Part shown: in pieces, positions 1 through 64,000 of the stretch
Layout: the number at the start of each line of letters is the position of its first letter
Position numbering within the stretch: the stretch's first letter is position 1
Source: Pseudomonadota bacterium
GTDB taxonomy: Bacteria; Pseudomonadota; Alphaproteobacteria; Sphingomonadales; Sphingomonadaceae
Direction: 5' to 3'
NCBI GenBank assembly: GCA_021849075.1
Contig: JAJZTH010000002.1
Coordinates: 162,617-226,616 of the forward strand
DNA length: 64,000 bases
Notes under the pieces: model-generated
What the model was told of the DNA's origin: nothing
What the model saw: only the letters and a program-made list of their open reading frames with translations
The model's database searches: none
Program-made: the position numbers and the translations under genes

Positions 1-671
1 TGGACGATGCGGAGATCAAGTATAGCACCGTCCAGAACTGGTATCCCGGTGATGAGAATGGCAAGGGCGGCATCTATAATTTCGTGACCAAGCGGGCGCT
101 GTGTCAGGGCCGCAACTCCAAGGTCAGCTGGACGCAGGTGGAAACCGGCTCCGCGATTACGTGGAAATATCCGTCCTGCGTGCTGAATGGCGAGAATAGC
201 GTCGGCGAATTTTATTCGGTCGCGCTGACCAACAATCTGCAACAGGCCGACACCGGCACCAAGATGATCCACAATGGCAAGGGGTCGCGTTCGACCATCT
301 TGTCCAAGGGGATCAGTGCGGGCCGGTCGAACAACACCTATCGCGGGCTGGTGCGCGTGGCGCCGGGCGCGGAAGGCGTGCGCAATTTCACCCAGTGCGA
401 TAGCCTGCTGCTGGGCGACCAGTGCGGCGCGCATACCGTGCCCTATATCGAAGTGCGCAATCCCAGCGCCCAGATCGAGCATGAGGCGACGACGTCGAAG
501 ATTTCCGACGATCAGCTGTTCTACGCGATGCAGCGTGGGCTGGATCAGGAAAGCGCGGTCAGCCTGATCGTGAATGGGTTCGCCAAGGAAGTGCTGCAAC
601 AGCTGCCGATGGAGTTCGCGGTGGAAGCGCAGAAGCTGCTGGGCATTTCGCTGGAGGGATCGGTCGGTTGA
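1..671 (+). CDS. sufB: Fe-S cluster assembly protein SufB, C-terminal part (5' end outside window)
   Basis: The reading frame is open from the first bases (codons in phase with position 3) to TGA at 669-671, so only the C-terminal ~223 residues are present. The start of the fragment reads [19 protein letters not shown], a hallmark of the SufB beta-helix core, and later [16 protein letters not shown] and [18 protein letters not shown] are equally typical. SufB is the scaffold subunit of the cytosolic SufBCD complex on which sulfur and iron are assembled. sufC, sufD, sufS, a DUF59 gene and an A-type carrier follow on the same strand. Unusually, a nuclease gene separates sufB from the rest of the operon. 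Confidence 0.95.
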
Positions 672-1159
672 TCGACCAGACACCTCTGGATCAGGCACGC
701 CGCCTAAATTCCCCTCCCCTTCAGGGGAGGGGCCGGGGGTGGGGGCTATCGGCTGGGCGCCTTGACCAATTGGCGGGCTTTGCTCGCGAAATGCGTTGCG
801 AACCGACCGAGCCGGAAAAGCGCCTGTGGGCGAGATTGTCCCGCTCCCAGATCGGTGGCCATAAATTCCGCCGCCAATCGGTGATCGGGCCTTTCATTGT
901 CGACTTCCTCTGTCCGCAAAAGGCGCTAATCGTGGAAGTCGACGGCGATACCCATGTTGCTGGCTCCGACGCGAGCCGCGACCAGGCGCTGCAACAACAA
1001 GGCTATCAGGTCATCCGGATCGCCAATCATGAAGTGATGCAGAATATTGACGGGGTTTGTGCCGCGATCCTCGGCGCGCTTGGACAGGCGCCGCATCGTT
1101 GGGCCAGCCCCCACCCCAACCCCTCCCCTGAAGGGGAGGGGCTTAATGAGGATCAGTAA
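668..1159 (+). CDS. DUF559 (Vsr-like) endonuclease domain protein
   Basis: The domain runs from about residue 42 to 140: [12 protein letters not shown], then GPFIVDF (D79) and [10 protein letters not shown] (E90, D92), then [11 protein letters not shown]. This is the PD-(D/E)XK core of the DUF559 family, distantly related to Vsr mismatch endonucleases; the true substrate is unknown. The chosen TTG start at 668 overlaps the sufB stop and has GGAGG at 654-658. ATG at 791 (Met42) is a credible alternative, because residues 15-31 are encoded by the left inverted repeat rather than by the domain. The C-terminal tail is likewise encoded by the right inverted repeat. The gene looks like a cassette inserted in the suf operon. 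Confidence 0.82.
711..743 (+). repeat. Left terminal inverted repeat of the DUF559 cassette (REP-like)
   Basis: Positions 711-732 form a 22-bp palindrome, CCCCTCCCCT, TC, AGGGGAGGGG, followed by a G-rich tail ending GTGGGGGCT. The same element in opposite orientation is at 1106-1141. Together they bracket the nuclease domain. The repeat is translated in frame, giving the [12 protein letters not shown] stretch at the N terminus of the nuclease. Confidence 0.8.
1106..1141 (-). repeat. Right terminal inverted repeat of the DUF559 cassette
   Basis: The reverse complement of 1106-1141 starts CCCCTCCCCTTCAGGGGAGG and continues with a tail ending GTGGGGGCT. It matches the left element apart from one or two bases in the tail (TT for CC, one G fewer). 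Its GGAGG at 1135-1139 lies six bases before the ATG at 1146, so it can serve as the ribosome binding site of the next gene. Confidence 0.8.
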
Positions 1160-1616
1160 ATTGAGCGACGAAGACGATATCCAGGATGCCCTCGCCGATT
1201 TCGCGGAAGATGTCGGCAATGGTCAGGCATGGACCGCCGCGATTCGCATCCTGACCGAGGATTATGAGCTGGAGGAAGGCGAGTTGCAGGCCCGCGCCGT
1301 CAAGGATTTCGGCGATCTCGACGCCTATGAGGCGGAAAGCCGCGCCGCGCTGGAGAAGGGCGACGTCGCCTTCACCGAGAAGCTGCGCACCGACAAGGCG
1401 TTCCACAAGGCGAAGGCGCCCAATCTGGCCCGCATGGGTCCGGTCAGCGAATTCGTCGTCGCGCTGCTGGAAAAGGGTGCGCCGGAGCCGGATGCCGACT
1501 GGTGGCCCTATATGCCGATCAAGCGCCATATCGACACGCTGTTCCCTGCGCCGGGCGATGTGCGCGACATGGCTTTCTGGACCGCGCGGACGCTGCAGCG
1601 CGCGCATAAGGGTTAA
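1146..1616 (+). CDS. Uncharacterised suf-operon protein (156 aa)
   Basis: I do not recognise a named family. The protein is soluble, acidic at its N terminus (LSDEDDIQDALADFAEDVGNG), with no signal peptide, membrane segment or cysteine motif; the C-terminal half contains DADWWPYMPIKRHIDTLFP. It ends six bases before sufC and is co-oriented with the suf genes, so a link to Fe-S assembly is inferred from context only. ATG 1146 is preceded by GGAGG at 1135-1139, which belongs to the repeat bounding the nuclease cassette. The start before insertion may have been TTG at 1161. It overlaps the DUF559 gene by 14 bases. Confidence 0.75.
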   Translation: MRISKLSDEDDIQDALADFAEDVGNGQAWTAAIRILTEDYELEEGELQARAVKDFGDLDAYEAESRAALEKGDVAFTEKLRTDKAFHKAKAPNLARMGPVSEFVVALLEKGAPEPDADWWPYMPIKRHIDTLFPAPGDVRDMAFWTARTLQRAHKG

Positions 1617-1622
1617 ACTGAC

Positions 1623-2369
1623 ATGCTGACGATCGACACTCTCACCAACGAAATCGACGGCAAGGCGATCCTGAAGGGCCTGTCGCTTCAGATCAACGCG
1701 GGCGAAATCCACGCGATCATGGGGCCGAACGGCGCGGGTAAGTCGACGCTGGCCTACACATTGGGCGGCCGCCCGAATTACGAAGTGACCGGCGGCAGCG
1801 CGACCTTCGAAGGGGCCGACCTGTTCGATATGGAGCCGCATGAGCGGGCTGCGGCCGGCCTGTTTCTGGGCTTCCAGTACCCGGTCGAAATTCCCGGCGT
1901 GTCCAACCTGCAGTTTCTGCGCGAAAGCCTGAACAGCCAGCGCCGCGCGCGCGGCGAGAAGGAACTGAACGGCGGCGAGTTCATCCGTCTGGCCAAGGAA
2001 AAGGCCGGGCTGCTGGGTCTCGACATGGAAATGTTGAAGCGTCCGGTGAATGTCGGCTTTTCGGGCGGCGAAAAGAAGCGCGCCGAAATGGTGCAGATGG
2101 GCATTCTGGACCCCAAGCTGGCGATCCTGGACGAGACGGACTCGGGCCTCGACATCGACGCGCTCAAGATTGTGGGATCGGGCATCAACGCGATCATGCG
2201 CAAGCCGGACAAGGCGGTGCTGCTGATCACCCATTATCAGCGGCTGCTCGATTATGTGAAGCCCGACTTCGTCCATGTTCTGGCCGCCGGCCGGATCGTC
2301 AAATCAGGTGGTCCCGAACTGGCGCTGGAGCTGGAGCGGGAGGGTTATGCCGAGGTGGTGGCCGCGTGA
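1623..2369 (+). CDS. sufC: Fe-S cluster assembly ATPase SufC
   Basis: A 248-residue ABC-type ATPase without membrane domains. Walker A GPNGAGKS is at 34-41, the ABC signature FSGGEKKR near 146-153, and Walker B LAILDETDSGLD around 166-177 with Glu171 as the catalytic base. SufC binds SufB and SufD and powers conformational change during cluster assembly in the cytosol. Its stop overlaps the sufD start by four bases (GTGA), implying translational coupling. Length is normal for the family. Confidence 0.97.
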   Translation: MLTIDTLTNEIDGKAILKGLSLQINAGEIHAIMGPNGAGKSTLAYTLGGRPNYEVTGGSATFEGADLFDMEPHERAAAGLFLGFQYPVEIPGVSNLQFLRESLNSQRRARGEKELNGGEFIRLAKEKAGLLGLDMEMLKRPVNVGFSGGEKKRAEMVQMGILDPKLAILDETDSGLDIDALKIVGSGINAIMRKPDKAVLLITHYQRLLDYVKPDFVHVLAAGRIVKSGGPELALELEREGYAEVVAA

Positions 2370-3118
2370 ACGCTCTCACCCTGCCGACCCGCAAGGCGGA
2401 AGAATGGCGCTATAGCGATCTGGATGCGTTGGCGACCCTGTGGCCCACGCCCGCGCCCACCCGCATCGATGTGGCGGCGGGCGACAGCGTGGCCCATCAT
2501 CTGTTGCAGGATGTGGGCGAAGGGGCTGCGGCCGTGCATGACTATGTCATCACCATTGCCGACGGCGCGCGGTGCGATTTCCATGTGCTGAACATTGGTG
2601 GCAAGCTGGGCCGCGTGACCTTCACCGTCACGCTGGGCAGCCATGCGCATTTCGAGCTGAAGGGCGCGATCATCGGTGGTGGCGACCAGACGCTGGAAAT
2701 CATCACCAGCGTCACCCATGCCCAGCCCGATTCGACCAGCGGCCAGACCATCCGGTCGATCCTGGGCCAGCGCGCCACCGGCAGCTATCTGGGCAGCATC
2801 AATGTCGCGCGCGATGCGCAGCGCACCGATGCGTTTCAGTCGATCAAGGCGATGCTGCTCGACCGCACCGCCACGGCCAACGCCAAGCCGGAGCTGGAAA
2901 TCTACGCCGACGACGTCAAATGCGCCCATGGCGCGACCGTGGGCGAACTGGACCGCCAAGCGCTGTTCTACATGGCGTCGCGTGGCATGGACCCGGCGAC
3001 GGCCAAGACATTGTTGTTGAAGGCGTTCGTCGCGGGCGTGTTTGACGATGTGGCGGACGAAGCGGTCAAGGACGCGCTGGAGGCCGCCGCGCTCGCCAAG
3101 CTGGAGGCGCTGGTATGA
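2366..3118 (+). CDS. sufD: Fe-S cluster assembly protein SufD
   Basis: A 250-residue SufD, shorter than the ~420-residue E. coli protein but usual for sphingomonads. It starts at GTG overlapping the sufC stop; the N terminus KAEEWRYSDLDAL is the conserved SufD opening. The C-terminal part carries the SufB/SufD core signature DDVKCAHGATVGELD followed by QALFYMASRGMD. SufD partners SufB in the SufBC2D scaffold and is linked to iron entry. The stop overlaps the ATG of sufS. Confidence 0.93.
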   Translation: MNALTLPTRKAEEWRYSDLDALATLWPTPAPTRIDVAAGDSVAHHLLQDVGEGAAAVHDYVITIADGARCDFHVLNIGGKLGRVTFTVTLGSHAHFELKGAIIGGGDQTLEIITSVTHAQPDSTSGQTIRSILGQRATGSYLGSINVARDAQRTDAFQSIKAMLLDRTATANAKPELEIYADDVKCAHGATVGELDRQALFYMASRGMDPATAKTLLLKAFVAGVFDDVADEAVKDALEAAALAKLEALV

Positions 3119-4320
3119 CCGATCTCGCGCAGGGTTTGCGGTTGCGGGATGATTTCCCAGGGGTCGGTGACTGGCATTATCTGGACAGCGCCGCCACCGC
3201 GCAAAAGCCCAATGCCGTGATCGACGCCATCGCCCGCGCCTATGGCCCGGACTATGCGACGGTGCATCGCGGCGTTTATGAGCGGTCGGCCAATATGACG
3301 CTGGCCTATGAAGCGGCGCGGCGGAAGGTTGCGGGCTTCATCGGCGCGGGATCGGACAGCGAGATCGTCTATGTCCGCGGCGCGACCGAGGGCATCAATC
3401 TGGTCGCGCAATGCTGGGCGGGCACGCAGTTGAAGGCGGGCGACCGCATCCTGCTCTCCACGCTGGAGCATCACAGCAATATCGTGCCGTGGCAGATCGT
3501 CGCGGAGAAGATCGGCGCGCATATCGACGTCGTGCCGCTGACGGCGGATGGCCAGATCGATCTGGATGCGATGCGCGCGATGATCACGCCGCAGCACCGC
3601 ATGGTCGCGCTCGCCCATGTGTCGAACGTGCTGGGCAGCGTGCTCGATTGCCGCCGCGCCGCCGATATCGCCCATATGGTCGGCGCCAAGATATTGATCG
3701 ACGGTTGTCAGGCGGTGCCGCGCCTTGCCGTCGATGTGCAGGCGCTCGATTGCGATTTCTACGTCTTTTCCGGGCATAAGCTGTACGGCCCGACCGGAAT
3801 CGGCGTGCTGTGGGCGCGCAAGGCATTGCTGGACGCCATGCCCCCCTATCAGGGCGGCGGGTCGATGATCGACAAGGTGACGTTCGAAAAGACGAGCTAT
3901 GCCCCCGCGCCGACCCGGTTCGAGGCGGGTACGCCGCATATAGTGGGCGTCGTCGGGCTTTCGGCGGCGATCGACTATGTGCAGAGCGTCGGGCTGGACG
4001 CGATCCACGCCCATGAATGCGCCATGGTGGCCAAGGCGCGCGCCGCGATCGAACAGATCAACAGCGTGCGCGTCTTTGGTCCCGATAATTCGGCCGGCAT
4101 CCTCTCTTTCGAGGTGGAGGGGGTGCATCCGCACGATGTCGGCACCATATTGGATGAAACGGGCGTCGCGATCCGGGCCGGCCATCATTGCGCACAGCCG
4201 CTGATGCGCCATCTGGGCGTGGAGGCGACCGCGCGGGCCAGTTTTGGCATTTATAGCGACGACAGCGATGTGGATGCGCTGGTGAAGGGCATCGAGCGGG
4301 TCAGGAAGATTTTTGGATGA
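3115..4320 (+). CDS. sufS: Cysteine desulfurase SufS (group II)
   Basis: A 401-residue PLP enzyme of aminotransferase fold V. Lys222 in FSGHKLYGPTG forms the Schiff base, and Cys359 in IRAGHHCAQPLM is the persulfide-carrying residue in the short loop typical of group II (SufS/CsdA) enzymes. It removes sulfur from L-cysteine, giving alanine, and passes it on to SufB. No separate sufE is visible in the window, so the sulfur acceptor must be encoded elsewhere. It overlaps both neighbours by four bases. Confidence 0.96.
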   Translation: MTDLAQGLRLRDDFPGVGDWHYLDSAATAQKPNAVIDAIARAYGPDYATVHRGVYERSANMTLAYEAARRKVAGFIGAGSDSEIVYVRGATEGINLVAQCWAGTQLKAGDRILLSTLEHHSNIVPWQIVAEKIGAHIDVVPLTADGQIDLDAMRAMITPQHRMVALAHVSNVLGSVLDCRRAADIAHMVGAKILIDGCQAVPRLAVDVQALDCDFYVFSGHKLYGPTGIGVLWARKALLDAMPPYQGGGSMIDKVTFEKTSYAPAPTRFEAGTPHIVGVVGLSAAIDYVQSVGLDAIHAHECAMVAKARAAIEQINSVRVFGPDNSAGILSFEVEGVHPHDVGTILDETGVAIRAGHHCAQPLMRHLGVEATARASFGIYSDDSDVDALVKGIERVRKIFG

Positions 4321-4781
4321 CTGAGGAACGCAAGATTTTGGTCGAGGAAGTGGACGCGGTGGACAGCCCGCCCAAGGCGCGCGTGGACGATGCGGCAGAG
4401 GCCGCGCCGCGCCAGCGCGACTATCTGGACGGGTTCCTCACGCAAAAGCCTCTGCAAGTGGCCGCCGGCGAGCCAGGCGGCGATCTCTATGACGGGATCA
4501 TCGATGCGCTGAAGGAAATCTTCGACCCCGAAATCCCGGTCAATATCTATGATCTGGGCCTGATCTATGGCGTCGACGTCACGACCGATGGCCATGCCGT
4601 CGTCACCATGACGCTGACGACGCCGCATTGCCCGGTCGCCGAATCCATGCCGGGCGAAGTCGAGCTGCGCGTCGGCGCGGTGCCGGGCGTGGGCGATGTC
4701 GAGGTCAATCTGGTCTGGGATCCGCCATGGGACCCGGGCAAGATGAGCGACGAAGCCAAGCTTGAACTGGGGATGCTGTAA
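4317..4781 (+). CDS. sufT: SUF system Fe-S assembly protein, DUF59/MIP18 family (SufT-like)
   Basis: A 154-residue protein whose C-terminal ~100 residues are a MIP18/DUF59 domain: DALKEIFDPEIPVNIYDLG (about 62-80), TMTLTTPHCPVAESMPGEV with the conserved Cys, and VWDPPWDPGKMSDEAKLELG at the end. SufT-type proteins help maturation or transfer of Fe-S clusters. The N-terminal ~50 residues are charged, variable and probably disordered. The start overlaps the sufS stop and the stop overlaps the next ATG (TAATG), so translation is coupled through this block. Confidence 0.88.
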   Translation: MTEERKILVEEVDAVDSPPKARVDDAAEAAPRQRDYLDGFLTQKPLQVAAGEPGGDLYDGIIDALKEIFDPEIPVNIYDLGLIYGVDVTTDGHAVVTMTLTTPHCPVAESMPGEVELRVGAVPGVGDVEVNLVWDPPWDPGKMSDEAKLELGML

Positions 4782-5140
4782 TGACGGTCGAAACCAAAGT
4801 CCGCGCCCGCCCTGCCGCCGTCATCCTGACGCCGAGCGCGCAGCAGCGCATCGCCGACCTGATGGCCCAGGCGCCCGAAGGCACGATCGGCGTCAAGCTG
4901 TCTACCCCCAAGCGCGGCTGTTCGGGCCTTGCCTATTCGGTCGACTATGTGGCGGAAGAAGCCAAGTTCGACGAGAAGATCGAAACGCCGGGCGGCGTGC
5001 TCTACATTGACGGCGCATCGGTCCTCTATCTGGTGGGATCGACGATGGACTGGGTGGAGGATGATTTCACCGCCGGCTTCGTCTTCAACAATCCCAATGC
5101 CAAGGGCAGCTGCGGCTGCGGCGAGAGCTTCACGGTCTAA
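4781..5140 (+). CDS. sufA: A-type Fe-S carrier protein (SufA/IscA/HesB family)
   Basis: A 119-residue HesB/IscA-domain protein with the three invariant cysteines: Cys47 in KRGCSGLAY, and Cys111 and Cys113 in GSCGCGESF. A-type carriers accept clusters from the scaffold and pass them to apoproteins. It ends the suf operon; the next gene starts 17 bases downstream and could be read through. Whether to call it SufA or ErpA-like is decided mainly by operon context. Confidence 0.93.
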   Translation: MTVETKVRARPAAVILTPSAQQRIADLMAQAPEGTIGVKLSTPKRGCSGLAYSVDYVAEEAKFDEKIETPGGVLYIDGASVLYLVGSTMDWVEDDFTAGFVFNNPNAKGSCGCGESFTV

Positions 5141-5157
5141 CCCGGCGGGCGGGTAAG

Positions 5158-5955
5158 ATGCCCCATATGCTCATCCTCGGCATGGGCTATACCGCGTCCC
5201 GCCTTGCCGCCCGATTGCGTGGTGACGGCTGGCGCATCACCGGCGTCCGCCGCAATGCCGACAGCGAAACCATCGCCTTTGACGATGACGCCGCCGTCCG
5301 CGCCGCCATCGCGCAGGCCACGCATATTCTCTCCTCGGTCCCGCCGCAGGAGGAGGCCGATCCCGTCCTGACCTGCTATGGCGCGGCCATCGCTGCGGCC
5401 CCCGCCATCTGGACCGGCTATCTCTCCTCCACCGGCGTCTATGGCGACGCAGCCGGCGCATGGGTGGATGAAGCCAGCCCCGTCGGCCTTGGCCGCCGCG
5501 CCGCGCGGGCGCAGGCGGACGCGGATTGGGGTGCGCTCCGCCCGGACATGCGCCGGTTCCGCCTGCCGGGCATCTATGGCCCGGGCCGCAGCGCGCTGGA
5601 CCGGGTGCGGGAGGGGCGGGCGCATCGCATCGACCTGCCCGACCAGATTTTCAGCCGCGCCCATGTGGATGATATCGGCGCGGGGATCATCGCGTCGCTC
5701 CATGCCGGGCCGCCGGGCGTCTATAATCTGTCGGATGATCTGCCCTGCGCCCAGAACCGGCTGATCGAGGAAGCCTGCGTCCTGCTGGGCCAGCCCGTTC
5801 CGCCGCTCCTGACGCTGGAGGAAGCGCAATTGTCGCCGATGGCGCGCGCTTTCTATGCCGAAAATCGCCGCGTCGCCAATGGCCGGGCGAAGCGTCTGCT
5901 GGGCTGGACGCCGCGCTATCCGACCTATCGGCAGGGCCTGCGCGCCTGCCTGTGA
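5158..5955 (+). CDS. NAD(P)-binding SDR-type oxidoreductase, YeeZ-like
   Basis: A 265-residue extended-SDR/epimerase-like protein. The nucleotide-binding motif is near the N terminus, LILGMGYTASRLA (5-17), followed by a short Rossmann domain, the SSTGVYGD segment, and a C-terminal part ending KRLLGWTPRYPTYRQGL. E. coli YeeZ-type proteins have this shape; their substrate is unsettled. It begins 17 bases after the suf operon and may be co-transcribed, but nothing in the sequence ties it to Fe-S assembly. Confidence 0.78.
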   Translation: MPHMLILGMGYTASRLAARLRGDGWRITGVRRNADSETIAFDDDAAVRAAIAQATHILSSVPPQEEADPVLTCYGAAIAAAPAIWTGYLSSTGVYGDAAGAWVDEASPVGLGRRAARAQADADWGALRPDMRRFRLPGIYGPGRSALDRVREGRAHRIDLPDQIFSRAHVDDIGAGIIASLHAGPPGVYNLSDDLPCAQNRLIEEACVLLGQPVPPLLTLEEAQLSPMARAFYAENRRVANGRAKRLLGWTPRYPTYRQGLRACL

Positions 5956-6032
5956 TTCAGCTCACCGCATGGTTTACGTCTTGTTAACTGTGCTGATCGA
6001 CAAGCGGGCCATCGCTTTTTAAGGGACGCGCC

Positions 6033-6200
6033 ATGATCCGCATCGACAGCCAGATTGACAGGAATTTTTCCGCGCTCAGCCACCGGATGACCGACATGGC
6101 CGTGCCCGGACGCGGGGCCACCGCGCCCGAATCGATCGCCAGCCTGATCGACAAGGTCAACGCCGCCAAGCTGCGCTATCAGCCCGGCGGCATGCGGTAA
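6033..6200 (+). CDS. Small hypothetical protein (55 aa)
   Basis: A short open frame from ATG 6033 to TAA 6198-6200 with Shine-Dalgarno AAGGGA at 6021-6026. It starts MIRIDSQIDRNFSALSHRM and ends SLIDKVNAAKLRYQPGGMR. It has no membrane segment or cysteine and looks helical. The isolated position between two longer genes, the good ribosome binding site and the plausible composition support a real gene; function is unknown. Confidence 0.55.
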   Translation: MIRIDSQIDRNFSALSHRMTDMAVPGRGATAPESIASLIDKVNAAKLRYQPGGMR

Positions 6201-6212
6201 GAAAGGGCATCT

Positions 6213-6312
6213 GCACCAGCCCTTCAAACGAGGCACGTGACTCGTTTGAACCCACCCGACCTCCCAGACATGGTATCCTGATGGGAGGTCGGGTGGGGGT
6301 GTGGGCTGGTGC
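6213..6312. repeat. Composite nested palindrome
   Basis: The outer arms are GCACCAGCCC (6213-6222) and GGGCTGGTGC (6303-6312). The inner arms are CCCACCCGACCTCCC (6251-6265) and GGGAGGTCGGGTGGG (6283-6297), around the loop AGACATGGTATCCTGAT. Between the outer and inner left arms sits a separate 28-base palindrome, TTCAAACGAG-GCACGTGA-CTCGTTTGAA (6223-6250). A related copy without that inner palindrome lies at 61655-61733. Confidence 0.75.
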
Positions 6313-6318
6313 GGCGCC

Positions 6319-6344
6319 GAAAATGCGCTCTTTCGCGCATTTTC
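6319..6344. repeat. Short dispersed palindrome (AAATGCGC type), copy 1
   Basis: GAAAATGCGC (6319-6328), loop TCTTTC, GCGCATTTTC (6335-6344): perfect 10-base arms. Related palindromes lie at 15995, 19579 and 61623. This one is directly downstream of the composite palindrome and 12 bases beyond the 3' end of the EamA gene, so it may also act as that gene's terminator stem. Confidence 0.7.
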
Positions 6345-6356
6345 CAAACAGACCCG

Positions 6357-7253
6357 CTAACCCGCTTTCGATCGCAGGGCGATGGCCATGCCGGCGATCG
6401 CCAGCAGCGCGCCGATGATCGCCAGCGCCGACCAGCGATAGCCCTCAACCAGCGTCGAAATCAGCATCGCGATTACCGGGATCAGCACGCTGGTATAGGC
6501 CGCCCGGCCCGCGCCCATGCGCTGGATCAGCGTGAAATAGAGCGGGAAGGTGACGACCGATCCGGCCAGCCCCAGCCATGCGACGCCGACTATATAGCCC
6601 GCCCGCAGATCGAAGGTCGGCGGGCCGACCGTGGCCCAGGCGAACAGCGCGTCCACCGCCGCCCCGATCAGCATCGCCCAGGCCAGCACCGCCACCATCG
6701 GCAGCCGCCGGGCAATCTCCATCCCCTGCATGACATTGGCGGCCGACGCGCTCATCAGCCCCGCGAACGAGAAGGCCGCGCCCAGCAGCACCATGTCGGG
6801 CCGGACCGTTGCCGCATGATATTCATGCAGCAGCATCAGGATGATGCCCGCCACCGCGACCGCCGATCCGCCGATGAAGGCGCGGCTGACGGGCTGGCGA
6901 AAGATCAGGAAGGCGAGGATCGAATTGGGGATCAGCAGCATCGCATAGACGACCGCGACCACGCCTGACGTCAGATAATGTTCGGCCCGATAGACGAAAT
7001 TGAAGTTGAGTACGAACTGCGCCACGCCCAGTAGCCCGGCAAAGAGCAGGCCCGCGCCGCCGATCCGCAAGGACACGCCCCGGAACCGCGCAAAGATGGC
7101 CATGGCGACGCCGGCCAGCAGGAAGCGGTAGCAGACCGACCAACTGGCCGGCACCGATCCGATCTGATCACGGATGACGATCCAGGTCGAACTCCAGATC
7201 AGGGTGACGAGGATGAAGGGCAGCAGCACGCCGCCCCGCTTGCCATCATCCAT
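6357..7253 (-). CDS. EamA-family (drug/metabolite superfamily) transporter
   Basis: A 298-residue inner-membrane protein with ten predicted hydrophobic helices in two EamA repeats. It starts MDDGKRGGVLLPFILVTLIW, with the motif WSSTWIVIRDQIG after the first helix. DMT-type carriers export small metabolites or amino acids; the substrate here cannot be read from sequence. ATG at 7253 is preferred over upstream starts because the extra N terminus would overlap the aldolase gene and is not family-like. It overlaps the end of that upstream gene by eight bases, so the two are probably co-transcribed. Confidence 0.88.
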   Translation of the reverse strand: MDDGKRGGVLLPFILVTLIWSSTWIVIRDQIGSVPASWSVCYRFLLAGVAMAIFARFRGVSLRIGGAGLLFAGLLGVAQFVLNFNFVYRAEHYLTSGVVAVVYAMLLIPNSILAFLIFRQPVSRAFIGGSAVAVAGIILMLLHEYHAATVRPDMVLLGAAFSFAGLMSASAANVMQGMEIARRLPMVAVLAWAMLIGAAVDALFAWATVGPPTFDLRAGYIVGVAWLGLAGSVVTFPLYFTLIQRMGAGRAAYTSVLIPVIAMLISTLVEGYRWSALAIIGALLAIAGMAIALRSKAG

Positions 7254-8265
7254 GATCCAGTGCCCGCAATGCGTGCGCCAGGGGGGCGACGCTCTGCGCA
7301 TCCTGCGACCAGTTGGTGACGAGCCGGGCGGCCCCTTCGCCCCAGTCATAGAAATCGAAGCCCTGTGCGCGCAGGCTGGCCGCTTCGTCGGCGGTCAGGC
7401 GCACGAACAGTTCGTTCGCCTGCACGGCATGCATCAGCCGCCCGGCTGCGCCCGCCGCCAGCGCCTGCGCTGCCGCATTGGCGCGGCCGGCATTGTCCAG
7501 CCACAGCCCGCCCTCGATCATCGCCAATATCTGTGCGGCAAGATAACGGCCCTTGGAAAAGAGATGACCCGACCGCTTGCGCCAGCGCTTTGCCTCGGCG
7601 GCGCGGGCCGGGGCTTCGTCGCCGAAAAAGAGCAAAGCCTCCCCCACCATGCCGCCATTTTTGACGCAGCCAAAGCTGAGCGCATCCACGCCCGCGCGCC
7701 ATGTGACATCGGCCGGCGCGCAGCCCAGATGGGCGACGGCATTGGCGAAGCGCGCGCCATCCATGTGGAAGCCCAGACCATGGGCCTTCGCCACATCGCC
7801 CAGCGCGGCTACTTCGTCGGGCGCATAGACCAGCCCATATTCGGTCGCGTTGGTGATGCTGATTGCGCGGGCCGGAACCTGATGCACATCGGGTCGGATC
7901 ATCTTCAGCCGGTCGGTCACGGCCTGCGGCGACAATTTCGCGCCGTCGCCGGGCAGCGCCATCAGGCTCGCGCCATGGGTGAAGAAGCCGGGCGCGCCAC
8001 ATTCGTCGACCATGATATGCGCCTCTTCATGGCAGATTATCCCGCCATAGGGCGGGCAGAGCGTGGCAAGCGCGATGCAGTTGGCCGCCGTCCCCGTCGC
8101 CACCCACAGGGCGCTGACCGGCGTTTCGAACAGGTCGCTGAAGGCCCCGTCCAGCCGCGCGCTCCATGCGTCGCCGTCATAGCCATGGTCGGCATGATCG
8201 GCGGCGGCGATGGCGGCCAGGATGGCGGGGCTGATCGGGGTGACATTGTCGGAGAAGAAATGCAT
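7246..8265 (-). CDS. ltaE: Low-specificity threonine aldolase-type PLP enzyme (beta-eliminating lyase family)
   Basis: A 339-residue fold-type I PLP enzyme. It starts MHFFSDNVTPISPAIL, as is usual for this family, with YDGDAWSARL shortly after, TGTAANCIAL in the cofactor phosphate-binding region, HMDGARFANAVAHLG, and the lysine in SFGCVKNGGMVGEALLF that should bind PLP. The family cleaves L-threonine or L-allo-threonine to glycine and acetaldehyde. ATG at 8265 is chosen; longer in-frame starts add unrelated sequence reaching into ilvE. An inverted repeat lies between it and the divergent ilvE. Confidence 0.88.
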   Translation of the reverse strand: MHFFSDNVTPISPAILAAIAAADHADHGYDGDAWSARLDGAFSDLFETPVSALWVATGTAANCIALATLCPPYGGIICHEEAHIMVDECGAPGFFTHGASLMALPGDGAKLSPQAVTDRLKMIRPDVHQVPARAISITNATEYGLVYAPDEVAALGDVAKAHGLGFHMDGARFANAVAHLGCAPADVTWRAGVDALSFGCVKNGGMVGEALLFFGDEAPARAAEAKRWRKRSGHLFSKGRYLAAQILAMIEGGLWLDNAGRANAAAQALAAGAAGRLMHAVQANELFVRLTADEAASLRAQGFDFYDWGEGAARLVTNWSQDAQSVAPLAHALRALDHG

Positions 8266-8340
8266 GGCCGATCGATAGCCGGGCCGCCGGCGCGCGAGAA
8301 GAGGCCATCGCCGCGCGACTGGCCCTGTGCATAAATAATA

Positions 8341-8357
8341 GGTCAGTATATATGACC
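8341..8357. promoter_or_regulatory. Inverted repeat in the ltaE-ilvE divergent promoter region
   Basis: GGTCA (8341-8345), seven bases, TGACC (8353-8357), with an AT-rich centre (GTATATA). It is the only AT-rich stretch of the 157-base divergent intergenic region, so it is a plausible operator or promoter core. No regulator can be assigned. Confidence 0.35.
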
Positions 8358-8422
8358 AATTGTTTCGGGCGTCGCTCTGTGACATAGGCGGCCCCTTCCG
8401 AGCCATTATAAGGAGACTCACC

Positions 8423-9511
8423 ATGGCCGCCGAGCAGACGTCGCGCTTCACCGTCACCCGCAACAGCCAGGCTGTAGCGGCGGACCAGCGCGCCCTATTG
8501 CTCGAAGATCCCGGTTTCGGCCGGCTCTTCACCGACCATATGGTGACGATCCGCTATACCGAAGGGCAGGGCTGGCACAGCCACAAGGTCGAGCCGCGCG
8601 CGCCCTTTCAGCTCGATCCCGCCTGCGCCGTGCTGCATTATGCGCAGGAAATCTTCGAAGGCATGAAAGCCTATCGGCTGGAAGATGGCAGCATCGCCAT
8701 GTTCCGCCCGGAGGAAAATGCCCGCCGCTTCGCCGAATCGGCCGAACGCATGGCGATGCCGGCGATCCCGGAAGAGCTGTTCATGGAAGCGGTCGAGCAG
8801 CTGGTGAAGATCGATGCGGACTGGATTCCGGGCGGCGAGGGCAGCCTGTATCTGCGCCCCTTCCTGTTCGCCAGCGAGGCGTTTCTGGGCGTGCGCCCGT
8901 CGAACGAATATATTTTCTGCGTCATCGCCTCGCCCGCCGGCGCCTATTTCAAGGGCGGCAAGAAGGCCGTGACCCTGTGGGTGTCGGACCATTATACTCG
9001 CGCGGCGCGGGGCGGCACCGGGGCCGCCAAGTGCGGCGGCAACTATGCCGCGTCGCTGGTCGCGCAGAAGGAAGCGATCCAGCATGGCTGCGATCAGGTC
9101 GTCTTCCTTGACGCCGCGGAAAATAAGTGGGTCGAGGAACTGGGCGGCATGAACGTCTTCTTCGTGATGGACGACGGGTCGATCATCACCCCGCCGCTCG
9201 GCACCATCCTGCCCGGCATCACCCGCAATTCGATCATCACGCTCGCCCGCGCCAAGGGGATCGACGTGCGCGAGGAATTGTACAGCTTCGCCCAGTGGCG
9301 CGAAGACGCGACCAGCGGCCGGATGCGCGAAGCCTTCGCCTGCGGCACGGCGGCGGTCGTCACCGCCATCGGCACGGTCAAGAGCACGGGCGGCGACTTC
9401 ACCATCGGCAATGGCGATGGCGGTCTGGTGACGGAAAGCCTGCGCGCCGAACTGACCGGCATTCAGCGCGGCGCCGTGGCCGATCCGGCCGGCTGGGTGC
9501 ACATGGTTTAA
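8423..9511 (+). CDS. ilvE: Branched-chain amino acid aminotransferase (class IV)
   Basis: A 362-residue fold-type IV aminotransferase. Lys203 in GTGAAKCGGNYAASL binds PLP; QEIFEGMKAYRLEDGSIAMF and EELGGMNVFFV are characteristic of the longer BCAT II group. It interconverts branched-chain amino acids and their 2-oxoacids with glutamate/2-oxoglutarate. ATG 8423 is preferred, with AGGAG at 8411-8415. A hairpin bounded by CCGTTCGCCC/GGGCGAACGG follows 20 bases after the stop. Confidence 0.94.
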   Translation: MAAEQTSRFTVTRNSQAVAADQRALLLEDPGFGRLFTDHMVTIRYTEGQGWHSHKVEPRAPFQLDPACAVLHYAQEIFEGMKAYRLEDGSIAMFRPEENARRFAESAERMAMPAIPEELFMEAVEQLVKIDADWIPGGEGSLYLRPFLFASEAFLGVRPSNEYIFCVIASPAGAYFKGGKKAVTLWVSDHYTRAARGGTGAAKCGGNYAASLVAQKEAIQHGCDQVVFLDAAENKWVEELGGMNVFFVMDDGSIITPPLGTILPGITRNSIITLARAKGIDVREELYSFAQWREDATSGRMREAFACGTAAVVTAIGTVKSTGGDFTIGNGDGGLVTESLRAELTGIQRGAVADPAGWVHMV

Positions 9512-9530
9512 GGGTAGGACTGCCTCTTTT

Positions 9531-9564
9531 CCGTTCGCCCTTTGGCTTTGCCTCGGGCGAACGG
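9531..9564. terminator. Hairpin downstream of ilvE (CCGTTCG family)
   Basis: CCGTTCGCCC (9531-9540) pairs perfectly with GGGCGAACGG (9555-9564) around a 14-base loop. It has no clear T-run, so termination is inferred. The same decamer opens the longer repeats at 14596 and 55011. Confidence 0.55.
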
Positions 9565-9621
9565 ATTTAAGGGGTTGGCCATACTTCCCAATCCCTTTCC
9601 AAGCGCCTAGACACTCCCCCC

Positions 9622-10830
9622 ATGGAACGCTTTGACGTCGTGATATTGGGTGGCGGGCTGGTCGGCCTCACCCTTGGCATCGCCCTTTCCGGCCATGGCG
9701 TGCGCTGCGCCGTGATTGATCCCGCCGACCCGGTCGACACCACCGCCGCCGGGTTCGACGGCCGCGTTTCCGCCATCAGTTCGACCAGCTACGCCATGCT
9801 CTGCGCGATCGGCGTGGGCCGGCATCTGGAGGGGAAGGGCTGCCCGATCGACCGCATCTGGGTCAGCGACGGGCTGGAGCCGGGCGCGCTGGATTTCGCG
9901 CCGGATGCCGAAGATGGCGTGATGGGAACGATGTTCCCCAATCGCGACCTGCGCGTCGCCCTGGCGCAAACCGCGCAGGAGGCCGCGAACCTTACCCGTT
10001 TCCAGCCCGATCATGCCACCCATGTCGACCGCAATGCCGATGGCGTCACGCTGACGCTGGCGAGCGGCGCGGTGATCGAGGGCGCATTGCTGGTCGCGGC
10101 GGAGGGGCGCAACAGTCCCACGCGCGCGGCGGCCGGGATCAACACCACCCGCTGGCAATATAAGCATAGCGCCATGGTCACGGCGATCGACCATGAGGTG
10201 CCGCACGCCAACACCGCCTATGAAATCTTCTATGTCGGTGGCCCGTTCGCGCTGCTGCCGATGCTGCCGGGCACCCGGTCCGCCGTGGTGTGGACGGTGC
10301 CGACCGAACAGGCGCCGGCGATGATGAAGCTGTCCGAGCGCGCCTGGCTGGCCGAGGCGCAGAAGCGGATCGGCGGCTTTCTGGGCGAGATCAAGCTGGC
10401 CGGGCCGCGCTCCTCCTATCCGCTGGGTTTCCATCATGCCGCGCGCATTACCGACACGCGGCTTGCGCTGGTGGGCGACAGCGCGCACGCCATCCATCCG
10501 ATTGCCGGGCAGGGCCTCAATCTGGGCTTCCGCGATGTCGCTGCGCTGGTCGAGGTGCTGGTGGAGGGCATGCGCCTCGGCCTCGATCCGGGCGATGCGC
10601 AGCTGCTGGCGCGCTATCAGCGCTGGCGCGGGCTGGACGCGATGATGACCAGCGTGGCGATGGACGGCCTCGTCCGCCTGTTCGATGTGCCGGGCAAGAT
10701 CCCCTCGCTGGTGCGCCGCGCGGGGCTGGCCGCGGTGCAGCGTAGCGGCGCGCTCAAGAACCGCTTCATGGCCGAAGCGCGCGGCCAGTCGGGCGCGCTG
10801 CCACGGCTGTTGACGGGCGAGATGGTGTAG
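9622..10830 (+). CDS. UbiH/UbiF/VisC/COQ6-family FAD-dependent hydroxylase
   Basis: A 402-residue aromatic-ring hydroxylase. The FAD dinucleotide motif VVILGGGLVGLTLGIALSG lies at 5-23, the DG motif near 150, and the second FAD motif LALVGDSAHAIHPIAGQG at about 284-301. Family members hydroxylate the ring of ubiquinone precursors at the membrane. coq7 at 46548 shows that the cell makes ubiquinone. Which ring position this enzyme modifies (UbiH, UbiI, UbiF or a broad UbiL type) cannot be judged, so no symbol is given. It stands alone between ilvE and a small peptide gene. Confidence 0.9.
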   Translation: MERFDVVILGGGLVGLTLGIALSGHGVRCAVIDPADPVDTTAAGFDGRVSAISSTSYAMLCAIGVGRHLEGKGCPIDRIWVSDGLEPGALDFAPDAEDGVMGTMFPNRDLRVALAQTAQEAANLTRFQPDHATHVDRNADGVTLTLASGAVIEGALLVAAEGRNSPTRAAAGINTTRWQYKHSAMVTAIDHEVPHANTAYEIFYVGGPFALLPMLPGTRSAVVWTVPTEQAPAMMKLSERAWLAEAQKRIGGFLGEIKLAGPRSSYPLGFHHAARITDTRLALVGDSAHAIHPIAGQGLNLGFRDVAALVEVLVEGMRLGLDPGDAQLLARYQRWRGLDAMMTSVAMDGLVRLFDVPGKIPSLVRRAGLAAVQRSGALKNRFMAEARGQSGALPRLLTGEMV

Positions 10831-10928
10831 GAAAGCCCACGACGAGGCGATGCCTTGGACGCGACAGCCATTTCCCTGCTACTCCTGATTCGCGGCAATA
10901 ACGCCGCCTATCAAAAGGAGAAATGCGC

Positions 10929-11021
10929 ATGACATTTGCGGATGCGTGCATCGCTCTTGGAGTGATGATCGCCTTTGCGACCTTGATCCTCAAGATCGTG
11001 GAGGTTTCGCGCTCCAAATAA
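10929..11021 (+). CDS. Tiny hydrophobic peptide (30 aa), type I toxin-like
   Basis: ATG 10929 has Shine-Dalgarno AAGGAG at 10915-10920, eight bases upstream; ATG 10923 is in frame but too close to it. The peptide is MTFADACIALGVMIAFATLI followed by LKIVEVSRSK: a single hydrophobic helix with a basic tail. This matches the general build of holin-like or type I toxin peptides, which is an analogy and not an identification. Two hairpins follow (11037-11059 and 11068-11097), the second like a terminator. The first 32 bases of the gene region recur at 11101-11131. Confidence 0.5.
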   Translation: MTFADACIALGVMIAFATLILKIVEVSRSK

Positions 11022-11067
11022 GGTGCACGACGGGCGGGGGCGCGTTGCCGCGCGTCCCCAAACGAGT

Positions 11068-11097
11068 GAACCCCCGCCATTGCCGTGACGGGGGTTC
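11068..11097 (+). terminator. Terminator-like hairpin after the tiny peptide gene
   Basis: GAACCCCCG (11068-11076) pairs with CGGGGGTTC (11089-11097) and is followed by TTCTAT. A second GC-rich hairpin lies just upstream, with arms 11037-11044 and 11051-11059. Confidence 0.6.
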
Positions 11098-11100
11098 TTC

Positions 11101-11131
11101 TATCAAAGGCGAAAATGCCATGACATTTGCG
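11101..11131 (+). repeat. Second copy of the tiny-peptide 5' region
   Basis: TATCAAAGGCGAAAATGC and CATGACATTTGCG at 11101-11131 match TATCAAAAGGAGAAATGC and GCATGACATTTGCG at 10909-10940 with only a few changes. The copied start codon leads into a seven-codon frame (MTFARST, then TAG), so the second copy is a remnant. The AAGGAG of the first copy is altered to AAGGCG here. Confidence 0.65.
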
Positions 11132-11166
11132 CGTTCGACATAGCGCAAACGCCTGCGAATTTCAAC

Positions 11167-11679
11167 TCACAGCATCCGCCGCAGCACATCGTCCCGCAGC
11201 ATGAAGTGATGGCGCAGCGCCGCGCCCACATGCAGGATGATCAGCGCGACCCACAGCCAGGGCAGCAATTCATGCGCGCTGCGGGACAGGCCGACGATGG
11301 CGTCGCCCTTCGCCACGCCAAATTTCGGCACATCGAACAGGAAGAACCAGTTGAGCGGCCGCGGCCCGGCCGACGACATGATCCATCCCGACAGCGGCAG
11401 GATCAGCATCAGCGCGTAGAAGATGAGATGCGTCGCATGGGCGGCGCCCTTTTCCCACAGCGGCATGGCGGCGGGCAGCGCCGGGGCGCGGTGGGTAAGG
11501 CGCCAGACGATCCGCAGCAGCGTCAGCGCCAGCACGGTCAGGCCGATCGATTTGTGGACGGGCATCACCGCCCAATCCTTGGGCAGGGCGTCATGCGCAA
11601 AGCCGAAGAACAGATTGCCCAATATCAGGATCGCGATGATCCAGTGCAGGGCGCGGGCGACGGAAGTGTAACGGGCCAT
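11167..11679 (-). CDS. Cytochrome b561 (CybB-type di-heme membrane protein)
   Basis: A 170-residue inner-membrane protein with four hydrophobic helices. It starts MARYTSVARALHWIIAILIL, with histidines placed as heme ligands in ARALHW, MPVHKSIG, and RSAHELL and ILHVGAALRHHF near the end. Members of this family oxidise ubiquinol or pass electrons between quinol and periplasmic partners. It stands alone, 95 bases downstream of acs in the same direction. The substrate is not evident. Confidence 0.88.
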   Translation of the reverse strand: MARYTSVARALHWIIAILILGNLFFGFAHDALPKDWAVMPVHKSIGLTVLALTLLRIVWRLTHRAPALPAAMPLWEKGAAHATHLIFYALMLILPLSGWIMSSAGPRPLNWFFLFDVPKFGVAKGDAIVGLSRSAHELLPWLWVALIILHVGAALRHHFMLRDDVLRRML

Positions 11680-11773
11680 GGGCTGCTCCTTTTGGGATGT
11701 CGGCCAAAGCCATGGCCATCCTACCCGACGCCCATGGCTTCATTCATGATGGACCGCCCGTCAGGACGGCCCA

Positions 11774-13717
<1,944 letters not shown>

Positions 13718-13901
13718 CAGGCATCCTTTCCGTAGCGAAACTCTTGTCGCAGTCTCTTCTCCCCACAGCTTAGCGCGATCGAACGGGAGGTCCATGCCGT
13801 TTGACGTCGTTCTTTTGGAGAATATCGCCGAAGGCGCTGCGTCGCATTTCCGCAATTTGCCGCTTTCCCCATGGGCTGCGCGCGCCTAACAGGAATCCTC
13901 T

Positions 13902-14573
13902 ATGTGGCTCCTCTACCAATTTCCGCTTTGTCCCTTTTCCCGCAAGGTCCGGCTGCTGCTGGGCGAAAAGGGGATCGGCTATGATCTGGTGCGCGAATCC
14001 CCCTGGATGATGCGCGACGAATTTCTCGATCTCAATCCGGCCGGCACCACGCCGGTCATGGCGGATGAGGAACGCGGCATCACCCTGATCGACAGTCAGG
14101 CAATGTGCGAATATTTCGAGGAGACGGTGGAGAAATTCCCGCTGATTTCCGGCACGGCGGCGGGCCGTGCGGAGGTGCGCCGGCTGACCGCTTTCTTCGA
14201 CCAGAATTTCTATGGCGACGTCGTCGGCCCGCTGCTGCACGAACGCATGAAAAAGCGTCTGGTGGAGCGCGCCTCGCCCGATGCCCGCGTTCTGCGCGAA
14301 GCGATGAAGCGCGCCAATGTCCATATGGACTATATGGATTATCTGCTCGACCATCGCAGCTGGATGGCGGGCGGCACGCTCAGCCTGGCCGATATTGCGG
14401 CGGCGGCGCATCTGTCAGTCGCGGATTATCTGGGCGGGATCGACTGGGCGGGGCATGAGCCGGTCAGGCGCTGGTATGCCGGCTTCAAGTCGCGCCCGTC
14501 CTTCCGGCCGCTGCTGTCGGAACGGATGGAGGTCATCACCCCGCCGCCCCATTATGAAAAGCCTGATTTTTAG
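13902..14573 (+). CDS. Glutathione S-transferase family protein
   Basis: A 223-residue GST. The N-terminal thioredoxin-like domain (1-80) starts MWLLYQFPLCPFSRKVRLLL with a CPFS active-site motif, followed by NPAGTTPVMADE and the glutathione-contacting DSQAMCEYFE. The all-helical domain contains SWMAGGTLSLADIAAAAHLS. The substrate is unknown. Shine-Dalgarno AGGA lies eight bases before the ATG. It is divergent from acs and convergent with the diguanylate cyclase gene, with a paired repeat in between. Confidence 0.92.
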   Translation: MWLLYQFPLCPFSRKVRLLLGEKGIGYDLVRESPWMMRDEFLDLNPAGTTPVMADEERGITLIDSQAMCEYFEETVEKFPLISGTAAGRAEVRRLTAFFDQNFYGDVVGPLLHERMKKRLVERASPDARVLREAMKRANVHMDYMDYLLDHRSWMAGGTLSLADIAAAAHLSVADYLGGIDWAGHEPVRRWYAGFKSRPSFRPLLSERMEVITPPPHYEKPDF

Positions 14574-14595
14574 AGCGCTGCGCTTCAAATATGAT

Positions 14596-14718
14596 CCGTT
14601 CGCCCTGAGCTTGTCGAAGCCTGTCCTGAGCAACGCCGCAGGCGGCGTCGAAGGGGGCTGCACTTCTCTTCATTATGGCAGAGAAGGGACGGGGCTTCGA
14701 CAAGCTCAGGGCGAACGG
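14596..14718. repeat. Intergenic repeat with 25-base perfect inverted ends (CCGTTCG family)
   Basis: Positions 14596-14620 (beginning CCGTTCGCCCTGAGC) are the exact reverse complement of 14694-14718 (ending CTCAGGGCGAACGG). The 73 bases between contain the smaller palindrome CTTCTC...GAGAAG. It lies between two convergent genes (GST and diguanylate cyclase), a position that suits a bidirectional terminator. Confidence 0.8.
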
Positions 14719-14751
14719 AGGTTGGGTGATCTCGATTAAAGCGGGATGCCT

Positions 14752-15912
14752 TCAGTCCGTTTCCGCCGCCAGATAGACGCGGTTGCGGCCATGTTCCTTG
14801 GCCAGATAAAGGGCGCGGTCGGCGGCTTTCAGCGCGGCGCGGGCATCTTCATACACCAGCACATTGGCGACGCCGGCCGAAAAGCTCACTCGCTCCATCC
14901 GTTCGCCATTGGTGCGGTTGACGAGGCTGCGATTGGCCAGATCCTCCCGCACGCCGTCCACCGCTTCGCAGGTTTCGGCCGCCGTCTTGCCGCGGAACAG
15001 CATCACGAATTCCTCGCCGCCGTGCCGCGCCACATGGCAACGGTCGTTGGAAATCTTGGCCAGCAGGCCGGCGACGAATTTCAGCACCCGGTCGCCGGTG
15101 TCATGGCCATGGGTGTCGTTGATCCGCTTGAAATGATCGATGTCGCAAAAGGCGACCGACAACGCTTCATGCTGCGCCTGCGCCAGCACCACTTCCTCGC
15201 GCAGTACGCCTTCAAAGGCGCGGCGGTTGGGCAGGCCGGTCAGATGGTCATGCTCGGCGGCGCGGCGGGCGCTTTCCAGGCTGGATTTAAGCGCCTGGGT
15301 CTGCTTCTGATTCTCGCGCAGCTGGCCTTCGACCTGCCGGGTCTTTTCGACCATCGACCGGGTCAGGCCGACCAGGCGCGCCAGGACCGGCTCATTGTCG
15401 CCGCCCGACGTCAGATCCTTGGCCTGTTCCTGCAGCGCGGCGCCATAATCCTTGGCCGAATTGCGCGATTCATGCATCAGGCCGGTGAATTGCGTCAGAT
15501 TTTCCTCGACCTTGTCGAGCATGGAGGCGAGCGATTCCGGTGTCACTTCGTCGGCGCGCTGTTCCGCCGCGATCGTTTCGATCCAGCCATTGGTGATCTT
15601 GCCGCGCTCCATCATCACCGCGCGGATCGCCTTTTCGACGCCGATATTGGCCCCGGTCAGATAATCGAGCGCGACGCTGAAATTGATCGGCGTCAGGTCC
15701 AGATCATGGGCGAACAGGAAGTCGCCGATATCGGCATAAAGCTGTCGCCGCCGGTTGATCTCCCGGTTGGATGCGCCGCCCGCTCTGGGGCGCTGCTCCG
15801 GTTCCGATTCGTCCTCCTCTTCGGACTTGCCGGAAAGGCCCCTGGCCCAGCGTGCCAGTCGGTCGGTCAGCCCATGTTGTGGGCTAGCGGATGAAGAGAT
15901 TGCCCCGGTCAT
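14752..15912 (-). CDS. GGDEF-domain diguanylate cyclase
   Basis: A 386-residue protein. Its N-terminal ~210 residues are helical and without transmembrane segments, followed by a predicted coiled coil and a C-terminal GGDEF domain (about 220-386). Present are DHLTGLPNRRAFE, CDIDHFKRINDTHGH and the active-site motif RHGGEEF. The RxxD product-inhibition site expected nine to six residues upstream reads NDRC, so feedback inhibition is probably absent. It should make cyclic di-GMP in the cytosol. No output domain is present and the input signal is unknown. Confidence 0.92.
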   Translation of the reverse strand: MTGAISSSASPQHGLTDRLARWARGLSGKSEEEDESEPEQRPRAGGASNREINRRRQLYADIGDFLFAHDLDLTPINFSVALDYLTGANIGVEKAIRAVMMERGKITNGWIETIAAEQRADEVTPESLASMLDKVEENLTQFTGLMHESRNSAKDYGAALQEQAKDLTSGGDNEPVLARLVGLTRSMVEKTRQVEGQLRENQKQTQALKSSLESARRAAEHDHLTGLPNRRAFEGVLREEVVLAQAQHEALSVAFCDIDHFKRINDTHGHDTGDRVLKFVAGLLAKISNDRCHVARHGGEEFVMLFRGKTAAETCEAVDGVREDLANRSLVNRTNGERMERVSFSAGVANVLVYEDARAALKAADRALYLAKEHGRNRVYLAAETD

Positions 15913-15994
15913 GATCGCTATAACGACGGGGCCGAAACAAGGTTAAGGGCGCGGCGACAAAGAATCGCAGGCGTATCGATTTAGGCGCTTGTCT

Positions 15995-16019
15995 GAAAAT
16001 TCGCCTTCAGCGAATTTTG
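15995..16019. repeat. Short dispersed palindrome, copy 2 (diverged)
   Basis: GAAAATTCGC (15995-16004), CTTCA, GCGAATTTTG (16010-16019). It resembles the AAATGCGC palindromes in length and arm layout. It lies between the LysR and diguanylate cyclase genes. The following sequence (about 16020-16055) looks like another decayed copy. Confidence 0.5.
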
Positions 16020-16054
16020 CGGCACCGCCCAAAACTACCCGCTCTCGCACATTC

Positions 16055-16936
16055 TCAAATATCCGCAGCCACCAGCCAGTCGCGGAAGATGCGCACCGCC
16101 CGCGTCTGCAAGGCGCGCGGACGACAGACGAAGAAGTAGCGATAGGGGCTTTCGACATGGATCGGGAACAGCCGCACCAGTCGCGGATCGCCCGATTGTT
16201 CGAAATGGCTGGCATGCATCACCGCCACGCCCAACCCTTGCGCCGCGGCCTCCAGCATCAGCTGGCCCGAATCATAATTGTCGACGGCCAGCGGTTGCAG
16301 GTCGGGCAGGCCGGCGGCTTCCTTCCAGGCGTCGAACGACAGGGCCATGTCGCGGTGAAGCAATAAGGTCTGCTGCGCCAGCTCCTCGGGCGACTTGAGC
16401 GCCTGCGGCCCTTCCAGCAGCTGGCGTCGGCCGATCAGATAGACTTCCTCATGATCCAGCTCATGCGCGTAGAGCGCTGGATCGATATCCTTGGCCATCA
16501 GCACGATGGCGGCGTCCAGCCCTTCGCCCAGTCGCGCGACGGCGTGGGGCGTGGTTTCGATGTCGATGTGCAGCTGCGGGTGCTGTTGGCGCAGGCGGCC
16601 CAGATGCGGGAACAGCCGCTGGGTCGCGAACAGCGGCATCACCGCCAGCCGCAGCCGCAGCTGGTTGCCGCCGCTCTGGATATTCTCCAGCGCCTGGCTG
16701 AGCGAATCGAGCGCGGGGGCGATATCGTCCAGCAGCCGCTGGCCATCGATATTGATCTCCAGCGCCTGATGCTTGCGATCGAACAGGGGGCGACCAATGA
16801 AGCGCTCCAGCGCCTGCACGCGGCGGCTGAGCGCCGGGGTCGACAAAGCGAGTTCTTCGGCGGCGGCCTTGACGGAACCAAGGCGGGCAACCTGAACAAA
16901 GGCCTCCAGGGCCGTTAGGGGCGGCAATCTGCGCAT
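16055..16936 (-). CDS. LysR-family transcriptional regulator (GcvA-like)
   Basis: A 293-residue regulator. The winged helix-turn-helix lies at residues 5-63: LPPLTALEAFVQVARLGSV, then LSTPALSRRVQALERFIG. The effector-binding domain follows from about 90. The opening RRLPPLTALEAF is the usual form of the GcvA/AmpR branch. LysR proteins normally control a divergent neighbour. Here the divergent region first holds a terminator-ended candidate sRNA and then the Cdc48-type gene, so the target is uncertain. Confidence 0.9.
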   Translation of the reverse strand: MRRLPPLTALEAFVQVARLGSVKAAAEELALSTPALSRRVQALERFIGRPLFDRKHQALEINIDGQRLLDDIAPALDSLSQALENIQSGGNQLRLRLAVMPLFATQRLFPHLGRLRQQHPQLHIDIETTPHAVARLGEGLDAAIVLMAKDIDPALYAHELDHEEVYLIGRRQLLEGPQALKSPEELAQQTLLLHRDMALSFDAWKEAAGLPDLQPLAVDNYDSGQLMLEAAAQGLGVAVMHASHFEQSGDPRLVRLFPIHVESPYRYFFVCRPRALQTRAVRIFRDWLVAADI

Positions 16937-17057
16937 AATCTGTAAAAGTCCGAAGCCGATCCGCTGCGCCGCGTCAATTCTCTTTATCGAACGGCGCGCA
17001 TCCCGGTTCCAAGCATCCTCTCCATAATGAGCAGGAAAAAGGCGAAAATGGCAAGAT

Positions 17058-17106
17058 GCATTTTTTGCAACTCATCTGATTATTTCGCACTTGCAAAAAA
17101 TCATGC
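17058..17106. promoter_or_regulatory. Inverted repeat in the lysR-cdc48 intergenic region
   Basis: GCATTTTTTGCAA (17058-17070) faces TTGCAAAAAATCATGC (17091-17106), which differs by a three-base insertion. It is the only AT-rich block in this 334-base gap. It could bind the divergent LysR protein or be the promoter of the RNA ending at 17184. Confidence 0.35.
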
Positions 17107-17114
17107 CGCACCGC

Positions 17115-17184
17115 ACATAGAAGGGGCCTTTCAGGCATCCTCTCCTAAAACTTTCGGGCTGGCCTTCGGGTCGGCCCTTTTTTT
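17115..17184 (+). ncRNA. Candidate small RNA ending at a UUCG terminator (5' end uncertain)
   Basis: A strong intrinsic terminator at 17156-17184 has no credible coding sequence in front of it. The preceding bases form a small hairpin (GCCT at 17127-17130, TTC, AGGC at 17133-17136) followed by unpaired ATCCTCTCCTAAAAC before the terminator. The pyrimidine-rich stretch is complementary to Shine-Dalgarno sequences, as in many trans-acting sRNAs. GCATCCTCTCC also occurs at 17013-17023. A TTGCAA at 17091 followed 17 bases later by CACATA could be a weak promoter. Confidence 0.4.
17156..17184 (+). terminator. Intrinsic terminator with UUCG tetraloop
   Basis: GGGCTGGCC (17156-17164), TTCG loop, GGTCGGCCC (17169-17177), then seven T residues (17178-17184). 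All nine pairs form if two G-U pairs are allowed. It is about 85 bases upstream of the Cdc48-type start codon. Confidence 0.85.
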
Positions 17185-17270
17185 GTGCCGTCCCATCCCA
17201 GACCCGGCCCCTTTCACTTCCCGCCTGCGTTTCCTATCTCGTTACGGCAGGACAAGGACGGGGATATCGC

Positions 17271-19559
17271 GTGGCCGATCAGGAAAAAACAGGACGCAAG
17301 ATACAGGTCGCCAATGCGCGGCCGGAGGATGCAGGGCGCGGACTTGCGCGATTGCCGCTGGCGGTGATGGCCGAATTGCAGCTGGCCGAAGGCGATGTGA
17401 TCGAGATTGCGGGCAAGCGGCCGACCCCGGCGCGGGTGGTGCGCCCCTATAAGGAAGATGAAGGGCTGGACGTGCTGCGCCTGGATGGTTTGCAGCGCGC
17501 CAATGCCGGTGTCGGATCGGGCGACTTCGTCCAGATCGCCCGGGCGGAATCGCGCGCGGCCCAGCGCGTCGTGTTCGCGCCTGCACAAAATAATCTGCGC
17601 CTGCAGGGCAATCCCGAAGCGCTCAAGCGCGTTTTCTTCCAGCGGCCGCTGACCGCTGGCGATGTCGTTGCGACCGCCGGCCAGCAACAGGTGCCCCCCG
17701 GCGACATGCCGCCCCAATTGCGTCAGATGCTGGCCGCGCCGGCCTATGCGTTGCAAGAAATCCGTCTGGTCGTGGTGTCGACCACGCCAAAGGGCATCGT
17801 CCATATCGACGCCGAGACGGAAGTGGAGCTGCGCGCCGAATATGAGGAGCCGCGCGAATCGCGCCGCGCCGACGTCACCTATGACGATGTCGGCGGCATG
17901 GCGGAGACGATCGACCAGTTGCGCGAAATGGTGGAACTGCCGTTGCGTTATCCCGAATTGTTCGAACGGCTGGGGGTCGACCCGCCCAAGGGCGTGCTGC
18001 TGCATGGGTCGCCGGGCACGGGCAAGACCCGGCTGGCCCGCGCCGTCGCCAATGAATCGGACGCCGAATTTTTCCTCATCAACGGGCCGGAGATCATGGG
18101 ATCGGCCTATGGCGAGTCGGAAAAGCAGCTGCGCGAGATTTTCGAGGCGGCGGCCAAGTCCGCGCCGTCGATCCTGTTCATCGACGAAATCGATTCGATC
18201 GCGCCCAAGCGTGGCAATGTGACCGGCGAGACGGAAAAGCGCCTCGTCGCCCAGTTGCTGACGCTGATGGACGGGCTGGAGCCGCGCACCAATCTGGTGG
18301 TCATCGCCGCGACCAATCGGCCCGAAGCGATCGATGAGGCGCTGCGCCGCCCCGGCCGCTTCGACCGTGAAATCGTGGTTGGCGTGCCAGACGAACGCGG
18401 CCGGCGCGAGATATTGGGCATCCACACCCGCGGCATGCCGCTGGGCGACAAGGTCGACCTCGCCGAACTTGCCCGCATGACCTACGGCTTCGTCGGCGCG
18501 GATCTGGCGGCGTTGACCCGGGAAGCGGCGATCGAGACGGTGCGGCGCTTCATGCCGCGTCTCAATCTGGAGGAAGGGACGATCCCGCCCGACGTGCTGG
18601 AGGAATTGTCCGTCACGCGGGAGGATTTCCTGTCCGCGATCAAGCGGGTCCAGCCATCGGCGATGCGCGAAGTGATGGTGCAGGCGCCCAATATCGGCTG
18701 GGCCGACATTGGCGGGCTGGACGACGCGCAGATGCGCCTGAAGGAAGGGGTGGAACTGCCGCTCAAGGACCCCGACGCCTTCCGCCGCATCGGCATCCGC
18801 CCGGCCAAGGGCTTTCTGCTCTATGGCCCGCCCGGCACCGGCAAGACTTTGCTGGCCAAGGCGGTCGCGCGCGAAGCGCAGGCCAATTTCATCGCCACCA
18901 AATCGAGCGACCTGCTGTCCAAATGGTATGGCGAAAGCGAACAGCAGATCGCCCGCCTGTTCGCCCGCGCGCGGCAGGTGGCCCCCACGGTCATCTTCAT
19001 CGACGAACTGGACAGTCTGGTTCCCGCGCGCGGCGGGGGCCTTGGCGAACCGGCGGTGACGGAGCGGGTGGTGAACACCATATTGGCCGAGATGGACGGG
19101 CTGGAGGAATTGCAGTCGGTGGTCGTCATCGGCGCGACCAACCGGCCGACGCTGATCGACCCGGCGCTGCTGCGCCCCGGCCGCTTCGATGAGCTGATCT
19201 ATGTCCCGGTGCCCGATCAGGCGGGGCGAAAGCGCATCCTGTCCATCCACACCGGCAAGATGCCGCTGGCCGACGATGTCGATCTCGATGTGCTGGCGGA
19301 ACAGACCGAACGCTTCACCGGCGCGGATCTGGAAGACCTGGTCCGGCGCGCGGGGCTGGTCGCGCTGCGCCAGTCGCTCAGCGTCGACAAGGTGACGCAG
19401 GCGCATTTCGATGTCGCGCTGGAAGAGACGCGCGCATCGGTGACGCCGGAAATGGAGCGCGAATATGAACAGATCCGGTCGCAATTGAAGCAACGCGCGA
19501 TGCAGGTCGATCCGATCGGTTTCGTGTCGCCCGGCATGTTGTCGTCGCGCGAGGGCTGA
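17271..19559 (+). CDS. Cdc48/p97-type AAA+ ATPase (two AAA modules)
   Basis: A 762-residue protein with the full architecture of archaeal VAT and eukaryotic p97. An N domain (about 1-190) is followed by AAA module D1 (Walker A GSPGTGKT 246-253, Walker B ILFIDEID 301-308) and module D2 (GPPGTGKT 519-526, VIFIDELD 574-581, KWYGESE pore region 551-557). Both modules keep arginine-finger regions (RRPGRFDRE, LRPGRFDEL). Family members are hexameric unfoldases; the bacterial substrate is unknown. The GTG start at 17271 is preceded by AAGGACGGGG. A palindrome follows the stop. Confidence 0.92.
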   Translation: MADQEKTGRKIQVANARPEDAGRGLARLPLAVMAELQLAEGDVIEIAGKRPTPARVVRPYKEDEGLDVLRLDGLQRANAGVGSGDFVQIARAESRAAQRVVFAPAQNNLRLQGNPEALKRVFFQRPLTAGDVVATAGQQQVPPGDMPPQLRQMLAAPAYALQEIRLVVVSTTPKGIVHIDAETEVELRAEYEEPRESRRADVTYDDVGGMAETIDQLREMVELPLRYPELFERLGVDPPKGVLLHGSPGTGKTRLARAVANESDAEFFLINGPEIMGSAYGESEKQLREIFEAAAKSAPSILFIDEIDSIAPKRGNVTGETEKRLVAQLLTLMDGLEPRTNLVVIAATNRPEAIDEALRRPGRFDREIVVGVPDERGRREILGIHTRGMPLGDKVDLAELARMTYGFVGADLAALTREAAIETVRRFMPRLNLEEGTIPPDVLEELSVTREDFLSAIKRVQPSAMREVMVQAPNIGWADIGGLDDAQMRLKEGVELPLKDPDAFRRIGIRPAKGFLLYGPPGTGKTLLAKAVAREAQANFIATKSSDLLSKWYGESEQQIARLFARARQVAPTVIFIDELDSLVPARGGGLGEPAVTERVVNTILAEMDGLEELQSVVVIGATNRPTLIDPALLRPGRFDELIYVPVPDQAGRKRILSIHTGKMPLADDVDLDVLAEQTERFTGADLEDLVRRAGLVALRQSLSVDKVTQAHFDVALEETRASVTPEMEREYEQIRSQLKQRAMQVDPIGFVSPGMLSSREG

Positions 19560-19578
19560 GAGGCCGTTAGGGCCGTTA

Positions 19579-19605
19579 GGGAAGTGCGCCTTTGGCGCAT
19601 TTCCC
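19579..19605. repeat. Short dispersed palindrome (AAATGCGC type), copy 3
   Basis: GGGAAGTGCGC (19579-19589), CTTTG, GCGCATTTCCC (19595-19605), one mismatch in the arms. It is 20 bases after the Cdc48-type stop and is preceded by the tandem decamer GGCCGTTAGG GGCCGTTAGG, each unit sharing its edge G. Confidence 0.65.
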
Positions 19606-19731
19606 TGACAAGCAACCCCGGATTGAACCCGTCCGCCGTCGCCGCGTTTATGACAGGTGCGTTGCAAAGCCGCTTGCCAGCGAGCGCGGGATTTGCAAGG
19701 CCGTGCGGACAGTTCAGACAGGCGAGTGTTA

Positions 19732-20376
19732 ATGGCCTCCATTCCGGTGAAGAAGACCAAGGGCAAGGGTGAGAAAGGTGGGGTTCGATCCTTTTTCAGC
19801 CAGTGGAGGATGTTTTTTCGGCAGTTCGTCAAGCATCCCGGCATGATCGGATCGGTCATTCCGTCCTCCGCGACGCTGGTGGATCGGATGCTGGATCAGG
19901 TGGACTGGCGCAATACCCGGCTGTTCGTGGAATATGGTCCGGGCGTGGGCACCTTCACCCGCCCCATTCTCGATCGGCTGCCCGCCGACGCGACCCTGCT
20001 GGCGATCGACCTCAATCTGGATTTCGTCGCCTATCTGGAGGCGGAGATTGATGATCCCCGCCTGCGCGTGGTGCATGGATCGGCGGCCGATGTGCGCCGC
20101 TTCATCAAGGAAGCGGGCCATTATCAGGCCGACTATGTCCTGTCGGGCATTCCCTTTTCCACATTGCCCGATGGCGTGGGCGCGGCGATCTGCGCTGAAA
20201 CCCGCACCGCGCTGCGATCCGGCGGCGCTTTCCTCATCTATCAATATTCGCGCTATGTCTGCCGGATGCTGACGCCGGTCTTTGAAGAGGTCAGCGACTC
20301 GCTGGAATGGCGCAACATTCCCCCCTGCCGCATGATCCGCGCGGTAAAGCAGGAAGCGATGGCGCAGGCGGCCTGA
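19732..20376 (+). CDS. Phospholipid N-methyltransferase-like SAM-dependent methyltransferase
   Basis: A 214-residue protein resembling the Rhodobacter-type phosphatidylethanolamine N-methyltransferase (PmtA). The N terminus has a basic amphipathic stretch (RSFFSQWRMFFRQFVKHPG), then IGSVIPSSATLVDRM. SAM motif I is LFVEYGPGVGTFTRPIL (about 65-81), and YVLSGIPFSTLPDG is the motif IV/substrate region. Activity would methylate lipid head groups at the membrane; a KsgA-like distant relative is the main alternative. ATG 19732 gives the family-like start. Confidence 0.75.
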   Translation: MASIPVKKTKGKGEKGGVRSFFSQWRMFFRQFVKHPGMIGSVIPSSATLVDRMLDQVDWRNTRLFVEYGPGVGTFTRPILDRLPADATLLAIDLNLDFVAYLEAEIDDPRLRVVHGSAADVRRFIKEAGHYQADYVLSGIPFSTLPDGVGAAICAETRTALRSGGAFLIYQYSRYVCRMLTPVFEEVSDSLEWRNIPPCRMIRAVKQEAMAQAA

Positions 20377-20479
20377 TCCTTGATGTGGATCAGGATAATG
20401 GGTCGGTAACAGCCCGAAATTCATATGGCATTTGACTTCCCATGGCCTTGCGATAACGCCGCAGTGGGCATGGGGGACT

Positions 20480-21583
20480 ATGATGGCGACTTCCGCCAGC
20501 AATGCGGGCAGCTGGGCTGACATTTTTCTGTCGGCCGCGCTGGAGCCGGAAAAATGGGGCGACGCGATTCAGGCGATGGCGGCGGCGACCGGATCGCGCC
20601 ATGGCCAGTTGATCGGCTTTGGCGCCGGCGCGGCGTCGTTCAACTGGATCAGCGACATTGACGAGAGCATCCTGACCAAATCGGCCTCGATCGATCAGGG
20701 CGCGCCCGATCTTAATTTCCGCGTCGCCGCCGATCGCCTGCCCGATCGGCCAGAGGTGGTGCATGAGGCGCATTATGACATTGCCCGCCAGTCGCTGCGC
20801 GCCGACGACTATCTCGACCTTTGTTCCGATTTCGACATTTTCAACGGTTGTCAGGCCAAGCTGGTCGCCGGCAACGACCAGATGATCGGTCTGGCTCTGC
20901 TGCGCGATAGCAAGGATGGCCGCACCACGCAGGATCAGCGCGATGTCTTTGCCGACATTGCCGGCCATGCCCGCACCGCCGTTCGTTTGCAGCAGGCGAT
21001 CGAGAAGCAGGGCTTTGCGCTGCTGTCCGGCACGTTCGAATCGATGGACCGGGCCTGCTGGCTGCTGGATTCGACCGGGCGCGTCGGCGGCATGACCCCG
21101 CGCGCCGAAGCATTGCTGTCGTCCAGCCGCATCCGCCTGAACGACGGTTGGCTGGCCAGCGACCGGGCGGATGAGACGCGCGCCATCCTGCGCGCCGTGC
21201 GCACCATCGTCGATCCGCCGGCGCGCGCGGCCGATCCGGTGGCGCTGGCGGACGCCGATGGCGGGGTCGGCATCATGCTGGAATTTTATCCGCTGCCGGT
21301 CGCGCCCTGGGCCTTGCCCTTCGCGCCGCGCGCCATCGTCATCGCCCGGGTCGGCGCGGCCAGCGATCGCCATGTTCAGCTGCTCACCCGCACCTTCCGC
21401 CTGACCCCGGCCGAAGCCGACATCGCCATCCGGCTGGCGGCCGGCCAGTCGCGACCGGACATTGCTGTGGCGCGCGGCGTCTCCACCGAAACGCTCAAGG
21501 CGCAGCTGCGCAGCATCTATGAAAAGACCGGCTGTAATCGCGAATCGCAACTGGTGCGCATCGTCGGCCTCATCAGCCACTAA
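20480..21583 (+). CDS. LuxR-type helix-turn-helix transcriptional regulator
   Basis: A 367-residue protein. A large N-terminal region of unknown ligand specificity (about 1-290) is followed by a C-terminal GerE/LuxR HTH: LTPAEADIAIRLAAGQSRPD, then IAVARGVSTETLKAQLRSIY and CNRESQLVRIV. There is no receiver domain. ATG 20480 is chosen, with GGGGA at 20472-20476. It is followed by two hairpins at 21587-21620. The regulon is unknown. Confidence 0.85.
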   Translation: MMATSASNAGSWADIFLSAALEPEKWGDAIQAMAAATGSRHGQLIGFGAGAASFNWISDIDESILTKSASIDQGAPDLNFRVAADRLPDRPEVVHEAHYDIARQSLRADDYLDLCSDFDIFNGCQAKLVAGNDQMIGLALLRDSKDGRTTQDQRDVFADIAGHARTAVRLQQAIEKQGFALLSGTFESMDRACWLLDSTGRVGGMTPRAEALLSSSRIRLNDGWLASDRADETRAILRAVRTIVDPPARAADPVALADADGGVGIMLEFYPLPVAPWALPFAPRAIVIARVGAASDRHVQLLTRTFRLTPAEADIAIRLAAGQSRPDIAVARGVSTETLKAQLRSIYEKTGCNRESQLVRIVGLISH

Positions 21584-21586
21584 TTT

Positions 21587-21620
21587 GGCCTATTTTAAAG
21601 GCCCTACCCCTTATGGGGTA
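21587..21620 (+). terminator. Two hairpins after the LuxR-type gene
   Basis: GGCCT (21587-21591)/AGGCC (21599-21603) around ATTTTAA, then TACCCC (21605-21610)/GGGGTA (21615-21620) around TTAT. They start three bases past the stop codon. Neither has a T-run, so termination is inferred; the second could instead be an operator. The rest of 21584-21804 shows no gene. Confidence 0.4.
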
Positions 21621-21804
21621 TGTGGCCGGATCGCCGAAAGCATAAAGAGAGTCGGGAGGCAGGTTTCCTGCCTGCTGGCGGTCGGATCATTTGCGACCCA
21701 TGGTTCGGCCGCCAGCACCACGCTCCCATAATCATCCACCGCAATCTTTCGCTCGGCCGGCCATTCATGCTAAGCCGCCGCCCGATTGGATGGCGAGACT
21801 TGTG

Positions 21805-23070
21805 ATGAACGACCTGACCCAGACCCCCGAAATGCTGATTGCGACGCTGGGCGCGCGCGCCCGCCGCGCCGCCGGCGTCATCGCGCAGGCGAGCGACGCG
21901 CAAAAGGCCGATGCGCTGCGCCGCGCGGCACAGGCGTTGCGGGATCAGGCGCCGGCGATCCTGGCCGCCAATGCCCGCGACATGGAAAACGCCGCCGCCA
22001 ACGGCCTGTCGCCCGCCATGCTCGACCGGCTGAAGCTGGACGAAGGCCGCATCGCCGGCGCGGCTGCCGGGGTGGAGCAGGTCGCCAGTCTCGACAATCC
22101 GCTGGGCAGCGTGATCGATACCGTCGTGCGCCCCAACGGGCTGGAACTCTCGCGCGTGCGCGTGCCGCTGGGCGTGATCGGCATCATCTATGAAAGCCGC
22201 CCCAATGTGACGGCGGACGCCGCGGCGCTGTGCCTGCGCGCGGGCAATGCCGTCATTCTGCGCGGCGGCAGCGAGGCGAAGGAAAGCAACCGCGCCATTC
22301 ATGCCGCCATGGTCGAAGGGATCGTCGCCGCCGGCCTGCCAGCCGAAGCGGTGCAGCTGGTCCCCACCACCGATCGCGCGGCGGTCGGCGCGCTGCTGAA
22401 GGCGGCCGAATTTGTCGACCTGATCGTGCCGCGCGGCGGCAAGAGCCTGGTCGCGCGCGTGCAGGAAGAAGCGCGCGTGCCTGTGCTCGCCCATCTGGAT
22501 GGCATCAATCACAGCTATGTCGATGGCGCGGCGGACCCGGCCATGGCGCAAAGCCTGGTGGTCAATGCCAAGATGCGCCGCACCGGCATTTGCGGATCGA
22601 CCGAAACGGTGCTGATCGATCGCGCCTATCCCCGCGCCGGCGCGCTGGTGCAGGCGTTGCTGGACGCGAAATGCGAAGTGCGCGGCGACGAAGCGGTGCA
22701 GGCGATGGACGCGCGCGTCATTGCCGCCAGCGATGAAGATTGGGACACCGAATATCTCGACGCGATCGTGTCGGTCCGCATGGTCGACGGCGTGGAGGAG
22801 GCGATCGCCCATATCGACACCCATGCCAGCCATCATACCGACGCGATCATCACCGATGACGCGGCGGTGGCGGAGCATTTCCTGAACGCCGTCGACAGCG
22901 CGATCGTGATGTGGAACGCCTCTACCCAGTTTGCCGATGGCGGCGAATTCGGGCTGGGTGCGGAAATCGGCATTTCGACCGGGCGTCTCCACGCGCGCGG
23001 CCCGGTGGCGCTGGAAGGGCTGACCACCTATAAATGGATCGTGCGCGGCACCGGCCAGACCCGGCCGTGA
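21805..23070 (+). CDS. proA: Gamma-glutamyl phosphate reductase
   Basis: A 421-residue aldehyde-dehydrogenase-fold enzyme of proline synthesis that reduces gamma-glutamyl phosphate to glutamate semialdehyde with NADPH. Seen are [16 protein letters not shown] (121-136), [20 protein letters not shown], the catalytic Cys263 in [13 protein letters not shown], and [13 protein letters not shown] near the end. ATG 21805 starts [11 protein letters not shown]; the frame is open further upstream but not family-like. No proB is adjacent. nadD, often next to proA in alphaproteobacteria, is 30 kb away. Confidence 0.95.
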
Positions 23071-23080
23071 TCCCCAACCT

Positions 23081-23159
23081 CCGTTCGCGTCGAGCGAAGT
23101 CGAGAAGTGGATAGCATAAAGTCCGCGTTTCTCGACTGCGCTCGAAACGAGCAGAACGG
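23081..23159. repeat. Intergenic inverted repeat between proA and kdsA (CCGTTCG family)
   Basis: The left arm starts CCGTTCG at 23081 and includes TCGAGCGAAGTCGAGAAG (23090-23107). The right arm includes TTTCTCGACTGCGCTCGAAA (23128-23147) and ends AGAACGG at 23159. The arms are imperfect. It fills the gap between two convergent genes and can be a bidirectional terminator. Confidence 0.65.
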
Positions 23160-23160
23160 T

Positions 23161-23988
23161 TTAACCTTTCACCACCGCATCGATCGCCTTCAGCTTCTGA
23201 AGCATCGGCGCGACCCAGTTTAGCGGCAGCATCACCGGCCCGTCCGACGGCGCATTGTCGGGATCGTCATGCGCTTCGGCAAAGATCGCCGCGACGCCCG
23301 CCGCCACCGCGCTGCGCGCCAGCAGCGGCGCAAATTCGCGCTGCCCGCCCGATGCCGTGCCCAGGCCCCCGGGCTGCTGCACAGAATGGGTGGCGTCGAA
23401 TATCACCGGATAGCCGGTCTGCGCCATTGTCGGCAGCGCGCGCATGTCGCTGACCAGCGTATTATATCCGAAACTCGCGCCGCGCTCGGTCAGCAATATG
23501 CGCTCATTCCCGGTCGACGCGACCTTCTGCGCCACCGCCGCCATGTCCCAGGGGGCAAGGAACTGCCCTTTCTTGACGTTGATGACCGCGCCGGTTCTGC
23601 CTGCCGCGACCAGCAGGTCGGTCTGGCGACACAGGAAAGCCGGGATTTGCAGGATATCCACAGCCTGCGCCGCGGCCTCCACCTGTTCCGGCCCATGAAT
23701 GTCGGTCAGCACCGGGCAACCCAGCGCCGCCTTCACATCGGCCAGGATCGCCAGCCCGGCATCCATGCCGACCCCGCGCCGACCAGACACTGACGTCCGG
23801 TTCGCCTTGTCGAAGCTGCTCTTGAAGATGAAGGGTACGCCCGCATCCGCCGCCGCCTTCGCCAGCGCGTCCGCCATGAACAGCGCATGGTCGCGGCTTT
23901 CGATCTGGCAGGGGCCGGAAATCAGGATGAAGGGCAGGTCGTTGCCGAATGTGATCGGGCCGACCTTCACATGCTTGGGATCGCTCAT
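23161..23988 (-). CDS. kdsA: 3-deoxy-8-phosphooctulonate synthase (KDO-8-P synthase)
   Basis: A 275-residue TIM-barrel enzyme condensing arabinose 5-phosphate with phosphoenolpyruvate for lipopolysaccharide KDO. Motifs are LISGPCQIESRDHALFMA (about 18-35), FKSSFDKANRTS, LTDIHGPEQ, QIPAFLCRQTDLLVAA, VINVKKGQFLAPWDM and VIFDATHSVQQPGG. ATG 23988 (MSDPKHVKVG) is chosen. The phospholipase-like mini-gene ends five bases upstream on the same strand, so both are likely on one transcript. Confidence 0.95.
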   Translation of the reverse strand: MSDPKHVKVGPITFGNDLPFILISGPCQIESRDHALFMADALAKAAADAGVPFIFKSSFDKANRTSVSGRRGVGMDAGLAILADVKAALGCPVLTDIHGPEQVEAAAQAVDILQIPAFLCRQTDLLVAAGRTGAVINVKKGQFLAPWDMAAVAQKVASTGNERILLTERGASFGYNTLVSDMRALPTMAQTGYPVIFDATHSVQQPGGLGTASGGQREFAPLLARSAVAAGVAAIFAEAHDDPDNAPSDGPVMLPLNWVAPMLQKLKAIDAVVKG

Positions 23989-23993
23989 GCCGC

Positions 23994-24287
23994 TCACTTG
24001 GGCGCTTTGGCGAAGCGGCGCAACAATTGCCCGCGCCACAACCCCTTGCCCGGATGATAATTCCAGCAGAACCAGCCGAAGGTGAGGCAGGCGAGCAGGG
24101 CAGGCAGGGCCATGGGGTCGCCATTGCTCTTCATGTGCCGGTAAAAATGCAGGTCGGCGCGCCAGCGATCCCGCTCGCTGCCGCCGCCATTGATGCCGTA
24201 CATATTGTCATGCTTCCGGCAACCAACATTGCGGTTGTACTTACGGTGGTCGATGAAATAGCAGTAATCGCGTTCGGGCGTGCTCAT
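23994..24287 (-). CDS. Phospholipase A2-like mini-protein with a C-terminal membrane helix (97 aa)
   Basis: Residues 20-52 read like the catalytic helices of a minimal PLA2 fold: GCRKHDNMYGINGGG (Cys23, His26, Asp27, Tyr30) and RWRADLHFYRHM (Asp45). The His-Asp pair, the following Tyr-Gly and the later Ala-Asp match the viral and bacterial PLA2-like pattern. The usual calcium loop is not clear. Residues 57-78 are hydrophobic. It starts MSTPERDYCY. It lies five bases upstream of kdsA and its start is only 21 bases from the divergent lipase-like gene. Enzymatic activity is unproven. Confidence 0.6.
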   Translation of the reverse strand: MSTPERDYCYFIDHRKYNRNVGCRKHDNMYGINGGGSERDRWRADLHFYRHMKSNGDPMALPALLACLTFGWFCWNYHPGKGLWRGQLLRRFAKAPK

Positions 24288-24308
24288 GCGCTGATTAGGG
24301 CGGGGGCC

Positions 24309-25433
24309 GTGGAAAAGTTCAAGCGTAAAGTCTTCTACCTCGGCGGTTTCGATCCGCGCGGCGTGCGATTCTATCATCAGCTCTATCGCGAACAGGCGGC
24401 CCGCCATGCCGCGCTGACGGGGGAGGAACTGACCGTCAGCGCCCGGCGCGCCGGCCCGGCCTCCTCCGCGATCTGGACCATCGACAATCCGCAGGCCGGG
24501 GTCGCGACCGATTATGAATATCTCCGCTGGGAAGATCTGATCGGGAAGGTGTGGATTCGCCGGCCCTTCACTCTGGCCTGGCGTGCTGCGCGCGCCTATG
24601 CCGGCCATGCGCGCTGGATGCAGTTCGGCCGGATGCGCGCCCTGCGCAAGGGACCGGTCATCACCATCCTCTATCCGCCGGTTCTGGCGGTCCTGATCCC
24701 TTTGCTGCTGGCGCTGATGCCGGCATTGCTGCTGTCGATCCTGCTGCCCTTCTGGGCATCGGCCATCGTCGGCGTCGGCATCAGCGCTTTCCTGTCCGGC
24801 CGCATTCTCGACAAGCTGGTCGTGCCCTGGCTGCTGCGGTTCATGACCTATCATGGTGCGCTCGCCGCCGATGGACCGGGGGATGAGCTTTCCGCCCGGC
24901 TGGATCAGTTCGCCGCCCGCATCGCGTCGGACATGGACGGCGACTGGGATGAGGTGCAGCTTGTCACTCACAGCGCCGGCACGATCCTGGGCATGAGCCT
25001 GATGCGCCGCATCCTCGCCCTGCGCGGCGGGGCGCTGCCCGATCATGTCGTCATGGTCGGCATGGGGCAGGTCGTGCCGGTCATCGGCCTGCGCCGCGAC
25101 GCCGCCTGGTATCATGCCGATCTGCGCGCGCTCGCCGATCAGCGCTTCCGCTATGTCGACATTAGTTCGCCGCCCGATGGCGCGGCCTATTACAACGTCA
25201 ATCCCCTGCGCCTTGTCGCGGATCAATTCGCCGCCCGGGTGGACATGCTATCGCCGCGTTTCCATCTCTTCTATGAGCCGGAAAATTATCATGGGGGCTG
25301 GTCGAACAAATATGAGGCGCATTTCGACTATCTGCGAGTTGGCGACCGCCTGTCGCCGATCGACTTTATCAGCCTGACCGCAGGCCGCCGCACCGTGGAT
25401 GAGGCTGTCGCCGCCTTCAGGATGATCCCGTGA
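24309..25433 (+). CDS. Lipase-like alpha/beta-hydrolase membrane protein (unrecognised family)
   Basis: A 374-residue protein starting from GTG 24309 (VEKFKRKVFYLGGFDPRG). The centre (about residues 115-180) has two strongly hydrophobic segments. The C-terminal half contains EVQLVTHSAGTILG, a nucleophile-elbow-like T-H-S-A-G, followed by PDHVVMVGMG. This suggests an esterase or lipase anchored in the inner membrane; I know no named family. Its stop overlaps the P450 start (GTGA), so the two are translationally coupled. It diverges from the phospholipase-like gene with a 21-base gap. Confidence 0.65.
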   Translation: MEKFKRKVFYLGGFDPRGVRFYHQLYREQAARHAALTGEELTVSARRAGPASSAIWTIDNPQAGVATDYEYLRWEDLIGKVWIRRPFTLAWRAARAYAGHARWMQFGRMRALRKGPVITILYPPVLAVLIPLLLALMPALLLSILLPFWASAIVGVGISAFLSGRILDKLVVPWLLRFMTYHGALAADGPGDELSARLDQFAARIASDMDGDWDEVQLVTHSAGTILGMSLMRRILALRGGALPDHVVMVGMGQVVPVIGLRRDAAWYHADLRALADQRFRYVDISSPPDGAAYYNVNPLRLVADQFAARVDMLSPRFHLFYEPENYHGGWSNKYEAHFDYLRVGDRLSPIDFISLTAGRRTVDEAVAAFRMIP

Positions 25434-26797
25434 CCGATCTTTTCACGCCGCCCTATCCCCAGCCGCCCAAGAGCAAGCGCGGCTTGCTGAAGCGCTTTCT
25501 GCGCGGCTGGCACAGCTGGATTCATGTGCTGTTCGACAAGAGCTACACGATGAAGATGGGCGAGATCCGCCTGCCCAGCCGCACCATGTACATCGCCAAC
25601 GAACTCAGTCTGGTGGACCAGATTTTGCGCGGCGGCACCGCCTATCCCAAGCATAGCGAACTGGTCCGCAACCTGGATCCGCTGATCGGCAATTCGGTCT
25701 TTTCCGCCAATGGGGCGGATTGGGAAAGCCAGCGGGCGATGGTCAACCCGGCCTTCGCCCATACCGCGCTTGGCCGGTCGATGCCGTTGATGGTCGCGGC
25801 GGCGGACGACCTGCTCGCCCGGCTGGATGCCGCCGATCGCAGCAAGCCGGTCGATATCGACCCGATGATGACCCATGTCGCGGCTGACATCATCTTTCGC
25901 ACCCTGTTCAGCCAGACGCTGGACGAACAGCGGTCCAACATCATTCACACCGCCTTCGGCAAGTTTCAGCGGCTGGCCCACAGCGCGTCGATGCTGCGCC
26001 TCTACGGCATTCCGGCGGGCTGGTTCGAAAAACGGTCGAAAAGGCCGGCGCGGGCCATTCATGACGTGTTCCGCCCGATCGTGGAGGCCCGCTACGAGGC
26101 TTTTCACAGTCGCGGCGAGACATTGGAGCGCGACATTCTCCAGTCGCTGATCGAGGTGAAGCATCCCGAAACCGGCGTGCATTTCACCTGTGAGCAGGTG
26201 ATGGAGCAGGTGTCGACCATCTTTCTGGCGGGCCATGAAACATCGGCCAGCACCATGACCTGGGCGCTCTATATGCTGGCCGAATGCGCCCATATTCAGG
26301 ATCGGGTGCGGGACGAGGTCGCCGGGTTGGCGGGCGACGCTGGGCTGACGGCGGCGATGCTCAAGGATATGGGGCAGGTGCGCAATGTCTTCCGCGAAAC
26401 GCTGCGCCTCTATCCGCCCGTCTCCTTCCTGCCGCGCGAAGTGACCTGCCCGATGCCGATGCGCGACAAGCAATTGGAGGAAGGGGCGATGCTGGTGGTC
26501 GCGCCATGGCTGACCCAGCGGAACAAGGATAACTGGGCCTGTCCCCACGCTTTCGATCCCGACAGGTTCGACGATCCGGCCAATGCCGACATGGCGAAAC
26601 AGGCATGGTTGCCCTTTGGGCGGGGACCGCGCGTGTGTGTGGGCGCAGGCTTCGCGCAGCAGGAAGTGATGACCGTGATCGCATCGGTCGTCCGCCGCTA
26701 TCGGCTGCGCGTGCCCGATGGCTTCAAGCCCGAACCGATCAGCCGCCTCACCATCCGCCCCAGGACGGGCATGCCGCTGCTGTTCGAACGGGTGTAA
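25430..26797 (+). CDS. Cytochrome P450
   Basis: A 455-residue P450. The I-helix FLAGHETSASTMTWALYM is near 264-281, the K-helix ETLRLYPP (ExxR), and the heme-binding loop LPFGRGPRVCVGAGFA has Cys403 as axial ligand. There is no N-terminal signal or anchor, so it is a soluble bacterial type needing a ferredoxin partner not present here. The substrate is unknown; coupling to a lipase-like gene suggests a lipid or acyl substrate, which is inference only. It ends one base before the stop of the convergent small gene. Confidence 0.93.
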   Translation: MTDLFTPPYPQPPKSKRGLLKRFLRGWHSWIHVLFDKSYTMKMGEIRLPSRTMYIANELSLVDQILRGGTAYPKHSELVRNLDPLIGNSVFSANGADWESQRAMVNPAFAHTALGRSMPLMVAAADDLLARLDAADRSKPVDIDPMMTHVAADIIFRTLFSQTLDEQRSNIIHTAFGKFQRLAHSASMLRLYGIPAGWFEKRSKRPARAIHDVFRPIVEARYEAFHSRGETLERDILQSLIEVKHPETGVHFTCEQVMEQVSTIFLAGHETSASTMTWALYMLAECAHIQDRVRDEVAGLAGDAGLTAAMLKDMGQVRNVFRETLRLYPPVSFLPREVTCPMPMRDKQLEEGAMLVVAPWLTQRNKDNWACPHAFDPDRFDDPANADMAKQAWLPFGRGPRVCVGAGFAQQEVMTVIASVVRRYRLRVPDGFKPEPISRLTIRPRTGMPLLFERV

Positions 26798-26798
26798 A

Positions 26799-26984
26799 TT
26801 ATCGCGCCGTGCCGCCGCCCGCCGGCGCCGTCACCTGCACCTGCGTCGGGATCGGCGCGGCCATGATCGCGATGCCGCTCACCAGCCCCAGCGCGCCCCA
26901 GATCCAGCGCTTGGCGCGCAAATCCATGACGCCGCGCGCCAGGCAATAAAGGCCGGCCAGCACCAGGATGATGGCGGTAATCAT
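26799..26984 (-). CDS. Small two-helix membrane protein (61 aa)
   Basis: It starts MITAIILVLAGLYCLARGVM, then a second hydrophobic stretch WGALGLVSGIAIMAAPIP and a short polar tail. Its ATG overlaps the stop of the transglutaminase gene (ATGA), making it the last member of the DUF2126/ATP-grasp/transglutaminase operon. Function unknown; it may anchor the system at the membrane. Confidence 0.65.
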   Translation of the reverse strand: MITAIILVLAGLYCLARGVMDLRAKRWIWGALGLVSGIAIMAAPIPTQVQVTAPAGGGTAR

Positions 26985-27871
26985 GCAACTTCCTCTTCTT
27001 CGGGGGCGACGTCGACCATCACCTGCAGGCTCTGGCCGGTGCCGCCGACGAACAGCCCGTCCATCGGCGCGACGTCGGCATAGTCGCGCCCCATGGCGAT
27101 GAACAGATGCCCGTCGCCGGTAATGCAGCCATTGGTGGGATCGAAACCGATCCAGCCGCGCGTCGGCCCGCACCATAGCATCACCCAGGCATGCATCGCG
27201 TCCGCGCCGACCAGCCGGGGCATGCCGGGCGGGGGCAGGGTGCGGAGGTATCCGCTGACATAGGCGGCGGGCAGGCCGGCAAGGCGCAGCGCGACGACCA
27301 TGATATGGGCGAAATCTTGGCACACGCCATGGCGCGCGGCAAAGGCGTCGGCGACCGGCGTGCCCGCATCGGTGACGCCGGGCTGATAGGCGAACTCCGC
27401 CTGAATGCGCAGCGCCAGTTCCAGCGCGGCGGCGACGATCGGCCGGTCTGGGGCCAGCGCGTCGCCCACCCATTGCCCAATCTGCGCCAGCATCGGCGCG
27501 CGGGCCGAGGCATAGAGATAATGGGCCGGGGCCGATGGTCCCATCGCCCGGTCGATCAGCGCGGCGGTCGCGACCGCGCCAATGGTCGGATCATCCGCCT
27601 GCGGCTCGATCGCGCCGCCCTGCACCCCGGCGCGAAAGCGGCTTTCGACCGTCAGTTCGCGGATCGGGCTTTCGATCACCAGCCGCGATACCTGCACCGG
27701 CCAGGCGGCGGGGCGCGATTCGATGATGGACGGCGCGGGATCGACCTCCAGCACATGGTCGGACGTCCATTGCCCCGGCCATGGCGCGGGTTTCAGCCGC
27801 AGGTTGAAGCGGGCGACGCGGACGGGCGCGGCGTAACGCAATATGGTGCGGTGGCGGACATGGTAGATCAT
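26981..27871 (-). CDS. Transglutaminase-like cysteine protease/peptidase family protein
   Basis: A 296-residue protein with the bacterial transglutaminase N-terminal beta domain (MIYHVRHRTILRYAAPVRVA onward) and a papain-like core with an intact triad: Cys184 in RHGVCQDFAHIM, His227 in DAMHAWV and Asp244 in GFDPTNG. Such proteins are predicted to cleave or cross-link peptide or amide bonds. It starts at ATG 27871, overlapping the stop of the ATP-grasp gene, and overlaps the next small gene, so the operon is tightly coupled. No signal peptide is seen, so it is probably cytosolic. Confidence 0.88.
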   Translation of the reverse strand: MIYHVRHRTILRYAAPVRVARFNLRLKPAPWPGQWTSDHVLEVDPAPSIIESRPAAWPVQVSRLVIESPIRELTVESRFRAGVQGGAIEPQADDPTIGAVATAALIDRAMGPSAPAHYLYASARAPMLAQIGQWVGDALAPDRPIVAAALELALRIQAEFAYQPGVTDAGTPVADAFAARHGVCQDFAHIMVVALRLAGLPAAYVSGYLRTLPPPGMPRLVGADAMHAWVMLWCGPTRGWIGFDPTNGCITGDGHLFIAMGRDYADVAPMDGLFVGGTGQSLQVMVDVAPEEEEVA

Positions 27872-30321
27872 GACAGCAGGTCCGCATTTTCCGTTTTATG
27901 CAGTTGCAGGAAATAACGCTGGCCGATGGCGTCGGACAGGCCAAACAGCCGGCTTTCGGCGTCGGCAATATCCGCCATGGTCAGCATGTCGCCGGTCAGC
28001 GGGGCCAGCCGCGCCACCAGCGCGTCCGCCAGCCGCCGGGGCTCTTCCGGCATGCCGTCGGCGCGCAGCGTGGGCAGTGCGGCGATATGCTCGGCCAGCC
28101 GCAGCGCCTGATAGGCGATGGCGCGCGGATTATAGGGTTCCAGCGCCAGCAGGTCGCGCACCGGCGGCAGCGCGGGATCGGTCAGATAGCGGGTGCGATA
28201 GCTGATCTGGCTGTCCATCAGGTCCAGCAGCACGGTCAGGTCGTCGGCTGACGCCTGATCGCCGCCGAACAGGGCGATCAGGCGACAGCCATTGACCGCG
28301 CGCTCCATGCGGCGGCCCATGTCGTGGAAACGCCACCCCTCCGTCCGCCCCATATTTTCCGCCGCCAGACCCGCCAGCGCGGAAATCCGCTCGATCATGC
28401 GGGCGGAGGCGTCGAGCAATGTTTCCGTCACCGCGCCGTCGAATGTCGGCAAGGGCAGGCGCACCAGCCGCCAGAAATCGCTCGCCAGCCGATCGCGCAG
28501 TCCCTCGCCGATATTGGCGACCACGGCCATCAGCGCGCGGACGCTGCCGGGCTGACGCGCCTCGCCCAGCGCCGTCGCGCAGAGCGGGCCGACCGCCGAC
28601 CCGCTGGCTGGCACCGCGCCCCATTGCACCAGCTGATCGACCAGTCGCGCCATGGTGGGCGAATCGAGCGAAGAGCCGAGGTCGGCCTCGATCGATCCGC
28701 CGGCGATCGCGCGGATCAGGCGCAACGTCATTTCCGCGCGCTCGATATAGCGGCCCAGCCAGAAGAGATTGTCCGCCGCCTTAGCCGGCAGCATGCCGCC
28801 GACCCGCCGGATCGCGGGCGCGCCGGACCCCAGCAGCGTATCGGGCGGCACGGGCTTTGCGTCGACCACGCACATGTCGGCGGACATATCCGCCTGTCCC
28901 ATCAGCGCCGCGCGAATGTCGCCATGGCCCGCAAGCCGGCCAAAGCCGCCGGGCATCACCCGCCACTGCCCCGCGCCATCACGCGCGACGAAGACGCGCA
29001 GGGTGAAGGGCAGGGGCGCCAAACGGCCGTCGATCACCGCCGGGGCGGTCGACAGCTTCACCACCTCCTGCCCGACATAGTCCATCGGCCGCTTCGCCAT
29101 CGCCGCCAGCAATGCCTTGCGCTGCGCAGCATTCATCGATGCGCCCGGCGTGAAATGCGCGTCGGGCAGGCCGATGACGTCCTGATCGAAGGCGGAACCG
29201 ATCACCAGATCATCCAGCCGCGCGCGGACATGGTCGCGCTCGCGCGGCTGACCGCACCACCAGGTCGCGATATTGGGCAGGATCAGATCCTGTCCCAGCA
29301 CCGCCTTGGCCAGTTGCGGCAGGAAGGCGGCGAAGGCGCGCGATTCGATCACGCCCGCGCCCGGCCAGTTGCCGACCATCAGCCCGCCGCGCGCGCAGGC
29401 GTCATACAGGTCGGGCACGCCGATCCGCGACTTGCTGTCGAAAGCAAGCGGATCAAGAAAGCGGCTGTCCATCCAGCGCCACAGGCCGTCGATGCGCTTG
29501 AGGCCCTGTATCGTGCGCACGAACAGTCGCCCGTCCGACACGATCAGATCGTCGCCCTCGACCAGCAACAGGCCCAGATAGCGGGCGAGATGCGCCTGTT
29601 CGGCATAGCTCTGGTTGAAGCGGCCGGGCGTCAGCAGGCCGATGCGCGGATCGGACCGGGCGCAGTCGACGGCGAGGCCCCGGCGCAGGTCGGCGAAGAA
29701 AGGCGCGAGGCGGCGGGCGTTCATCGCGCCCAGCAGGTCGCCGGTGGCGCGGGACAAAGCGAGCCGGTTTTCCAGCGCATAACCCATGCCGACGGGTGTG
29801 CGCACCCGATCCGCCAGCACCCGCCATTCGCCCGCCGGGCCGCGGCCGATGTCGGCGGCGTAGAAATGGAGGTGATGGCCGCGCGGCGGCGGCGTACCGG
29901 TCATTACCCGCCAATAATGCGGGCTGCCGGTGACGATGCTGGCGGGCAGCTTGCCATCGCGCACCAGCGACTGGGTGGAATAAATGTCGGCGATCACCCG
30001 TTCCAGCAGTTCGGCGCGCTGGGCCAGGCCGGTTTCGATATGCGCCCATTCGGTCGCGCCGATCAGCAGGGGAACAGGGCCGAGCGGCCAGGGCCGCTCC
30101 TGCTCATCCCCGGTCAGGCGGAAGGCCAGACCCAGATCGGCGGCCTGCCGCCCGACATGGTCGGCCAGCGTCGCCGGATCGCCCTTCGCCTGCGCAGACA
30201 GACGATCCAGCATCGCGCGCCAGTGCGCCGCCATGGCGGGCGCAGCGCCGGCGAACAGGTCGCCCTTGGGCGCTGCGGCCAGATAGGCGGCCGCCCAGTC
30301 TAGTCGGGTCTTGGTATCCAC
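27868..30321 (-). CDS. Circularly permuted ATP-grasp protein fused to an Alpha-E domain
   Basis: An 817-residue fusion. Residues ~20-480 are a type 2 circularly permuted ATP-grasp ligase (DUF404/DUF407): GPVPLLIGATEWAHIETGL, HFYAADIGRGPAGEWRVLAD, GYALENRLALSR and LTPGRFNQSYAEQAHLARYL. Residues ~510-817 are an Alpha-E domain starting MLPAKAADNLFWLGRYIERA. In many bacteria these are two genes; here they are one. The family is predicted to form peptide or amide bonds using ATP. GTG 30321 with AAGGG upstream is preferred over GTG 30339, which would overlap the DUF2126 gene. Confidence 0.85.
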   Translation of the reverse strand: MDTKTRLDWAAAYLAAAPKGDLFAGAAPAMAAHWRAMLDRLSAQAKGDPATLADHVGRQAADLGLAFRLTGDEQERPWPLGPVPLLIGATEWAHIETGLAQRAELLERVIADIYSTQSLVRDGKLPASIVTGSPHYWRVMTGTPPPRGHHLHFYAADIGRGPAGEWRVLADRVRTPVGMGYALENRLALSRATGDLLGAMNARRLAPFFADLRRGLAVDCARSDPRIGLLTPGRFNQSYAEQAHLARYLGLLLVEGDDLIVSDGRLFVRTIQGLKRIDGLWRWMDSRFLDPLAFDSKSRIGVPDLYDACARGGLMVGNWPGAGVIESRAFAAFLPQLAKAVLGQDLILPNIATWWCGQPRERDHVRARLDDLVIGSAFDQDVIGLPDAHFTPGASMNAAQRKALLAAMAKRPMDYVGQEVVKLSTAPAVIDGRLAPLPFTLRVFVARDGAGQWRVMPGGFGRLAGHGDIRAALMGQADMSADMCVVDAKPVPPDTLLGSGAPAIRRVGGMLPAKAADNLFWLGRYIERAEMTLRLIRAIAGGSIEADLGSSLDSPTMARLVDQLVQWGAVPASGSAVGPLCATALGEARQPGSVRALMAVVANIGEGLRDRLASDFWRLVRLPLPTFDGAVTETLLDASARMIERISALAGLAAENMGRTEGWRFHDMGRRMERAVNGCRLIALFGGDQASADDLTVLLDLMDSQISYRTRYLTDPALPPVRDLLALEPYNPRAIAYQALRLAEHIAALPTLRADGMPEEPRRLADALVARLAPLTGDMLTMADIADAESRLFGLSDAIGQRYFLQLHKTENADLLS

Positions 30322-30331
30322 GGCGTCACCC

Positions 30332-33300
30332 TTACACACCCGGATGGCGGAAGCGTAGGTCCAGCGTCATGGGAAATTCGCCAGGCAGTTCGGCGGGCGG
30401 CATGTCGACCGGGCCGGGGGTATGGCCATAATCCTGAAAACGCGCCTTGCGCCGCGATTCCGCTTCATAGCCGTTGATCGGCAGCGTGTCGTAATTGCGC
30501 CCGCCCGGATGCGCGACATGATAGACGCAGCCGCCCAGCGACCGGCCGCTCCAGCTGTCCAGCACATCGAAGGTCAGCGGCGCATTGACCGGCAGATTGG
30601 GGTGCAGGCAATTGGCCGGCGCCCACGCCTTGTATCGCACGCCGCCCACCGCTTCGCCCGGCACGGCGGTCGCCGTCATGGGAACGCGGCGGCCGTTGCA
30701 GGCCAGAATATGGCGGCCCGCGATCAGGCCGGTGGCGCGCACCTGCAACCGCTCGGTCGAACTGTCGACATAGCGCACCGTGCCGCCGATCGCGCCGGTT
30801 TCGCCCAGCACATTCCAGGGTTCGAGCGCATGAGTGATCTCCAGCCCCACGCCGCCCGCGTCGACCGCGCCATGAATGGGGAAACGGAACTGCCGCTGCG
30901 CCTCGAACCAGTTGGGGTCGAAGTCGTAGCCTGCGCCCTTTAGGTCGTTCAGCACCTCCATGAAATCCGCCCAGACGAAATGGGGCAGCATGAAACGATC
31001 GTGCAGCGCCGTGCCCCAGCGGACCAGCCCGCCCTGTTGCGGCTGACGCCAGAACCACGCCGTCAGCGCGCGGATCAGCAATTGCTGGGCCAGGCTCATC
31101 TTCGCTTCGGGCGGCATTTCGAAGCCGCGAAACTCCAGCAGGCCCAGCCGCCCGGTCGGCCCATCGGGCGAGAACATCTTGTCGATGCAGATTTCGGTGC
31201 GATGGGTGTTGCCGGTGACGTCGACCAGCAGATTGCGGAACAATCGGTCGACCAGCCAAGGCGGCGGCAGTCTGTCCACGCCGTCCTTCACCGGATCGGG
31301 CACCTGCGCCAGCGCGATCTCCAGTTCATACAAGCCATCGTGCCGCGCCTCGTCGATGCGCGGGGCCTGACTGGTCGGGCCGATGCACAGCCCCGAAAAA
31401 AGGTAGGAGAGCGAAGGGTGGCGCTGCCAATAGAGGACGAAGCTCTTCAGCAGGTCCGGGCGGCGGATGAAGGGGGAATCATTGAGGCTCGCCCCGCCCA
31501 GCACGATATGATTGCCCCCGCCGGTGCCGACCGACCGGCCGTCGACCATGAACTTGTCGGCGGTCAGATCGCATTCGCGCGCCAGCGCATAGAGGCGCTC
31601 GGTAATGGCGACCGTTTCGTCCCAGCTGGCGGCTGGCTGAACATTGACCTCGATCACGCCGGGATCGGGCGTGGCCTTGAGCACGTCCAGGCGCGGGTCG
31701 GGCGGCGGGGCATAGCCTTCGATCCGCACGGGGATGCGGGTCGCCTCGGCCACTTGTTCCACCTGCGCGATCAGTTCCAGATAATCTTCCAGCGTCTGCA
31801 CCGGCGGCAGGAAGACCGACAGGCAATGGCCGTTCGGCTCGACGGTGATGGCGGTGCGCACCGCGCCTTCGATGATCACCTGTTCGACGCGCGCCTGCGC
31901 TGCCACGCCGCCTTCGGCTTCCGCCACGCGCTGGACCGGCTGGGCTTGGGCTTCCTCGCGGGTGGCGGCCTCGCTCACCTGCACGCGATAGTCGGCCAGG
32001 GGGTCGCGCGGTTCGCTGGTGTCGCGGGGGTGGATATAGGGATAGGCCGAGGGCGGCACATAGGGCAGCGACCCCAGCGGCAGCCGGTATCCCAGCGCCG
32101 AATCGCCGGGCACGGCGAACAGCTTGCCCCGGCGCAGCTGCCAGATTTCGCTCTGCCAGCGCGGGGTGGCGACGGCGCTTTGCCAGCGCTGGACCGGCAG
32201 CACATAGCCGACCGGCTGGTCGAGGCCGCGGGAAAACGCCTTCACCATGCGCGCGCGCGCTTCGGGATCGGCGATTTCGGGCGCTTCGGGCGTGGTGTTG
32301 ACCGGCAGGTCCGCTTCCTTGATCGACCAGACCGCCGGGTCTTCATAGACGGGATGGGTATAGTCGGCGGAAAATCCCATATTGCCGGCGATCGCGCCCA
32401 GGAAAGCCTGCGCATCGTCCGCCGTAATCATGCGCGCGCCTTCGGGCGCATCGTCGGTGGCGATCAGGTCCGCGTCGCGCCACACCGGCACGCCATCCTT
32501 GCGCCAATAGACGGCATAGGCCCAGCGCGGCAGGCTTTCGCCCGGATACCATTTGCCCTGGCCATGGTGCAGCAGCCCGCCCGGCGCAAATTCGCTGCGC
32601 AGCTTGCGGATCAGCCTGTCGGCATAGGCGGCCTTGGTCGGGCCGACCGCGTCGCCATTCCATTCGCCCGCATCGCCGCCATTTTCCGCGACGAAGGTCG
32701 GTTCGCCGCCGGTGGTCAGGCGCACATCCTGCGCATTGAGGTCTGCGTCCACCTTCGCGCCCAGCGCCATCACCGCGTCCCAGCGGGCGTCGGTGAAGGG
32801 TTTGGTGATGCGCACCGCTTCGGCAATGCGCGACACGGTCATGGCGAATTCGAAATCGACCTCGGCCGGTTCGGCCATGCCGCTGATCGGGGCGGCGGAT
32901 CGATAATGGGGCGTGGCGCACAGCGGGATATGGCCTTCGCCGGCAAACATGCCGCTGGTCGCGTCCAGCGCCACCCAGCCTGCGCCCGGCACATAGGCTT
33001 CGGCCCAGGCATGCAGGTCGACCACGTCCTGCGTCACGCCCTTCGGCCCTTCCAGCGGCTCGACGTCTGCAACGAGTTGAATCGAATAGCCCGACACGAA
33101 CCGCGCGGCAAAGCCCAGCCGGCGCAGCAACTGCACCAGCAGCCAGGCCGAATCGCGGCAGGAGCCGGTGCCGATGTCCAAAGTCTCTTCGGGCGTCTGC
33201 ACGCCCGCTTCCATGCGAATGACGTAGCCAACCCGCTGTTGCAGCCGCCGGTTCACCTCGACCAGAAAATCGACCGTGCGCGATTGATGCCCGTCATATT

Positions 33301-33694
33301 CGGCGACCAGCGCGTCGAACAAAGGCCCTTGGTCCTCCAGATCGAAATAGGCGGCCAGATCGGTCTTCAGTTGATCGTCATAGGCGAAGGGATATTCCTC
33401 CGCATAAGGCTCCACGAAAAAGTCGAAGGGATTGATGATGTCGAGATCGGCGAGCAGGTCGACCTCGATTTTGAAATGATCGATCGGGTCGGGAAAGACG
33501 ATCCGCGCCAGCCAGTTGCCGTGCGGATCCTGCTGCCAGTTCAGGAAATGGTTCGCCGGTTCGATTTTCAGCGCATAATTGGGCACTTTGGTTCGGCTGT
33601 GCGGCGCGGGCCGCAATCGGATCACCTGTGGACCAAGCCGGATCGGGCGGCTGTAGCGATAGGACGTCAGGTGGTGGAGCGCGGCCTTGAGCAT
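30332..33694 (-). CDS. DUF2126 protein with N-terminal transglutaminase domain
   Basis: A 1120-residue protein. Residues 1-300 are a transglutaminase with the triad Cys179 ([10 protein letters not shown]), His228 ([11 protein letters not shown]) and Asp244 ([10 protein letters not shown]). The remaining ~800 residues are DUF2126, including [48 protein letters not shown] and [20 protein letters not shown]. Comparative genomics has placed this region among amidoligase-like enzymes. ATG 33694 ([17 protein letters not shown]) matches the usual start. It is the first gene of a four-gene operon. Confidence 0.88.
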
Positions 33695-33716
33695 CGGGCG
33701 ATCAAACGCCAGCGCT

Positions 33717-33731
33717 TGTTGCAATGCAACA
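33717..33731. promoter_or_regulatory. Perfect palindrome upstream of the DUF2126 operon
   Basis: TGTTGCA-A-TGCAACA, 23 bases before the first codon of the operon. It is a plausible operator, or the core of a short 5'-leader hairpin. The regulator is unknown. Confidence 0.4.
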
Positions 33732-33751
33732 GCCAATCGTTTCGGGGGAAA

Positions 33752-33778
33752 AGATTCTGCCGGCATTCAGGCTGGCAG
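33752..33778 (-). terminator. Terminator of the tRNA-Leu gene
   Basis: On the minus strand CTGCCAGC (33778-33771) pairs with GCCGGCAG (33764-33757) around CTGAAT, one mismatch, followed by AATCTTTT. It begins five bases after the tRNA 3' end. Confidence 0.6.
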
Positions 33779-33783
33779 GGTGA

Positions 33784-33870
33784 TGGTGCGGTCAAGAAGA
33801 CTCGAACTTCCACGGCCTTTCGGCCACAACGACCTCAACGTTGCGCGTCTACCAATTCCGCCATGACCGC
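33784..33870 (-). tRNA. tRNA-Leu (anticodon GAG)
   Basis: An 87-base class II tRNA. Acceptor GCGGTCA at the 5' end (33870-33864) pairs with TGACCGC, followed by A and an encoded CCA (33784-33786). The anticodon stem CAACG/CGTTG encloses the loop TTGAGGT with anticodon GAG. The long variable arm TGGCCGAAAGGCCGT identifies a leucine type, and the T loop is TTCGAGT. It reads CUC and CUU codons. Confidence 0.95.
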
Positions 33871-34030
33871 ACAATCAAACAGGAAACCGGCGGGGCCGGT
33901 GCCTTGGTAGGAGGCGGCCCTTAGCAAAGGCTTTTGGGTCATGCAACAAGTGATCTGCATTCGCGTTGTGATTGATCGGGAAAGAGGAAGCCGGCGGCGC
34001 GAGAGGAGGCGACCGGCGCAGGAGGCGACA

Positions 34031-34540
34031 ATGTCGACGCATTTCTGGATGGCGACCGGCGTCACCATGGGGGCCGCCATGGTGCTGGGTCTGGGACTGG
34101 GCCAATATGTCACCAGCCCACAGGGGCGATCGCCCGCCGATCAGTCCGTGGTCGAGAGCGTGGATCCGCAACCCTATGTCCAAAGCGCGCTGACCATGGA
34201 CGAAGCGCCGGTCGCGATCCACTGCACCGGCTGCGGCCCGACGCTGGCCGAACGGCGGTGGCAGGCGGACATGGCCGGGCTGGATGCCGACGGGATGATT
34301 GCGGGCAGCGATGATCCGGTGGTGCGTGATTATATGGCTGATTCGCAGGAGGCAGCGTCGCCGACGGGAGAGGGGACGCCAGCGCCTGTGCATCCCGCGC
34401 CAGTGAATGTCGTGCGATTCGCCGATAATGCGCCTGCTGCGCCCCATGCCGTTCCAGTCGCGACCGTCCCAACGCAAACAGGGGCCGGGCAGGAGGATGC
34501 GGAGCCTGCGCCCCCCATCGTCCCGACCGACCCCCGTTAA
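34031..34540 (+). CDS. Hypothetical membrane-anchored protein with CxxC motif (169 aa)
   Basis: ATG 34031 is preceded by AGGAGG at 34019-34024. Residues 1-25 (MSTHFWMATGVTMGAAMVLG) form a signal anchor. A short conserved-looking block, VAIHCTGCGPTLAERRWQAD (about 60-79), carries Cys-x-x-Cys. The C-terminal third is rich in Pro, Ala and Glu and probably disordered. I recognise no family; a periplasmic metal- or redox-related role would be speculation. It ends 16 bases before the 3' end of the convergent gltB. Confidence 0.65.
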   Translation: MSTHFWMATGVTMGAAMVLGLGLGQYVTSPQGRSPADQSVVESVDPQPYVQSALTMDEAPVAIHCTGCGPTLAERRWQADMAGLDADGMIAGSDDPVVRDYMADSQEAASPTGEGTPAPVHPAPVNVVRFADNAPAAPHAVPVATVPTQTGAGQEDAEPAPPIVPTDPR

Positions 34541-34555
34541 GGCTCGCAATCCGGC

Positions 34556-37500
34556 TTATTCGGCCGCGACGACCTCCGCCTGCGCATCGCTCAGCGGGTT
34601 GGCGAGGCGATTGACCATCTCCTTCGGGCAAACCTGCCAGAAATAACGGCGCCAGCGATCCCAGTCGTCCAGGATGGTGTTCGACCATTTGCTGTCGGTC
34701 GCCACCGCATGCTGGGCGATCAGCGCCTTCAGCTCTGCCTCCCAATGCGCGCTTTCCAGCCGCTGCCACACGATGCTTTCCGGGTTGGCGCGGCTGGGGA
34801 AGCTGCCATCCTCGTCCAGGATGAAGGCCATGCCGCCTGTCATGCCCGCGCCGAAATTGGCGCCGGTCTGGCCCAGGATCACGGCCGTACCGCCGGTCAT
34901 ATATTCGCAGCCATTCGCGCCGCAGCCTTCGACCACGACCTGCGCGCCCGAATTGCGGACGGCGAAGCGCTCACCGGCCTGACCCGCCGCAAACAGCTTG
35001 CCGCTGGTCGCACCGTAAAGGACGGTGTTGCCAAGGATGGTGTTGTCCTTCGACGACAGCGGCGACGATACGGTCGTGCGCACCGAAATGATGCCGCCCG
35101 ACAGCCCCTTGCCGACATAGTCATTGGCGTCGCCGAACACTTCCAGCTTGATGCCCTTGCACAGGAATGCGCCCAGCGACTGGCCGGCAGACCCGCGCAG
35201 GCGCACGGTCAGATGGCCGTCGGCCAGCGTCGACATGCCGAACTTTTCGGTCACGGCGGCGGACAGGCGGGTGCCCACGGCGCGATGCGTGTTGCGCACC
35301 GTATAGGTGAGCTGCATCTTTTCGCCCCGTTCGAACACGGCGCGCGCATCCTTCATCATCTGCGCGTCCAGGCTTTCGGGAACCGGGTTGCGGCCCTCCA
35401 GGCTGAAACGGCGCTGATCGTCGGGCGCATCGACCTTGGCCAGGATCGGGTTGAGGTCGAGATCGTCCAGATGCTCGGCGCCGCGATTGACCTGCTTCAG
35501 CAGCTCGGTCCGCCCGATCACCTCGTCCAGGCTGCGATAGCCCAGACGCGCAAGGATTTCGCGCACTTCCTCGGCGATGAAGGTCATCAGGTTGATGACC
35601 TTCTCCGGCGTGCCGGTGAATTTCTGGCGCAGCTTTTCATCCTGCACGCAGACGCCGACCGGGCAGGTGTTGCTGTGGCACTGACGCACCATGATGCACC
35701 CCATGGCGACCAGCGACAGCGTGCCGATGCCATATTCCTCCGCGCCCAGGATCGCCGCGATCACGATGTCACGGCCGGTCTTGAGGCCGCCGTCAGTGCG
35801 CAGCTTCACCCGATGGCGCAGGCCATTGAGGGTCAGCACCTGATTGGCTTCCGACAGGCCCATTTCCCAGGGCGTGCCGGCATATTTGATCGACGTCTGC
35901 GGCGATGCGCCGGTGCCGCCGACATGGCCGGCGATCAGGATGACGTCGGCATGGGCCTTTGCCACGCCCGCCGCCACGGTGCCGATGCCCGCCTGGCTGA
36001 CCAGCTTCACGCACACCTTGGCGCGCGGGTTGATCATCTTGCAGTCGTAGATCAGCTGCGCCAGATCCTCGATCGAATAGATGTCATGGTGCGGCGGCGG
36101 CGAAATCAGGGTCACGCCGGGCGTCGAGTGACGCAGGCGGGCGATGAATTCCGTCACCTTGAAACCGGGCAGCTGGCCGCCTTCGCCGGGCTTGGCGCCC
36201 TGGGCGACCTTGATTTCGATTTCCTCGGCCGATCCCAGATATTCGGCATGGACGCCAAAGCGGCCAGACGCGATCTGCTTGATCACCGAATTGGCGTTGT
36301 CGCCATTTTCATAGGGCTTGAAGCGCGCCGCATCCTCGCCGCCTTCGCCCGACACCGCCTTCGCGCCGATGCGGTTCATGGCGATCGCCAGCGTTTCATG
36401 CGCTTCGGGGCTGAGCGCGCCCAGCGACATGCCCGGCGTCACGAAGCGCTTGCGGATTTCGGTGGTGGCTTCGACCTCGTCGATCGGCACCGCTTCCCGC
36501 GCGAAGTTGAACTCCAGCAGGTCGCGCAGATAGACCGACGGCAAATCGCGCACGCCGCGCGAGAATTGCAGATAGGTCGAATAGCTGTCGGTCGCGACCG
36601 ATGTCTGCAGCAGGTGCATCAGCTGCGCCGAATAGGCATGCGCCTCCCCGCCATTGCGCTGGCGATAGAAGCCGCCGATCGGCAGGCGCACCGCCGCCGC
36701 GTCATAGGCGGCGTCGTGGCGCAGCATCGCGCTGTAATGGAGCGAGGCATAGCCTTCGCCCGAAATCTTCGCCGGCATGCCGGGGAAGAGATCATTGACC
36801 AGCGCGCGCGACAGGCCGACCGCTTCGAAATTATAGCCGCCGCGATAGGAGCTGACGACCGCGATGCCCATTTTGGACATGATCTTCAGCAGGCCCTCGT
36901 TGATCGCGACGCGATAACGCTCGACGCAGGCGTCGAAGGCGAGGTCGCCGAACAGGCCGCGCGCATGGCGATCGGCGATGCTGGCTTCGGCCAGATAGGC
37001 GTTCACCGTGGTCGCGCCGACGCCGATCAGCACCGCATAATAATGGGTGTCGAGCGCCTCGGCAGACCGCACGTTGATCGATGCGTAGCTGCGCAGCCCC
37101 TTGCGGACCAGATGGGTGTGCACCGCCGCCGCAGCCAGCACGCCCTGAATGGCGACGCGGTCGGCGCTGACATGCTCATCCGTCAGGAAGATTTCGGTGC
37201 GGCCTTCGCGCACCGCCTGCTCGGCTTCTTCCCGGATGCGGGCGATCGCGGCGCGCAGCTGCTCCTGCCCGCCGGTCGCGGGGAAGGTGCAGTCGATTTC
37301 GGCCACGGCCGGCCCGAAATAGGCTTTCAGCCGCGCCCATTCGGCGCTCGTCACCACGGGCGATTCCAGCACCAGCACATGGCTGTTCTGCGCGCCTTCC
37401 TCCAATATGTTGTGGAGGTTGGAGAAGCGCGTCTTCAGGCTCATCACATGCCGTTCGCGCAGCGGGTCGATCGGCGGGTTCGTGACCTGGCTGAAATTCT

Positions 37501-39091
37501 GGCGGAAGAAATGGCTGATGGTGCGCGGCTTGTCGGAAATGACGGCGAGCGGCGTATCGTCGCCCATCGATCCGATCGCTTCCTTCGCATCCTCGACCAT
37601 GGGGGACAGGATCAGCTCCATATCCTCCAGCGTCAGATTGGCGGCCACCTGACGACGGGTCAGTTCCGCCTTGTCCCATGACGGCAGGGCGCTGGGCGCG
37701 TCGCCCAGATCCTCGACGGTCAGGAAATCCTTGATCAGGTCGCCATAGGGGCGTTCGCCCGCAATCTGATCCTTGATCGCGCGGTCGTCATAGATTTCGC
37801 CTTCCAGCAGATCGACGGCGATCATCTGGCCCGGACCCATGCGGCCCTTCTTGACGATGGTGGTTTCGGGCACGACGACCATGCCGGTTTCCGATCCCAC
37901 AATCAGCAGATTGTCGCCGGTCAGCGTGTAGCGCAGGGGACGCAATGCGTTGCGGTCGACGCCGGCCACGACCCAGCGGCCGTCCGTCATCGCCAGCGCG
38001 GCGGGGCCGTCCCACGGCTCCATGACGGAGGCGAGATATTCATACATGTCGGCATGCGCCTTGGGCAGTTCGGCGCTGTCCGCCTGCCATGCCTCGGGCA
38101 CCAGCATCAGCTTCGCGGTCGGCGCGTCGCGGCCGGAGCGACAGATCGCCTCGAACACGGCGTCGAGCGCGGCAGTGTCGGACGCGCCGGCCGGGATCAC
38201 CGGCTTGATATCCTCCGACTGCTCGCCAAAGGCCAGCGACGCCATCTTGATCTCGTGGCTCTTCATCCAGTTCTTGTTGCCGCGGATCGTGTTGATCTCG
38301 CCATTATGGGCGAGGGTGCGGAACGGCTGGGCCAGCCACCATTGCGGGAAGGTGTTGGTCGAATAGCGCTGGTGGAAGATGGCGACGCGGCTCTCGAACC
38401 GCTCGTCCTGAAGGTCCGGGTAGAAGACCGACAGCGATTCGGCGAGGAACAGCCCCTTGTAGATGATCGACCGGCACGAGAGCGAGCAGACGTAGAAGTC
38501 GTTGATCTGCGCAGCGATCACCTTCTTTTCGATGCGGCGGCGGATCAGGTAGAGATCCTTTTCGAACTCGGCCATGTCGCGTTCTTCCGGCATCGGGCCG
38601 GCGATCATGATCTGCTCGATTTCGGGGCGCGTCGCCTGCGCCTTCTGGCCGATGACCGACACGTCGACCGGCACCTGGCGCCAGCCATAGATGGTGTAGC
38701 CCGCATCGATGATTTCCGCTTCGACGATCGTGCGGCAGGCTTCCTGCGCGCCCAGATCGGTGCGCGGCAGGAACACCATGCCCACGGCCAGCCGGTTGGG
38801 CAGCGGCTTGTGCCCGCTGTCGGCGATGCAATCGTCAAAGAAGCGGACCGGCAGGTCGACATGGATACCCGCGCCATCGCCGGTCTTGCCATCGGCGTCG
38901 ACCGCGCCACGGTGCCACACGGCCTTGAGCGCATCGATCGCGCTGGCGACCACGCGGCGGCTGGCGCGGCCGTCGGTCGCGGCGACCAGGCCCACGCCGC
39001 AGGCGTCGCCTTCCAGATCGGGGTGATACATGCCCTGCGCAGCGATGCGCGCGCGCTCTTCCGGGCTGGCCATGAAATTGGTGTCGGTCAT
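34556..39091 (-). CDS. gltB: Glutamate synthase (NADPH) large subunit
   Basis: A 1511-residue enzyme. The class II glutamine amidotransferase domain has its nucleophile at Cys31 in EGDACGVGLVA; the first 30 residues are the expected propeptide. The central and FMN-binding synthase domains include SGEGGEDAARFKPYENGDN and PGEGGQLPGFKV. The 3Fe-4S cysteine set is MVRQCHSNTCPVGVC, and the C-terminal GXGXG beta-helix contains GGTAVILGQTGANFGAGMTG. It makes two glutamates from glutamine and 2-oxoglutarate with GltD. gltD lies 52 bases upstream in the same operon. Confidence 0.97.
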   Translation of the reverse strand: MTDTNFMASPEERARIAAQGMYHPDLEGDACGVGLVAATDGRASRRVVASAIDALKAVWHRGAVDADGKTGDGAGIHVDLPVRFFDDCIADSGHKPLPNRLAVGMVFLPRTDLGAQEACRTIVEAEIIDAGYTIYGWRQVPVDVSVIGQKAQATRPEIEQIMIAGPMPEERDMAEFEKDLYLIRRRIEKKVIAAQINDFYVCSLSCRSIIYKGLFLAESLSVFYPDLQDERFESRVAIFHQRYSTNTFPQWWLAQPFRTLAHNGEINTIRGNKNWMKSHEIKMASLAFGEQSEDIKPVIPAGASDTAALDAVFEAICRSGRDAPTAKLMLVPEAWQADSAELPKAHADMYEYLASVMEPWDGPAALAMTDGRWVVAGVDRNALRPLRYTLTGDNLLIVGSETGMVVVPETTIVKKGRMGPGQMIAVDLLEGEIYDDRAIKDQIAGERPYGDLIKDFLTVEDLGDAPSALPSWDKAELTRRQVAANLTLEDMELILSPMVEDAKEAIGSMGDDTPLAVISDKPRTISHFFRQNFSQVTNPPIDPLRERHVMSLKTRFSNLHNILEEGAQNSHVLVLESPVVTSAEWARLKAYFGPAVAEIDCTFPATGGQEQLRAAIARIREEAEQAVREGRTEIFLTDEHVSADRVAIQGVLAAAAVHTHLVRKGLRSYASINVRSAEALDTHYYAVLIGVGATTVNAYLAEASIADRHARGLFGDLAFDACVERYRVAINEGLLKIMSKMGIAVVSSYRGGYNFEAVGLSRALVNDLFPGMPAKISGEGYASLHYSAMLRHDAAYDAAAVRLPIGGFYRQRNGGEAHAYSAQLMHLLQTSVATDSYSTYLQFSRGVRDLPSVYLRDLLEFNFAREAVPIDEVEATTEIRKRFVTPGMSLGALSPEAHETLAIAMNRIGAKAVSGEGGEDAARFKPYENGDNANSVIKQIASGRFGVHAEYLGSAEEIEIKVAQGAKPGEGGQLPGFKVTEFIARLRHSTPGVTLISPPPHHDIYSIEDLAQLIYDCKMINPRAKVCVKLVSQAGIGTVAAGVAKAHADVILIAGHVGGTGASPQTSIKYAGTPWEMGLSEANQVLTLNGLRHRVKLRTDGGLKTGRDIVIAAILGAEEYGIGTLSLVAMGCIMVRQCHSNTCPVGVCVQDEKLRQKFTGTPEKVINLMTFIAEEVREILARLGYRSLDEVIGRTELLKQVNRGAEHLDDLDLNPILAKVDAPDDQRRFSLEGRNPVPESLDAQMMKDARAVFERGEKMQLTYTVRNTHRAVGTRLSAAVTEKFGMSTLADGHLTVRLRGSAGQSLGAFLCKGIKLEVFGDANDYVGKGLSGGIISVRTTVSSPLSSKDNTILGNTVLYGATSGKLFAAGQAGERFAVRNSGAQVVVEGCGANGCEYMTGGTAVILGQTGANFGAGMTGGMAFILDEDGSFPSRANPESIVWQRLESAHWEAELKALIAQHAVATDSKWSNTILDDWDRWRRYFWQVCPKEMVNRLANPLSDAQAEVVAAE

Positions 39092-39143
39092 GATCGGGCC
39101 TTCCTTCCGATGATGATAGGGTGTCGGGTGGTCGAGGGGCGGC

Positions 39144-40589
39144 TTATGCCGGCACCTTCTCGCCCGCCTTGGCCTTGGCTTTCAGATAGCGGTGCATATG
39201 CTCGGTCACGTCGCGGCCGTCGCGGATCGCCCAGACGACCAGGCTTGCGCCGCGCACGATGTCACCCGCCGCGAACACGCCGTCCATGCTGGTCATCATC
39301 GTCTTGTGATCGACGCGCAGCGTGCCCCAGCGGGTGACGGACAGGTCGTCCGCACCGAACAGCCTGGGCAGTTCTTCGGGGTCATAGCCCAGCGCCTTGA
39401 TCACCAGATCGGCGTCCAGCGTATGTTCGCTGCCCGGATCGGGTTCGGGCGCGCGGCGGCCCGAAGCGTCGGGTTGGCCCAGACGCATCTTCGTCACCTT
39501 GACGCCGGTGACATGTTCCGTGCCTTCAAAGGCGATCGGCGCGGTCAGCCAGACGAACTCGACGCCTTCTTCCTCGGCATTGGCGACTTCGCGCTGCGAA
39601 CCGGGCATATTCTCCCGGTCGCGGCGATAGAGGCACTTCACCGAAGCGGCGCCCTGGCGGATGGCGGTGCGCACGCAGTCCATCGCGGTGTCGCCGCCGC
39701 CGATGACGACGACATTCTTGCCCGTCGCCAGCAGCGTGCCGTCCTCATGTTCCGGCACCGCGTCGCCAAAGCCCGCCTTGTTGGAGGCGGTCAGATAATC
39801 GAGCGCCTTGACCACGCCCGGCGCGCCGACGCCCGGCGCCTTGATGTCGCGCGGCTTGTAGACGCCGGTCGCGATCAGGATCGCATCATGCTTTTCGCGC
39901 AGCTGCTCCATGGTGGCGTCGCGGCCGACCTCGAAGCTTTCATGGAAGATGATGCCGCCGTCCTTCAGGCGCTGGATGCGGCGCATGACCACATCCTTCT
40001 CCAGCTTGAAGCCGGGGATGCCATAGGTCAGCAGGCCGCCGGCGCGGTCGTGCCGGTCATAGACATGCACCTCATAGCCCGCGACGCGCAGATATTCCGC
40101 GGTGGTCAGGCCGGCGGGTCCGGCGCCGATCACGCCGACCGACTGGCCGGTGGGCTTGCCGGGCACCAGCGCCTCGACCCAGCCTTCCTTCCAGGCGGTG
40201 TCGGTGATGTACTTCTCGACGCTGCCGATGGTGACGGAGCCGTGGCCGGAAAATTCGATGACGCAATTGCCTTCGCACAGGCGATCCTGCGGGCAGATGC
40301 GGCCGCAGATTTCCGGCATGGTGCTGGTCAGGTTGGACAGTTCATAGGCTTCGCGCAGACGCCCCTCGGCGGTCAGGCGCAGCCAGTCCGGGATATGATT
40401 GTGCAGCGGACAGTGGGTCGAGCAATAGGGCACGCCGCATTGCGAACAGCGCGACGCCTGTTCTTCCGCTTTTTCCAGCACGAAGCTGCGGCTGATTTCG
40501 AGAAAGTCGTCGGCGCGATCGTCGGCCGCGCGCTTTTCCGGGTAGGATTGTCCCTTGCCCACGAATTTCAGCATCGGATTGTCGCCCAT
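39144..40589 (-). CDS. gltD: Glutamate synthase (NADPH) small subunit
   Basis: A 481-residue NADPH-oxidising subunit. The N-terminal cysteine clusters ASRCSQCGVPYCSTHCPLHN and PEICGRICPQDRLCEGNC hold two 4Fe-4S centres. VGVIGAGPAGLTTAEYL is the FAD-binding motif, and VVVIGGGDTAMDC the NADPH-binding motif. It feeds electrons to GltB. ATG 40589 (MGDNPMLKF) is chosen; Met6 is an alternative. A strong hairpin upstream separates it from uppP. Confidence 0.97.
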   Translation of the reverse strand: MGDNPMLKFVGKGQSYPEKRAADDRADDFLEISRSFVLEKAEEQASRCSQCGVPYCSTHCPLHNHIPDWLRLTAEGRLREAYELSNLTSTMPEICGRICPQDRLCEGNCVIEFSGHGSVTIGSVEKYITDTAWKEGWVEALVPGKPTGQSVGVIGAGPAGLTTAEYLRVAGYEVHVYDRHDRAGGLLTYGIPGFKLEKDVVMRRIQRLKDGGIIFHESFEVGRDATMEQLREKHDAILIATGVYKPRDIKAPGVGAPGVVKALDYLTASNKAGFGDAVPEHEDGTLLATGKNVVVIGGGDTAMDCVRTAIRQGAASVKCLYRRDRENMPGSQREVANAEEEGVEFVWLTAPIAFEGTEHVTGVKVTKMRLGQPDASGRRAPEPDPGSEHTLDADLVIKALGYDPEELPRLFGADDLSVTRWGTLRVDHKTMMTSMDGVFAAGDIVRGASLVVWAIRDGRDVTEHMHRYLKAKAKAGEKVPA

Positions 40590-40688
40590 AAACCTGTCCC
40601 TGACTATGTTGCAGATGCGCGCATAGCAGAAAAACCCACGGAGTCACGTGGATTCTGGCATATAGGACAGTATAAGTTACCTATTAAA

Positions 40689-40733
40689 CCGCCATTACGC
40701 CCTTTGTTGCGAATGGGTCGCAAAAAATGGCGG
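40689..40733 (-). terminator. Long hairpin between uppP and gltD
   Basis: CCGCCATT (40689-40696) pairs with AATGGCGG (40726-40733), and inside it TTGCGA (40707-40712) pairs with TCGCAA (40718-40723) around ATGGG. It lies 21 bases past the uppP stop, and on the minus strand it is followed by TTTAATAGG. The remaining 40590-40688 holds only the gltD leader. Confidence 0.6.
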
Positions 40734-40754
40734 AGTAATAAGTCCGGTTCGGTC

Positions 40755-41564
40755 CTATCTGAGCGTCAGCCAGATCAGGGCCGCCGCGCCGGCAATGATT
40801 CGATACCAGGCGAAGGGCGCAAAGCCATGTTTGGACACCAGGCCGACGAACCATTTGATGACCAGCAGCGCGACGACGAAGGACACGACAAAGCCCAGCG
40901 CGATGCTGTCCCAGCCCACGGCGGCGCTGGTGATCTGATCGCCTTTCTTCAGCAATTCCAGCGTCGTCGCGCCCAGCATCGTGGGGATGGCGAGGAAGAA
41001 GCTGAACTCGGCGGCCGTGCGCCGTTCGACGCCCAGCGTCAGCGCGCCCATGATCGTTGCGCCCGACCGGCTGACGCCGGGAATCATGGCGATGCACTGG
41101 ATGAAGCCGATGCCCAGCACGCGCACGACCGGAATGTCGGCGATGCCGTGAAAACGCTGTTCCTTGATCGCCCGTTCGATCAGCAGGATGGCGACGCCGC
41201 CGGCGATCAAGGCCCAGGCGACGACCTGCGGCGCGCCCAGCAGCACTTCGATATAATCGTGCAGCGCCAGTCCGATGACGGCGGCGGGGATGAAGGCGAG
41301 GATCAGGTTGCGCAGGAAGCGCCAGCTGACCGGCTCGCGCCGCAACAGGCCCATGCCGACCGCCCAGAAGGTGCGCCAGTAGAGCACGACCACCGCCGAA
41401 ATCGCGCCCAGCTGGATGATGACGTTGAACATCGCCCAGGTGGAGGCGTCATAGCCCAGCAGCTCGCTCGCCAATATGAGGTGGCCGGTCGAGGATACGG
41501 GCAGAAATTCGGTCAGCCCCTCGACAATGCCCAGCAGGATGACGGTCAGATAATGAAGGTCCAT
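40755..41564 (-). CDS. uppP: Undecaprenyl-diphosphatase
   Basis: A 269-residue polytopic inner-membrane protein (BacA/UppP). The catalytic regions are IVEGLTEFLPVSSTGHL (about 13-29), with the conserved EGLTE and PVSSTGHL, and the second signature PGVSRSGATI. It recycles undecaprenyl pyrophosphate for peptidoglycan and other polymers and confers bacitracin tolerance when overexpressed in known systems. The start MDLHYLTVILLG is standard. A terminator separates it from the NDUFA9-like gene upstream. Confidence 0.96.
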   Translation of the reverse strand: MDLHYLTVILLGIVEGLTEFLPVSSTGHLILASELLGYDASTWAMFNVIIQLGAISAVVVLYWRTFWAVGMGLLRREPVSWRFLRNLILAFIPAAVIGLALHDYIEVLLGAPQVVAWALIAGGVAILLIERAIKEQRFHGIADIPVVRVLGIGFIQCIAMIPGVSRSGATIMGALTLGVERRTAAEFSFFLAIPTMLGATTLELLKKGDQITSAAVGWDSIALGFVVSFVVALLVIKWFVGLVSKHGFAPFAWYRIIAGAAALIWLTLR

Positions 41565-41587
41565 GGTTTAGGTCCTGGCTCCCTGGC

Positions 41588-41622
41588 ATAAAAAATCCTC
41601 CCCCAGATGGCTGTGGGGAGGA
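41588..41622 (-). terminator. Intrinsic terminator of the NDUFA9-like gene
   Basis: On the minus strand, TCCTCCCC (41622-41615) pairs with GGGGAGGA (41603-41596), followed by TTTTTTAT (41595-41588). A second GC hairpin (GGGCGGGGCG at 41630-41639 with CGCCCCGCCC at 41652-41661) lies between it and the stop codon. Confidence 0.85.
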
Positions 41623-41675
41623 GCATGAAGGGCGGGGCGGCATGTGCGATGCGCCCCGCCCGCATCATCGTCCGG

Positions 41676-42602
41676 TCAGGCTTTCGCACGGCCGGCGAAG
41701 CGGCCATGTTTGCGATAACGGACCATCCATTTGGCGGCGACCGCGCTCAGCGGCGTGGGGGCGACGCCCAGTGCCGCCAGCCCTTGCGCGTCCGGGGCGG
41801 CGACATTGTCGCGGCCCAGCATGGCGAGTTGGTCGCGGGTGATCGGCCCGCCCGGCAACGCGGCGAGCAGCGACGCGAAGGCGCCGGGCACTTCGACCAG
41901 CGGCCGGTCGCGGCCGATGGCACCCGCGATCCAGCCGTTAATCTCCTTCATGCTCATCACCTGCGGGCCGGCGACCTCATAGATTTTGCCGCCATGGACG
42001 CCCGGTTGCTCGGCCGCATTGGCGATCGCCTGCGCCACGTCGGCGACATAGACGGGCTGGAACTTCGTGTCCGCGCCAATCACCGGGATCAGCGGCGCGG
42101 AACCGATGATCTGGGCGAAGCGGTTGAGGAACTGGTCTTCGGGTCCGAAGATGATCGACGGACGGATGATCGTCGCAGTGGGGAAGGCGGCCTTGACCGC
42201 TTCCTCGCCCGCAGCCTTCGACCGGCCATAGGCCGACGGGCTGGCTGCATCCGCGCCGATCGCGGAAATGTGGACCAGCGCGCCTACGCCGGCGGCGGCC
42301 GCCGCCTTCGCCACATTGGCCGCGCCTTCATGGTGGAAGGCGTCGAAATCGCCGCTCAGCACGCCGACCAGATTGATGACGATGTCGCTGCCGTGCAGCG
42401 CGCGGGCGACGGTGGCGGGCTTGCGAATGTCGGCCGCGACGAACTGGCTCTGGCCCAGATTCCCCAGCGCCTTGATCTTGACCGCGCTTGCCAGGTCGCG
42501 CTGGGCGATCCGCACCCGCGCGCCCCGCGCCATCAGCGCCTGCGCCACCTGCCGGCCCAGAAAGCCGCCGCCGCCGAAGATCGTAACCAGACTATCGTTC
42601 AT
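41676..42602 (-). CDS. NDUFA9-like NAD(P)H-binding protein (extended/atypical SDR)
   Basis: A 308-residue protein. The dinucleotide-binding motif VTIFGGGGFLGRQVAQAL lies at 6-23; INLVGVL, SAIGADAASPSAYGRSKA (atypical active site) and IIRPSIIFGPEDQFLNRF follow. This is the arrangement of the complex I NDUFA9-related family in alphaproteobacteria, whose members are linked to respiratory complex I or quinone metabolism. It starts at ATG 42602 (MNDSLVTIF) and is followed by an intrinsic terminator. Confidence 0.88.
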   Translation of the reverse strand: MNDSLVTIFGGGGFLGRQVAQALMARGARVRIAQRDLASAVKIKALGNLGQSQFVAADIRKPATVARALHGSDIVINLVGVLSGDFDAFHHEGAANVAKAAAAAGVGALVHISAIGADAASPSAYGRSKAAGEEAVKAAFPTATIIRPSIIFGPEDQFLNRFAQIIGSAPLIPVIGADTKFQPVYVADVAQAIANAAEQPGVHGGKIYEVAGPQVMSMKEINGWIAGAIGRDRPLVEVPGAFASLLAALPGGPITRDQLAMLGRDNVAAPDAQGLAALGVAPTPLSAVAAKWMVRYRKHGRFAGRAKA

Positions 42603-42686
42603 CACGCGCGTCCTATGTTTTTCTGCAAGGGCAAGGATTGCTCCCACCCTTGCAACAGCCGCCACCCGCTGACAACCTCTTCTATC

Positions 42687-43265
42687 CTATCCGATCCAGC
42701 CTTGCAGGTCAGCCAGCATCCACAGGCCAAGCGCCAGGAACAGCAGGGCTGCGCCGATCTGAAGCGCGCGCATCGGCACCTTCTTCGCCAGCGCTTCGCC
42801 GAACAGCACGGCGGGCACATTGGCGATCATCATGCCCAGCGTGGTGCCCATGGTGACGGCCAGCAGATTGTCGAACCGCGCGCCCAGCGCCACCGTGGCG
42901 ACCTGCGTCTTGTCGCCCATTTCGACCAGGAAGAAGGCGACCAGCGTGGTCACGAACACGCCCGCCTTCGACGGGGCCTTGAGCGGAGCATCCTCGTCGA
43001 TCTTGTCGGGGATCAGGGTCCAGGCGGCCATGGCGATGAAGGAGGCGGCAACCGCATAGCGGAACCAGCCCTGCGTCAGCACGCCGGCGATCGAATGGCC
43101 GACCAGCGCGGCGAGGAAATGATTGGCGACCGTCGCGCCAAAAATGCCCAGGATGATCGGCACCGGCTTTCGAAAGCGGGTGGCGAGCAGCATGGCGAGC
43201 AATTGCGTCTTGTCGCCCATTTCGGCGAGCGCGACCAGCGCGGCAGAAGTGAAGAGTGCTTCCAT
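42687..43265 (-). CDS. TMEM165/GDT1 family manganese exporter (UPF0016)
   Basis: A 192-residue membrane protein with six helices in two repeats, each carrying the signature ExGDKT: LAEMGDKTQLLA (about 13-24) and LVEMGDKTQVAT. Characterised relatives (MneA, GDT1) export Mn2+ or exchange Ca2+/Mn2+. The start is ATG 43265 (MEALFTSAALV). A yybP-ykoY riboswitch precedes it, which strongly supports manganese-induced expression and a role in manganese detoxification. Confidence 0.92.
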   Translation of the reverse strand: MEALFTSAALVALAEMGDKTQLLAMLLATRFRKPVPIILGIFGATVANHFLAALVGHSIAGVLTQGWFRYAVAASFIAMAAWTLIPDKIDEDAPLKAPSKAGVFVTTLVAFFLVEMGDKTQVATVALGARFDNLLAVTMGTTLGMMIANVPAVLFGEALAKKVPMRALQIGAALLFLALGLWMLADLQGWIG

Positions 43266-43344
43266 TGGATCGTTCCGGGGCCGGGCGAAGGTTGACAGAC
43301 ACAATGCCACCGCCGCTTCCCGCCCGGCCGGACAGGGAAGCGCC

Positions 43345-43476
43345 GATGCCATTGGTCTCGCCCGATGCGGATGCATGCGATCCGCCTCCCATACGCCATG
43401 GCCTCTCGACCAAATATGTTGACGCATGGCCCGTTCCTGCAATCGGAACGGCTGGCTACTCCCCAGATGACGCGCT
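43345..43476 (-). promoter_or_regulatory. yybP-ykoY manganese riboswitch
   Basis: Read on the minus strand, the element starts GGGGAGTAGCC (43464-43454), has a first stem GCCGTTCC...GGAACGG, then the invariant CGTCAACATATTTGGTC (around 43424-43408). After a variable arm it closes with CGAGACCAATGG (43361-43350), where GACCAAT pairs with ATTTGGTC. These are the two conserved L1/L3 segments of the family. A hairpin between about 43343 and 43312 (CGCTTCCC/GGGAAGCG) may be the expression platform. It sits 80 bases before the TMEM165-type start codon. Confidence 0.87.
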
Positions 43477-43510
43477 AGCCTGTAGGCGAGCGGCGGGGGG
43501 ATGGCAAGCC

Positions 43511-43918
43511 ATGGCGAACAAGACGGTCGAAACGGACGTGGCGGTCGAGGATTTTCTGGCCCGGGTCGAACCGGCCGAGCGGCAGGCCGATGGCCGGGCC
43601 GTGGCGGCGCTGATGGCGGGCCTGTCGGGTGAGCCGCCGCATATGTGGGGACCCAGCATCATCGGCTTTGGCCGCTATCATTATCGCTATGATAGCGGGC
43701 GGAAGGGCGACATGTGCCGCATCGGCTTTTCCCCGCGCAAGGCGGAACTGGTCTTCTACCTCGCCGGGCTGGACGATGCGGATTTCACGCCTCTGGGCAA
43801 ATATCGGCGCGGCAAGGGCTGCCTCTATGTCAAGCGCCTGTCGGGCATCGACATGGCGGTATTGGAACGGCTGATCGTCCAGAGCCTTGCCCATATGGAT
43901 GAGGTTTATCCGCGATGA
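43511..43918 (+). CDS. DUF1801 domain protein
   Basis: A 135-residue soluble protein. VEDFLARVEPAERQADGRAV opens the DUF1801 (YdhG-like) domain; MWGPSIIGFGRYHYRYDSGR and FSPRKAELVFYLAGL follow, ending with the KGCLYVKRLSGIDMAVLERL segment. The family folds like SCP2/START-type small domains and has no established function. Its stop overlaps the amidase start by four bases, so the two are translated together. Confidence 0.88.
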   Translation: MANKTVETDVAVEDFLARVEPAERQADGRAVAALMAGLSGEPPHMWGPSIIGFGRYHYRYDSGRKGDMCRIGFSPRKAELVFYLAGLDDADFTPLGKYRRGKGCLYVKRLSGIDMAVLERLIVQSLAHMDEVYPR

Positions 43919-45489
43919 AGAGGCTGCTGCCCGTCCTTGCCCTGCTGATGACGGGCGCGCCCGCACAAGCGCAAATGGAAGATGCGACCATCACGTCGCT
44001 GTCCGCCGATCTCGCCAGCGGCCGCACCAGCAGCGAGAAAGCGGTGCGCGCCTATGTGAAGCGCATCGCCGCGATGGACCGCAAGGGGCCACGGCTCAAC
44101 GCCATCATCGCGCTCAACCCCCATGCCATTGCGCAAGCGCGCGCGCTGGATGCGGAGCGGCGGGCGGGAAGGGTGCGCGGCCCGCTCCATGGCGTGCCGA
44201 TCCTGCTCAAGGATAATATCGAGGCGGCCGGCATGCCCACCACCGCCGGGTCGCTGGCGCTGGCCCGCAATGATCCGGGGCGCGATTCCCCCGTCGCCGC
44301 CGCCTTGAAGGCGAAGGGCGCAATCATTCTGGGCAAGACCAACCTGTCCGAATGGGCCAATTTCCGGTCCGAACGATCGATGAGCGGCTGGAGCGCGGTC
44401 GGTGGCCTTACCCGCAATCCCTATGCGCTTGATCGCACGACCTGCGGATCGTCGAGCGGATCGGGCGCGGCCGTCGCCGCCCGCTTCGCCCCCGCCGCGA
44501 TCGGCAGCGAAACCAACGGGTCGATCATCTGCCCGGCCTCCATGATGGGGCTGGTGGGTCTGAAGCCCAGCATCGGCCTGATCCCGCGCACCCATATCGT
44601 GCCGATCAGCCATAGTCAGGATACGGCCGGGCCGATGGCGCGCAGCGTGCGCGATGTCGCCATCCTGCTGTCCGCCCTGATCGCCAGCGATCCGGGCGAT
44701 CCCGCCACGGTGAACGCGATGGCCCATGCGGGCGACTATGCCGCCGCGCTGAACCCGGCAAAGATCCGGGGCATGCGCATCGGCGTGCTGCGCGGCGGGG
44801 CGCAGCCGGAATTGCTGGCCCGTTATGAGCACGCGCTGGCCGTGCTGAAGGGCCTTGGCGCGCAACTGGTCGAGGTGAAGAAGCCCCCAATGGAGGGCAT
44901 GTCCGCCGCCAGCTATGATGTGTTGCAATATGAGTTCAAGGCGGACCTCAACGCCTATCTGGCGTCGACCCGCGCCGATCAGGTGCCGACCCGCACGCTC
45001 GATGCGCTGATCGCCTTCGATGCGGCGCATGCCGCCACCGAAATGCCGTTGTTCGGGCAGGATATCTTCACCCTGTCGCAGGCGAAGGCCGGGCTGGACG
45101 ATCCGGCCTATCGCGCCGCGCGGGACACATCGCTGCGGCTGGCGGGGAAGGACGGGATCGATGCGATGCTGACGGACAACCGCGTCGATCTGTTGGTGAC
45201 GATCAGCTATGGCCCGGCCTGGCTGTCGGACACGGTCTGGGGCGATCAATATGAAGGGCCGGGCGGCTCCACTGGCCCCGCCGCCATCGCCGGCTATCCG
45301 CATCTGACCGTGCCCATGGGGCTGGTGCGCGGCCTGCCGGTGGGGTTGAGCTTCATCGGCGCGGCCTATGCGGAGCAGCGCTTGCTCGACGCGGGGCTGG
45401 CCTATGAACAGGCGGCCGGGATCAGCCCGAGGCCCGATTTCCGTCCCACCGCTGATACGGGGCCGGAACTGGAGGGGATGCGGCCTTAA
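43915..45489 (+). CDS. Secreted amidase-signature family protein
   Basis: A 524-residue amidase. Residues 1-20 (MKRLLPVLALLMTGAPAQAQ) are a signal peptide, so it acts in the periplasm. The amidase-signature triad is visible: Lys99 in GVPILLKDNIEA, the cis-serine in CGSSSGSGAAV (about 180) and the nucleophile Ser203 in SETNGSIICPA. It hydrolyses amide bonds of unknown substrate. The gene is coupled to DUF1801 upstream and meets the next gene tail to tail. Confidence 0.93.
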   Translation: MKRLLPVLALLMTGAPAQAQMEDATITSLSADLASGRTSSEKAVRAYVKRIAAMDRKGPRLNAIIALNPHAIAQARALDAERRAGRVRGPLHGVPILLKDNIEAAGMPTTAGSLALARNDPGRDSPVAAALKAKGAIILGKTNLSEWANFRSERSMSGWSAVGGLTRNPYALDRTTCGSSSGSGAAVAARFAPAAIGSETNGSIICPASMMGLVGLKPSIGLIPRTHIVPISHSQDTAGPMARSVRDVAILLSALIASDPGDPATVNAMAHAGDYAAALNPAKIRGMRIGVLRGGAQPELLARYEHALAVLKGLGAQLVEVKKPPMEGMSAASYDVLQYEFKADLNAYLASTRADQVPTRTLDALIAFDAAHAATEMPLFGQDIFTLSQAKAGLDDPAYRAARDTSLRLAGKDGIDAMLTDNRVDLLVTISYGPAWLSDTVWGDQYEGPGGSTGPAAIAGYPHLTVPMGLVRGLPVGLSFIGAAYAEQRLLDAGLAYEQAAGISPRPDFRPTADTGPELEGMRP

Positions 45490-45887
45490 GGCTCGCCCTT
45501 GCTTTGCTGCATGCGCCGTTCGGCGAACCATTGTTGCAGCATCTGCGCAGTGCAGCCGGTAAAGCCGTTGCTGCCGTTCACCGAACAGCTGTTGGGCAGA
45601 ATCTGGCGCTGGGTCTGCTCCATCGTCGCCACCTGACTGCCCCAGCCCGGGCCGCCGGCCGGCTCGGGCTTCTCGCGCAGCTTCTTGGGAATGCGATAGC
45701 GTTCGGATTCGGGTTTGCGCGCGCATACGACGATTTCGTCGCCCTTGCTCTGCGGGCAGGGATCATCGCCATAGACCAGCAAATTGATGATCCGCTCGGG
45801 CGGCGGCGCGGGCTGCGCCAGCGCGCTGCCGGGCAGCAGGGGCGCCAGCATCAGGCCGATCAGGGGAAGCACGACAGATTGCCGCAT
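45486..45887 (-). CDS. Secreted hypothetical protein, paralogue A (133 aa)
   Basis: The start is ATG 45887 (MRQSVVLPLIGLMLAPLLPG) with a signal peptide cleaved near ALAQP. The mature part has the block VYGDDPCPQSKGDEIVVCAR, then KPESERYRIPKKLREKP. Two further cysteines lie in NSCSVNGSNGFTGCTAQ. The same block occurs in the gene just upstream (45992-46534), so the two are tandem paralogues. I know no function; the paired cysteines suggest periplasmic disulfides. Confidence 0.75.
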   Translation of the reverse strand: MRQSVVLPLIGLMLAPLLPGSALAQPAPPPERIINLLVYGDDPCPQSKGDEIVVCARKPESERYRIPKKLREKPEPAGGPGWGSQVATMEQTQRQILPNSCSVNGSNGFTGCTAQMLQQWFAERRMQQSKGEP

Positions 45888-45991
45888 AGAAAATTCCTTT
45901 TTGTCCCCCGTAACGATGCCGGACCCGCCCCGGTCCGATGCCTGTCTGTCAGGACGATGTCGCCGTCCTGGACCCGTCAGGCCCGAACCCG

Positions 45992-46534
45992 TCAAGGCTG
46001 CGGCGGGGTCGACTGTTGCGTTGCGGCGGCCTTTTCTTCCGCCTTCACCCGCGCCTCGATCGCTTCGCTGTCGGCGTCGATGGTGGACAGCCGCCGGGCG
46101 CGCTCCGCCTCGACCAGATCCTTCCAGCTGGCATTGTCGGCCTGTTGCCGCTCCGCCTTGGCCAGACGGGACAGCTGCGCAAAACAGCCCGTTGCGCCGC
46201 CGCCGCCAACGGGCGAGCAGCTTTCGGTGCCCTGCCGGCCGACATATTCCATCGATCGCACCCGTTCACCCCATGCCTGATTGCTGGGCTTGTTCGGATC
46301 GCCGCGCAGCGGCTCGGGGATGCGATAGCGTTCCTCCTCGCCCTTGCGCGCGCACACGACGATGTCGTCGCCCCGGCTCTGCGGACAGGCGTCATCGCCA
46401 TAGACGATGACCAGATTGATCTTCTCGGTCCCGCCGCTGGTCGCGGCATTGGGAGCGGTATCCTGTTGCGCCATTGCAGGGACGGACGCGCCGAGCATCA
46501 GGGCGAAGGCTGCGATCATCGGGGTCTTCATCAT
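45992..46534 (-). CDS. Secreted hypothetical protein, paralogue B (180 aa)
   Basis: The start is MMKTPMIAAFALMLGASVPA, a signal peptide ending AMAQQ. The block VYGDDACPQSRGDDIVVCAR, then KGEEERYRIPEPLRGDP, matches paralogue A almost residue for residue. ESCSPVGGGGATGCFAQL mirrors its second cysteine pair. The C-terminal ~60 residues are a charged helix (KAERQQADNASWKDLVEAER) that A lacks. It lies 13 bases downstream of coq7 and may be co-transcribed with it. Confidence 0.75.
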   Translation of the reverse strand: MMKTPMIAAFALMLGASVPAMAQQDTAPNAATSGGTEKINLVIVYGDDACPQSRGDDIVVCARKGEEERYRIPEPLRGDPNKPSNQAWGERVRSMEYVGRQGTESCSPVGGGGATGCFAQLSRLAKAERQQADNASWKDLVEAERARRLSTIDADSEAIEARVKAEEKAAATQQSTPPQP

Positions 46535-46547
46535 CTCTGCGTCCTTA

Positions 46548-47102
46548 TCAGATGCGCTTGGAAAGCGCGATGGCGGCGCGGCATCCCAGCCGGATGGCGC
46601 CCGACAAGAGGGGGTAGGCCGGCGCCTGCTCCGCGCCATGGGCCAGCGCGGCGTCGCGATGCTCGACTTCCTCCGCCTGAAAATCCGCAATGGCGGTGGA
46701 GAGTTCCGGGTCGTCCGCGCCCAGTTGCTCCAGCTGCTCGGCATAATGTTTGTCGATTTCGGTTTCGATCGCGGCGGTGCAGGCCATGGCGGCCCTTGGT
46801 CCCATCGCCGCCGTCACCGCGCCCAGCGCAAAGCCGGCGACATTCCAGATCGGCGCCAGCGCGGTCGGGCGCACGCCGCGCCGGGCGATCATCGCGTCGA
46901 AGGCGGCCCGATGGCGTTCCTCCTGCGCCGCCATGCCCGCGATCAGCCGACCATAAGGATGGCGATCGCCCATCACCGCCAGCTGCCCGGCATAGATGCG
47001 CACCGCGCCAAATTCGCCGGCCTGATCGACCCGCACCATGGCGGCGCGGTCGGCATCGCTCGGCCGCTTGCCGGGACGGGGGAAATCCTTGCGCGCGCTC
47101 AT
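46548..47102 (-). CDS. coq7: Demethoxyubiquinone hydroxylase (COQ7 family)
   Basis: A 184-residue di-iron protein with the ferritin-like motif set: VDQAGEFGAVRIYAGQ (first Glu), GMAAQEERHRAAFD (ExxH), ETEIDKHYAEQLEQL, and FQAEEVEHRDAAL (ExxH). It performs the penultimate ring hydroxylation in ubiquinone synthesis at the membrane. The ATG overlaps the dsbB stop by four bases. Confidence 0.94.
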   Translation of the reverse strand: MSARKDFPRPGKRPSDADRAAMVRVDQAGEFGAVRIYAGQLAVMGDRHPYGRLIAGMAAQEERHRAAFDAMIARRGVRPTALAPIWNVAGFALGAVTAAMGPRAAMACTAAIETEIDKHYAEQLEQLGADDPELSTAIADFQAEEVEHRDAALAHGAEQAPAYPLLSGAIRLGCRAAIALSKRI

Positions 47103-47593
47103 GCCTTCCTCGCTTTCAGCAACAAGGCCAAGATGGCGAGCGCGGCCACGCTCGACAAGAGGCCGTTATAGCCCGCCATGGAAATGCCGAACATCTTCCA
47201 CGCCGCCACGTCGCAACGGGTGATCGGGCTGGCCATGATCTGGTTGAGCATGTCCGCCGCGCTGCCGCCGGAAGGCGATGTGGAGCAGGTGGTCAGTCCT
47301 TCCCACCAGCCATATTCGACGCCCGCGTGAAACAGGCCGATCAGGCCGCTGATCCCCACGGCAATGCCGGCAAAGCCCGCGAACAGCGCGCTCCTGCACG
47401 CGCGCCCGCGCAGCCCATAGGCGACCAGCGCCAGCGGGATGGCGGCGAAATGGGCATAACGCTGCCACCAGCACATTTCGCACGGAGCCAGGCCGCCAAT
47501 ATATTGAAAGGCATAGGCGCCGGCGAGCATGATGATCGGCATAAGCAGCGCCAGGGCGCGGGCCATGGCAAGCGAGGGAGACTGGCTGTTCAT
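47099..47593 (-). CDS. dsbB: Disulfide bond formation protein B family
   Basis: A 164-residue protein with four hydrophobic helices. CEMCWWQRYAH (Cys38, Cys41) is the quinone-proximal redox pair, and the second periplasmic pair is GLTTCSTSP and SPITRCDVAAW. It reoxidises a periplasmic DsbA-type protein and passes electrons to quinone. It starts MNSQSPSLAMARAL. It is coupled to coq7 by an ATGA overlap. Confidence 0.92.
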   Translation of the reverse strand: MNSQSPSLAMARALALLMPIIMLAGAYAFQYIGGLAPCEMCWWQRYAHFAAIPLALVAYGLRGRACRSALFAGFAGIAVGISGLIGLFHAGVEYGWWEGLTTCSTSPSGGSAADMLNQIMASPITRCDVAAWKMFGISMAGYNGLLSSVAALAILALLLKARKA

Positions 47594-48029
47594 ACCGCCC
47601 GCTTAAACATTCCCCATGCTTTCGTCATGCTGAACTTGCACGCCGGCCGGGCGATGTTCCATGCCGGGTGAACGCGGCACATTGGGCAGGCCGGAGGGGC
47701 TGGATTGCTTTCGGGAAAGGACGCGGTGGAGCCGGGGGGCTTCGTACAACGGGGCTGTCCTATTGCGCGGTCGCCTGCAAAGCTCCGATCTGTCTTTCCC
47801 ATCGTCAAACCCCGGATTTCCGCCATTTTTCAGGCGGCGAAAATCCTATTACAGGCTTCATATGCGAGAAGTTACGGAAGTTACGCGCACAAGCTCAGGC
47901 AACGCTTTGAAAAACAAGGCGTTCATATGGCCGTGTGCGCCCGGAAAGGGTCACGGCATGGCATGAGCGTATGAAGATTGGGAAGAAAAGCCCGCCCCGA
48001 CGCGCAGAAGGCGCGCCGGGGCGCAGTTT
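47594..48029. other. 436-base gap between dsbB and ctpA, no gene supported
   Basis: Several overlapping short frames exist but none has a good ribosome binding site. GGATTTCCGCC and GGCGGCGAAAATCC, separated by ATTTTTCA and with unpaired bases, form a hairpin near 47815-47849. The tandem nonamer GAAGTTACG occurs just after at about 47872-47890. The end of the gap is a terminator (47994-48035). A small plus-strand transcript ending there is possible. Confidence 0.4.
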
Positions 48030-48035
48030 TTATTT
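47994..48035. terminator. Bidirectional terminator downstream of ctpA
   Basis: GCCCCG-A-CGCGC (47994-48005) pairs with GCGCG-C-CGGGGC (48011-48022) around AGAAG. It is followed by GTTTTTATTT on the plus strand; on the minus strand CTTTTC follows. It overlaps the end of ctpA by a few bases. Confidence 0.75.
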
Positions 48036-49376
48036 CGCGCCCGGCTTGCGGGCCTGCGCCTGGGCGATGGTCGCGCCGGGCGTGCTGGCCAGGCGCGAAA
48101 TCGTCTTGAGCGCATAGTCGAGCTGGAAGTCCTCCACGCCCTTCTTCTTCAAATCGTCCGCCGACATGGCGAAGCGCGGATCGTCCTTCGCATCCTCTTC
48201 CAGCGCCTTGTCGTCGGTCTTGATCTCGTTGATCAGGTGACGGCGCAGGTCGCTTTCGCGGAATTTCGGCCGGTTCTTATAATCGGGATCGGACAGCTGC
48301 GGCACGCGGATATCGGGCTGAATGCCGCCTTCCTGCACGCTGCGGCCCGACGGCGTGTAATAGCGCGCCGTGGTCAGCTTGAGCGCCGTCGTGTTGCTGA
48401 GCGGCAGCATGGTCTGGACGCTGCCCTTGCCGAAACTGCGTTCGCCCATCACCAGCGCGCGATGCTGATCCTGCAACGCGCCGGCCACGATTTCGGATGC
48501 GGATGCGGAACCCGCATCGACCAGCACGATCACCGGCAGGCCCTTCGCATCGTCGCCCGGCTTGGCATAATAGCGCTCGACGTCACCCTTGGCCCGGCCA
48601 CGCTGCGACACGATTTCACCGCGCTCCAGGAAGGTGTCGCTGACGCTGACCGCTTCATCCAGCAGGCCGCCGGGGTTGGAGCGCAGGTCGAGGATATAGC
48701 CGGTGGGCTTGTGGCCCAGGCTCTTGTCGATGCTGCGGATCGCCGATCGCACGTCGGCTCCGGTATTGGCCGAGAAGCTGACGATGTTGATGACGCCGAT
48801 ATTGTTCTTCACTTCCCATTTGACAGGCTTGAGCTGAATGATCTCGCGCGTCAGGGTCAGTTCGATCGGCTTGTCGCGACCGGCGCGGACGAGGGTCAGC
48901 TTCAGGCTGGTGCCCGGCGCACCGCGCATCTTGTCCACCGCTTCGTCCAGCGTGCCGCCATAGATCAGCTGGCCGTCGATATGGGTGATATAGTCGCCCG
49001 CCTTGATACCCGCGCGCCAGGCCGGCGTATCCTGCGTAGGCGCAATCACCTTGACCGCACCATCTTCCTGCGTGACCGACAGGCCAAGGCCGCCATAGCT
49101 GCCTTCGGTCTGGGTGCGCAGATTCTGGAAATCGCGCGCGTCGAGGAAGCTCGAATGCGGGTCCAGGCTGGCCAGCATGCCGTCGATCGCGCCCTTGATC
49201 AGCTTTTCGTCGTCGACCTTCTCGACATAATCGCTGCGGACCTTCTGGAAGACATCCATGAACTCATCGAGCGCCTTGTAGCTCGACGCCTCCCCATCGG
49301 CGAGAGCGGCAGTCGTAGCAGGGATGAGCGCAAGCGCCCCGAGCGCAACCGCGCCCTGGAGGAAGGTGGATTTCAT
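48030..49376 (-). CDS. ctpA: S41-family carboxy-terminal processing protease
   Basis: A 448-residue periplasmic serine protease. Signal peptide at 1-26 (MKSTFLQGAVALGALALIPA), then an N-terminal helical region, a PDZ domain (about 95-180; YGGLGLSV, GIKAGDYITHIDG) and the tail-specific protease core. The catalytic dyad is Ser292 in GSASASEIVAGAL and Lys317 in RSFGKGSVQTM. CtpA enzymes trim envelope proteins and peptidoglycan hydrolases. The neighbouring EnvC-like gene suits that role. ATG 49376 is chosen for the signal peptide. Confidence 0.95.
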   Translation of the reverse strand: MKSTFLQGAVALGALALIPATTAALADGEASSYKALDEFMDVFQKVRSDYVEKVDDEKLIKGAIDGMLASLDPHSSFLDARDFQNLRTQTEGSYGGLGLSVTQEDGAVKVIAPTQDTPAWRAGIKAGDYITHIDGQLIYGGTLDEAVDKMRGAPGTSLKLTLVRAGRDKPIELTLTREIIQLKPVKWEVKNNIGVINIVSFSANTGADVRSAIRSIDKSLGHKPTGYILDLRSNPGGLLDEAVSVSDTFLERGEIVSQRGRAKGDVERYYAKPGDDAKGLPVIVLVDAGSASASEIVAGALQDQHRALVMGERSFGKGSVQTMLPLSNTTALKLTTARYYTPSGRSVQEGGIQPDIRVPQLSDPDYKNRPKFRESDLRRHLINEIKTDDKALEEDAKDDPRFAMSADDLKKKGVEDFQLDYALKTISRLASTPGATIAQAQARKPGAK

Positions 49377-49480
49377 GGCTGTCCTAGATTCCGGCATCTG
49401 ATCCCCGATATAGGCCGATTCGCACCGCAACGCAAAAGCGCGCTTCGACGGAGTGTCGCCGAATGACGATGAGCGTCGGG

Positions 49481-49849
49481 TTAATGGGATTTCCAGGCGA
49501 TCCCCAACCGAACGGCAGCGTCATGCAGCCGCCGGTCCCGAGTCCAGAATCTGGCGTCAGGCGTCAGTTTTGTAGACGCAAGCAGATGCGTATCCAGATA
49601 ACCGACGCCCAGACCAAAAAGACGTTCCACCTCAATAAAATGCATCACTTCTGCGTGACTTGCGGTCGTTACGGAAGGAAGGCGGTTGAACGTATCCAAT
49701 AACGCTTCGCGTCGATGCAGGCTGCCCATCGCGATTTCGCCGATGACGAAGGGGTGACACAGCACCTCCCCCGCTTCGAGCAAGGCAGTTAAGACGGCAT
49801 TTTCTGCGCGGAGATGATCGACCCAGACTGACGTGTCCGCCAGGATCAT
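49481..49849 (-). CDS. vapC: VapC-type PIN-domain toxin
   Basis: A 122-residue PIN-domain ribonuclease. Acidic active-site residues are Asp5 (MILADTSVWVDHLR), Glu38 (VIGEIAMG), Asp86 (GYLDTHLLAS) and Asp105 (WTRDRRLH). VapC toxins cut tRNAs or other RNAs when free of VapB. The ATG overlaps the vapB stop by four bases, the classical arrangement. Lower GC in this stretch than in the flanking genes suggests later arrival. Confidence 0.93.
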   Translation of the reverse strand: MILADTSVWVDHLRAENAVLTALLEAGEVLCHPFVIGEIAMGSLHRREALLDTFNRLPSVTTASHAEVMHFIEVERLFGLGVGYLDTHLLASTKLTPDARFWTRDRRLHDAAVRLGIAWKSH

Positions 49850-50043
49850 GAGATATCCGGACGGCGCCGGGGGGGCAGTTCCAGATCGGGCTGCGAACCG
49901 CCGAGCCGCGCGAGCCGCCGAGCCGCTTCCCTCTGGATCAAGGCGGTCAATGCCTCGCGCAGCAGCGCAGGCTTCTCCTGCAAGCCGGTATATTCCTGAG
50001 CCTTGGCTACAAGATCATCATCAAGGGTTACAGTCGTACGCAC
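49846..50043 (-). CDS. vapB: VapB-type antitoxin
   Basis: A 65-residue protein starting at GTG 50043 (MRTTVTLDDDLVAKAQEYTG), with GAGGAG seven bases upstream. The N-terminal ribbon-helix-helix binds DNA; the C-terminal tail QPDLELPPRRRPDIS should occupy the VapC active site. A perfect 18-base palindrome lies 26 bases upstream, a probable autoregulatory operator. Confidence 0.88.
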   Translation of the reverse strand: MRTTVTLDDDLVAKAQEYTGLQEKPALLREALTALIQREAARRLARLGGSQPDLELPPRRRPDIS

Positions 50044-50069
50044 CTTACATCTCCTCAAGGTATCATTTT

Positions 50070-50087
50070 TAGCATCAAATGATGCTA
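50070..50087. promoter_or_regulatory. Palindromic operator upstream of vapBC
   Basis: TAGCATCAAATGATGCTA is a perfect 18-base palindrome (eight-base arms around AA). It lies 26 bases before the vapB start and just before the end of the EnvC-like gene. Ribbon-helix-helix antitoxins bind such sites to repress their own operon. Confidence 0.6.
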
Positions 50088-50098
50088 CTCTCAACGCC

Positions 50099-51334
50099 TC
50101 ACCCCAGTCCCACCAGCGGCACGATATCGACCGGTCGGCCATTACGGCGCAGTTCCACGGTGATGTTCGGGCGTTCTGGCCCGGTGATGCCGACCGGGTC
50201 GCCCTGTCGCACGGTCTCGCCGACCTGGGCGGTGACGCGATGGAGGCCGGTGATGAGCGTGGTCCAGCCCTGGCCATGGTCGATGATCAATATCTGGCCA
50301 TAGTCGCGATAGGGACCGGCAAAGGCGATGCGACCCGCGGTGGGGGCGATCGCCTGTGCGCCCGGCTGCGTCACGAGGGTCAGGCCGCGGGATCGGACGC
50401 CACCGTCATTCACTTCGCCCATGCCGGTGACAAGCTGGCCGATGACGGGCAGGCGATAGGGCGGCGGGCCGCCAGCCGATGCTTCGCGTTCGGGCGCGGG
50501 GGCGGCGGCCTGATCGGGGCGGGCGGGGCGCAGCAACGGGCCGGACAGGGCGGCGAGCCGGTCGCGCAGGTCGCCGGCCTCCTCCAGCCGGTCCATCAGG
50601 TCGACAATGTCGCGCGCCCGCTCGCCCAGCGCCAGCGCGCGTTCGCTCTCCAGCCCCGCATTGGCGCGATAGTCGCGGGCGGCGACGCGCTTTTGCGCTT
50701 CCAGCGCCGCGAGGGCGGTCTGGCGATCCTTGCGGTCGGCCTGCGCCTGATCGAGGGCATCGGCGGCTTGTTGGGCGGTGGCGCGCAGGGCGCGGCTCTT
50801 GTCCAGCTCGGCGCGCAGGCCGGCGGTGCGCTGCTGGATGACCGGCAGGATCTGGCCCAGCACCGCGCGCATATGGACGGCGTCCGCCACCGATCCGGGC
50901 TGGACGAGTGCGAGCGCCAGAGGGCGGCGGGCCATCATCTGGAGCGCGGCGGTCAGACGGACGACGGGTTCCTGCCGGGCGGCAAGGCGGGCGGCCTGGG
51001 CGCGCTGCAACCGGGCGATGATGGCGATGCGGGCCTGCGCCGCCTGAATGTCCGCCTCCGCCTGCTGGATGCGGGCGGCGATCGCGGCGGCGCGGCGGCG
51101 GGCCTGTTCGGCTTCGTCGCGGGCCAGGCCGGCCTGTTGTTCGAGACGGGCGGAGCGGTCGCGCGCTTCATACGACTGGCGGCGGGCATTTTTGAGCGCT
51201 TGCTGCTCCTGCGCCAGTGTGGTGCCGGCGGTGCCCGACAGAATGATGGCATTGTCAGCGGCGGCGGGCAGGCGCGTGGCGGCCAGGGCCAGAAGGCCCG
51301 CCAGTCCGCCAGCAATGAGGATAGTGCGCTTCAC
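50099..51334 (-). CDS. EnvC-like murein hydrolase activator (degenerate LytM domain)
   Basis: A 411-residue secreted protein. Signal peptide 1-26, a long coiled coil (about 35-250; many RRQSYEARDR-type heptads, Ala/Arg rich) and a C-terminal LytM/M23 domain (about 295-411). The zinc ligands of active M23 enzymes are missing: the HxxxD position reads RSRGLTLV and the HxH position reads NITVELRRNG. It should therefore activate an amidase instead of cutting peptidoglycan itself, as EnvC does. Its neighbours rlmH-rsfS-nadD form the usual block. Confidence 0.86.
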   Translation of the reverse strand: MKRTILIAGGLAGLLALAATRLPAAADNAIILSGTAGTTLAQEQQALKNARRQSYEARDRSARLEQQAGLARDEAEQARRRAAAIAARIQQAEADIQAAQARIAIIARLQRAQAARLAARQEPVVRLTAALQMMARRPLALALVQPGSVADAVHMRAVLGQILPVIQQRTAGLRAELDKSRALRATAQQAADALDQAQADRKDRQTALAALEAQKRVAARDYRANAGLESERALALGERARDIVDLMDRLEEAGDLRDRLAALSGPLLRPARPDQAAAPAPEREASAGGPPPYRLPVIGQLVTGMGEVNDGGVRSRGLTLVTQPGAQAIAPTAGRIAFAGPYRDYGQILIIDHGQGWTTLITGLHRVTAQVGETVRQGDPVGITGPERPNITVELRRNGRPVDIVPLVGLG

Positions 51335-51387
51335 CCGATGCCCCGACCCTTTATCTTGCTCTGCCTAGGCGGAAAAAGGCCGGGCTT

Positions 51388-51810
51388 CTAGCCTTCGCGA
51401 TGATAGGGATGATTGGAAAGGATGGAGCAGGCGCGCCAGAGTTGTTCGGCCAGCATCGCGCGCGCCATCATGTGCGGCCAGGTCATCGCGCCAAAGGCGA
51501 TCAGCAGGTCGGCATTCGCCCGGTCCGCATCATCGAAGCCGTCCGCCGCGCCGATTAGGAAACGGCATTCGCGCGTGCCCGCGTCGCGCCAGCCCTCGAT
51601 CCGGCGGGCGAAATCCATGGAGCCGAGCTGTTTGCCTTTTTCGTCCAGCATGACCGTGACGGTGCCGGGGCCGACGGGGGGGAGCTTGCCGCCCCGGTCG
51701 GGCATTTCGGTGATTTTGTGCGGCATGGTCAGCCGCTTGACATAGCGGTCGACCAGATCGGCCTCGGGCGAGCGCCCGATCTTGCCGCGCGCGATGATGT
51801 GGAGGAGCAT
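51388..51810 (-). CDS. rlmH: 23S rRNA pseudouridine-1915 N3-methyltransferase
   Basis: A 140-residue SPOUT methyltransferase. LLHIIARGKIGRSPEADLV at the start, then LDEKGKQLGSMDFARRIEGW, FLIGAADGFDD (SAM-binding knot) and the invariant C-terminal HPYHREG. It methylates pseudouridine 1915 of helix 69 in assembled ribosomes. It lies 62 bases downstream of rsfS. Confidence 0.97.
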   Translation of the reverse strand: MLLHIIARGKIGRSPEADLVDRYVKRLTMPHKITEMPDRGGKLPPVGPGTVTVMLDEKGKQLGSMDFARRIEGWRDAGTRECRFLIGAADGFDDADRANADLLIAFGAMTWPHMMARAMLAEQLWRACSILSNHPYHREG

Positions 51811-51872
51811 GGCCCCTCCCTTAGACTGTCATGGCCCGTCTGTCGAAGGGGGCTGCCCCCCTTCGGAATGAA

Positions 51873-52262
51873 TCAGGCGTTGCCCGCGATCGGCGCGTCG
51901 ACGAAGCCCCACATCCGTTCCAGATTGTAGAAGCTGCGCACTTCCGGCTTGAACAGATGGACGATCACGTCGCCGGCATCGATCAGTACCCAATCGGCGA
52001 CCGGAAGACCTTCGACCCGTGCGGAGCGGCCCGTTTCCTTCTTGATCCGTTCGGCCAGATGCTGGGCGATCGCCGCGACCTGGCGCGAGGAACGGCCGTT
52101 CGCGATCACCATATGATCGGCGATGCTGCTCTTGCCTTCCAGCGGGATGGAGATGATTTCCTGCGCCTGGTCGTCGTCGAGCGATTGCATGACAAGGGCG
52201 TGCAGGGCGGCCACGGATTCTGCGCCGAGCGCGGTATCGTTGGCAGGGGCGAGGTTAGACAA
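51873..52262 (-). CDS. rsfS: Ribosomal silencing factor RsfS
   Basis: A 129-residue RsfS/DUF143 protein. SLDDDQAQEIISIPLEGKSS, ADHMVIANGRSSRQVAAIA, GLPVADWVLIDAGDVIVHLF and FYNLERMWG are the family signatures. It binds uL14 and blocks subunit joining in starvation. It is 12 bases downstream of nadD, in the usual nadD-rsfS-rlmH order. Confidence 0.97.
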   Translation of the reverse strand: MSNLAPANDTALGAESVAALHALVMQSLDDDQAQEIISIPLEGKSSIADHMVIANGRSSRQVAAIAQHLAERIKKETGRSARVEGLPVADWVLIDAGDVIVHLFKPEVRSFYNLERMWGFVDAPIAGNA

Positions 52263-52274
52263 TTAAACTCCAAT

Positions 52275-52904
52275 CTAGATGACGTACCGGCGCGTGAGCG
52301 GATCGCGCACACACGTTGCTTCATATTCGCGATGCCAGAGGGGGTCCGCCTGCCGCAGCAGGGTCGCCGATCTTGGATCAGGGCGAAAGCGCAATAGCAC
52401 GAGCGCCGGTGGTCTCCAATTCGTCCAGTCTGCACTCTGGCGCGCGGACCGGACGAAGCGCCGCAGCCAGCTCATGGCCGTAGAGCCACGGGCAGCGTCA
52501 TCATAACCCGGACGGGCGATTACGGCAATGGGCATTTGCCGGGCGATGCCGCGCCAGTCGCGCCACTGGCCAAATTGCGCCAGATTATCCGCGCCCATCA
52601 GCCAGATGAAGCGATGGCGGGGGTAGCGGCCGGTGAGCGCGCGGAGCGTGTCGACGGTGTAACGGGTGCGCAAATGCCGTTCGATTGCGGTGGCGCGAAT
52701 CGGGGCGCGACGGGCGACGCGCTGCGCCTGGGCGAGGCGGGCGGGCAGCGGGGCCATGCCCTTTGCGGGTTTGAGCGGATTGCCCGGAGAAACGAGCCAC
52801 CAGATTTCGTCGAGATCGAGCGCGTCTTTGGCGAAGAGCGAAATGGCGCGATGGCCGCCATGGGCCGGATTGAAGGAGCCGCCGAGCAGGCCGATCTTTT
52901 TCAT
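52275..52904 (-). CDS. nadD: Nicotinate-nucleotide adenylyltransferase
   Basis: A 209-residue nucleotidyltransferase of NAD synthesis. The start MKKIGLLGGSFNPAHGGH holds the nucleotide-binding G-S-F-x-P-x-H-x-G-H motif. FIWLMGADNLAQFGQWRDW is the nicotinate-nucleotide region and DPRSATLLRQ the C-terminal SxTxxR-like motif. ATG 52904 is chosen; a frame extends 16 codons upstream without family character. It opens the nadD-rsfS-rlmH group. Confidence 0.95.
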   Translation of the reverse strand: MKKIGLLGGSFNPAHGGHRAISLFAKDALDLDEIWWLVSPGNPLKPAKGMAPLPARLAQAQRVARRAPIRATAIERHLRTRYTVDTLRALTGRYPRHRFIWLMGADNLAQFGQWRDWRGIARQMPIAVIARPGYDDAARGSTAMSWLRRFVRSARQSADWTNWRPPALVLLRFRPDPRSATLLRQADPLWHREYEATCVRDPLTRRYVI

Positions 52905-53133
52905 GAAGCCGCCATGCCAGCGTCGAGGCGAAGCGGCAATGGTGGGCAGCAATGGCGCGCGGCAATGGCGGGAGTGATGAGTGCGCTGGCGACGGAAGAT
53001 CGCAGGCTTAACTTCGCATATTTCCCGCCGAATTGGACATTTCGAAACAAAATTGGGACATTAAATTACGCGCGGTGGGATTTGGGAAGCTGTCCTTTGT
53101 TTATAGGGCGGCCCGGTAAAATAGGACAGTCTT
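52905..53133. other. Intergenic region upstream of nadD with repeated GGACA motifs
   Basis: AATTGGACATT (53031-53041) and AATTGGGACATT (53051-53062) form a near-direct repeat. CTGTCCT (53090-53096) faces AGGACAG (53123-53129). The AT-rich 53020-53075 stretch is the likely nadD promoter region. No coding sequence is supported. Confidence 0.35.
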
Positions 53134-53307
53134 TCAGCAGCCCATCCCCACCCTGCGCCGCCGCTGATAGGGGATTTTGTTCAGCTTCGCGATCAGGTCC
53201 GCAAAGGGATCGTCGCGCAGGACCCGGTCCTGTTCGATCGGGGGCCGATCCGGGATCGGGACGGTGCGCCGCCGCAGCGGACGGCGCCCCAGCAGGGTCT
53301 TCCACAT
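53134..53307 (-). CDS. Small basic hypothetical protein (57 aa)
   Basis: From ATG 53307, with AGGAG six bases upstream, to TGA at 53134. It starts MWKTLLGRRPLRRRTVPIPD and ends IPYQRRRRVGMGC, with DDPFADLIAKLNKIPY in between. It is rich in Arg at both ends, with no membrane helix. The good ribosome binding site, isolated location and codon use support a real gene; it is not recognised. It may share a transcript with nadD downstream. Confidence 0.6.
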   Translation of the reverse strand: MWKTLLGRRPLRRRTVPIPDRPPIEQDRVLRDDPFADLIAKLNKIPYQRRRRVGMGC

Positions 53308-53414
53308 GATGCTCTCCTGTTTGCGACCATCGGAATTTTTGGCCGCTTATGGAGAGATACGCGGGGGAAGCGGGCTTGTTCCTGCCTTAATTACAGTGTG
53401 GCGGGTTGCGCAGG

Positions 53415-53451
53415 CCCACCCCCTAACCCCCGCACGCCAGCGGGAGAGGGG
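53415..53451. repeat. REP-like palindrome related to the DUF559 cassette ends
   Basis: Left arm CCCACCCCCTAACCCCCGC, loop ACGCCA, right arm GCGGGAGAGGGG. Read on the minus strand it has the same layout as the cassette ends at 711 and 1106: a CCCCTCYCC start, then a G-rich arm ending in GGGTGGG. No nuclease gene is attached here. It lies six bases past the rmuC stop. Confidence 0.55.
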
Positions 53452-53457
53452 ACGTTT

Positions 53458-54984
53458 TTACTCGGCGGCGGGCAGAGCCTTTGCCTCGTCGGACTGGGCG
53501 TCGCGGGCCAGCACCTCGAGCGGCTCCACCGCCTCAATTTCCTTGCCGCCGGTTTCGATGTTGAGATCGCGGAAACGCCGGGCGGAGGGAAGCACGCTGC
53601 GGTCGAAGCTGCCGACGAACTTGTTGTAATTGTCGACCGCGCTGGTGAGACCGGACCCCAGCCGCTTGAGGTGGCTGGCGGCCACCGCAAGGCGTTCATA
53701 GAGTTCCTTGCCCAGTTGCCCGACCTGTCGCGCCTGATCCTGCAGGCCGGCCTGCCGCCAGTGGCTGGCCAGCGTGCGGGCGAGGGGGAGGAAGGTGGCG
53801 GGGCCGCAGATGATGACGCGATTCTTGGCGGCGCGTTCCCACAGGTCCATGTCCGCTTCCAGCGCGGCGGTGACGAAATTGTCGCCGGGCACATACATGA
53901 TGACGAAGTCGGGCGCCTTGTCGAACTGTTCCCAATAGGCTTTGCGGCCCAGCGCGTCGGCATGGGTGCGCATGGCGCGGGCATGATCGAGCATATGCGC
54001 GTCGCGCAGCGCGGGATCGACCTGATCGACGGCGTTCAGATAAGCGACGAGCGAGCATTTGACGTCGACCACCATCTGCTGGTCGCCGGGCAGATTGATG
54101 ATGAAGTCGGGCCGCATCCGGGTTTCAGCGCCATTGGCTTCCACCGCGACCGAGACCTCCTCCTGAAAGTCCACGAAGGGGGATAGACCGGCGGTTTCGA
54201 TGAGATTCTTGAACTGCTGTTCGCCCCAGCGGCCGCGCGTCTTGGGCGCGGCGCGCAGGGCATTGACCAGCTTGGCGGTTTCCTCACGCACCTGACCCTG
54301 CCCCAGATGCACCTGCTGCACGGCTTCGCGCAGTTCGGCATAGCTGCCGACGCGATCCTTTTCGACGCGAGCGAGGCCCTCTTCATAGCGCTTCAGCGTG
54401 GTTTCGACCGGATTGAGCAAGGATTTGAGCTGCGCCTCGCTCTTTTCATTGGCCTGCGCAAAGCGCTGGTCGGCGCGGGTGAGGAACTGGCTCTGCGCCG
54501 ATTCGAGCAATTTGCCGCCGATCTCGCTGAACTGGGCGGAGAGTTGTTCCTTGGCGTCCTTGAGCGCGACGATCTGCGCTTCGAAGGCGCGGGTGCGCGC
54601 GTCAATATCGGATTTGAGGGCGGCGAGTTCCCGCAAGGCGGCTTCGCGTTCGGCCTGAATCGCGTCGATACGCTGGGCGGCGGCGTTCTGGAGAGCTTCC
54701 AGCTTTTCGCTGGCGGCATGCTGCACGGATTCCAGCCGCTGGTCGGCCGTGTGCAATGCTGCTTCGACGCGGGCGATCTGGACATTGGCCTGCGTCACCC
54801 GTTCCTGCTCCACCGCCAGTTCGGCGATGGCGGCGTTGCGCTGGGTCGTGGCGGTGTCGAGCTTCGTTGTCAGGTCGGCCTTTTCGGCGGCGAGCGGGGC
54901 CAGCGCCTTGCCCTTGAGCAGCCAGCCGACGGCAAGGCCGATCAGCAGCGCGATGACGATCAGAATGGCGGCCAGGCTGTCCAT
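53458..54984 (-). CDS. rmuC: DNA recombination protein RmuC
   Basis: A 508-residue protein. An N-terminal membrane helix (MDSLAAILIVIALLIGLAVG), a long coiled coil (about 35-200) and the RmuC nuclease-like core (about 225-440) with RGRWGEQQFKNLIETAGL, MRPDFIINLPGDQQMVVDVK and FVIMYVPGDNF. RmuC limits inversions between short repeats, probably as an endonuclease of the restriction fold. ATG 54984 follows a dispersed repeat; the upstream open frame merely translates that repeat. Confidence 0.93.
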   Translation of the reverse strand: MDSLAAILIVIALLIGLAVGWLLKGKALAPLAAEKADLTTKLDTATTQRNAAIAELAVEQERVTQANVQIARVEAALHTADQRLESVQHAASEKLEALQNAAAQRIDAIQAEREAALRELAALKSDIDARTRAFEAQIVALKDAKEQLSAQFSEIGGKLLESAQSQFLTRADQRFAQANEKSEAQLKSLLNPVETTLKRYEEGLARVEKDRVGSYAELREAVQQVHLGQGQVREETAKLVNALRAAPKTRGRWGEQQFKNLIETAGLSPFVDFQEEVSVAVEANGAETRMRPDFIINLPGDQQMVVDVKCSLVAYLNAVDQVDPALRDAHMLDHARAMRTHADALGRKAYWEQFDKAPDFVIMYVPGDNFVTAALEADMDLWERAAKNRVIICGPATFLPLARTLASHWRQAGLQDQARQVGQLGKELYERLAVAASHLKRLGSGLTSAVDNYNKFVGSFDRSVLPSARRFRDLNIETGGKEIEAVEPLEVLARDAQSDEAKALPAAE

Positions 54985-55010
54985 GGGATTTGCTTTAACC
55001 TCATTAGGCT

Positions 55011-55088
55011 CCGTTCGCCCTGAGCTTGTCGAAGGGCCGTTCTTCTTCAGAAGAAAGAACAGGGCTTCGACAGGCTCAGCCCGAACGG
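55011..55088. repeat. Intergenic inverted repeat (CCGTTCG family) between rmuC and the GlxA-type gene
   Basis: The left arm starts CCGTTCGCCCTGAGC at 55011 and runs to about 55035. The right arm (55064-55088) ends GGCTCAGCCCGAACGG. The arms differ at about three positions. Inside, GTTCTTC/GAAGAAAGAAC form a smaller stem. It shares its end sequence with the elements at 14596 and 9531. Confidence 0.75.
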
Positions 55089-55153
55089 GCAGGGGTAGGT
55101 TTATCAGAACGAAACGGGAACCTAAACGCCCCCCGCCTTCCCCGCAAGTCTGA

Positions 55154-56137
55154 TTACGCCGCTTGCGCGGATGGCGCGGCGAAGCGGGTGCGATAGTCGC
55201 CCGGCGACAGGCCGACGAGGCGATGGAACAGCTTGCGGAAGGCGGCGGCATCTTCATAGCCGACGCTCCAGGCGATCTGGTCGACGGTGCGCTTCGTGAA
55301 CTCCAGATGTTCGCGGGCGCGGGCGACGCGCAGATGCTGGACATATTCGATGGGGGTCATGGCGGTGGCCGCCTTGAACCGGCGCTGGAAGGTGCGTTCC
55401 TCCAGCGCGGCCTGCGCCGCCATTTCACCCACGCTGGTCGCCTTGGCTTCGCGTGCGGCGAGCCAGTGCTGCACCTTCAATATCGGTTCGTCGCCATGGG
55501 TAAGGCGCGGCAGGAAGCGGGCGAAATGCTTCTGCTCGCGCCCGGCCGTGTCGATCAGCAGGAATTTGGCGGTGTCGAGCATGACCGTCGGTCCCAGCAG
55601 CCGGTCGACCAGCCGCATGCCAAGGTCGGTCCAGGCCATCAGGCCGCCGGCGGTGACGATGTCGCCATCGTCGATGACGATGCGGTCGCAATCGAGCTTT
55701 ACCTTTGGGAAGCGGGTGCGGAACTGATCGGCAAACCACCAGTGGGTCGTCGCCGGTCGCCCGTCGAGCAGGCCGGTCGCCGCGAGCAGGAAGGCGCCGC
55801 CGCAGTTGGAGGCGAGCGTCGCGCCCTGCGCATGGCGATCGAGCAGCCATCGGGCATAGGGCGCGGCTTCCTGTGCGTCGGGCACGCCAGTCAGGCGACC
55901 GGGGACCAGCCATATGTCGGGCGTGCCGGGCAGTCCTTCATGCGTGTCCTGGCTGCGCGCGAAGCCGCCATCCTCCTGCATGCGCCAGTGGCTGACCCGC
56001 ACGACCGGGCCGCCATGCTGCACCGAAAATTGCCCGGCAATGTCAATCAGGTCGGTCATGCCATGGACCATCGCCTGCTGACAGTTGCGATAGAGCAGGA
56101 TGCCCACTTCGGCGCGGGGAAGGCGGGTGTCTGTCAT
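55154..56137 (-). CDS. GlxA/FtrA-type AraC-family regulator with DJ-1/PfpI domain
   Basis: A 327-residue regulator. The N-terminal glutamine-amidotransferase-like DJ-1/PfpI domain (about 5-190) has ASNCGGAFLLAATGLLDGR at the nucleophile position, and the C-terminal AraC HTH pair (about 215-320) has ALEERTFQRRFKAATAMTP and VGYEDAAAFRKLFHRLVGLS. ATG 56137 (MTDTRLPRAEVG) is chosen over an upstream TTG. It is divergent from the hydrolase-SDR-membrane protein genes and probably controls them, since direct repeats fitting an AraC dimer lie in between. Confidence 0.9.
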   Translation of the reverse strand: MTDTRLPRAEVGILLYRNCQQAMVHGMTDLIDIAGQFSVQHGGPVVRVSHWRMQEDGGFARSQDTHEGLPGTPDIWLVPGRLTGVPDAQEAAPYARWLLDRHAQGATLASNCGGAFLLAATGLLDGRPATTHWWFADQFRTRFPKVKLDCDRIVIDDGDIVTAGGLMAWTDLGMRLVDRLLGPTVMLDTAKFLLIDTAGREQKHFARFLPRLTHGDEPILKVQHWLAAREAKATSVGEMAAQAALEERTFQRRFKAATAMTPIEYVQHLRVARAREHLEFTKRTVDQIAWSVGYEDAAAFRKLFHRLVGLSPGDYRTRFAAPSAQAA

Positions 56138-56149
56138 GCCAAGGCCCTT

Positions 56150-56178
56150 TGTCGGAATCGGCCCGCTTAATGTCGGAA
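56150..56178. promoter_or_regulatory. Direct repeats, probable binding site of the AraC-type regulator
   Basis: TGTCGGAA at 56150-56157 and again at 56171-56178, start to start 21 bases (two helical turns), each followed by a CG-rich tail (TCGGCC, CCGCC). Tandem half-sites at this spacing are what AraC-family dimers bind. The site lies between the regulator start and the hydrolase gene. Confidence 0.55.
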
Positions 56179-56268
56179 CCGCCAATCCCGATCCTCCGTC
56201 ATCTCCCCTAATTCTGCAAGCACAGGGCGAGAGAGACGCTCTTCCAGATAGGGAAAGGGACTTTCATC

Positions 56269-57099
56269 ATGAGCAATTTTGTCACCACCAAGGACGGCAC
56301 CCGCATCTTCTACAAGGATTGGGGGCCGCGCGATGGCCAGCCGATCGTCTTTTCCCATGGCTGGCCGCTGTCGGCAGACGCCTGGGACGCGCAGATGCTG
56401 TTCTTCGCCAATCAGGGTTTTCGCACCATCGCCCATGACCGCCGCAGCCATGGCCGGTCGGATCAGGTGTGGGACAACAATAATATGGACCAATATGCCG
56501 ACGATCTGGCTGACCTGATCGGGACGCTGGACCTGAAGGATGTGGTGCTGGTCGGCCATTCGACCGGGGGCGGAGAAGTGACCCGCTATGTCGGCCGCCA
56601 TGGCACGAGCCGGGTCGCCAAGCTGGCGCTGATCGGTGCGGTGCCGCCGCTGATGCTGAAGACCGAAGCCAATCCGGGTGGGCTGCCGATCGAGGTGTTT
56701 GATGGCATCCGCAAGGGCACGTTCGACAATCGCAGCCAGTTCTTCAAGGATCTGACTATTCCCTTTTACGGATATAATCGCGACGGTGCGGTGATTTCCG
56801 AAGGCATTCGCGAAGAATTTTGGCGGCAGGGCATGATGGGCGGCCTCAAAGGGCAATTGGACTCGATCCGCGCCTTTTCCGAAAGCGATTTCCATGCTGA
56901 CCTCGCCAAGGTCGATGTGCCGACTTTGGTGCTGCATGGCGATGACGACCAGATCGTGCCGATTGGCGCGGCTGCTCTGTCCACCATCAAGATCGTTACG
57001 AATGCGGTTCTGATCGTGTATGAAGGCGCCGACCATGGGCTGACGCAGACGCATCAGGATCGGTTCAATGCCGACCTACTGGATTTCATCAACGGCTGA
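56269..57099 (+). CDS. Alpha/beta hydrolase, non-heme chloroperoxidase type
   Basis: A 276-residue protein. [14 protein letters not shown] is the oxyanion-hole region, Ser98 in [11 protein letters not shown] the nucleophile, Asp227 in HGDDDQIVP and His256 in EGADHGLTQ complete the triad. This is the layout of cofactor-free haloperoxidases/perhydrolases, which in vivo are probably esterases. AAAGGGA lies upstream of ATG 56269. It is the first gene of a set divergent from the AraC-type regulator. Confidence 0.93.
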
Positions 57100-57167
57100 C
57101 ATTTCCGATCTCGCTCGGATTTCGACAGACTCGGGACCGGACGGGATCGTTTCCAAGGAGACTTCCC

Positions 57168-57944
57168 ATGAGCAAAGACACCATTCTCATCACCGGCGCG
57201 TCGGATGGCATCGGCGCGGTCTATGCCGATCGTTTTGCAAAGCGCGGCGCCAATCTGATCCTGGTCGCCCGGCGGGCCGACAAGCTGGAGGCGCTGGCCG
57301 CCAGCCTGCGCGAAACCGGCGTCGGCGTCGAGGTGATCGCCGCTGATCTATCAAAGGCCGATGACCTTGCTCGGATCGAGGCGCGGCTGCGCGACGATGA
57401 CGCCATCACCGGTCTGATCAACAATGCCGGGATCGCCGGGGAGCAGGCGTTTACGCAGACGGACCCGGCCTATCTGACCGGCCTTATCGACCTCAACATA
57501 TTGGCGGTGACGCGGCTGTCCCGCGCGGTCGCGCCCCGTTTCGCGGCGAAGGAGTCGGGGACGCTGATCAACATCACGTCGGTCACGGCGCTGATGCCCG
57601 ATGGCTTCACCGCAGTCTATCCGGCGAGCAAAGCCTATGTGCTGGCCTTTACCGAGGCGTTGCAGGTCGAACTGGGCGGCAAGGGGGTGAAGGTGCAGGC
57701 GGTGCTGCCCGGCATCACCCGCACCGCCATCTGGACCGCCGAGCAAATCGCCAACATTCCGCCTGCGATGGTGATGGATGTGGAGGTGATGGTCGACGCG
57801 GCGCTGGCCGGGCTGGATATGGGCGAGCCGATCACCATACCCGCGCTGCCCGATAATGCGGACCTCGACGCCTATCTGGCGGCGCGGGCTGCGCTGCGGC
57901 CCAACCTGTCGCGCAAGGATGCGGCGGCCCGTTATCGGGGCTGA
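57168..57944 (+). CDS. Short-chain dehydrogenase/reductase
   Basis: A 258-residue classical SDR. The cofactor motif TGASDGIG lies at 9-16, NNAG at 85-88, and the catalytic Ser138, Tyr151 and Lys155 are in ITSVTALM and VYPASKAY. The Arg pair after beta-2 (LVARRADKL) suggests NADP(H). The substrate is unknown. AAGGAG precedes the ATG. It lies 68 bases after the hydrolase and is probably in the AraC-controlled set. Confidence 0.93.
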   Translation: MSKDTILITGASDGIGAVYADRFAKRGANLILVARRADKLEALAASLRETGVGVEVIAADLSKADDLARIEARLRDDDAITGLINNAGIAGEQAFTQTDPAYLTGLIDLNILAVTRLSRAVAPRFAAKESGTLINITSVTALMPDGFTAVYPASKAYVLAFTEALQVELGGKGVKVQAVLPGITRTAIWTAEQIANIPPAMVMDVEVMVDAALAGLDMGEPITIPALPDNADLDAYLAARAALRPNLSRKDAAARYRG

Positions 57945-57977
57945 TCTGCTCCCCTCTGGAAATCAAGGAGACGTGTC

Positions 57978-58490
57978 ATGATCCTGGGTCTTTCCGTTCC
58001 TGCCTTCATCGCGCTGCATGTCGCGATCAGCCTGATCGGCATCGGGGCCGGCTTGATCGCCCTGCCGGCACAGGCGAAGGGGCGTTTCCTGCCGGGCGTG
58101 CAGGCGGTGTTCCTCATCGCCACCTTGCTCACCAGCCTGACCGGCTTTCTCTTTCCTTTTCGCGGGTTCACGCCGGCGATCGGGGTTGGCATCCTGTCGA
58201 CGCTGGTGCTGATCGTCGCCTTCGTCGCGCTCTATGGGCTGAAGCTGCAAGGGCGGGCGCGGAGCGTCTATGCAGTGAGCGCCACCGCCGCCTTGTGGAT
58301 GAATCTGTTCGTGCTGGTGGTGCAGGGCTTCCTCAAGGTGCCGGCGCTCAACGCCTTTGCGCCGACCGGCAGCGAGCCGCCTTTCCTGGCCGCGCAGGGG
58401 CTGGTTCTGATCGGCATGATCGCGCTGGGCGTGGCGATCGTCCGTCAACCCAGCGCCGCGCGGAAGGCGGCCAGTCGATCGATCGCCTGA
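57978..58490 (+). CDS. Small polytopic membrane protein (170 aa)
   Basis: Five hydrophobic segments: SVPAFIALHVAISLIGIGAG, AVFLIATLLTSLTGFLFPF, IGVGILSTLVLIVAFVALYG, AALWMNLFVLVVQGFLKV and LVLIGMIALGVAIV. AAGGAG sits before ATG 57978. I do not recognise a named family with confidence. The position after the SDR suggests co-regulation. The 3' end overlaps the convergent aminotransferase gene by 46 bases. Confidence 0.78.
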   Translation: MILGLSVPAFIALHVAISLIGIGAGLIALPAQAKGRFLPGVQAVFLIATLLTSLTGFLFPFRGFTPAIGVGILSTLVLIVAFVALYGLKLQGRARSVYAVSATAALWMNLFVLVVQGFLKVPALNAFAPTGSEPPFLAAQGLVLIGMIALGVAIVRQPSAARKAASRSIA

Positions 58491-59620
58491 TCCAGCGTCG
58501 CGTCCGTCTTTGCAAAGCAGAGGCGGACAAGATGCGTGACGGGATCGGAAGGGTAGAAGGCGCTGATCGGGATCGCCGCGACGCCGGCTTCATCGATGAT
58601 GCGGTTGCAGAAGGTCACGTCGTCCAGCGCGATGCCGGACGCGGTCAGATCGATCGACAGGAACCAGGTGGCGCCGCTGGGGCGGACGACATAGCCGGCC
58701 TTTTCCAGCCCCGCCGCCAGCCGGTCGCGCGACGCCTGATAGGCGGCGCGCTGATCGTTCAGCCAGTCGTCGGGCCAGCTCAGCCCTTGCGCCACTGCCC
58801 ATTGCAGATTGGGCGGGGTGGTGAAGGTGAGAAACTGGTGGGCGCGGGCGAGCAGGGTGGCGATGGGCGGGGCGGCGCACATCCAGCCGACCTTCCAGCC
58901 GGTGACGGAAAAGACCTTGCCCGCCGACCCGATCTTGACCGTGCGGTCGCGCATGCCCGGAAAGCCGATCAGCGGGCGATGCGCCACGCCGTCATAGACG
59001 GTCTGTTCCCACACTTCGTCGCAGATGGCGGTCAGGTCATGGGCGACGCAAAGTTCCGCAAGCAGCGCCAGTTCCTCGTCGCGCAGGACGATGCCGGCAG
59101 GGTTCACCGGATTGTTCATCAGCAGAATGCGGGTGCGTGGGCCGATGGCTGCCTGCAGCGCGTCGCGGGTGACGCGCCAGTCGGGCGGGGTCAGACGCAC
59201 GACCTTCGCCACGCCGCCGACCCGCTCCACCAGCGGCAGATAGGCGTCGTAGAGCGGGGCGAGCATCAGCACTTCGTCGCCGGGCTTTACCAGCGCGAGC
59301 AGGCTGGCGGCGATCGCTTCGGTCGCGCCGGAGGTGACGATGACTTCCTGGGGGTTGAGGTCGATCTGCTGGTGGCGGGCATAATGGCCGGCGATCGCGC
59401 TGCGTAATTCCATCAGGCCGGGCATAGGGGGATATTGGCTGGATTTGGTCAGAAGCGCGTCGGCGGCGGCTTGCAGCACCTCTTGCGGTCCCGGTCCTTC
59501 GGGAAAGCCCTGTCCCAGATTGATCGCGCCGGTTTCGCGCGCGCGGGCGGACATATGTTCGAAGATGGTGGTCGGCATGTCCCGGTAGACGGGATGGCCC
59601 GGGGAATAGGTGTCGGTCAT
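58445..59620 (-). CDS. Class I/II PLP-dependent aminotransferase
   Basis: A 391-residue fold-type I aminotransferase. INLGQGFPEGPGP opens the substrate region; NNPVNPAGIV (Asn near 173) and AICDEVWEQTVYDG (Asp201, Tyr209) contact PLP, and Lys235 in KIGSAGKVFSVTGWKVGW binds the cofactor. The closest functional parallels are methionine or kynurenine aminotransferases (YbdL-like); the substrate cannot be set. ATG 59620 gives the usual N terminus. Confidence 0.9.
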   Translation of the reverse strand: MTDTYSPGHPVYRDMPTTIFEHMSARARETGAINLGQGFPEGPGPQEVLQAAADALLTKSSQYPPMPGLMELRSAIAGHYARHQQIDLNPQEVIVTSGATEAIAASLLALVKPGDEVLMLAPLYDAYLPLVERVGGVAKVVRLTPPDWRVTRDALQAAIGPRTRILLMNNPVNPAGIVLRDEELALLAELCVAHDLTAICDEVWEQTVYDGVAHRPLIGFPGMRDRTVKIGSAGKVFSVTGWKVGWMCAAPPIATLLARAHQFLTFTTPPNLQWAVAQGLSWPDDWLNDQRAAYQASRDRLAAGLEKAGYVVRPSGATWFLSIDLTASGIALDDVTFCNRIIDEAGVAAIPISAFYPSDPVTHLVRLCFAKTDATLDQAIDRLAAFRAALG

Positions 59621-59682
59621 GGCGGCAGGATGTTCCGCATGGCGGCGTGCGGGTCAAGCCGGACACGATATGAGCGGGGCGA

Positions 59683-59793
59683 CTATGGAATCGGACGCAC
59701 GCTGATCAGCGTATAGATGCCGATGACGATCCCGCCGCTGGCGAAGCCCAGCAGGAAACGGCGCACATCAGGCCAGAAGTCGGGACGTTCCAT
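59683..59793 (-). CDS. Tiny membrane protein (36 aa)
   Basis: The sequence is MERPDFWPDVRRFLLGFASG, then GIVIGIYTLISVRPIP: a polar N terminus, one hydrophobic helix and a short tail. GAGGT lies five to six bases before ATG 59793. The frame fits exactly between the aminotransferase and bactofilin genes. It is too short for family assignment. Confidence 0.55.
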   Translation of the reverse strand: MERPDFWPDVRRFLLGFASGGIVIGIYTLISVRPIP

Positions 59794-59883
59794 CGCGCAC
59801 CTCTTCCCATCAGAATGACGGCGGGGCGATAGCGCGTAGTGACGGCACGCGGCCAGTGACAAATATGGTTAGGTGCGCACGGG

Positions 59884-60309
59884 TCAGCCGGCGCTGTCGT
59901 TGGCGATCAGCTTGAGTTCGGCGGCGGGGGCTGCGCCGTCCTTATGGGCGAAGCGGCCCTCGATCCGGCTGCCCGCCGCAATGGTGATGGTGGCGTAGGT
60001 GACGTCACCGGTGATGCGGGCGCTGCTTTCCACCACCAGTTCGTCGGCGCTGATCGATCCATCGACAAGGCCCGCAAGGCGGGCGCTGCGTGCGACGACA
60101 TGGCCGGTGATCCGGCTGTCAGGTCCCTGCACCAGTGCGGCGCAACGGATATCGCCTTCCACCACGCCATCGACATGCAGGTCGACGGTGGCGGACAGGT
60201 CGCCGCTGATCGTCACATCGCTGCCGATCAGCGAGAAGGGCGTGTGCTTAGCCCCGGTCGCCGACATCGGCGAAACGGGCCGTGGCGATTTGCTGGACTT
60301 GGAGAACAT
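59884..60309 (-). CDS. Bactofilin (polymer-forming cytoskeletal protein)
   Basis: A 141-residue protein with the bactofilin right-handed beta-helix core (about 25-125): SLIGSDVTISGDLSATVDLH, VDGVVEGDIRC and ADELVVESSARITGDVTYAT, flanked by short disordered tails. Bactofilins polymerise without nucleotides and anchor cell-wall enzymes. The start lies 62 bases inside the M23 peptidase gene, so the two are translationally coupled and probably work together on cell-wall shape. Confidence 0.94.
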   Translation of the reverse strand: MFSKSSKSPRPVSPMSATGAKHTPFSLIGSDVTISGDLSATVDLHVDGVVEGDIRCAALVQGPDSRITGHVVARSARLAGLVDGSISADELVVESSARITGDVTYATITIAAGSRIEGRFAHKDGAAPAAELKLIANDSAG

Positions 60310-61450
60310 CTTTGCGGGCCTCCAGGAAACGGCGGGGGTTGATGGCTTGGCCGTTCAGCCGGACCTCGAAATGGAGATGCGGGCCGGTCGAGCGGCCGGT
60401 CGATCCCATCAGCGCGATGCGATCGCCACGGGCGACCTTTTCGCCGACATGGGCGGCATAGCCCGACAGATGGGCGTAGCGGGTCATGATGCCATTGCCA
60501 TGGTCGACCTCCACCACATTGCCATAGCCCTGACGCTGGCCCACGAAGCTGACACGGCCGTCGGCCGCCGCGTTGATCGGCTGGCCGCGCCGGCCGGGGA
60601 AATCCAGTCCGGCATGGAAGGCGGCATGGCCGTTGAACGGATCGCGGCGATAGCCATAGGAGCTGGACAGCATCGGCGTGGCGGTGGGTTGGCCCGACGG
60701 GATCATCATCAGGCTGCGTTCCAGAAATTCCATCCGCGCCATGGCGTCGGCCAGATTTTCCAGTTCGCCGGTCATCGCGCCCTTGTCGCCCTTCCACGGG
60801 ACGAAGGGGCCGCCCTGTGCGCGGGCGGCGCTGCGGGCGAGGCTGTCGGGATTGAGGCCGAAGCTGCGGATGGCGGCGGCGGCCTTGTCCGCCCGGCGTT
60901 CGACCGCATGGGTCAACAGCATGGCGAAGCGGCGCTGGCGCTGTTCCAGCCGGACCAGCGGCGCGGCTTCGGGCGCCATGCTGATCTTGGCGGTCAGGTG
61001 ATCCTGCTTTGCGCTTTTCTTGTCCGTCCCGGCGGCGTCATCGGAACCAATCAGATCAGCGCCGGCATTCTTGTCTTCCTCGGCACCGAAATGCGTCTTG
61101 TAGAGATCATCCATGAAGTCCTGACGGGCTTCGAGATCCTGTGCCAGATCCTCGACCGACTTGCGATAATGTTCGACCTTGCTGGCGGCGGTGGCGACCG
61201 ACTGACCCTTGGCGGTCAGGGCCGCGCTCTGCCGGGCGATCGCGGCGTTGCTGGCCAGCATGGAAATGGTGACGCCGCCCCAGCCGATCAGTGCGGCGGC
61301 GGCAATGCCGATGGCGCTGAACTGGAGCTTGCGGGACAGGCGGATGAAACGGACCTGACCGCCGGAACGCAGAAAAATCTCGCGCTCAGGGCAGAGGGCG
61401 TTCAGCCGGTCCCGGAGACCGGCCACCCCTTTCTTTTTCTGATGCGACAA
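60248..61450 (-). CDS. M23-family peptidoglycan endopeptidase with an N-terminal membrane helix
   Basis: A 400-residue protein. A basic cytoplasmic N terminus (~40 residues), one membrane helix (about 43-65), a coiled coil (70-120) and a C-terminal LytM domain. Zinc ligands are intact: His279 and Asp283 in AFHAGLDFPG, His360 in GPHLHFEVR. It should cut peptidoglycan cross-links in the periplasm. Its 3' end overlaps the bactofilin gene by 62 bases, a pairing common in proteobacteria. Confidence 0.93.
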   Translation of the reverse strand: MSHQKKKGVAGLRDRLNALCPEREIFLRSGGQVRFIRLSRKLQFSAIGIAAAALIGWGGVTISMLASNAAIARQSAALTAKGQSVATAASKVEHYRKSVEDLAQDLEARQDFMDDLYKTHFGAEEDKNAGADLIGSDDAAGTDKKSAKQDHLTAKISMAPEAAPLVRLEQRQRRFAMLLTHAVERRADKAAAAIRSFGLNPDSLARSAARAQGGPFVPWKGDKGAMTGELENLADAMARMEFLERSLMMIPSGQPTATPMLSSSYGYRRDPFNGHAAFHAGLDFPGRRGQPINAAADGRVSFVGQRQGYGNVVEVDHGNGIMTRYAHLSGYAAHVGEKVARGDRIALMGSTGRSTGPHLHFEVRLNGQAINPRRFLEARKDVLQVQQIATARFADVGDRG

Positions 61451-61622
61451 ATGCGACCCCGACTCTTTCTATTCGGACAGGGCCGGTAGCAAAGCTTTGC
61501 CGAACGCGCGAATCCGGCATCCCGGACTCGTGACGAGTCGATCTATCAATGCGACGAAATGCGGAAACAGGCGATCGGTTCCACCAATCTGACAGGATTT
61601 TTCACTTTTCAGCGTCTGTTTG

Positions 61623-61649
61623 GGAAATGCGCGATGGCGCGCTATTTCC
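61623..61649. repeat. Short dispersed palindrome (AAATGCGC type), copy 4
   Basis: GGAAATGCGC at 61623-61632 faces GCGCGCTATTTCC, imperfect arms. It is adjacent to the composite palindrome at 61655-61733, as copy 1 (6319) is adjacent to the one at 6213-6312, but in the opposite order. Confidence 0.6.
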
Positions 61650-61654
61650 GTGGC

Positions 61655-61733
61655 GGCACCGGCCCGCACCCCTACCCGACCGCCCAGACATGATATCCTG
61701 ATGGGTGGTCGGATGGCGGTGCGGGCCGGCGCC
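61655..61733. repeat. Composite palindrome, second copy (uninterrupted arm)
   Basis: Outer arms of 16 bases, GGCACCGGCCCGCACC (61655-61670) and GGTGCGGGCCGGCGCC (61718-61733), differ at one position. The inner stem is CCGACC/GGTCGG, flanking CCCAGACATGATATCCTGAT. The loop core AGACATGRTATCCTGAT is shared with 6266-6282. It sits between the convergent-side end of the GGDEF-EAL gene and the M23 start. Confidence 0.75.
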
Positions 61734-61742
61734 GCAAGGCTT

Positions 61743-64000
61743 TTAGCCGATGGAGGCAGCAAGCCACGGATGATCGTTGCGCAGCCGTTCCTCCACCATC
61801 GCGGCCGGGATCGCCGCGCCAAAATGGAAGCCTTGTCCATAATGACAGCCGCCCGCGCGCAGATAATCCAGCTGCTGCTGATTTTCGACGCCTTCGGCCA
61901 CGGTGCGGATGCCAAGGCTGTAGGCCAGGTTCAGCACGGTGCGCACGATCGCGGCGTCATCCGGGTCGGTTTCCAGATCGCGCACAAAGCGCTGGTCGAT
62001 CTTGATGACGTCGATCGGGAATTGTTTGAGGTGGGCCAGGGAGGCGTAGCCGGTGCCGAAATCGTCCAGGGCAATGGCGATGCCGCCTTCGCTCAGTTGC
62101 TGGAGTGCGCGGCCGACGCGGTCGGCATTGCGGCCCAGAAACACCGATTCGGTGACTTCCAGTTCGATGAAGCAGGGCGGCAGATTGGCCTGCGCCAGCC
62201 GATCGAGCAGGCGGTCGGCAAAGCGATCGTCATTGAGATCCGCGCCCGACACATTGAGGGCGACATGGCCAAAGGCCAGGCCCGCGTCGCGCCAGCGCCG
62301 GCAATCGGCGACGATGCCGTCGATCATCTGCGCGGTGATGGCGGGGCCCAGTTCAGGATGTTCGAAGGCTGCGGCTATTTCGCCGGGCATGATGACCGCG
62401 CCATTGCTGGTGGGGCAGCGGAACAGCGCCTCAAACCCCTGAAGCTGGCCGGTATCGAGCGCGATCTTGGGCTGATACCAGGGGACGGGGCGTTCCTGCG
62501 CCAGCACATGGCGGGCGCGATCGAGCATCGTCGCCTCGCGTTCCCAGCTTTCCAGCAGGCCGGGGCCGAACAGGGTGGCGCGCCCGCGCCCGCTATTCTT
62601 GGCATGATAAAGGGCGATGTCGGCATGTTTGATGAGCGACGCGACATCCTGGCCATGATCGGGGAAGAGGGCGACGCCGATGCTGACCCGGCTTTCGATC
62701 GCGCGGCCATGATAGCTGAGCGGGGCATGAAGATATTCGCTGATCCGGTTCAGCACCGGCTGGAGCGAATCCGGCCCCGGCAGGTCGGCGAGCAGCACGG
62801 CGAATTCGTCGCCGCCCATGCGCGCCACCAGATCGCCCGGGCGCAGCGCATGGCGCAGCCGGTCTGCCACCGCGCAGAGCAGAGCATCGCCCGCATCATG
62901 GCCGGCGGTATCATTGACGCGCTTGAATTCGTCGAGATCGATCAGGGCGACCGCCGACAGGGTGGGGGCGATTGGGGCTTCCTGCGTGATCCGGGTCAGG
63001 GCGGTCATGAAGTGGGCGCGATTGGACAGGCCGGTCAGCGCATCCGACATGGCGAGTCGCTCCAGCCGACCTTCTGCCTCCTTGCGTTCGGTGATGTCGA
63101 CCACGCTGGTCACGAAACAGGGTTCGCCATTGATGACGATGGGCCGGGAGGACAGCAGCGCATCGCGCACGACGCCGTCGGCCAGGCGCAGACGGCATTC
63201 GAAATTGTCGATGGCCTCGTTGCGCTGGAGGCGGTCGAACATGTCGTCGCGCGCGGGCAGATCGACATAGGTGTCGTGGACATTGTTCAGCACCACATTC
63301 TGCCCCGCCGCATAACCGTCGGCGGCGGCGCGGTTTATCCGCAGCACGCTGCCGTCGCGGCGTGTGACCAGCAGGGGAATGGGCACCGCCATGAACATGC
63401 GTTCCAGCGTGTCGCGGCTGTCGGCCAGCGCCGCCTGCGCTTCGAAAGCGGCGCGTCCGGCCATCCATTCCTGTCGTTGCAGCCGGTTGTGGCGGGCGAT
63501 CGCCATCCACATGCCGCAATGAAGGATCAACATGGCCAGAACCATGCCCAGCATGGTGGTGGAGGCGGGGGCGGGTAGCAGATAGCCCAGCAGCAACGCC
63601 GCGCCGCAGCCCAGCCCGCCGCCGACATTGCCCCGGAAACTGGTGGGCACGACGAGGTAGAAGACCAAGGGCAGCATCACCAGCACGAAGATGGCGATGT
63701 CGCTGCGTGAGGAGACAAGAAAGGCGACGCCGATCGCCGTCACCACCTGCCAGGCGAAACAGATGCGTTCGACCGCGCGAAAGCTGGTCATGCGGCGGCA
63801 TAGCGACAGGCAATAGAGCGACCACAGGACGACAGTCAGGCGGGCGGGCACCGCGACCCAGAAATGGGGCGTGCCGGCAAAACGCCAGTCGCTGATCAGG
63901 AACAGGCCGTTCAGCAGCGCCGACAGCAAGAAGAGCATCCGCGCATGGCGGCGGGACACCGGCAGGCGTTCAGCCTGAAAGGCCGATTCCCTGGCGGAAT
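61743..64000 (-). CDS. Membrane PAS-GGDEF-EAL cyclic-di-GMP protein (5' end probably outside window)
   Basis: The frame is open through the right edge; a GTG at 63959 exists, but sequence before it (SAFQAERLPVSRRHARM) looks like a genuine cytoplasmic N terminus. The order is five to six membrane helices, a PAS domain (about residues 180-290), GGDEF (SDALTGLSNRAHF, ARMGGDEF) and EAL (FEALFR, then ELEVTES and DDFGTGYASL). The RPGD inhibitory site lies before GGDEF. The EAL residues for c-di-GMP hydrolysis appear intact, so phosphodiesterase activity is likely and cyclase activity possible. Confidence 0.92.
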   Translation of the reverse strand, partial: SARESAFQAERLPVSRRHARMLFLLSALLNGLFLISDWRFAGTPHFWVAVPARLTVVLWSLYCLSLCRRMTSFRAVERICFAWQVVTAIGVAFLVSSRSDIAIFVLVMLPLVFYLVVPTSFRGNVGGGLGCGAALLLGYLLPAPASTTMLGMVLAMLILHCGMWMAIARHNRLQRQEWMAGRAAFEAQAALADSRDTLERMFMAVPIPLLVTRRDGSVLRINRAAADGYAAGQNVVLNNVHDTYVDLPARDDMFDRLQRNEAIDNFECRLRLADGVVRDALLSSRPIVINGEPCFVTSVVDITERKEAEGRLERLAMSDALTGLSNRAHFMTALTRITQEAPIAPTLSAVALIDLDEFKRVNDTAGHDAGDALLCAVADRLRHALRPGDLVARMGGDEFAVLLADLPGPDSLQPVLNRISEYLHAPLSYHGRAIESRVSIGVALFPDHGQDVASLIKHADIALYHAKNSGRGRATLFGPGLLESWEREATMLDRARHVLAQERPVPWYQPKIALDTGQLQGFEALFRCPTSNGAVIMPGEIAAAFEHPELGPAITAQMIDGIVADCRRWRDAGLAFGHVALNVSGADLNDDRFADRLLDRLAQANLPPCFIELEVTESVFLGRNADRVGRALQQLSEGGIAIALDDFGTGYASLAHLKQFPIDVIKIDQRFVRDLETDPDDAAIVRTVLNLAYSLGIRTVAEGVENQQQLDYLRAGGCHYGQGFHFGAAIPAAMVEERLRNDHPWLAASIG

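Follow-up and report, generated by a model that had tools for sequence, protein, structure and literature searches.

The presence of a small nuclease gene between two inverted palindromes in the middle of a suf operon raises the question of what connects such a gene to such repeats, and whether the one has a part in the spread of the other. The locus lies in a window of 64,000 nucleotides, by which we mean the whole stretch of DNA analysed, from a genome of the family Sphingomonadaceae (G000; 3.67 Mb in 66 contigs, 95.6% complete).

A DUF559 gene between inverted palindromes in the suf operon

An ORF for a Vsr-like nuclease of the DUF559 family (PF04480) occupies positions 668-1159 of the plus strand, as identified from the ORF list, Pfam and the translation. 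The profile covers residues 35-138 with an E-value of 5.9e-32, and DUF559 is the only Pfam match of the protein apart from MTES_1575, which lies below the cut-off. The gene is bracketed by two REP-like units, each consisting of a 22-nt palindrome of the form CCCCTCCC..GGGAGGGG and a G-rich tail that points inward. On the left, the palindrome CCCCTCCCCTTCAGGGGAGGGG (711-732, no strand assigned) is followed by the tail CCGGGGGTGGGG (733-744, plus strand), and on the right a tail that reads TTGGGGTGGGGG on the minus strand (1108-1119) precedes the palindrome CCCCTCCCCTGAAGGGGAGGGG (1120-1141, again without strand); the palindromes were located by an inverted-repeat search and an exact palindrome check, and the tails by the same search and by reading the sequence. 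The two arms, 711-744 and 1108-1141, are 34 nt long each and 88% complementary, which bears out the initial annotation in its description of near-identical palindromic elements bracketing a DUF559 gene in opposite orientation.

The same annotation had described the unit as splitting sufB from sufC. The operon is indeed interrupted, after the 3' part of sufB (3-671, plus strand, PF01458), but sufC (1623-2369, plus strand, PF00005) does not adjoin the unit, since an ORF at 1161-1616 of the plus strand intervenes. This ORF has no match in Pfam or NCBIfam at E 0.001 (scans from 1149), and the name sufC is based on operon position and on a match to the annotated sufC of a Sphingomonas parapaucimobilis locus (L300). 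The start of the intervening ORF is present in those sufB loci of the genus that were read; the ORF is absent from L300 and apparently also from L313. The repeats had further been claimed to be translated into both ends of the protein. The reading frame is open across both palindromes, but the start codon is unsure: TTG 668 overlaps the stop codon of sufB, and translation could instead begin at TTG 770. Of the genus genes with a detected left repeat, 75 of 101 have a frame that stays open across it, and of those with a detected right repeat, 82 of 94 do. What had been taken for a related repeat without the gene, at 53415-53451 (minus strand), is a REP without a gene, but a degenerate solo unit of another subfamily, with the type I tail GGTTAGGGGGTGGGC.

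The DUF559 domain (770-1081, plus strand) contains the residues E16, D45, E56, D58 and H62 (E, D, E-x-D, H; numbered from 770), which are invariant in an alignment of 12 diverse members, and profile comparison matches the protein to 3hrl (3.7e-36) and to 3r3p, a 'mobile intron protein' (2e-4) that we take to be I-Bth0305I. The Pfam profile and the conserved acidic and histidine residues together place the protein among the DUF559 / PD-(D/E)XK, EDxHD nucleases. Only weak partial matches were obtained in the PADLOC library of defence systems, PHROGs matches were weak as well (one is named homing endonuclease), and a structure model from the single sequence was poor (mean pLDDT 47.4).

Palindromes and gene-less pairs in the same genome

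Exact CCCCTCCC(N4-12)GGGAGGGG palindromes occur 88 times in G000, and a reversed-pattern control 0 times. Each of the four DUF559 genes detected in G000 lies between palindromes whose tails point inward. With 88 palindromes in 3.67 Mb, the chance of finding one is about 0.6% per 250 bp and, assuming independence, about 1.6e-18 for all eight flanks of the four genes; the bracketing is therefore not due to chance. The remaining palindromes often form inverted pairs without a gene, similar to REPINs, and 20 such units that were read measure 95-143 bp. A short multicopy palindrome that often forms inverted pairs about 100 bp apart is a repeat of the REP/REPIN kind.

The gene-less units sort by eye into three sequence types, to which three of the four DUF559 units were assigned by inspection of core and tail: L002 to type I, L004 to type II, and the window unit (L003) to type III. 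No constant GTAG or CGTC tag was seen by eye in 40 REPIN ends and 8 ends of DUF559 units; a few type I ends read GTAG at a GGGG/TAGCG junction, and others CAGCG or CGGCG.

Many gene-less REPINs of G000 (L217, L220, L225, L227-L232, L235-L249) stand between GGTGGTTTCCTGCCAT and ATGTCCGCTTCTGGCC/(A)TGTCCGCTTCTGGCC, or close variants of these, and the motifs GGTGGTTTCCTGCCAT / (A)TGTCCGCTTCTGGCC also border other palindromic repeats (L243, L273). The frame points either to a larger composite element or to a landing site in common. No unfilled copy of the GGTGGTTTCCTGCCAT/ATGTCCGCTTCTGGCC frame was present in 853 kb of fetched loci or among the left-motif matches of G000 (30 of 38 fetched), and the right motif at up to three mismatches is no commoner than its control (35/41 vs 34/39). 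In one case, genome G029 has both frame and REPIN, and G021 has neither. In some loci a second palindrome is nested at or inside a REP (L228, L232, L233, L007, L105, and L301 of Azospirillum brasilense Sp7 near 18795), for example as TTGATGGGAG..CTCCCATCAA beside the REP or as a 60-bp insert within the REP loop.

Bracketing of DUF559 genes across the genus and the phylum

DUF559 genes and REPs are partners well beyond this genome. A DUF559 gene is present in 37 of the 41 genomes of the genus, and 108 of 299 genomes of the phylum Pseudomonadota have a match, some of them weak. From the genus, 113 of 138 matches were fetched and 111 analysed (L027 and L121 were too short), a set that leaves out most partial matches and the suf copies of other genomes; from the phylum, 70 loci were fetched (the 30 best matches and 40 chosen from the list) and 68 analysed (L065 and L198 were too short), with low-scoring matches under-represented. 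Allowing one mismatch, a palindrome lies within 250 bp of the gene in 175 of these 179 cases, compared with 7 of 179 control windows placed a further 1 kb away (109/111 in the genus with 3 control hits, 66/68 in the phylum with 4). Both sides carry one in 140 of the 179 (95 and 45) and a single side in 35; genes without a detected repeat, far from being the majority, number four. Under a strict test (arm of 8, perfect CTCCC palindrome, within 250 bp) the counts are 104/111 and 59/68, with one control hit each. Reading the 16 strict-test misses by eye revealed variant or imperfect palindromes in 14, the exceptions being L211, which is without a clear repeat, and L064, where one side alone carries palindromes, of a different sequence.

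The bracketing REPs are inverted, judged by their tails, in those that were read. In a motif-free test of 33 loci, the longest inverted match between left and right flanks averages 15.7 nt within a gene and 10.1 nt between genes. Flanking palindromes were also seen by eye in plasmid records of Azospirillum brasilense, where the palindrome is on the left side only within about 220 bp, of Sinorhizobium meliloti (pSymB) and of Sphingomonas parapaucimobilis. In S. meliloti pSymB (L299) the DUF559 gene is flanked on each side by a REP pair with tails directed away from that pair, unlike in Sphingobium. The DUF559 gene ycjD of Escherichia coli (L094, 6408-6761) has no palindromes at its flanks, and is possibly an orphan or domesticated member of the family.

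Co-variation of protein and repeats, and maintenance of the gene

Protein and REP sequences co-vary. For the 64 genes in which REPs were detectable to the left and to the right, protein and REP identities are correlated over 1901 pairs from different sites (rho 0.28, Mantel test 0 of 500 permutations); the correlation weakens when each of the 27 sites is represented by a single gene (rho 0.21, 30 of 2000 permutations). The left and right REPs of one gene are 84% alike, compared with 69% between genes. In being flanked by REPs that co-vary with its protein, the DUF559 gene is RAYT-like. It is also maintained: the median dN/dS is 0.145 over 171 same-site pairs from 13 sites (pairs with dS of 0.05 to 1.5; the suf site is not among the 13), and by this comparison of sequences the gene is under purifying selection.

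Dependence of the palindromes on DUF559

Such palindromes are scarce in genomes that lack DUF559. Over the 41 genomes of the genus, the number of DUF559 genes correlates with the net number of palindromes (Spearman rho 0.76, kinship not corrected), and the four genomes that lack the gene have net counts of -2, -2, 10 and 3, against a median of 38. Counter to this trend, G031, without DUF559, has 10 forward matches against 0 in the control, and G034, with one DUF559 gene, has 6-9 against 3-6. In the phylum, CCTCTCCC(N2-8)GGGAGAGG palindromes occur in 36 of 40 genomes with DUF559 and in 7 of 40 without (Fisher p 4e-11, likewise uncorrected for kinship), and in the Alphaproteobacteria alone the corresponding fractions are 22/25 and 3/20. 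These 40 and 40 genomes were picked from the list of DUF559 matches, 20 of the negatives by their absence from it, and the reversed-pattern control gave 0 in 79 of the 80 and 3 in G183. Exceptions run in both directions, since four genomes with DUF559 are without the searched palindrome and two without DUF559, G058 and G191, have 13 and 8. The dependence extends to the REP signature of the suf type: additional copies are dispersed in 10 of the 13 genomes that carry a suf DUF559 gene (30 copies) and in 6 of 28 others (7 copies; Fisher p 0.0014 without kinship correction); the 28 include two genomes without a sufB match, G016 and G019.

History of the suf copy and turnover of the units

The 111 genus copies occupy 34 sites. 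In a tree of 121 rows and 106 columns, obtained by a quick method and with many unresolved forks, the site labels change 35 times, compared with a minimum of 33 and a shuffled mean of 95. Since the site groups are nearly one clade each, insertion appears to be rare and inheritance mostly vertical with loss. Two clades of the tree hold near relatives at five sites each.

The suf copy is not at the same place in all relatives: by coordinates, a DUF559 gene lies beside sufB in 13 of the 39 genus genomes with a sufB match. Eleven of these 13 sequences entered the tree, where all form one clade. A copy at sufB with identical 22-nt palindromes is found in records named Novosphingobium, Sphingobium (two), Sphingomonas and Microvirga, with 59-80% protein identity, and Sphingomonas parapaucimobilis carries a suf copy as well; the Novosphingobium and Microvirga records do not count as independent genera, since, for example, the Microvirga and Sphingomonas records have identical flanks. 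Judging from these sequences, the suf copy is old and mostly vertically inherited, and a recent insertion into the operon is disfavoured by the single clade and by the presence of the copy in Sphingomonas. Given one clade, and the same place and palindromes in other records, its absence in relatives is at least partly due to loss.

REP units turn over at this junction and elsewhere. The 30 sufB junctions of the genus that were read hold a DUF559 unit in 11 cases, CGTC-type REPs, assigned to this class by resemblance and distinct from the DUF559 repeats, in 11, neither in 7, and a scar in one (G021). The sufB gap is a hot spot, occupied by a DUF559 unit, by CGTC-type REP dimers or by other small inserts (G005, G017, G030). 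Compared with G029, the G021 scar shows no difference in its right flank and a single base difference in its left; a 409-bp unit is missing from palindrome to palindrome, and one palindrome is kept with 2 of 22 bases changed. Loss is likelier here than a site never filled, since the suf clade is common to more distant relatives. The scar would fit cutting between the palindromes and could also be an ordinary deletion between 22-nt repeats. When G015, G029 and G021 were compared (96.1 and 95.0% identity over 227 and 246 kb of alignment), CTCC-type palindromes were involved in 2 of the 11 and 3 of the 16 mid-size differences in length. Among three strains of A. brasilense, 3 of 10 pairwise mid-size differences were automatically flagged as having palindromes and three more were placed at or inside them by eye; a fourth strain, TSH58, was compared separately. 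Gene-less pairs as well as the gene-bearing unit are thus gained or lost among close relatives, and the presence or absence of REP units differs between genomes at about 93-96% identity. No target-site duplication was seen by eye at the polymorphic units found, whose junctions are not clean.

Comparison with known repeats and nucleases

A dedicated REP enzyme is, to our knowledge, known for the GTAG class only. In RAYT-REP (REPtron)/REPIN systems the REPs are described as GTAG-tagged (PMC3116915, PMC3733652, PMC8266576), and the recognition of REPs is treated in one of these sources (PMC8266576). The DUF559 system has in common with them a REP-flanked gene, gene-less inverted REP pairs of about 100 bp, and co-variation of enzyme and REP. 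It differs in its enzyme, a Vsr-like PD-(D/E)XK/EDxHD nuclease in place of a HUH tyrosine transposase, and in its REP, a C/G-rich palindrome that carries a GGGGTGGG-type tail on its inner side and lacks a constant GTAG; a further difference is that mobilisation in the DUF559 system is putative. CGTC-tagged REPs form palindromic dimers that are common in Alphaproteobacteria, and are described as apparently without a transposase of their own (PMC3733652). They are palindromic and paired like the DUF559 repeats but differ in sequence (CGTCATGC..).

EDxHD homing endonucleases such as I-Bth0305I (PMC3943268) resemble the window protein in the profile match to 3r3p (E 2e-4) and in being small nucleases tied to mobile DNA, whereas the DUF559 unit has no intron, no apparent extra DNA-binding region, palindromes at its flanks and dispersed gene-less pairs. 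Caulobacter VsrA, which has a DUF559 domain, is reported to underlie a DNA-damage response and is predicted to act in mismatch repair as an endonuclease linked to a cytosine methyltransferase (PMC12907096); VsrA and the Vsr mismatch endonucleases belong to the same superfamily, and the window gene differs in sitting among suf genes and in its association with REPs. The units share with MITEs the form of short inverted-repeat elements, the type III gene-less pairs having GGTGGGGGCTATC in common with the end of the window unit, and differ in that neither a DDE transposase nor a target duplication was seen.

What spreads the repeats

We favour, at a probability of roughly 60%, the reading that the window unit is the gene-bearing form of a REP/REPIN-type repeat family whose dedicated enzyme is DUF559, RAYT-like in its role but unrelated and of the Vsr/EDxHD type. 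The initial annotation had suggested that DUF559 proteins might act in parallel to RAYTs, and the data uphold it in so far as the palindrome has a counterpart in DUF559, while mobilisation of REPs by this enzyme is a step that we infer. Its description of the window unit as minimal and non-autonomous is not supported, since a unit bearing the DUF559 gene would be the autonomous form and the gene-less pairs of 95-143 bp the non-autonomous one. Mechanistically, DUF559 would bind its own REP, probably as a hairpin, and cut beside it, and the cutting would lead to REP pairs being copied or moved to new places. The gene itself may persist in few copies and in a partly domesticated state, seldom moving together with its REPs, in which it would resemble the RAYTs of GTAG-type REPs; that it rarely moves is suggested by the stable sites, with their 35 label changes against a minimum of 33.

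Among the alternatives, the gene could be a selfish gene of the homing type that cuts REP pairs lacking it and is copied into them by repair, in which case REPINs would be its targets and not its offspring. The position of the gene inside a REP pair and the match to the mobile intron protein 3r3p agree with such a role; targets, however, should outlast the loss of the gene, and the REPs are nearly gone from most genomes without DUF559, while most sites look as if they had been occupied once and then inherited, so that we regard homing as improbable. A similarly low likelihood attaches to host housekeeping, with DUF559 as a nuclease of repair or regulation for which REPs serve as sites of binding or processing, and with some other factor spreading the REPs. 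The low dN/dS (0.145), the long persistence at suf and other sites and the reported part of Caulobacter VsrA, with its DUF559 domain, in the DNA-damage response (PMC12907096) would suit a housekeeping role, which nevertheless leaves unexplained why the gene lies between REPs that match it in sequence, and RAYT, the one other spreader tested, does not fit.

That RAYT (HUH) transposases spread the REPs, with DUF559 as a hitch-hiker, is conceivable in that PF01797 (Y1/RAYT-type) genes occur in 12 of the 41 genus genomes. Yet a profile search of the 95.6% complete G000 returned no PF01797 match in a genome with 88 palindromes, palindrome counts in the 41 genomes do not differ with the presence of PF01797 (p 0.35), and the two of 13 PF01797 loci that were fetched are both without these REPs; we attach next to no weight to this possibility. 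Scarcely more credible is an association by chance or insertion bias, in which REPs and small dispensable genes would both land in intergenic gaps. Both are intergenic and sufB junctions do hold other inserts, but such a bias is at odds with palindromes at 175 of 179 genes compared with 7 of 179 control windows, and with the match between left and right REPs, the co-variation of protein and REP and the dependence at the level of genomes.

Going further than a dedicated enzyme of the repeat family, DUF559 may represent a class of mobilising enzyme that is new, a Vsr-like nuclease which, by cutting REP hairpins, spreads a superfamily of REP pairs found across the Pseudomonadota. The RAYT-REPIN lifestyle would then have been invented a second time, by an enzyme of unrelated fold; we put the chances of this reading at even. 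A literature search that had preprints and most subscription papers outside its scope yielded no published report of a link between DUF559 and REPs.

REPINs have been called one of the most common families of bacterial repeats (PMC8049555), and for CGTC REPs a survey of 2013 came upon no enzyme dedicated to them (PMC3733652). A partnership of DUF559 with REPs that spans the phylum and is matched in sequence would assign a function to a family of 'unknown function', make the origin of CTCCC palindromes testable at the bench, and explain the protein ends that are encoded by repeats, such as those of the 82 genus genes, out of 94 with a detected right repeat, whose frame continues across it. If DUF559 does spread REPs, REP-spreading enzymes would have arisen at least two times, from different folds.
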